24,599 bases of DNA from a virus: IMG/VR virus record IMGVR_UViG_3300011114_000512, positions 1 through 24,599 of that record. One strand, 5' to 3'. Position numbers and translations under genes: made by a program. Positions 1 through 24,599 of this stretch are shown one piece after another (positions within the stretch are counted from its first letter, which is position 1; each line of letters opens with the position of its first letter). The notes under the pieces were generated by a model. The model worked only from the letters and a program-made list of their open reading frames with translations, was not told the origin of the DNA and did not search any database.

Positions 1-1
1 T

Positions 2-409
2 ATGAGTCGTGATGTATCCGACTTTGACCCCTACGCTCCAGCGCCAATGACTGCGTATAAACAAAAAGCTATTGAGCTTAGCAAAAGTCCACTTGAAGCT
101 TTTGCCAAAGAACTTACCGACTGGACACGTGAACATTGCAAAGGAGCAGCTGCCTTCACCGCTACTCAGCTCTCAATTCTATGTGAACGCTGGGGCTACG
201 ATTCAAAAGCTAAGACGCAATATATTCGTAGAGCTCTCGAATCTCAAGGTGAAGTTGAACCAAGCAAGGTGATCAAAGTGCACGGAAAAACGTCTAGGTT
301 CACAGTATTTGTGGTTACACCACGGCCGGGGGACGTTGCTGTAACTGCATCTTTGAATGACATTGCGATAATTACCGAAGAAGCAATAAAGAGAGAAATT
401 GAGCTGTAA
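2..409 (+). CDS. Winged-helix-like protein, possibly the C-terminal part of a replication protein (5' end uncertain)
   Basis: This frame encodes 135 residues from the first ATG in the window. The frame may continue upstream, so the true start is not visible and the ATG may be internal. Residues about 30-107 (from FAKELTDW through SRFTVFVV) alternate helices and strands and end in a beta-hairpin-like segment, as in winged-helix domains. Such domains occur at the C-terminus of phage and plasmid primase/helicase proteins. No catalytic motif is present in the visible part. The gene sits directly before an iteron-like repeat region, which would fit a replication role, but that is inference. An independent small DNA-binding regulator is equally possible. 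No strong family recognition. Confidence 0.6.
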   Translation: MSRDVSDFDPYAPAPMTAYKQKAIELSKSPLEAFAKELTDWTREHCKGAAAFTATQLSILCERWGYDSKAKTQYIRRALESQGEVEPSKVIKVHGKTSRFTVFVVTPRPGDVAVTASLNDIAIITEEAIKREIEL

Positions 410-415
410 AGTGCC

Positions 416-504
416 ATTTTTACTGTAACTTGTAACTTTGATGTAACTCCAGATGCGTTGGTACTCCTACTTAGTTACATGGTTACAGTAGTTACAGTAA
501 AAAT
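416..504. repeat. Inverted repeat, 15-bp perfect arms, with six TGTAACY heptamers
   Basis: The arms atttttactgtaact (416-430) and agttacagtaaaaat (490-504) are perfect inverse complements around a centre near 460. TGTAACT occurs at 424-430, 431-437 and 442-448. Its complement occurs at 473-479, 481-487 (GGTTACA form) and 490-496, so each half carries three copies in opposite orientation. The right arm ends in A-rich DNA, not a T tract, so it does not look like an intrinsic terminator for the + strand. Confidence 0.85.
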
Positions 505-559
505 AAAAATTAGGAATATATATTATATATACACATATCTATATAGTTTTCGAGGTAGA

Positions 560-578
560 TGTAACCCGAACTGTAACC
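560..578 (+). repeat. Two direct TGTAACC heptamers, 12-bp period
   Basis: TGTAACC is found at 560-566 and 572-578. These match the heptamers of the upstream dyad and bring the total to eight copies within 155 bp. They lie just upstream of the probable -35 element of the terminase promoter, a position suited to a regulator binding site. Confidence 0.7.
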
Positions 579-599
579 TGAGCCTCTTCAGCATTTAAG

Positions 600-636
600 T
601 TTACAACCATCCAATTTTATGTTTACAATCATTTCA
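600..636 (+). promoter_or_regulatory. Probable sigma70-type promoter giving a leaderless terminase transcript
   Basis: TTTACA at 600-605 (consensus TTGACA) and TACAAT at 624-629 (consensus TATAAT) are separated by 18 bp. Six discriminator bases follow, and a start at 636 would be the A of the small terminase ATG. No Shine-Dalgarno sequence precedes that ATG, consistent with a leaderless mRNA. The two boxes lie inside a 12-bp near-direct repeat (gtttacaaYcat at 599-610 and 621-632). Confidence 0.5.
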
Positions 637-1103
637 TGACTACGAAAACACTTTCAAAGAACGGAAAGTTCTTAGGCCGCCCAAGCAAATACGACCCTGC
701 GTATTGCGAGCAAGTTGTTGAGCTAGGTAAGCTTGGCAAGTCACGTTGGGCTATCGCATCAGAGCTGGGTATCACGCCTAGCAATCTCAAAGAATGGGAA
801 GCCGTGCACGAAGATTTTCAGACCGCCTTGGCAATTGCACGTCAAGACGCGTTGGCGTATTGGGAGTCTTTAGCTGAGAATCACATGATTGAGACGCCGG
901 GCGGGCCGAAGATCAACACGGGTCTCTGGTCAAGGAGCATGGCGGCTCGGTTCCCCGAGCAGTATCGTGAGAATTCCAAGATGGAAGTTACAGGCAAAAA
1001 TGATGGGCCTATTGAAGTCGATCACATGCACGACTTTACTGGGCATTTACTAACTGAGCTCTTGGCTGTGCGTCAATCAGATGCTGAGTCCGGAACTGAG
1101 TGA
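636..1103 (+). CDS. terS: Terminase small subunit (DNA-packaging recognition protein)
   Basis: This 155-residue protein has an N-terminal helix-turn-helix: GRPSKYDPAYCEQVVELG leads into a helix pair (SRWAIASELGITPSNLKEW, about residues 36-54). That organisation is seen in phage small terminases and related DNA-binding packaging proteins. The middle (residues 60-115) is helical and could oligomerise; the C-terminus is acidic. Small terminases recognise the packaging site and load the large subunit. The gene directly precedes and overlaps the large terminase by 23 nt, which strongly supports the assignment. The ATG has no Shine-Dalgarno, and no other start lies nearby. Function is assigned from the HTH and position; sequence conservation in this family is weak. 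Confidence 0.85.
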   Translation: MTTKTLSKNGKFLGRPSKYDPAYCEQVVELGKLGKSRWAIASELGITPSNLKEWEAVHEDFQTALAIARQDALAYWESLAENHMIETPGGPKINTGLWSRSMAARFPEQYRENSKMEVTGKNDGPIEVDHMHDFTGHLLTELLAVRQSDAESGTE

Positions 1104-2511
1104 GCAGTTTGCGGAGAAGATTCGCAAAGGGCCTGATCTCAACAAACTCCCCCCTGAGCACAAAGCGGCTACCTTAGCTCGACTCAAATGGTTGGTTGCA
1201 GCCAATAGGCACCAAGTACCACCTTCAGGCGATTGGTGGGATATCTGGCTTCTACTTGCTGGGCGTGGCGCAGGTAAGACTCGGTGCGCAGCTGAATGGG
1301 TGTGGTGGGAAGCGTGGACCAACCCCAATACACGATCCTTAGTCTCAGCTCCAACGTCCGGCGATGTACGTGATGTTTGCTTTGAGGGAGACTCAGGTCT
1401 GCTGAACGTGATCCCCAACATTCTCATTAAGTCATACACCAAGTCGCTGCATGAACTGACACTCATAAACGGGTCGATCATCAAAGGCATTCCTGCGTCT
1501 GAGCCTGATCGCTTCCGCGGACCTCAGTTCCATCGTGGTTGGCTGGATGAGCTGGCTGCATGGGATTACCTTGATGACGCATGGGACATGCTGCAGTTTG
1601 GTATGCGATTAGGCCAGCACCCACGGTTGATATGTACCACAACACCTAAGCCAAAGCCTCTAGTTATTGATCTGGTGGCACGCGATGGCAAGGATGTGGT
1701 GTACACCACAGCTAGTACCTACGACAACATCCAGAACCTCGCTCCAACATTCCAAAAACAAATTCTCCAGTACGAAGGTACTAAGCTTGGGCGCCAAGAG
1801 ATTTACGCTGAAATCATCGACCCTGAAGAAGCCGGCATCGTTAAACGTGCTTGGTTCAAGCTTTGGCCTGCTGAGAGAGCTTTGCCTAAGTTTGAGTATG
1901 TGGTTCAATCCTACGACTGCGCTACGTCTGACAAAACTCGGAACGATCCAACTGCGTGTGTGGTGCTTGGCATCTTTAAACCGAGTGACGATAAGCCGCT
2001 TAGTGCTATGGTCATTGATTGTTGGCAGGAACATCTGCAGTACCCGGATCTGCGACCTAAGGTCGTCGAAGAAGCCAAGTCAATTTATGGTGACGATAAC
2101 GAGTTTGGGAGCGGGAAGAAAGTCGATCTTGTACTTATTGAAGATAAATCAGCCGGCATCAGCCTAATCCAAGATCTGCAGCGTGCTGGCGTACCTGTGA
2201 GAAGCTATAACCCGGGTATGGCAGACAAGATGCAGCGTCTCAATATCGTGGCGCCTATCATCAAGCGGGGTCGCATCTACGTACCTGAGTCTTCCAAGAA
2301 GGAAGGCTATCCTCGTGATTGGGTTGAGCCTTTGATCAGTCAGCTCTGCTCTTTCCCCGAGGTACGACATGATGATTTGGTGGACGCAACGACTCAAGCA
2401 TTAAGAATTTTGCGGGATATGGGATTCTTAGACATCGATCCGGTATACAATGACGAGAGTCAGTATATTGATGAAACACGACCTAAGAGGGTGAACCCTT
2501 ATGCCGCCTGA
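1081..2511 (+). CDS. terL: Terminase large subunit (ATPase/nuclease packaging motor)
   Basis: The 476-residue protein has both terminase domains. The ATPase shows Walker A GRGAGKT at residues 61-67, a Walker B-type GWLDEL at 143-148 (D146, catalytic E147) and a coupling-motif-like ICTTTPKP near 174-181. The C-terminal RNase H-fold nuclease shows the expected acidic residues: D279 in QSYDCATSD, E354-D355 in VLIEDKSAG, and D431-D432 with D435 in RHDDLVDAT. It translocates DNA into the prohead through the portal and cuts the concatemer. Length is typical of the family. The start overlaps the small terminase and has no clear Shine-Dalgarno, so translation is probably coupled. Both active sites look intact. 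Confidence 0.97.
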   Translation: MLSPELSEQFAEKIRKGPDLNKLPPEHKAATLARLKWLVAANRHQVPPSGDWWDIWLLLAGRGAGKTRCAAEWVWWEAWTNPNTRSLVSAPTSGDVRDVCFEGDSGLLNVIPNILIKSYTKSLHELTLINGSIIKGIPASEPDRFRGPQFHRGWLDELAAWDYLDDAWDMLQFGMRLGQHPRLICTTTPKPKPLVIDLVARDGKDVVYTTASTYDNIQNLAPTFQKQILQYEGTKLGRQEIYAEIIDPEEAGIVKRAWFKLWPAERALPKFEYVVQSYDCATSDKTRNDPTACVVLGIFKPSDDKPLSAMVIDCWQEHLQYPDLRPKVVEEAKSIYGDDNEFGSGKKVDLVLIEDKSAGISLIQDLQRAGVPVRSYNPGMADKMQRLNIVAPIIKRGRIYVPESSKKEGYPRDWVEPLISQLCSFPEVRHDDLVDATTQALRILRDMGFLDIDPVYNDESQYIDETRPKRVNPYAA

Positions 2512-3373
2512 GGTAGATCAAGACTTAGCCAAGCTATACGCTGCTATGATGGCCGAGCAAACGCCGCCTACGTATGACGATGGCGCAAGTCTTTTACAAC
2601 GCAACCCCGCAATGATGGACGTCGGTCTATTTGGCAAAGGGCCAAAGCCTAAGCCAGTCGCGCCACCTGTTGACATTCAAAGGCGTAAGCTGTTTGGGCT
2701 AAGTGAAACACCTTCAGCACCTGTACCTGCGCCAATGCCTATGCAGCCTCCTGCGTTATCACCGATGTACAAGGCTCTTACTGCGCCTATGTCAAGGCGT
2801 GATTTCTTAGGGCATACAGCCCGGGCTGCAGGTAACATGGCATTACGTGGCGCATTACCTGAGCTTGGCGCGTTGGCTGAGACTCAAGCGCCTTTAACTG
2901 AAGCTGCTAAAGCTGTAGGCGAAACAGTTGCAGATCCACATGCTGCAATATGGGGCGCATTAAAAAATATAGTACAGGACCGAATACCTGCGTATGACTA
3001 TGACGCAGATTACGCCCGGGACGTATTGCATGACGCAATTACAGAAGGTATTGTGCCTAAAGAAATTGTTAAGAAGTTCAATAAAAAAGATAAACAATTT
3101 GCTGCGCTTGACGAGGCTGGAGACGAAGAAGGTAAATACGAGTTGCACGAAGAAATGCAAGAGCTTTTAGGTAGTTTTATTGATGAGCTAGACCCATCTC
3201 ATGTTTTTAATATGATGGATCAATACGATGTACCTACTGACGCTGGTGATATTGCGGAAATGCTGCATTCACATGGATTTAAACCCGAGCAAATTCATGA
3301 CTTCTTAGATGAGAATCATCCTGGGTATGATGAAGATGTCATCAACGATGTACTCCAAGATTTAGAAGGTTGA
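2501..3373 (+). CDS. Unknown 290-aa protein with internal SRRDFLG motif and acidic C-terminus
   Basis: No family was recognised. The start overlaps the terminase by 11 nt and has AAGAGGG 10 or so nt upstream. Residues 45-95 are rich in proline (low complexity). SRRDFLG at residues 98-104 matches the twin-arginine n-region pattern, followed by an Ala/Leu-rich segment that still contains arginines, so it is a poor export signal. Residues about 190-290 are acidic and helical, ending in repeated D/E-rich turns. It lies between the terminase and the 1430-aa protein, outside the core packaging set, and is followed by a 2-nt gap. A virion-associated or assembly role is plausible but not shown. Confidence 0.8.
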   Translation: MPPEVDQDLAKLYAAMMAEQTPPTYDDGASLLQRNPAMMDVGLFGKGPKPKPVAPPVDIQRRKLFGLSETPSAPVPAPMPMQPPALSPMYKALTAPMSRRDFLGHTARAAGNMALRGALPELGALAETQAPLTEAAKAVGETVADPHAAIWGALKNIVQDRIPAYDYDADYARDVLHDAITEGIVPKEIVKKFNKKDKQFAALDEAGDEEGKYELHEEMQELLGSFIDELDPSHVFNMMDQYDVPTDAGDIAEMLHSHGFKPEQIHDFLDENHPGYDEDVINDVLQDLEG

Positions 3374-3375
3374 CT

Positions 3376-6300
3376 ATGGCAGCCATGTACGATCAATTAG
3401 GTAACTATATAGGCGATGATGGCGTAGGCGCGCAGCCTATGGATGAAATGCGTGCAGCGCTTGCTCTTAAGAGAAATAAGAGATCGCCACTACCTGCAGC
3501 AGTTGCAAATATTCCAAAGATCTCGCCTGAGCTACAAGCACTTATGGCTATTGACGCCAAGCCTTTATCATTGGATGATATATACGCAAGGCTCACAACG
3601 CCTAAAGCCAAGCCTCTTTCACGCACAGAACAATTTACACGAGATATTGGTGAGCTACCTAAGCAGTTTGCTGATGTGGAGAACGTCCTTTTTGGCGGGC
3701 CTACAAGAGCTGCTGTGTTGCAGCCTTGGGAAGCTTTACTAAAGCATGCGTACAAGATGCCCGGCATTGCCTATCGTGAACGCGTTGCCAAGGATCCACA
3801 ATCATTGCGTGAAGCTGCGCAAATGCGTAAAGACTTAGAAGCTTCAACTGGTGAGAATGGGATGTTCCCAACTCAGCCTTTACAAACGCGTGATGGCGAA
3901 GAGTTTGCATCTAACTTTGGCAAGGCGCTTGATACGCTAAAAGTACCAGCTGCTTGGCCTATGGCACCAACGCCTACACGACCAATGCTCACAGGCTCAG
4001 ACATTAGAGCCATGAAAGGCAACGTACAAAATGTTGCGCGCCAAGTGGGTGATATACCTATTGACTATCGCAACGCCCAGTCTGGCTTTACTCGTATGGA
4101 CCCAGTCACAGGTAAGCCAACCGTAGGTGCCAAGGCACAAGCACTGATGGACGATTGGGCCAACGTATTACAGCGCCGCCAAGAGGTAACAGGTACTCCA
4201 ACCTTTGGTGGCATCGCACCCGAGACCAATATGTACGCTGTGCGACCTGATAAGGGCACAAGAATAATACAACCTACTCGTACTGAAGATACATCAAGCC
4301 ATCCATTCTATGTTGACCCACTTACGAATATTATTTCAGAAGTTGCGTCAGTTGCAGAGTTAGACAATAAGAGATTGTTGAATAGGTATACCGACTTGGA
4401 CTCACATCGGTTGCCCTCACAGCGAGGAGCTGCGCTTCCTGTCGCAGTAAAAAGGCAACTTAATAACTACATTACCGGTCGTCTTCAAGAGATATACCCA
4501 AACGTTCCGATACGTAGTGGCGAAGGTGGCGATGATGCATTGCATGCAGCGTTCCAAATTGGAAATAAGCCAACCATACGTGACAAAAAGCTATTAGGTA
4601 TGTATGAGGATTTCTTTAAGACGGATGAAGGTAAAGCCGCAATAGAGCAATCAGGGGGTACGTTAGTGCCACCATCTGTACATGCAGAGCGCCATGCAGC
4701 TGCTTCTAATTGGTTGAATAGTACATTTAAGAACTACCTAGATACTCGAATAGGCACAGCGGCTGACCCATTATTGCAAAAAGCAAGGCAAGGCGTTACA
4801 TATAAGCCTGCGTCAGAGCTAGAAGGGTACGCTGAGTCTGTATCTGACACAGCACGTAAAAATAGAATAGCAGGTGGGTTTCATGAAACCGGTGAATTTC
4901 TTCCAGAGTTTCATGCGCTTGGTGATAGGCTAGACGTTGTTAGCGCTGAGCTTAATGAGCTTGAAGCTCGCAAAGCTGAGATGATTGCAACATTGCCTCC
5001 TGAGTCTGTAATGTACCCAAATGGCCCTGACGCCCCCGGACTTTCGTTTAATGATGTCATTCCTGGGTATAACGACTTCATGCGGGAATATAACGCCAAA
5101 CTTGCTGAGCGCAATAAGCTTCGCAAAGATATAGCTAACTTACGTATTGCGCAAGATTACGAAACCCTTGCTGATGCTGCCGTGCAGCCAAGAATAGTAA
5201 GCAAAGTATTGAATGAATTGCCCGAGCAGGAAAAGCCTTTCTATCCGTCACTTACTCTAGCACCGCCTGAGTCTATAGTCTACAATTTGAAAAAAGGAAC
5301 ACTCGGCGCTCTAGGTATTGATGATATGGTAAATAGCTTTTATAATGATGTTCTTACAGGCAAGGTACCTGTTGAGAAGTTAAAAGGCTTAACCGTTGAT
5401 AAATATGTGCAACAGTATTTTGATAAGCGCCGACTTAGAGAAATAGAAGAAGAAAAAGCCGCGCAAACATATCTTACCAATGTCAATACTGCGCTACAGG
5501 AACGAGTACAGCAGGTACCAAACGATAATATTTTTTATAATGCCGCTGTCATTGAGTTTGACGCCAATACACCAAAAGAGCAAGCGTATAAAGACTTAAG
5601 CGCCGATACTACAATTCTTGATATTTGCGTTGCTGAATGCGGTGGTGCTGACCCAAAGAAAAAGCATTTCATTACTGGTAAGCCGCAAACGCATGAAGCA
5701 ATGTATGACATCACAACAGGTGAGCGTAACCCTAACTCTAATCTAAGCAGAGATTACTCAACATACGCTGATGAAATTTATAATGGTACAAAATTAGCCA
5801 GTATACGAGATAGTACGACAGGCTACCCTGCTGCACTAATACGTATGTCTCCTGCAAGTATGCCTGGGCAATACAATATTAATTGGGTAAAAGGCTATAA
5901 GAATGGCGCAATTGACCGCGCGTATAGTGAAGGTATTGCTGAGTATTTAAACTCTAGAGAAAATGTAATTGCAAGTTCAGGCTCTGAACTGCAAACAAAC
6001 GCAGGTGTGTTTGATACGCAAACGCCTGCAGGTATGCGTTCACTAAGTCAAAGGGTGCCGGGCATGGACCCCGAGGAAGTTAGACACTTGGATTTTGACT
6101 TTGTAGAGCTGCCTCGTTTTGTAACGCAAAAACAATTCAATGAGATTGTTGCAGGGGCAAATGCACACCCGGAAGGATCTCCAACTGCGCCATGGATTCA
6201 AGAATCTACGGCTGATATGCGCAACCGTCTAACTGCGCAGCAATTGGATGAGGCAAATGAGCTGCATACTGAAATTATGGATCAGTTAGAACAGGTTGTA

Positions 6301-7668
6301 TATGACGCCATACAGCGAAATGAGAGCCCACTTTCTGCGCAACGCGACTTTTTACAAGCATTTCGCAATGACCCAACCTACTACGCAGGTGAAATAGACC
6401 CAGATGTTGTTGAGTACGCGATACGCTTTACAGAAGAACAGAACCCAGATATTGCGCCACAGGACACACAAACAGCGCTTAACAATCTTGAGTATGCGCC
6501 TTCACGTGCATTGGCGCAACAGCAACAAAACATGACGCCGCCTCGGCCTGTAGGTGAACTATATCAAATGTTTATCGACGTGGTTGACAATTCAATTGAA
6601 GAAGGTAGCTTTGGCCCCAATGATTACACAGCAAGAGAGTTTGCAGAGCGTATCAGAAATGACGAGGTTGGCGGGATTGGCGACTTGACACCACAAGAGC
6701 GTGAGATATTGGCTAATGCAGTGGAAGAGGAAGGGTATAACCCCGGCGCGTACTTCCCGCCTGAGCCAGAACAATTGGCGCCTACTGACATGCGAACTCG
6801 TCTTGCAGAACTTGACATTGAGTATGGTCGCATAACTGATGACATAGATGAGCGGCTTGCCTTAGAAGAGCAAGGCCTGCCTATAGACGAACGAGCTCTA
6901 AATGATTTGCGCGAACAAGCAGCGCAAATTATACAATTGCGCAATGGATTGCGTAATCAATTGGCTCCACCACCTGCTGAAGTGCGACTACCCCCTGAAG
7001 ATCTTGGCTTATTTGAACCTGACCCTACGCACCCTGCTAACAGGCCTGTTGCGTCAACACAAGCGCCAACAGCAGAACTTTATACGCAAGAGCTTAATCG
7101 TTTAAATGCACGACATGACGCCCTTACTAATGATATTGCAGAGTGGAATCGCCAAATGCTCCCATACATTAGGCGTGAGAATGACGGCACTATAACGCCT
7201 GAACAGTTACGTGATTTAGAAAATTTGCGTGATCAGTATGATGATACTGTGCGTGAAATGCGAAATACGCAACAGCAAATTAGCGAGACTGCAAGACAGC
7301 AACAAGCAGCATTTGAAATGCAGCAAACGCCTCAGCGCAATGCAGTTACGCCTAACATAAGCACTTTATCAGATACTGAATTATCGCAACGTCTTTCTAT
7401 TGAGCAATCAACGCAGGTGCAAAATGTATTTGCGCAAATTGTGCGCAATGCGCGTGAGTCCAATATTGCGCTTACACCAGAACTGATTAATAACATTAAC
7501 AATTGGTCATTTACCGCACGAGCCTTAGCGCCTGAGCAAAAAGAGTTTTTAAAGCGCTTACTTATACGACACATTCAACGTGAGCGTGGCGTTGGTTTCG
7601 CCAAAGGCGGCACAGTGCGTATTGCAAAAACAATTCCCGCCATGCGGGCTGAACTTCGGAGAACCTAA
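3376..7668 (+). CDS. Giant 1430-aa multidomain protein with PcfJ-like core (large polyvalent-protein type)
   Basis: The start is placed at ATG 3376 because AGAAGG (3364-3369) lies 6 nt upstream; an in-frame TTG at 3370 would leave no spacing. Residues about 746-865 resemble the PcfJ-like domain of phage and mobile-element polyvalent proteins: DICVAECGG (C751), then a Y-x-x-EIYNG segment, SIRDSTTGYPAALIRM, and WVKGYKNGAID near 837-848. This similarity was recognised by eye. Predicted coiled coils lie near 517-600, 1136-1195 and 1234-1320, with Gln-rich stretches. The C-terminus carries FAKGGTV at 1408-1414, a motif shared with smaller proteins here. The stop overlaps the portal ATG by 1 nt. 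It could be an ejected internal virion protein or a cytoplasmic accessory factor; no enzyme motif was identified. Confidence 0.85.
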   Translation: MAAMYDQLGNYIGDDGVGAQPMDEMRAALALKRNKRSPLPAAVANIPKISPELQALMAIDAKPLSLDDIYARLTTPKAKPLSRTEQFTRDIGELPKQFADVENVLFGGPTRAAVLQPWEALLKHAYKMPGIAYRERVAKDPQSLREAAQMRKDLEASTGENGMFPTQPLQTRDGEEFASNFGKALDTLKVPAAWPMAPTPTRPMLTGSDIRAMKGNVQNVARQVGDIPIDYRNAQSGFTRMDPVTGKPTVGAKAQALMDDWANVLQRRQEVTGTPTFGGIAPETNMYAVRPDKGTRIIQPTRTEDTSSHPFYVDPLTNIISEVASVAELDNKRLLNRYTDLDSHRLPSQRGAALPVAVKRQLNNYITGRLQEIYPNVPIRSGEGGDDALHAAFQIGNKPTIRDKKLLGMYEDFFKTDEGKAAIEQSGGTLVPPSVHAERHAAASNWLNSTFKNYLDTRIGTAADPLLQKARQGVTYKPASELEGYAESVSDTARKNRIAGGFHETGEFLPEFHALGDRLDVVSAELNELEARKAEMIATLPPESVMYPNGPDAPGLSFNDVIPGYNDFMREYNAKLAERNKLRKDIANLRIAQDYETLADAAVQPRIVSKVLNELPEQEKPFYPSLTLAPPESIVYNLKKGTLGALGIDDMVNSFYNDVLTGKVPVEKLKGLTVDKYVQQYFDKRRLREIEEEKAAQTYLTNVNTALQERVQQVPNDNIFYNAAVIEFDANTPKEQAYKDLSADTTILDICVAECGGADPKKKHFITGKPQTHEAMYDITTGERNPNSNLSRDYSTYADEIYNGTKLASIRDSTTGYPAALIRMSPASMPGQYNINWVKGYKNGAIDRAYSEGIAEYLNSRENVIASSGSELQTNAGVFDTQTPAGMRSLSQRVPGMDPEEVRHLDFDFVELPRFVTQKQFNEIVAGANAHPEGSPTAPWIQESTADMRNRLTAQQLDEANELHTEIMDQLEQVVYDAIQRNESPLSAQRDFLQAFRNDPTYYAGEIDPDVVEYAIRFTEEQNPDIAPQDTQTALNNLEYAPSRALAQQQQNMTPPRPVGELYQMFIDVVDNSIEEGSFGPNDYTAREFAERIRNDEVGGIGDLTPQEREILANAVEEEGYNPGAYFPPEPEQLAPTDMRTRLAELDIEYGRITDDIDERLALEEQGLPIDERALNDLREQAAQIIQLRNGLRNQLAPPPAEVRLPPEDLGLFEPDPTHPANRPVASTQAPTAELYTQELNRLNARHDALTNDIAEWNRQMLPYIRRENDGTITPEQLRDLENLRDQYDDTVREMRNTQQQISETARQQQAAFEMQQTPQRNAVTPNISTLSDTELSQRLSIEQSTQVQNVFAQIVRNARESNIALTPELINNINNWSFTARALAPEQKEFLKRLLIRHIQRERGVGFAKGGTVRIAKTIPAMRAELRRT
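5611..5955 (+). other. PcfJ-like domain within the 1430-aa protein
   Basis: Residues about 746-860 carry the ordered set of a Cys-Val pair (C751-V752), a loop with Tyr and EIYNG, an IRD-x-x-x-GYPAALI strand, and a VKGYKNG turn followed by a helix. This order is what I associate with PcfJ-like domains (C-V, then S/I-R-D, then K-G-x-x-N). Function of the domain is not established. A profile search would confirm or reject it. Confidence 0.5.
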
Positions 7669-10196
7669 TGGCTACTGAGATGCCCATACCACAAGACTAT
7701 AATCGTTTTGTTGGGCCTATGGCTGATGAGGATGATGATGAACACCAGTTCAACGACATCTTTGATGCTGATATAGAAGAAGATAATATTGAGGAATTGC
7801 CTGATGGGTCGGTCATCGTACGTATGGATGATCTTAAAGGCCCAGATGAAGAGCCTGATTTCTATGAGAATCTGGCTGAGAAATTACCTTCCTATGAGCT
7901 AGGTAACGTGGCCATTAAGTATTTGGATCTTATTGATAAAGATAAAGATGCCAGATCAGAGCGTGATAAGCAATATGAGGATGGGATTCGTCGCACAGGC
8001 TTAGGGCATGACGCGCCGGGTGGAGCATCTTTCCAAGGCGCATCAAAGGTAGTACACCCAGTGATGGCTGAGGCTTGCGTGGACTTCGCAGCAAGAGCTA
8101 TTAAAGAGCTCTTCCCACCGGATGGTCCAGTAAGAACTAAGATCTATGGCGAGGTTACTGAAGAAAAAACTAAGCGTGCTGATCGTAAAAAAGAATTTTT
8201 CAATTGGCAGTTGACTGAGCAAATTGAAGAGTTCCGCGATGAGCAGGAGCAGATGTTTACTCAGATCCCACTGGGCGGCTCACAGTATTTCAAAATCTGG
8301 TACGACGAACAAAAGAAACGCCCATGCGTAGAGTTTGTGCCAATTGATAATATCTATTTGCCTTTTGCTGCTGGTAACTTCTACACTGCAGCTCGTGTTA
8401 CTGAGGTGCAAGATATTACGCAGGAAGAGTTCGAGCTTCGTGTATCGCAAGGCTTGTATTTAGATATTCAGATCCACCGCGCAAGTATGGAGCCTGAAGA
8501 ATCTAAAGCTGAGAAAGCCAATAAAAAGATCGAAGGCAAGGGCTCGCAAAGCGATAATATCGATGGAGTGCGTCGAGTATTTAACGTTTACACTTGGCTT
8601 GAGCTGGAAGATGATAGCTATTCAAAAGGTGAGCGTGCGCCGTATATCTTAACTATCGATGAGATTTCTCGCGAGGTTGTAGGTTTATATCGCAACTGGG
8701 AATTAGGCGATGAGACTCTTTCCAAGATGGATTGGATTATTGAGTTTAAGTTTATTCCTTGGCGCGGTGCGTATGCTATTGGCTTTCCGCATCTCATTGG
8801 TGGCTTATCGGCTGCATTGACAGGCGCATTAAGAGCTTTATTGGATAGCGCCCATATCAATACTGCTCCAACCATGTTAAAGCTCAAAGGGGCCAAGATT
8901 TCTGGCCAAAGTACTACCATTGAGCCTACTCAGATTGCTGAGATTGAAGGCGCCCCGGGCGTGGATGATGTTCGCAAGATCGCCATGCCTATACCATTTA
9001 ACCAACCTAGTCCAGTTTTATTCCAGTTGCTTGGCTGGTTAACTGATGCCGCCAAAGGTGTGGTCACCACTAGTGAAGAGAAGATAGCTGATGTTAGCGC
9101 ACAAGCACCGGTAGGTACTACACAAGCATTGATTGAGCAAGGGGCAGCGGTTTTCTCCTCAATTCATGCTCGTTTGCATGAGTCTCAGAAGAGAGTGCTT
9201 AAAGTTATTGCACGTCTTAACCGTTGGTACCTTGAAGAGCAGCGCTTAAATGATATTGCTGAAGATATTGGTGTCACAAAAGAAGATTTTGAGAAGAATT
9301 CTGACATTGTACCGGTGTCTGATCCACATATCTTCTCAGAAACTCAGCGCTACGCGCAAATTCAAGCACTTGCAGCACGCGCACAGACAAATCCGGACTT
9401 ATATAACCGTCTTGCGGTTGAAAAGCGTATTCTAAGGCAAATCAAAATCCCAGATATCAACGAAGTTCTGCCAGATCCGCAGAATGTGAAGGATATGAAC
9501 CCAGCTTTGGAAAATGTGGCCATGACTGTAGGCAAAGCCGTTGGCGCTTTCCCACATCAGGACCATTTAGCTCACATTCAGGTGTTGCTGGATTACTTAC
9601 AAAACCCAATGTATGGTAGTAACCCCATTATTGCACCAGTTTACCTACCAGCAGCACTTGAGCACCTCAAGCAACACGTTACTTTATGGTATCTCAACCA
9701 AATTGACGTCTACGCAAGCCAAGCGCTAGGTAGACCATTTGATATTATGCGTGAACAGCAGTTACCGCATGATGCTGATAAGCTTTTAGCCGTTTCATCG
9801 CAGCATGTAATGATGGATACCCAAGGCGCATTTGCACAAATACCGCCAATTATCCAAAACGCAATGCAAATGCTGCAGCAAATGAGAGGTTCACCACCTC
9901 CAGACCCAGCAACACAAGCCTTTATGCAAACTTCAATGGCTGAGACACAGCGTCGTGCAGCAAAAGACCAAGGTGATCTGCAATTGAAAGCACAAAAGAT
10001 GGGATTAGATCAGCAAGCACTTGAGAAGAAGTTGCAAACAGATCTAATCTTAAATACTGAGGATAACCTTACTCAGGAACGTATCAAATCGGCTGAGTTG
10101 TCTCATGACGCAGCTTTATTACAGCATGAGCAAGTAAGAACTGCTCTTTCCGCACAGCAAGAACTACAATCTCAATTAGGAGGTCAAAATGTCTGA
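7668..10196 (+). CDS. Portal protein
   Basis: The 842-residue protein is the dodecameric ring at one capsid vertex through which DNA enters and leaves. The N-terminus is strongly acidic (residues 20-62). A highly typical block, GASKVVHPVMAEACVDFAAR then IKELFPPDGPVR, sits near 122-155 and is characteristic of large podovirus-type portals. The C-terminal ~110 residues are Gln/Ala-rich and helical, as expected for a portal barrel/crown. It is longer than T7-type portals (~535 aa). GGAG lies about 6 nt before the ATG, which overlaps the preceding stop (TAATG). Position after the terminase and before scaffold and capsid genes agrees. Identification rests on the conserved block and gene order. Confidence 0.93.
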   Translation: MATEMPIPQDYNRFVGPMADEDDDEHQFNDIFDADIEEDNIEELPDGSVIVRMDDLKGPDEEPDFYENLAEKLPSYELGNVAIKYLDLIDKDKDARSERDKQYEDGIRRTGLGHDAPGGASFQGASKVVHPVMAEACVDFAARAIKELFPPDGPVRTKIYGEVTEEKTKRADRKKEFFNWQLTEQIEEFRDEQEQMFTQIPLGGSQYFKIWYDEQKKRPCVEFVPIDNIYLPFAAGNFYTAARVTEVQDITQEEFELRVSQGLYLDIQIHRASMEPEESKAEKANKKIEGKGSQSDNIDGVRRVFNVYTWLELEDDSYSKGERAPYILTIDEISREVVGLYRNWELGDETLSKMDWIIEFKFIPWRGAYAIGFPHLIGGLSAALTGALRALLDSAHINTAPTMLKLKGAKISGQSTTIEPTQIAEIEGAPGVDDVRKIAMPIPFNQPSPVLFQLLGWLTDAAKGVVTTSEEKIADVSAQAPVGTTQALIEQGAAVFSSIHARLHESQKRVLKVIARLNRWYLEEQRLNDIAEDIGVTKEDFEKNSDIVPVSDPHIFSETQRYAQIQALAARAQTNPDLYNRLAVEKRILRQIKIPDINEVLPDPQNVKDMNPALENVAMTVGKAVGAFPHQDHLAHIQVLLDYLQNPMYGSNPIIAPVYLPAALEHLKQHVTLWYLNQIDVYASQALGRPFDIMREQQLPHDADKLLAVSSQHVMMDTQGAFAQIPPIIQNAMQMLQQMRGSPPPDPATQAFMQTSMAETQRRAAKDQGDLQLKAQKMGLDQQALEKKLQTDLILNTEDNLTQERIKSAELSHDAALLQHEQVRTALSAQQELQSQLGGQNV

Positions 10197-10464
10197 TGAC
10201 ATCAATATGCATAAACGCCTAGCTATGGGCGAAGCCGGTGGTTTTACACAAGCCAAGGGCAAAGGAATTAAAGGCTACAAAGTCGGTGGCGCAGTTATGC
10301 CAGAGAGCAAAACTCGTACACTGATAGAGGACTCTTCACAGAAGCAGCCTCTGCCTAAACCAACCGGTAAGATCGCTACTTTGAAAAAGGGTGGCTCTCT
10401 TAAAGGTCCCGGTCTGACAATCGCAGTAGCACTTCCTATGCGAAAAGCGGGTCGCGGTCGCTGA
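10189..10464 (+). CDS. Small basic KGG-motif protein, unknown function
   Basis: This 91-residue protein starts within the portal gene (8-nt overlap) behind a strong TTAGGAGGT Shine-Dalgarno. It is basic and Gly-rich, with YKVGGAV (residues 30-36) and LKKGGSL. The same glycine-doublet motif recurs in the 1430-aa protein, the 162-aa protein at 15203 and the 191-aa protein at 16157. It has no membrane segment or catalytic motif. It might be a minor virion or DNA-binding protein; this is inference from charge and position. Confidence 0.8.
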   Translation: MSDDINMHKRLAMGEAGGFTQAKGKGIKGYKVGGAVMPESKTRTLIEDSSQKQPLPKPTGKIATLKKGGSLKGPGLTIAVALPMRKAGRGR

Positions 10465-10652
10465 TGAAGACTCTTTCAGACTTTATTGGCCGCATCAAAT
10501 CTGAGCAATCAAAAATTACTGTGGTGTTGCAAGCTGGCACACCGGTAAATTATGAGTCGTATCAGCGCTTGGTCGGCCATTTCCAAGGCTTGGAAGAAGC
10601 TTTGTCGATTCTTGATACTCTTTTGGATGAGGAAAAACGAGATGTCGAATGA
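10464..10652 (+). CDS. Small 62-aa helical protein, unknown
   Basis: This short protein is predominantly helical (SDFIGRIKSEQ; SYQRLVGHFQGLEEALSILDTLLDEE) with an acidic end. Its ATG overlaps the previous stop by 1 nt (TGATG type) and its end overlaps the co-chaperonin start by 11 nt, so translation is probably coupled throughout. The frame is consistent with the packed operon and no overlapping alternative gene exists. I recall similar short proteins in other phages near the portal gene, but cannot name a family. Confidence 0.75.
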   Translation: MKTLSDFIGRIKSEQSKITVVLQAGTPVNYESYQRLVGHFQGLEEALSILDTLLDEEKRDVE

Positions 10653-11064
10653 TATCGCTGAACAAACGCTTGAAGAAGCGTTTCCGTTAGTAGATCCGCT
10701 TATGCGCCCTTATGGTGCTCGTGTCTTGGTGCAGCTTCGTGCCGTTAAAGACAAAGTTACCGCTTCAGGTATCGTATTGGTGGAAGAAACAAAAGAAACT
10801 GAAAAATGGAACACCATGATTGGCAAGATCATTGCCATAGGCCCGCTTGCGTTTATGAAGCGTGACACCATGGAACCATGGCCAGAAGGCGCATGGGCAA
10901 AAATTGGAGATTATGTCCGTGTTCCTAAATGGGGCGGCGATCGTTGGGAAATCGACTTTGAGCATGGCGAACAAAAAGGTAAAGCACTCTTTACTTTTTT
11001 TAATGACCATGAACTCATTGGCGCCTGTACGGGGGACCCCCTCGCAATCAAAGCGTTTGTTTAA
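10642..11064 (+). CDS. GroES-like co-chaperonin (phage Cpn10)
   Basis: The start at ATG 10642 is chosen because GAGGA (10629-10633) lies 8 nt upstream; an earlier in-frame ATG at 10552 lies inside the 62-aa gene without a site. The 140-residue product has a 20-residue N-terminal extension, then PYGARVLVQL (23-32), the mobile-loop region with SGIVLV (42-47), GKIIAIGP (61-68), GDYVRVPKW (89-97) and a C-terminal FTFFNDHELIG strand. The IVL tripeptide at 44-46 is the one by which GroES binds GroEL. It probably caps host GroEL during folding of phage proteins, the major capsid being the usual client (compare T4 gp31). No GroEL is encoded here. It is longer than bacterial GroES (~97 aa). Confidence 0.9.
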   Translation: MSNDIAEQTLEEAFPLVDPLMRPYGARVLVQLRAVKDKVTASGIVLVEETKETEKWNTMIGKIIAIGPLAFMKRDTMEPWPEGAWAKIGDYVRVPKWGGDRWEIDFEHGEQKGKALFTFFNDHELIGACTGDPLAIKAFV

Positions 11065-11084
11065 GCGCAGAAAGGTAAAACTAT

Positions 11085-12071
11085 ATGACACCTACCGAGA
11101 AATTGGAGCTACAGGTGGCTGAGGAGCTTGATGGATCTGCAATTGTGCAGCTTCCTGATAGTGAACCTTCACCTCAAGCTTCTGACAATACATCTGATGA
11201 TGACGATGATGATGGCCCTTCTGGCGATTATGAAGCCAAAGATGAGGCATCTGACAATGATCCTGAGCGTGAAGCTATTCGAGCAGCTCGTCGAGAAGAG
11301 AGAAAGCTTAAAAAGCAGCTTCATCGTGAAAAGGCGCGCGAGTCTAACCATCTTATTTCTGCACTAAAGAAGCAGAATAACGCATTGGCTGATAGACTGG
11401 CTGTGTTGGAAAAGAAAACATCGGGCGCAGAATTAGCACGTGTAGATAAAGCCATCGACGATGCTGGTGTACAAGTTGAGTACGCCAAAATGAAGATGAA
11501 AGAAGCTGTGTCTGCACAAGATGGTGAATCACTGGTACAAGCTCAAGAAATGCTATATGAGGCTCAACGCAAGATGGAGTCTTTAAGCACCATTAAGGAG
11601 AATGCCACTCGCCAAATGACGCAACAACCTAAGCAGAATATCCAACTTCCTGACCCTATGGTTCAGAAAATGGCTGCCGATTGGATGCGCCGTAATGGCT
11701 GGTATGACCCCCAAGGTAAAGATCTTGATTCAGAGATTGCACAAAAAATTGACCGCACATTAACCGAGGAGGGGTTCGACCCAACGCAAGAAGATTATTG
11801 GGAAGAGCTCGATGACCGCTTGCAAAAATATTTACCACATCGTTCTAACACAGGATATAATGAGCGTAACAGAAATCAGAGGCCTAGGTCTGTGGTTACT
11901 AGTTCGGGGCGAGAATCATCAGGTGGAGTACGATCTAATGAGTTTCGCTTAACGCCTGATCGTGTAGCAGCCATTAAGGAAGCTGGCATGTGGGATAATA
12001 CCGAGCAACGTAACAAGATGATTCGTAAATTCGCGGATTGGGATCGTCAAAATAAACAGAATAGGGGCTAA
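11085..12071 (+). CDS. Scaffolding-like capsid assembly protein
   Basis: The 328-residue protein has an acidic N-terminus with a run of aspartates (about 38-43), a long charged coiled coil (65-170, ARREERKLKKQLHREKARES onward), a folded middle with RRNGWYDPQGKDLD, and a basic C-terminus (RNRNQRPRS; KFADWDRQNKQNRG). That acidic/coiled-coil/basic-tail layout and the position between portal and major capsid are typical of tailed-phage scaffolds, which form the temporary inner core of the prohead and leave before packaging ends. AAAGG lies 9 nt before the ATG. It overlaps the next gene by 1 nt. Assigned by position and composition; no family motif was recognised. Confidence 0.75.
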   Translation: MTPTEKLELQVAEELDGSAIVQLPDSEPSPQASDNTSDDDDDDGPSGDYEAKDEASDNDPEREAIRAARREERKLKKQLHREKARESNHLISALKKQNNALADRLAVLEKKTSGAELARVDKAIDDAGVQVEYAKMKMKEAVSAQDGESLVQAQEMLYEAQRKMESLSTIKENATRQMTQQPKQNIQLPDPMVQKMAADWMRRNGWYDPQGKDLDSEIAQKIDRTLTEEGFDPTQEDYWEELDDRLQKYLPHRSNTGYNERNRNQRPRSVVTSSGRESSGGVRSNEFRLTPDRVAAIKEAGMWDNTEQRNKMIRKFADWDRQNKQNRG

Positions 12072-12607
12072 TGATGGACGACAGAATTAAGAAAAACGCT
12101 GGTGTAGGTCGTGAAAGTCGTGCTGCTGATGATCGTAAGCGCGATGCACCCGAAACCAACTTTGCATTTTCCGAGGAGCGTCGTAAGATGTTCCGCTCGG
12201 AGTGGCTTCAAGAAGCACTTCCGACCCCACCCGAAATTCCGGGTTACCATTTGTGCTGGTTGTCTTCTACAAATCAGTACGACCCAATCCACAAACGGAT
12301 GCGAATGGGTTATGAACCTGTAAAAGCCGAGGAGTTGCCGGGCTTTGAGCATCTAAGAGTGAAAGCTGGTGAGCATGCCGGTTTTGTTTCTTGCAACGAG
12401 ATGATCTTGTACAAGATGCCGATGGATCTTTATCAAGAAATCATGTACGAAATTCACCATCGTGCCCCGCTCGAAGAGCAGGACAAGATTAAGGTGCAGC
12501 AAGAGCAATTGCTTGGAGCTCGCGATAGCGGTGGTCGTTCACTTGTATCAATAGAAGGCGAAGGCATGGAATCTAACGCCACAGCTAAAATACCAATTTT
12601 TGAGTAA
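12071..12607 (+). CDS. Conserved phage protein of head module, unknown
   Basis: This 178-residue protein begins at ATG 12071 (a second ATG follows at once), sharing 1 nt with the scaffold stop. It has a basic, charged N-terminus, a compact segment PGYHLCWLSSTNQYDPIHKR near 57-76 followed by MGYEPVKAEELPGFE, and a Gln/Glu-rich helix (EEQDKIKVQQEQLLG) near the end. I recall similar segments in phage proteins next to capsid genes, but no function is known to me. It is likely a minor head or assembly protein, from position only. Confidence 0.75.
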   Translation: MMDDRIKKNAGVGRESRAADDRKRDAPETNFAFSEERRKMFRSEWLQEALPTPPEIPGYHLCWLSSTNQYDPIHKRMRMGYEPVKAEELPGFEHLRVKAGEHAGFVSCNEMILYKMPMDLYQEIMYEIHHRAPLEEQDKIKVQQEQLLGARDSGGRSLVSIEGEGMESNATAKIPIFE

Positions 12608-12639
12608 TTTAGCATATCGAATGTGAAAGGACTCATTCT

Positions 12640-13209
12640 ATGAGCGCAACTTCTGCACCATTCGGTCTTCGTCCGGCGTTCTTTCCTACGGGATTGGAAC
12701 GTGCTCAGGCGTTGGCCAATGGCATTACGTCAGCTTATGCTTCAGATATTCTGAAGGGTCAGCCTGTCAAATACAATAATGGTGTTATTAACCCTGTGAC
12801 TTCTACAGAAGCTTTCGTTGGAGCATTTTCCGGCGTAGAGTGGACAGATACTACAGGTCGTCGTCGTGTATCAAACTACTGGCCTGCAAATACTGCTTAT
12901 CAAGCAGGTAGCTGCGTTGCTTATTTTTACAACGATCCTTTGATCGTATATGAAATCCAAGCAGATGGCTCTGTAGCCCAAACCTCGATTGGCGATAATG
13001 CTAATTTTTCCAACCTAACTGCTGGTTCTACTACAACTGGTCTGTCGCAGTGCACCATGTCGGCTTCATTGACAGGCACTTCGACTTTCGGTCAGATGCG
13101 TATTGTAGACTTAGCACCGTACGCTGACAACGCTTGGGGTGATGCATACACGATTGTTCGTGTACAAGTTGCTAACCATCAGTTGGTCGCTACTCTTAAC
13201 GCTATCTAA
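12640..13209 (+). CDS. Head decoration/capsid-associated protein (probable)
   Basis: The 189-residue protein begins with SAPFGLRPAFFPTG, an N-terminal segment typical of small virion proteins encoded just before major capsid genes in aquatic phages. It is beta-rich with many Ser/Thr/Gly and no charged coils. AAAGGA precedes the ATG. It lies 15 nt before the major capsid gene. Decoration proteins stabilise the expanded capsid lattice; this role is inferred from position and composition. Another minor capsid or tail-related role is possible. Confidence 0.7.
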   Translation: MSATSAPFGLRPAFFPTGLERAQALANGITSAYASDILKGQPVKYNNGVINPVTSTEAFVGAFSGVEWTDTTGRRRVSNYWPANTAYQAGSCVAYFYNDPLIVYEIQADGSVAQTSIGDNANFSNLTAGSTTTGLSQCTMSASLTGTSTFGQMRIVDLAPYADNAWGDAYTIVRVQVANHQLVATLNAI

Positions 13210-13224
13210 GGGAGGGCATAGACT

Positions 13225-14139
13225 ATGGCAGCCCCAATGAGAAGTACCGACTTTCGGTCGATTGTTGAGCCAATTCTCAACGAAGCATTCGACGGAGTTT
13301 ATGACCAGCGTACCGATGAATGGTCCACGGTTTTCCGTGAACAACAAGGTATCCCACGTAACTACCATGAAGAGCCAGTCCTGTACGGCTTTGGTGCAGC
13401 ACCTGAGTTGCCTGACGGTACTCCTGTGTCGTATCAACAAGGTGGTGTTCTCTTCCTCAAACGCTATGTGTACAAAGTGTATGGCTTGGCCTTCGCTCTG
13501 ACCAAAGTGCTGGTTGAAGATGGCGACCACATCCGTATTGGTTCTGTATATGCCAAGCACTTGGCGCAATCCTTGGTTGAAACTAAAGAAACACTTGCAG
13601 CCAACGTGCTGAATCGTGCTTTCAATAGCGCTTACCCAGGCGGTGACGGCGTTCAGTTGAATGCTACTACGCACCCAATTGTTAACGGTAACTTTAGCAA
13701 CCTGCTAGGGACTGCTGCTAACTTGTCGCAAACTTCACTAGAACAGATGCTTATCCAAGTTCGTCAAGCAGTTGACAACAACGGTAAGAAAATCCGTTTG
13801 CAGCCACTTAAACTGGTTGTTGCACCGGGCAATGTGTTCCAAGCTGAAGTATTGTTGAAGTCTGTTTTACGTACAGGCACTGCGAACAACGACATCAACC
13901 CAGTTAAATCAATTGGTTTGTTGCCAGAAGGCGCATCTGTTCTTTCTCGTTTGACTTCAGCAACTGCATGGTGGGTAGAGACCGATGCACCAGAAGGTAT
14001 GAAACTTCTGATGCGCCGTGGTTTGGAAAAAACCATGGAAGGCGATTTCGAAACTGACTCAATGCGCTATAAGAGCACTGAGCGTTACGACATCGGCTGG
14101 ACTGACCCTCGCGCAATGTACGGCACGCCCGGCGTGTAA
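13225..14139 (+). CDS. Major capsid protein (HK97-fold type)
   Basis: The 304-residue protein has the expected flow of an HK97-like capsid: an N-terminal helix (MRSTDFRSIVEPILNEAF), an extended loop region (PNYH-to-PDGTPVSYQQG, ~45-75), a long central helix (HIRIGSVYAKHLAQSLVETKE), and the peripheral domain with LQPLKLVVAPGNVFQAE near 193-209. The end RYDIGWTDPRAMYGTPGV is conserved-looking. A very strong GGGAGGG site lies about 10 nt before the ATG, suited to a highly made protein, and an intrinsic terminator follows directly. No protease gene is visible, and the scaffold-like gene lies upstream. Assignment by sequence pattern and gene order. Confidence 0.92.
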   Translation: MAAPMRSTDFRSIVEPILNEAFDGVYDQRTDEWSTVFREQQGIPRNYHEEPVLYGFGAAPELPDGTPVSYQQGGVLFLKRYVYKVYGLAFALTKVLVEDGDHIRIGSVYAKHLAQSLVETKETLAANVLNRAFNSAYPGGDGVQLNATTHPIVNGNFSNLLGTAANLSQTSLEQMLIQVRQAVDNNGKKIRLQPLKLVVAPGNVFQAEVLLKSVLRTGTANNDINPVKSIGLLPEGASVLSRLTSATAWWVETDAPEGMKLLMRRGLEKTMEGDFETDSMRYKSTERYDIGWTDPRAMYGTPGV

Positions 14140-14145
14140 AGTATT

Positions 14146-14173
14146 AGGGGCTGGGGTAAAACTCAGCCCCTTT
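14146..14173 (+). terminator. Intrinsic terminator after major capsid gene
   Basis: AGGGGCTG (14146-14153) pairs perfectly with CAGCCCCT (14164-14171) around a 10-nt loop, and TTT follows. The T tract is short, so read-through into the next genes is probable. Confidence 0.8.
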
Positions 14174-14208
14174 ATCCACTATTCGTCAAACTTTTCAAGG
14201 AGCAGACG

Positions 14209-15192
14209 ATGCCTCAATTTTCAGATGACCTATTTCTAGGTCCCGCACAAACTTACATGGGCACAGGTATTCGCCCGTACTCTGTTACCGCTACTGGTGG
14301 TACAGGGGGCTCTTCTTCGTCAACTTTAACAATTACTGCTCTTAATTCAGGCAACCCAATTGTTGTTGGTATGTACGTTGATGGCACTAGCGTTACCGAT
14401 GGCACTTACATTACTGCGTTTGGCTCAGGTACTGGTGGCACTGGTACTTATACATTGAATCAAGCAATTAACATTGCCAGCACAACAGCGTTGACTCTGC
14501 ATGGCAATACTGGGTATGATAACCCATCACCAATGGACTTAGGCGTAGGCCCTCTTGGCCGCGTATATATCTGGGATGTTGTGCCACAAGCTTTAGGCGC
14601 AACCAACATCGCAGCTGCGCAAACAACTTCGTCAGCAATTACTCTAACTGCAAGTACTTCTACAAAATCTGTTATTCGCACTGATGGCACAACTGTTATT
14701 CAGTTGGATTGCCCACGTGCAGTAAGCATTGTTTCTGGTACTGGCACATTGACTAACCGTAACGTAACTATCTCTGGCTACGATTACTACGGCCAAGCAA
14801 TGAGTGAAGTAATTGCTACAGGCACAGTGCAGTCAACCACTGTCCCAGGTAAAAAGGCATTCTTCCAGATTTCTTCAGCAACTATCTCTGGTGCATTAGG
14901 CGCAACAATTGGTATTGGTACTACTGACGTGCTTGGTAGCCCTGTGCGTATTCTTGATAATGCTTACATTATCCACGCTGGGTATAACAATACTTTGGCT
15001 GATAATGCAGGCACTGCAGTTGCTGCTGTTACTGCCGCCGCAACTACAACTACAGGTGATGTGCGCGGTACTTTCACACCTAATGGCGCAACTGACGGCA
15101 TTAAGCGTTTAGTTATGGCCATTGCGATGCCGGGCATTGCTGTAGGCCCTAACGCAACTCGTGTTGGCGCCCTCGGCGTTACACAAGCTTAA
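14209..15192 (+). CDS. Beta-rich virion structural protein with inserted Gly/Thr-rich domain
   Basis: The 327-residue protein starts 8 nt after AAGGAG. The N-terminus (FSDDLFLGPAQTYMGTG) and a central LGVGPLGRVYIWDVVPQ segment are typical of virion proteins that follow the capsid gene in related phages. Residues about 39-97 look like an inserted module with GTYITAFGSGTGGTGTYTLN, a pattern found in many unrelated phage structural proteins. The rest is beta-rich, Thr/Ala/Gly dominated. Likely a capsid-surface or tail-associated protein; exact role unknown. It lies directly downstream of the capsid terminator. Confidence 0.78.
   Translation: MPQFSDDLFLGPAQTYMGTGIRPYSVTATGGTGGSSSSTLTITALNSGNPIVVGMYVDGTSVTDGTYITAFGSGTGGTGTYTLNQAINIASTTALTLHGNTGYDNPSPMDLGVGPLGRVYIWDVVPQALGATNIAAAQTTSSAITLTASTSTKSVIRTDGTTVIQLDCPRAVSIVSGTGTLTNRNVTISGYDYYGQAMSEVIATGTVQSTTVPGKKAFFQISSATISGALGATIGIGTTDVLGSPVRILDNAYIIHAGYNNTLADNAGTAVAAVTAAATTTTGDVRGTFTPNGATDGIKRLVMAIAMPGIAVGPNATRVGALGVTQA
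14323..14499 (+). other. Inserted Gly/Thr-rich beta module in the 327-aa protein
   Basis: Residues about 39-97 contain the pattern V-x-V-G-M-x-V-x-G-T followed by GTYITAFGSGTGGTGTYTLN. Flanking segments (MGTGIRPYSV before, LHGNTGYDNPSPMDLG after) read as one continuous protein without it. The module is common in phage fibre and capsid-surface proteins, so it may have been added by domain shuffling. Boundaries are estimates. Confidence 0.5.
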
Positions 15193-15202
15193 GGAGTATA
15201 GC

Positions 15203-15691
15203 ATGGCTAAGTTTAAACGCGAACCTAAAGAGATGACAACTGAGACTTCGGTTGAGCCTCGTATGAAAAAAGGCATGCCTCCTACGATCCAAAAGACCGG
15301 CGCAATGGGTATGCCTCGTGCAGCACGTCCTAATGTAGCCCCACCTTTAATGGCAGCACCTGCTATGAAAGAAGGCGGCAAGGCAGATATGATGCAAGAC
15401 AAGGCCATGATGAAAAAAGCCTTTAAGCAGCATGATGCGCAAGAGCATAAAGGCGGCAAAGGCACCACACTTAAGTTGAAGCATGGTGGGATGCACACTA
15501 TGAAAAAGGCTACAGGTGGTGTAGCTAATACGCAAGGTGGGTATAAAACTGGTGGCTCGATTAAGCCGTCTGAGTACAAAACTGGTGGCATGATTAGACC
15601 TGCTAAGTACAAAGAAGGTGGCCACGTTGAAATGAAGGGTGACTCTTGTGGCCATACTGTAATGAAGAAAAAATACGGCGGCTCTTGCTAA
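15203..15691 (+). CDS. Lys/Gly/Met-rich KGG-repeat protein
   Basis: The start at ATG 15203 is chosen because AAGGAG (15191-15196) lies 6 nt upstream; an earlier in-frame ATG at 15161 lies inside the previous gene. The 162-residue protein is very basic, rich in Lys, Gly and Met, and probably disordered. It carries many glycine-doublet motifs (MKEGGKA, HKGGKG, LKHGGMH, YKTGGSI, YKTGGMI, YKEGGHV), including three tandem 11-residue units (114-146). It has only two cysteines, both in the last 16 residues (SCGH...YGGSC). No family was recognised. A terminator follows within 10 nt. High basic charge suits nucleic-acid binding or virion DNA condensation, but this is inference. Confidence 0.82.
   Translation: MAKFKREPKEMTTETSVEPRMKKGMPPTIQKTGAMGMPRAARPNVAPPLMAAPAMKEGGKADMMQDKAMMKKAFKQHDAQEHKGGKGTTLKLKHGGMHTMKKATGGVANTQGGYKTGGSIKPSEYKTGGMIRPAKYKEGGHVEMKGDSCGHTVMKKKYGGSC
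15542..15640 (+). repeat. Three tandem 33-bp units coding 11-residue Y-K-x-G-G repeats
   Basis: Units lie at 15542-15574, 15575-15607 and 15608-15640. Each encodes Y-K-[TE]-G-G-x-[IV] followed by four variable residues. The first two share nearly all bases in their first half; the third has diverged. They stay in frame and lie within the KGG-repeat gene. Confidence 0.85.
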
Positions 15692-15696
15692 ATAGA

Positions 15697-15720
15697 GTAG
15701 GGGCTTCGGCCCCTGCTTTT
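15697..15720 (+). terminator. Intrinsic terminator with TTCG tetraloop
   Basis: GTAGGGGC (15697-15704) and GCCCCTGC (15709-15716) form an 8-bp stem (one T-G wobble) closed by a TTCG tetraloop, followed by TTTTAATT. It is a strong, compact hairpin directly after the KGG-repeat gene. Confidence 0.88.
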
Positions 15721-15737
15721 AATTGGAGAAGATAATT

Positions 15738-16154
15738 ATGGCTGATACAGTTGCAAGCCAGACGCTTTTTGACGGAGAGCGCAAGGCCATTATGAAGTTC
15801 ACTAACTCCAGCGATGGTACTGGTGAAACAAATGTTGTTAAAGTTAACCCTGCAACACTATTACCTTCAGTAGCAGGTGGCGCATGTGATGCTGTCACAA
15901 TTACCAAGATTACTGCTTTGACGCATGGTATGGAAGTGCAGTTAAAATGGAAAGCCAATACGCCAGTCATTATTGAAACAATTCCGCAAAATAATGCGTA
16001 TCAGCAAGATTTTGAAAAAATTGGGGGTTTAACAAATAATGCGGGTGCGGGTAAAGATGGCGCAATTACCTTTACTACTTTGGATGCGTCAGCAGGTGAC
16101 ACCTATACAGTAGTATTGGAAATGGTCAAACATTATGTTAACCCACTGGGGTAA
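15738..16154 (+). CDS. Conserved virion structural protein, beta-rich
   Basis: The start at ATG 15738 follows GGAGAA (15725-15730) at 7 nt spacing; an in-frame TTG at 15723 precedes that site and is unlikely. The 138-residue protein is beta-strand rich ([42 protein letters not shown]), with no coiled coil or membrane segment. It follows the second terminator and precedes the basic three-module protein. Proteins of this general appearance sit between capsid and adaptor genes in related phages. Structural role is inferred; no family name is offered. Confidence 0.75.
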
Positions 16155-16156
16155 TA

Positions 16157-16732
16157 ATGCCTTTAATCAAAAGCAAATCTAAAGAAGCTTTTTCAAAAAA
16201 CATTGCCACTGAAATTAAAGCTGGTAAGCCGCCTAAGCAAGCGGCTGCCATAGCGTATAGCGTAAAGCGTGAAGCGCAAAAAATGAAAGATGGCGGAAAG
16301 CCCGGGCTATGGGCTAATATTCATGCCAAGCAAGAACGAATTAAGCATGGTTCTGGTGAGCGTATGCGCAAGCCGGGATCTGAAGGCGCGCCTACTACAG
16401 CTGATTTTAAAGCGGCTGCAGGTACTGCAAAAATGGCAAAAGGTGGCGACCCTAGATTATCTGTTAGTCGTGGTGAAAAGCTACCTACAAGTCAAGGCGC
16501 AGGCCTTACTCAGAAAGGTCGAGATAAATTTAATAGGGCAACCGGTAGTAACCTTAAGGCACCACAAGCAAAGGGTCCAAGACATGATTCTTTTTGCGCA
16601 CGTATGAGTGGTATGCCGGGGCCTATGAAAGATGATAAGGGCCAGCCTACTCGAAAAGCTGCATCTCTTAAGCGTTGGCATTGCGCAGATGGTGGTTCTT
16701 TGACAGCTACAAAAAAGACAGGAAGGTGGTAA
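16157..16732 (+). CDS. Basic three-module protein with SFCARMSGM and KRWHC motifs
   Basis: The 191-residue basic protein joins three segments that I recall as separate small conserved modules in phages and large DNA viruses. Residues 1-40 ([20 protein letters not shown], then [12 protein letters not shown]) resemble one. Residues 46-88 ([15 protein letters not shown], then [14 protein letters not shown]) resemble a second. Residues 120-178 ([33 protein letters not shown]) form a third with two cysteines that could bind metal or form a disulfide. KGG-type motifs (MKDGGKP, MAKGGDP, CADGGSL) separate or end the modules. Domain names (DUF5872/DUF6321-like) are from memory and unverified. It begins 2 nt after the preceding stop. 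Possibly virion or DNA associated. Confidence 0.82.
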
Positions 16733-16735
16733 TTC

Positions 16736-17794
16736 ATGTCAACAAGTGGAACCGTCGGTACTACAGTTATTTCGGTTCAACAACTGATTGACCATGGTGC
16801 TCGTCGTGCTGGTAAATTGGCAGAAGAGCTTACCAATGAGCAAGTTTTAGCATCAAAAACTAGTCTATATTACGTTCTTTCCAATATGGCCAATCGCGGC
16901 ATTCAATATTGGTGCATAAATAAAGTTGTGCAGGGCCTTTACCAAGAGCAATACATCTACGATATGCCATTAGGCACTGTTGATGTGTTAAATGCCAATT
17001 ATCGCTCAGTTACTCGTGTTACTACAGGCATGTTTGGCTCTTCAGGTAATGTTGCCAATGCCTATGATGGTAATACCGACACAATTTGCCAACAAAGTGC
17101 ACCAGATGGGTATCTTGGGATTAACAATGGCTCAGGAAATAACGTTTATATTGCAACAGTAGGTATTCTGGCAGGTACTTCTGGGTCTTTTAATATAGAT
17201 ATCCAATGTAGTACCGATAATATTACTTGGACCACTGTATATTCACCCGGAGCCACCACTTGGGTTGACGGTAAATGGTATTACTATGATCTTGAGCCTT
17301 CACAAAGCACGCCTTTGTGGAGAATTAAAGAAAAAGGCGGCGGTACTTTGGCTGTTCGTGAATTGGTATGGGGCACAGCGCCTACAGAAATACCTATGGC
17401 ACGCTTAAATCGTGATGATTACACCAATTTGCCTAATAAAAATTTCACATCAGACCAGCCTTTATTGTTTTGGTTTGATAGAACTATTCCGCAACCGTCA
17501 ATGTATACGTGGCCTGTCCCGGGTAACCCATTTAAGCAAATAGTTGCGTGGTACCATCGTCAAATACAAGATGTAGGCGCATTGAGTGGTGAGCTAGAAA
17601 TTCCACAAAGATGGTACTTGGCAGTTCAGAATATGCTAGCCCATCAAATGGCCATGGAATTACCGGGCGTTGATACAAATAGAATTGCGTATCTTGAGCA
17701 GCAAGCTGATAAGTATTGGAATCAAGCAGATCAAGAAGAAAGAGATAAGTCTCCTATTTATCTTGCGCCTAATATAGCACCTTATACAAGCTAA
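16736..17794 (+). CDS. Head-tail adaptor/tail tubular A-like protein with inserted discoidin-like domain
   Basis: The 352-residue protein has a helical N-terminus (VISVQQLIDHGARRAGKLA, residues 11-29, then a long helix to 60) and a C-terminal part (about 215-352: EIPMARLNRDDY, FWFDRTIPQP, IVAWYHRQIQDVG, EIPQRWYLAVQNMLAHQMAME) typical of phage adaptors that bridge portal and tail (T7 gp11-like). Residues about 93-213 look inserted: NAYDGNTDTICQ, IDIQCSTDNITWTTVYS, WYYYDLEP and the RELVWG end resemble a galactose-binding/discoidin beta-sandwich. GGAAGG lies 9 nt before the ATG. Adaptors form a ring under the portal; the added domain would project outward and may bind a glycan. Domain call is by eye. 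Confidence 0.82.
   Translation: MSTSGTVGTTVISVQQLIDHGARRAGKLAEELTNEQVLASKTSLYYVLSNMANRGIQYWCINKVVQGLYQEQYIYDMPLGTVDVLNANYRSVTRVTTGMFGSSGNVANAYDGNTDTICQQSAPDGYLGINNGSGNNVYIATVGILAGTSGSFNIDIQCSTDNITWTTVYSPGATTWVDGKWYYYDLEPSQSTPLWRIKEKGGGTLAVRELVWGTAPTEIPMARLNRDDYTNLPNKNFTSDQPLLFWFDRTIPQPSMYTWPVPGNPFKQIVAWYHRQIQDVGALSGELEIPQRWYLAVQNMLAHQMAMELPGVDTNRIAYLEQQADKYWNQADQEERDKSPIYLAPNIAPYTS
17012..17374 (+). other. Discoidin/F5-8C-like domain inserted in the adaptor
   Basis: Residues about 93-213 contain the opening A-x-x-A-Y-D-G-N-T-D-T pattern common in F5/8 type C domains, an S-T-D-N-x-x-W-T segment and a closing R-E-L strand. They separate two halves that read as one adaptor fold. Boundaries are approximate. 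Confidence 0.55.
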
Positions 17795-18129
17795 TGCCAC
17801 GTACACTAGATACACTTGGCAATAGTATAATTAGCATAGCAATATGCGATCGTTGTCGCATGAAAAGGGCGTATGTTGATTTATCTCAAGACCCTAATTT
17901 TCCGGGGTTAAGAGTATGTAATCAAGGTTGTAAAGATCAGTTTGACCCGTATAGGTTACCGGCAAGGCAGCCTGAGAAGATTTCGATTCGTTTTCCACGG
18001 CCTGATGCCGATGTAAGCACAGATCCGGATGCATTGATTACTGGACCATACGAGAATTATGAAATCTCGCCTGAAAGTAATCAAGATAATCCGGAAAATA
18101 ATGGAAACTTGGATAACCTAAGTCCCTAA
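17794..18129 (+). CDS. Small Cys4 (zinc-ribbon-like) protein
   Basis: This 111-residue protein has four cysteines in the order C18-x2-C21 and C42-x3-C46, with the second pair in RVCNQGCKDQFDPYR. This suits a single structural zinc site. The C-terminal half is acidic, Asn/Pro-rich and probably disordered. It starts in the stop codon of the adaptor gene (TAATG) with no Shine-Dalgarno, so it is probably translationally coupled, and ends 1 nt before the next ATG. The spacing is close to that of small phage proteins seen next to adaptors. Function is unknown; a role at the head-tail junction is inferred from context. Confidence 0.75.
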   Translation: MPRTLDTLGNSIISIAICDRCRMKRAYVDLSQDPNFPGLRVCNQGCKDQFDPYRLPARQPEKISIRFPRPDADVSTDPDALITGPYENYEISPESNQDNPENNGNLDNLSP

Positions 18130-18130
18130 T

Positions 18131-19864
18131 ATGGCAAACATACAGATTACGCAACTCCCCTCAGCAGGTACTATTACTGGTACTGAGGCTGTACCTATTG
18201 TCCAAAATGGCGTTACTGTACAAACTACAACTGGAGCCATTGCTGCAAGTCCTGCGCAAACTCAAACATTTTTAACAGTTAATCAAGAACCTACTCTTGC
18301 AAATAGCCGTTACGTTGGAGTTGCTTCAGGTTTAACTATTTCTGATGGTGGCGCGCAAGGATTGTTCCAAATTGGCACTACTGGTGCACTCTCAAGCCTG
18401 ATTAATGCCGGTAATGGCATTATGGCAAAAACCGGAAGCACTACGTTAACCCCCAGGACACTTCAAGTCAGTGGCCAAGGTGTAACCATTACAAATGGCG
18501 ATGGTGTCGCTGGTGACCCTACAATTGCCTTAACGGGGGTTGCAGCAACTATTGCCGGTTTAAGCGGTTACGGGCAGTTAACAATGCTGGGTACAGGCGC
18601 AACTATACGCCAATTAACAGGCTCAAGTGGACAAATCACTGTAACTGACGGGGCAGGCACTTCAGGCAATCCAACTATTGCTATTGCTAGTAATCCTGTT
18701 TTGCCGGGCGCGGCTGGTGCGGTTGTCCCTTCTGGCAATACTGCCGCTCGAGCTGCGTTACCTACAAATGGTACGATTCGCTATAATACAGATAACAACA
18801 ATTTTGAGTTTTATCAAAATAGCACTTGGGCAGTTTTTGGTACTGGGGCTGGGTCTGTTACTAATGTAATAGGCACTACAAACCAAATAACAGTTACTAA
18901 TGGCACTACCACGCCTACTGTTTCAATTACTACTAACCCAATAATCCCCGGCACTGGCAGTTTAACGCTGCCAATAGGTAGTTCTTTCGCTCGTCCCGGC
19001 TCTCCTGTTGGTGGCATGTTGCGCTATAACAGCGACCTTGGGGTTGTTGAGGCGTATACGACTGCAGGGTGGGTTACGTTAGGAACTAGCACTGGTGGCG
19101 GCGGTGTAACTGCAATAGCTACAGGAACAGGACTTACCGGTGGGCCTATCACGACCACTGGAACCATAGCTATCGCAGATACAACTGTGGTTGCTGGTAC
19201 GTATGGTTCATCTTCAAACATTCCGCAGATCATAATTAACGCGCAAGGTCAGATTACTAGCGCTACAAATATTGCTGTTGCTACAGGTGGAACTGTTACT
19301 TCGGTTGCTGTATCTGGGGGGTCTACTGGGTTAACAACATCTGGTGGCCCTATTACATCAAGCGGAACGATTACTCTTGCAGGAACTTTAGCCGCAACTT
19401 ATGGCGGCACAGGTCAAAATACGTATAGCACTGGTGATATTTTATATGCCTCTGCGACTAATACGTTAAGCAAGCTGTCTGTTAGCACAAACGGATTCGT
19501 ATTAACACTTGCCGCGGGGGTGCCTACGTGGGCTGCTTCAACTGGCGGTGTAACGTCATTCAGCACCTCTTTAAACGGCTTAACGCCGTCTACTGCTACT
19601 ACAGGAGCTATTACTCTTGCAGGCACGCTAGGCATATCTAGCGGTGGTACTGGTCAGACTACTACGGCTGCGGCGTTCAATGCTTTGTCTCCTATAACCA
19701 CTACTGGCGACCTTATAATAGGGAATGGCACAAATAGCGCCGCAAGGCTTGGGATAGGTTCCAATGGCTATGTCTTAACATCTAATGGAACCACAGCAGC
19801 ATGGCAAGCAGCAAGTGGCGGCTCATCATCCCAAGCTAATGCGTATGCTTGGTTTATTTCTTAG
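18131..19864 (+). CDS. Tail fibre protein with beta repeats
   Basis: The 577-residue Thr/Gly/Ser-rich protein begins ANIQITQLPSAGTITGTEAVP, an N-terminal segment typical of phage fibre proteins. Modules recur: Q-[IV]-T-[VI]-T-[DN]-G segments near residues 115, 168 and 252 (the last two 84 residues apart), and two G-x-[IL]-R-Y-N-x6-E-x-Y-x4-W units near 213 and 294. The C-terminal half has repeated GGTGQ followed by GDILYAS or GDLIIGN and NGYVLTSNG segments. It ends in a hydrophobic AYAWFIS tail. Such fibres trimerise and bind host surfaces. No chaperone or autoprotease domain is visible. Weak site before ATG; 1-nt gap from the Cys4 gene suggests coupling. Confidence 0.85.
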   Translation: MANIQITQLPSAGTITGTEAVPIVQNGVTVQTTTGAIAASPAQTQTFLTVNQEPTLANSRYVGVASGLTISDGGAQGLFQIGTTGALSSLINAGNGIMAKTGSTTLTPRTLQVSGQGVTITNGDGVAGDPTIALTGVAATIAGLSGYGQLTMLGTGATIRQLTGSSGQITVTDGAGTSGNPTIAIASNPVLPGAAGAVVPSGNTAARAALPTNGTIRYNTDNNNFEFYQNSTWAVFGTGAGSVTNVIGTTNQITVTNGTTTPTVSITTNPIIPGTGSLTLPIGSSFARPGSPVGGMLRYNSDLGVVEAYTTAGWVTLGTSTGGGGVTAIATGTGLTGGPITTTGTIAIADTTVVAGTYGSSSNIPQIIINAQGQITSATNIAVATGGTVTSVAVSGGSTGLTTSGGPITSSGTITLAGTLAATYGGTGQNTYSTGDILYASATNTLSKLSVSTNGFVLTLAAGVPTWAASTGGVTSFSTSLNGLTPSTATTGAITLAGTLGISSGGTGQTTTAAAFNALSPITTTGDLIIGNGTNSAARLGIGSNGYVLTSNGTTAAWQAASGGSSSQANAYAWFIS

Positions 19865-19872
19865 GAAAAAAT

Positions 19873-20343
19873 ATGTTAATCCTTGACGCAACCACAAAAT
19901 CAATTGTAGTAGCCATGTCAGGGGCTGCGGCTACGACCAACCCTGACTTTACGGCTGCTTATGCTGATAATAATGGCACGACTTTTACAGAAGGCGCTAA
20001 CGATGGTGCTTTAAATGGTACTTCGTCAGTTACTTTAGTTGCAGCCCCTGCGGCTTCTACACGTAGAACTATCAAGTCTATTACCATAGAAAACAGGGAT
20101 ACTGCAGCTGTTACGCTAACTATTAGCTATAATAATAGTAGTACGCTAAGAACAATTGCGAAAGTTACATTGCAAGTTGGAGATACTTGGACAACAGACG
20201 GTGCGTATGATACTACAGGTAGTTTAAAAACTGTTGGCGGTACTGTCGCAGTAGCAAATATTGCTAACGGCACACAAGGGCAGGTATTGATTGCAGGCGC
20301 ATCTACGCCAGCGTGGAGTTCTATTACTGGCGGCACTTTTTAG
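19873..20343 (+). CDS. Small fibre-associated beta protein
   Basis: The start at ATG 19873 is chosen because TAGGAAAAA lies just before it; an earlier in-frame ATG at 19849 lies inside the fibre gene. The 156-residue product has a beta-sandwich-like core (STRRTIKSITIENRDTAAV, then LTISYNNSSTLRTIAKVTL) and ends in GTQGQVLIAGASTPAWSS, followed by ITGGTF. That end resembles the C-terminal GxxGxVL-x-x-W block of the fibre genes on each side. It may be a fibre subunit or a collar/baseplate accessory. Role is inferred from context. Confidence 0.78.
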   Translation: MLILDATTKSIVVAMSGAAATTNPDFTAAYADNNGTTFTEGANDGALNGTSSVTLVAAPAASTRRTIKSITIENRDTAAVTLTISYNNSSTLRTIAKVTLQVGDTWTTDGAYDTTGSLKTVGGTVAVANIANGTQGQVLIAGASTPAWSSITGGTF

Positions 20344-20353
20344 GGATTAAATT

Positions 20354-20824
20354 ATGGCACAAACTAATTACACGCCAATCTCACTTTACTATAGTACGAC
20401 AGCATCTGCTGTTCCGACGTCGGGGAATCTTGTCAATGGCGAATTGGCTATCAATATTACTGACGGCAAACTGTACTACAAAGATAATACTGGCACAGTT
20501 CAGATAATTGCTACCAAGGCATCGACTACTAACGTATCGTCTATTTCATTTGGTAGCACAGGTTTAACGCCTGCCACAGCCACTACAGGTGCAGTTACTG
20601 TCGCAGGTACATTGGCCATTGCAAATGGCGGCACAAACGCAACAGCGGCTCCTACGGCTGGTGGTGTGCCTTATGGAACTGGTACTGCATATGCGTTTAC
20701 TGCGGCTGGTACTGCGGGTTATGTATTAACAAGTAACGGTGCAAGCGCACCCACATGGGCTGCGGCATCAGGCGGTATATCTGCTGGAAAATCTATAGCT
20801 CTTTCGATGATCTTCGGCTTCTAG
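20354..20824 (+). CDS. Short tail fibre-like protein
   Basis: This 156-residue protein begins YTPISLYYSTTASAVP and has GELAINITDGKLYYKDNTG near 38-56, a segment common in phage fibre proteins. It continues with GLTPATATTGAVTVAGTLAI and a GTAGYVLTSNGASAPTWAA block, ending in a hydrophobic ALSMIFGF tail. The block matches the end of the 577-aa fibre. AGGGA lies 6-8 nt before the ATG. It is a reduced fibre with the same cap arrangement, perhaps made by recombination between fibre genes. Confidence 0.82.
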   Translation: MAQTNYTPISLYYSTTASAVPTSGNLVNGELAINITDGKLYYKDNTGTVQIIATKASTTNVSSISFGSTGLTPATATTGAVTVAGTLAIANGGTNATAAPTAGGVPYGTGTAYAFTAAGTAGYVLTSNGASAPTWAAASGGISAGKSIALSMIFGF

Positions 20825-20854
20825 CGGTTAATTTTTGGATTCTAAGGAGTAATT

Positions 20855-21253
20855 ATGGCTAACCCCAATATTGTTAACGTAACTACCATCTATGGTAAGA
20901 CTACGTACCTCACCCCATCCGGTACTTCTGCGGTGGTTCTGTTACCTAACGCTGCTTCGTCTGGCAAGGTTTTTAAAATCAATCAGATTGTCGCTGCTAA
21001 CGTAAACGGTTCTGCTGCTGTGGATACTACGGTGTCTATTTACTCAAACGGTGCGGTTGCTCAAGGCTCTGCACCATCAGGCGGTACTGCGTATCCAATC
21101 GTAAGTACAGTGTCTGTACCAGCGGATGCTTCGTTAATCGTTACGGATAAAACCACAGCGATTTACTTAGAAGAAGGCAACAGCATTTCTGTAACTTCTG
21201 GTACAGCTAGTGGGATTACCTACTCAATAAGCTACGAAGAAATATCGTCTTAA
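20855..21253 (+). CDS. Small virion protein in fibre cassette
   Basis: This 132-residue protein begins with ANPNIVNVTTIYGKTTYL and continues as a beta-rich, Ser/Thr/Ala protein with KVFKINQIVAANVN and SLIVTDKTTAIYLEEGN near the end. AAGGAG lies 6 nt upstream. No catalytic motif. The uniform beta composition and location between fibre and adhesin genes suggest a tail-tip or fibre-connecting protein. No specific family is claimed. Confidence 0.78.
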   Translation: MANPNIVNVTTIYGKTTYLTPSGTSAVVLLPNAASSGKVFKINQIVAANVNGSAAVDTTVSIYSNGAVAQGSAPSGGTAYPIVSTVSVPADASLIVTDKTTAIYLEEGNSISVTSGTASGITYSISYEEISS

Positions 21254-21265
21254 TAAGGGGTTGCT

Positions 21266-22972
21266 ATGGCAATTCATGGTTATCCCGGTCAGATAATAAG
21301 TGCCAACAGACCTATACCGTTTGGCTCAGGCATCTGGACGCTTTCGACGCTTAAAGGCTACTCCACTGTTGTGCAGATATTTAATGCGACATCTACGTGG
21401 GTATGTCCTCAAGGTGTTACGTCTGTAGAGTATTTGGTTGTTGGTGGTGGCGGTGCTGGTGCGGCAGGCAGGGCCGGTGTGGGCGGTGGTGGCGGTGGAG
21501 GTGCTGGCGGTTTTCTTGCTGGCTCTGCACTAGCTGTTACACCCGGAACTTCATACACAATTACTGTGGGAGCAGGTGGAGCATCTGTTGCTGCTGGAAC
21601 ACCTAGTAATAATGGTTCAAATTCTACATTTATATCTATAACTTCAACTGGTGGTGGTGGTGGATGCTTTGGAAGTACAGGAGCTTCAGTGGCTGGTAAC
21701 GCTGGCGGTTGTGGTGGTGGGGGTACAGCCGCAGGAAGTCGCGGGGATGCTGCTGGCGGTGCTGGAAATACGCCATCAACCACTCCATCGCAGGGTAATT
21801 CTGGTGGTATTGGAAAAGATGCTGGGCCAAATTATGGTGGCGGAGGTGGGGGCGGAGGCGGCGCTCAAGGTTCAAACGGCACTGGTTCTGCTGGAGGTAA
21901 CGGCGGCATTGGTTTAGGGTCTGGACTTAGTGGTGTTGGTACTTATTATGCTGGTGGCGGTGGTGGTGGTACATATACTGCGTCAGGCCCCGGAACGGCG
22001 GGAATTGGCGGTTTAGGTGGGGGGGGTAATGGCTCTAATACTACTAGTGCTGCTGGCTCAAACGGCACTGGAAATACTGGTTCAGGTGGCGGTGGTGGCG
22101 CATCAAACGGTTCTGCATCTAGTTCTGGCGCAGGCGGCTCAGGCATAGTCATCCTTAGATACCAACAGCCCGGCGTTACTGTTGTGACGTTTAACAGCAC
22201 TACTACTTACACAATGCCGACTAATGTTGCTTATGCTGACTACTTAATTGTTGGCGGCGGCGGTGGCGGTGGCTCTGGAACTCCATCCCCCGGTGCATCT
22301 GGTGGCGGCGGAGGCGCAGGTGGGTTTAGAACTGGAACAGGCGCTGCTGTAACTGGCGGGGCTTCATATACTATTACTGTTGGTGACGGCGGTGCTGGAG
22401 GTTCTAACAGTGTTGGAACTGTTGGCAATCCTTCTTCTGTTGTAGGTGGAGCATCTCCATTTGCATCTCCCGGAATTGTTTCTGCTGGTGGTGGATATGG
22501 CGGCGCTGGTGCAACTGCTGGCGGAGCGGGTGGTTCAGGCGGCGGTGGTTCTGGCGGTGGTAGTGCAACCGCTGGTGGTGCTGGCAATACTCCTTCTACA
22601 TCTCCATCACAAGGAAACAATGGTTCTGCTGGTAATGGTGCAGCAAGTTATGGCGCTGGAGCGGGAGGCGGTGCTAGCGCAATAGGCGGTACTTCATCTG
22701 GCTCTTCTGCTGGTACTGGTGGAATAGGTATGGCATCTGGCATAAGCGGCTCTAGTGTTACTTATTCTGGCGGTGGTGGTGGTGGCATTGATTCAGGAAC
22801 AAGGGGAATTGGTGGCGCTGGAGGAGGTGGGTCAGGTGGTTCATCTACTCCAACAATTGCATCTACCGCAGGGACAGCCAATACAGGCGGTGGAGGTGGT
22901 GGTGGCGCTTACCCATCTGGAACAGGCGGCACAGGCGGCTCAGGTATTGTTATTCTTAGACTATATTCGTAA
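21266..22972 (+). CDS. Glycine-rich tail adhesin, two domains
   Basis: The 568-residue protein has a short attachment-like N-terminus (HGYPGQIISANRP then SGIWTLSTL) followed by two ~263-residue glycine-rich domains. Each starts with a beta strand (YLVVGGGG or YLIVGGGG), contains poly-Gly tracts and a GNTPSTxPSQG motif, then a SGxxx-Y-[AS]-GGGGGG segment, and ends in SGIVILR. Such domains occur at phage tail tips; poly-Gly tracts could form polyglycine II sandwiches as in T4-type gp38 adhesins, though direct homology is not claimed. AAGGGG precedes the ATG. It is followed 8 nt later by a paralogue. Likely receptor binding. Confidence 0.85.
   Translation: MAIHGYPGQIISANRPIPFGSGIWTLSTLKGYSTVVQIFNATSTWVCPQGVTSVEYLVVGGGGAGAAGRAGVGGGGGGGAGGFLAGSALAVTPGTSYTITVGAGGASVAAGTPSNNGSNSTFISITSTGGGGGCFGSTGASVAGNAGGCGGGGTAAGSRGDAAGGAGNTPSTTPSQGNSGGIGKDAGPNYGGGGGGGGGAQGSNGTGSAGGNGGIGLGSGLSGVGTYYAGGGGGGTYTASGPGTAGIGGLGGGGNGSNTTSAAGSNGTGNTGSGGGGGASNGSASSSGAGGSGIVILRYQQPGVTVVTFNSTTTYTMPTNVAYADYLIVGGGGGGGSGTPSPGASGGGGGAGGFRTGTGAAVTGGASYTITVGDGGAGGSNSVGTVGNPSSVVGGASPFASPGIVSAGGGYGGAGATAGGAGGSGGGGSGGGSATAGGAGNTPSTSPSQGNNGSAGNGAASYGAGAGGGASAIGGTSSGSSAGTGGIGMASGISGSSVTYSGGGGGGIDSGTRGIGGAGGGGSGGSSTPTIASTAGTANTGGGGGGGAYPSGTGGTGGSGIVILRLYS
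21371..22162 (+). repeat. Glycine-rich adhesin domain, copy 1
   Basis: Spans from the strand before TWVCPQGVTSVEYLVVGGG to SGIVILRY, 264 codons. Contains GNTPSTTPSQG near 21763-21795. Alignable with three other copies by protein pattern, not by DNA identity. Confidence 0.8.
22181..22963 (+). repeat. Glycine-rich adhesin domain, copy 2
   Basis: Spans from the strand before TYTMPTNVAYADYLIVGGG to SGIVILRL, 261 codons. Contains GNTPSTSPSQG near 22583-22615 and GSSVTYSGGGGGG. Same order of landmarks as copy 1. Confidence 0.8.
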
Positions 22973-22980
22973 GGTGAACG

Positions 22981-24599
22981 ATGAGTAATTATCCCGGTCG
23001 GATCATCACAAAGAATCCGGTAACAATATCTACCACATCAGCTTCAGGTATCTGGACGCTGCAACAGGCGCTGCAAGCTATCAAATCAGGCGTGTGGCCC
23101 GGTATCGGCTCGACTGTTTCACAGAGCTTTACTTCTTCTGGTTACTGGACAGCACCTGCTGGTGTTACGCAGGTGGATTATCTGGTTGTGGCTGGCGGTG
23201 GGTCTGGTGGTGGTAATGCTGCCCCCGGCTCCCAAGTAGGTAGCGGCGGCGGTGGAGCTGGTGGATTTAGAACTGGAACTGCTTTAACTGTTGTGCCGGG
23301 TACTACGTATGCTGTAACTGTTGGCGCAGGCGGTGCTGGCTCGTCAACTGGTCAAGGTTCTAGTGGTACAGCTTCTATATTTTCGGCAGTAACTTCAACA
23401 GGCGGCGGTGCTGGTGGATGTCAATTAGCTTCTGGTACTAGCGATGTTACTGGTTTAAATGGTGGTAGCGGAGGCGGTGGAAGTTCAACTTCTGGATTAA
23501 CTCCGGGGCCGGGTGGTTCTGGTAATACCCCTAGCACAAGCCCATCACAAGGAAGCAACGGTGGTTCTGGTACTTATACTAGCCCATCATACGGCGGTGG
23601 CGGTGGTGGTGGAGCATCTGCTGTAGGTGCAGATGGAACAAGTGCTGCTGGTGGTAATGGCGGAAATGGTACTGCTTCTACATTATCTGGTTCTTCTGTC
23701 ACTTACGCAGGTGGTGGCGGTGCAGGTACATTTACATCAGGCACTCTTGGTACTGGTGGCACAGGCGGTGGTGGTAATGGGGGCAGGGGAAGTTCTCCTG
23801 CTTCTGGCGCTGGTACGGCTAACACAGGCGGTGGCGGTGGCGGTAATGGTGGAAGTTCTACTATTGCAGGTGGCGCTGGCGGCAGCGGTATAGTCATCAT
23901 CAGATACGTAGCCCCAGTTATTAGCTCTGTTACCTTTACATCTACACAGTCATATACGATACCTGCTGGTGTTACTAGCGTGGACTACGTAGTTGTTGCC
24001 GGTGGTGGTGGTGGTGGTTCTCGTCATGGCGGGGGCGGTGGTGGTGGAGCAGGTGGGTTTAGAACGGGGACTGCTTTTGCCGTAACTTCAGGTAATACAT
24101 CAACTATTACTGTGGGTGCTGCTGGGTCTGCATCTACAAATGCAATAGGTGGAACTGGAGGTAATTCTACTTTTTATACCATTACATCTAACGGCGGCGG
24201 TGGTGGAGGTGGAGGAAGTGCGCCTTCTACTATTGGTGCTAATGGCGGTTCTGGTGGTGGTGGTGGGGAAGTTTCAAACACTTCTTATGCTGGTGGTGCT
24301 GGAAATACTCCTGCTACTTCACCAAGTCAAGGAAATGGTGGTGGTGCATCATTAGCTAATGGCACAACACAAATTAGAGGCGGTGGTGGAGGTGGAGCAT
24401 CTGATACTGGTGCTACTGGAACTGTATCTGGTAATGGTGGTGCTGGGTTTTCTTCAGCTATTTCTGGTACATCAGTAATGTATGCTGGCGGTGGAGGCGG
24501 AGGCGCATTTTATTCAGGCACGGCTGGTTCTGGTGGTTCTGGTGGTGGTGGAAACGGAAACGGTGCTGGTGGAGCAACGGGAACAGGAACTGCTGGAAC
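22981..24599 (+). CDS. Second glycine-rich tail adhesin (3' end beyond window)
   Basis: This open frame runs from ATG 22981 to the window end with no stop (539 codons seen). AAGGTG (22971-22976) precedes the ATG. The N-terminus (SNYPGRIITKNP, then SGIWTLQQALQAIKSG) matches the start of the upstream adhesin in its YPG-x-II and SGIWTL elements, so the two are paralogues from a gene duplication. Two glycine-rich domains are visible: one complete (23119-23907) and one cut by the window end. Landmarks are repeated: YLVVAGGG or YVVVAGGG, GGFRTGTA, GNTPSTSPSQG and GNTPATSPSQG, SGSSVTYAGGGG and SGTSVMYAGGGG. Likely receptor binding at the tail tip, alone or with its paralogue. Confidence 0.85.
   Translation, partial: MSNYPGRIITKNPVTISTTSASGIWTLQQALQAIKSGVWPGIGSTVSQSFTSSGYWTAPAGVTQVDYLVVAGGGSGGGNAAPGSQVGSGGGGAGGFRTGTALTVVPGTTYAVTVGAGGAGSSTGQGSSGTASIFSAVTSTGGGAGGCQLASGTSDVTGLNGGSGGGGSSTSGLTPGPGGSGNTPSTSPSQGSNGGSGTYTSPSYGGGGGGGASAVGADGTSAAGGNGGNGTASTLSGSSVTYAGGGGAGTFTSGTLGTGGTGGGGNGGRGSSPASGAGTANTGGGGGGNGGSSTIAGGAGGSGIVIIRYVAPVISSVTFTSTQSYTIPAGVTSVDYVVVAGGGGGGSRHGGGGGGGAGGFRTGTAFAVTSGNTSTITVGAAGSASTNAIGGTGGNSTFYTITSNGGGGGGGGSAPSTIGANGGSGGGGGEVSNTSYAGGAGNTPATSPSQGNGGGASLANGTTQIRGGGGGGASDTGATGTVSGNGGAGFSSAISGTSVMYAGGGGGGAFYSGTAGSGGSGGGGNGNGAGGATGTGTAG
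23119..23907 (+). repeat. Glycine-rich adhesin domain, copy 3
   Basis: Spans SQSFTSSGYWTAPAG to SGIVIIRY, 263 codons, with GNTPSTSPSQG near 23519-23551. Same landmark order as copies 1 and 2. Confidence 0.8.
23926..24599 (+). repeat. Glycine-rich adhesin domain, copy 4 (truncated by window end)
   Basis: Starts at SVTFTSTQSYTIPAGVTSVD and reaches past the SGTSVMYAGGGGGG landmark. GNTPATSPSQG lies near 24300-24332. The closing SGIVI-type strand is not yet reached. Confidence 0.75.

Follow-up and report, generated by a model that had tools for sequence, protein, structure and literature searches.

The largest gene of the 24,599-nt stretch of viral DNA analysed here (the window) encodes P0001, a 1430-aa protein that lies between the terminase large subunit (TerL) and the portal protein and that, judged by profile and model comparison, is a divergent member of the phage PcfJ-like family in the wider sense. 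Computation uncovered its homology, the conservation of the gene slot in which it lies, the modular make-up of the slot proteins and a C-terminal tag shared among them. The reading we favour, with somewhat better than even confidence, is that P0001 is a virion-loaded, polyvalent-type PcfJ-like effector with a GNAT-type domain and a C-terminal docking tag, occupying a TerL–portal cargo slot.

The gene and its relatives

An earlier note on this DNA had placed the 1430-aa gene between TerL and portal, and the ORF map together with profile matches for both neighbours confirmed this (Table 1). The ORF is intact, with ATG as its start codon (TTG at 3370 is an alternative), and start/stop overlaps link the slot genes with TerL and portal. 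The second gene of the slot, of 290 aa, is present in several close relatives and missing from L004, L005 and L162; its product has an internal Tat-like SRRDFL.

P0001 is not a chance reading frame: close relatives in the same slot of IMG/VR contigs are 63–82% identical to it and distant ones 33–37% (the latter in phages whose TerL and portal are ~89–92% and ~81–85% identical to those of the window), and its dN/dS of 0.20–0.33 means that the gene is maintained under purifying selection, yet evolves fast. Its N-terminal part is represented by a different sequence in L004 and L005, the same phages that are without the 290-aa gene, while profile comparison gave no match for the conserved middle region that follows.

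Table 1. Features of P0001 and of neighbouring genes, in coordinates of the window
Feature	Coordinates	Strand	Evidence
TerL, terminase large subunit, 5' border of slot	1081..2511	+	Terminase_6N 2.5e-25
290-aa gene, also in TerL–portal slot	2501..3373	+	ORF map
P0001, 1430-aa slot protein, divergent phage PcfJ-like putative cargo protein	3376..7668	+	ORF map, profile comparison, dN/dS
P0001 N-terminal part, about residues 1–190	3376..3945	+	alignment, ORF map
P0001 conserved middle region, residues 191–429	3946..4662	+	lowest dN/dS, 0.09–0.10
P0001 helical module, residues 436–705, common to phage PcfJ-like proteins	4681..5490	+	hhalign E 1.8e-18; model helices
WLNSTFKNYLDTRIGTAADP within helical module	4711-4770	+	
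PcfJ-like domain proper, residues 706–945, predicted GNAT-type fold	5491..6210	+	hhalign E 1.6e-10; models, fold searches
DICVAECGG in PcfJ-like domain	5620-5646	+	
SIRDSTTGYP in PcfJ-like domain	5800-5829	+	
NINWVKGYKN in PcfJ-like domain	5875-5904	+	
FVTQKQF in PcfJ-like domain	6118-6138	+	
P0001 cassette-like region of variable length, residues 946–1350	6211..7425	+	alignments
P0001 C-terminal tag GFAKGGTVRIAKTIPAMRAELRRT	7594..7665	+	alignment, motif scans
FAKGGTV of tag	7597-7617	+	
IPAMRAEL of tag	7633-7656	+	
Portal protein, 3' border of slot	7668..10196	+	phrog_1216 1.8e-19
Small basic protein after portal, two related GG motifs (YKVGGAV, LKKGGSL)	10189..10464	+	
Basic protein with five related GG motifs	15161..15691	+	

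PcfJ-like homology and a predicted GNAT-type fold

Pfam, PHROGs and NCBIfam gave no significant family match to P0001; the PcfJ profile PF14284 matched neither the protein at E up to 1 nor, at E up to 10, its core taken by itself. No relative was detected by tblastn among 50,697 phage records, and a PDB sequence profile search returned only SecB (E 0.14), a chance match. Comparison of families, on the other hand, aligned that of P0001 with the phage PcfJ-like family by hhalign with E 3.7e-23 (Prob 99.5), colinearly from residue 436 to about 930. Either half matched when taken alone (helical half 1.8e-18, PcfJ half 1.6e-10), and the controls (reversed, portal, TerL) stayed at E about 0.15 or more. 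The hhalign match was weak with shallow alignments and strong with a deeper sequence set; hmmsearch gave 3e-18 in a database of 7 sequences. The family on the other side of the comparison, known by its HCVGGYC signature, was matched by PF14284 in 36/36 scanned proteins. Foldseek against BFVD paired the P0001 model with annotated PcfJ-like proteins at E 1.6e-12, 2.2e-9 and 8.1e-7, and the PcfJ-like protein of EFDG1 superposed on the model at 2.4 A over 76 columns (E 4.9e-3). The earlier note had proposed a PcfJ-like core near residues 740–870, and profile comparison and structure prediction both bear it out, whereas single-sequence Pfam search does not; where it had three coiled-coil regions flanking the core, the model has long helices or coiled coil around residues 509–602 and 674–712.

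The signature of the family has decayed in P0001, which reads DICVAECGG where L005 has DICTAECGG; both are without the conserved His, while near relatives have DHCV(A/T)EGG at this position and distant ones retain HC(V/I)GxC. Because HCVGGYC is not intact, we call P0001 a divergent homologue, not a canonical member, and the loss of the His, together with a relatively high dN/dS of 0.38–0.39 in the PcfJ-like domain, suggests that catalysis may be lost here. With the PcfJ-like protein of phage DSL-LC04 (WJZ48068) and the IMG/VR HCVGGYC family (PF14284), P0001 shares the TerL–portal slot, the colinear helical module and PcfJ domain, and GG motifs (see below), but it differs from them in falling below Pfam detection, in having a decayed signature with an insert and additional N- and C-terminal regions, and in the second half of its tag. 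A literature search on PcfJ-like proteins found no functional description, its matches being mostly to pCFJ plasmids of C. elegans.

Model comparison points to a GNAT-type acyltransferase fold for the PcfJ-like domain. In the model of residues 430–960 (pLDDT 82), model residues 290–450 match HAT1 (Z 7.8), RibT, VipF and other GNATs; for the model of the canonical relative L089 (pLDDT 86), 50/50 PDB rows listed are GNAT-fold proteins, with HAT1 the best (Z 8.6, 3.9 A over 130 residues). Foldseek E-values against the PDB are weak for both models (0.02 or worse), and Z-scores of up to 8.6 can arise from a common arrangement, so we count the GNAT fold as a prediction. The order of elements in the P0001 model (strand, helix, helix, three strands, helix, strand, helix) fits GNAT, and the conserved canonical QIKGKxN after the fourth strand (WVKGYKN in the window) resembles, by eye, the GNAT cofactor loop (Q/R)xxGx(G/A). 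The domain is like GNAT acyltransferases such as HAT1, RimI and AtaT/TacT in predicted fold and strand/helix order, but has no sequence match to them. We discounted matches of model residues 63–176 to SMC, LSD1, SerRS arms and pore-forming helical proteins as being of a generic coiled-coil kind.

A slot filled by large, exchangeable proteins

Portal-anchored searches of IMG/VR with four portals yielded 155 loci with both TerL and portal, and in none of these was the slot between them empty: 53 hold a PcfJ-like protein and the rest other large, unrelated proteins, though the loci are closely related to the query portals and in many cases to one another, so that these counts are not independent events. 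The layout is therefore not peculiar to this phage. A scan for HCVGGYC listed 80 loci, in which the gene is nearly always between TerL and portal where the flanks are present. Since DSL-LC04, too, has an annotated PcfJ-like protein in this slot (PF14284, 5e-9), as do dozens of IMG/VR contigs, to call the arrangement unknown would be too strong. The slot holds a GP88 protein in a Manatee Spring phage and two genes without assignment in pelagiphages, whose paper does not discuss it; the cultured pelagiphage HTVC027P has gp41 and gp42 there. In Caulobacter phage RW and Roseobacter phage CRP-902 the slot gene is lacking, showing that it is dispensable for the packaging machinery.

These findings bear on whether P0001 could be a purely structural protein of the virion interior or of ejection (core, scaffold or pilot), devoid of enzymatic function, its PcfJ-like part a scaffold-like remnant and its coiled coils and tag serving assembly or DNA ejection. 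Such a protein would suit a gene that adjoins the portal, long helices or coiled coil in the model, and a decayed PcfJ signature in a domain under relaxed selection. One would not expect a core structural part, however, to be replaced by unrelated proteins in related phages or to be missing altogether from the Caulobacter and Roseobacter phages, and homologues of P0001 bear ART and further enzyme domains; we consider this alternative unlikely.

Among 36 PcfJ slot proteins scanned with Pfam, we found ART-PolyVal in five (all combined with PcfJ), LPD23 in five, and sigma70_r4_2 and a cell-wall hydrolase in one each, and the non-PcfJ cargo gave ART-PolyVal (8), GP88 (6) and SLT (1), as well as LPD23. 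The presence of ART-PolyVal, LPD23 and GP88 in proteins of the same slot is the composition of phage polyvalent proteins, which Iyer and colleagues argued to be packaged and then injected with the DNA (PMC5512222). Multi-domain fusions of the ART-PolyVal and LPD23 type are a published hallmark of that class, and its GNATs typically neighbour ART domains (PMC5512222); PcfJ is not mentioned in the main text of that paper. Like the slot proteins, polyvalent proteins are large, modular and encoded beside virion genes of terminase–portal phages (Iyer et al. 2017, PMC5512222), and P0001 is itself encoded among the late/virion genes of such a phage. It is unlike them in having no second recognised effector domain, the PcfJ-like domain being the only one recognised, though its slot relatives carry ART-PolyVal and LPD23. 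The earlier suggestion of a multi-purpose protein delivered with DNA is thus supported indirectly, through fusions in proteins of the same slot.

A C-terminal tag and a possible route into the virion

The FAKGGTV and basic tail remarked on earlier are located at residues 1408–1430. Against distant relatives, the last 30 residues of P0001 are its most conserved block (66% identity), following non-homologous sequence and with the consensus G(F/Y)AKGGxV...K(T/S)IPAMRAEL. FAKGGTV is one instance of a strict motif, (F/Y/M)(A/K/R)xGGx(V/I), that we defined after viewing the sequences, so that the statistics are descriptive. The motif is present in 55/63 complete canonical slot proteins (shuffled mean 1.0), within the last 60 residues in 36 of the 63 (shuffled 0.04), and in 63/97 non-PcfJ slot proteins of the Manatee lineage (shuffled about 1), and it is rare in pelagiphage slot proteins (5/39). 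In the loci of the 63 canonical slot proteins it was found in 0/57 TerL, 0/52 portal, 0/12 MCP and 0/23 GroES proteins. Other genes of the virion region, in the window as in its relatives, also carry related GG motifs, and phage RW, whose slot lacks a gene, has hardly any.

The Manatee and window lineages add a second half, (S/T)Ixx-M(R/K)xxL, and the resulting bipartite tag is seen in 10/10 W-type, 42/97 Manatee non-PcfJ and 3/11 Manatee PcfJ proteins (zero in shuffles), compared with 0/32 and 0/75 canonical PcfJ. From these counts, the second half seems to go with the phage lineage rather than the cargo family (p about 0.013 for the contrast among lineages in PcfJ proteins only, from sequences that are not independent).

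Some copies of the motif separate modules while others sit at the ends, and N-terminus and cassettes have been exchanged, as might be expected if the GG motif were a DNA-level site of recombination or module junction and not a protein signal. The 117 instances are, however, encoded by 114 distinct 21-nt sequences, which means that the constraint acts on the protein, and the motif clusters at C-termini; we disfavour the DNA-level explanation as very improbable. The tag could also serve as a linker or bind some other partner, and its presence in small basic virion-region proteins and the rarity of the strict form in pelagiphage slot proteins weigh against a docking role. As evidence for a tag, we regard as strongest that the terminal block is conserved although the sequence before it is non-homologous, and that the motif recurs in unrelated cargo, the latter suggesting that effectors are loaded into the virus particle by a shared route. 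Encapsulin cargo-loading peptides and the T4 capsid-targeting sequence are short tags that load cargo into an HK97-type shell; the GG tag would be like them in its putative working only, as there is no sequence relation.

P0001 might also act late in the producing cell as an unpackaged effector or anti-defence protein, with the tag targeting a host or phage complex, given that domains of the polyvalent type, to infer from those found, can act anywhere in the cell. This seems to us improbable in view of the fixed place of the gene in the head/packaging module, the occurrence of the tag in other virion-region proteins and the published tie between the polyvalent class and virion genes (PMC5512222).

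Under the virion-loaded reading that we favour, phages of this group would fill the TerL–portal cargo slot with large, modular, fast-changing effectors of the polyvalent type. During assembly, the GG tag (FAKGGTV, then the short amphipathic IPAMRAEL) probably docks P0001 to a lineage-specific head component (portal, scaffold or capsid), and the protein would thereby be enclosed in the head and enter the cell with the DNA. Its PcfJ-like domain, of predicted GNAT type, probably has, or once had, a host or phage macromolecule as its target. That P0001 is packaged and ejected, acts as an enzyme and docks by its tag is what we infer. More tentatively, and at a good deal less than even confidence, we propose that a lineage-specific tag of GG motif and short helix loads interchangeable, unrelated effectors into the head and that the PcfJ domain is a GNAT-type acyltransferase effector.

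New here are the predicted GNAT fold of the PcfJ-like domain and the tag common to non-homologous cargo. PcfJ-like is a recurrent annotation in phages, and predicted fold, slot and tag together turn such proteins into testable hypotheses. Many freshwater phages carry members of a large set of probable cargo proteins in one fixed gene slot. If our proposal is true, a portable loading tag would explain how effectors are swapped freely within one phage lineage, and would offer a handle for studying what phages inject.

Genes between TerL and portal

The 290-aa gene in the slot between TerL and portal encodes an internal Tat-like motif, SRRDFLGHTARAAG, at about residue 99, which relatives keep as TRRDFL or SRRQFL; compare SKRKFIKLGAGLMSLP in gp42, a slot protein of pelagiphage HTVC027P. 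Among the PcfJ-like slot proteins seen, that of locus L103 is the largest.

Capsid-proximal and tail genes

The GroES-like gene is kept throughout the phage group. The 16157-16732 product matches eleven PHROGs, all of unknown function. Both tail-region neighbours, apparently tandem paralogues, match phrog_2295 (3e-85 and 6e-84) and, likewise, phrog_863.

Features of the window and of L103
Feature	Location	Strand	Setting or matches
290-aa slot gene	window 2501-3373		
GroES-like co-chaperonin (Cpn10)	window 10552-11064		flanked by portal and MCP
Small basic proteins, repeated GG motifs	window 10189-10464, 15161-15691, 16157-16732		close to capsid genes
PcfJ-like slot protein, 2004 aa	L103:7257-13268	minus	ART-PolyVal and DUF7178 domains
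Two adjacent proteins	window 21266-24597		tail region; phrog_2295, phrog_863
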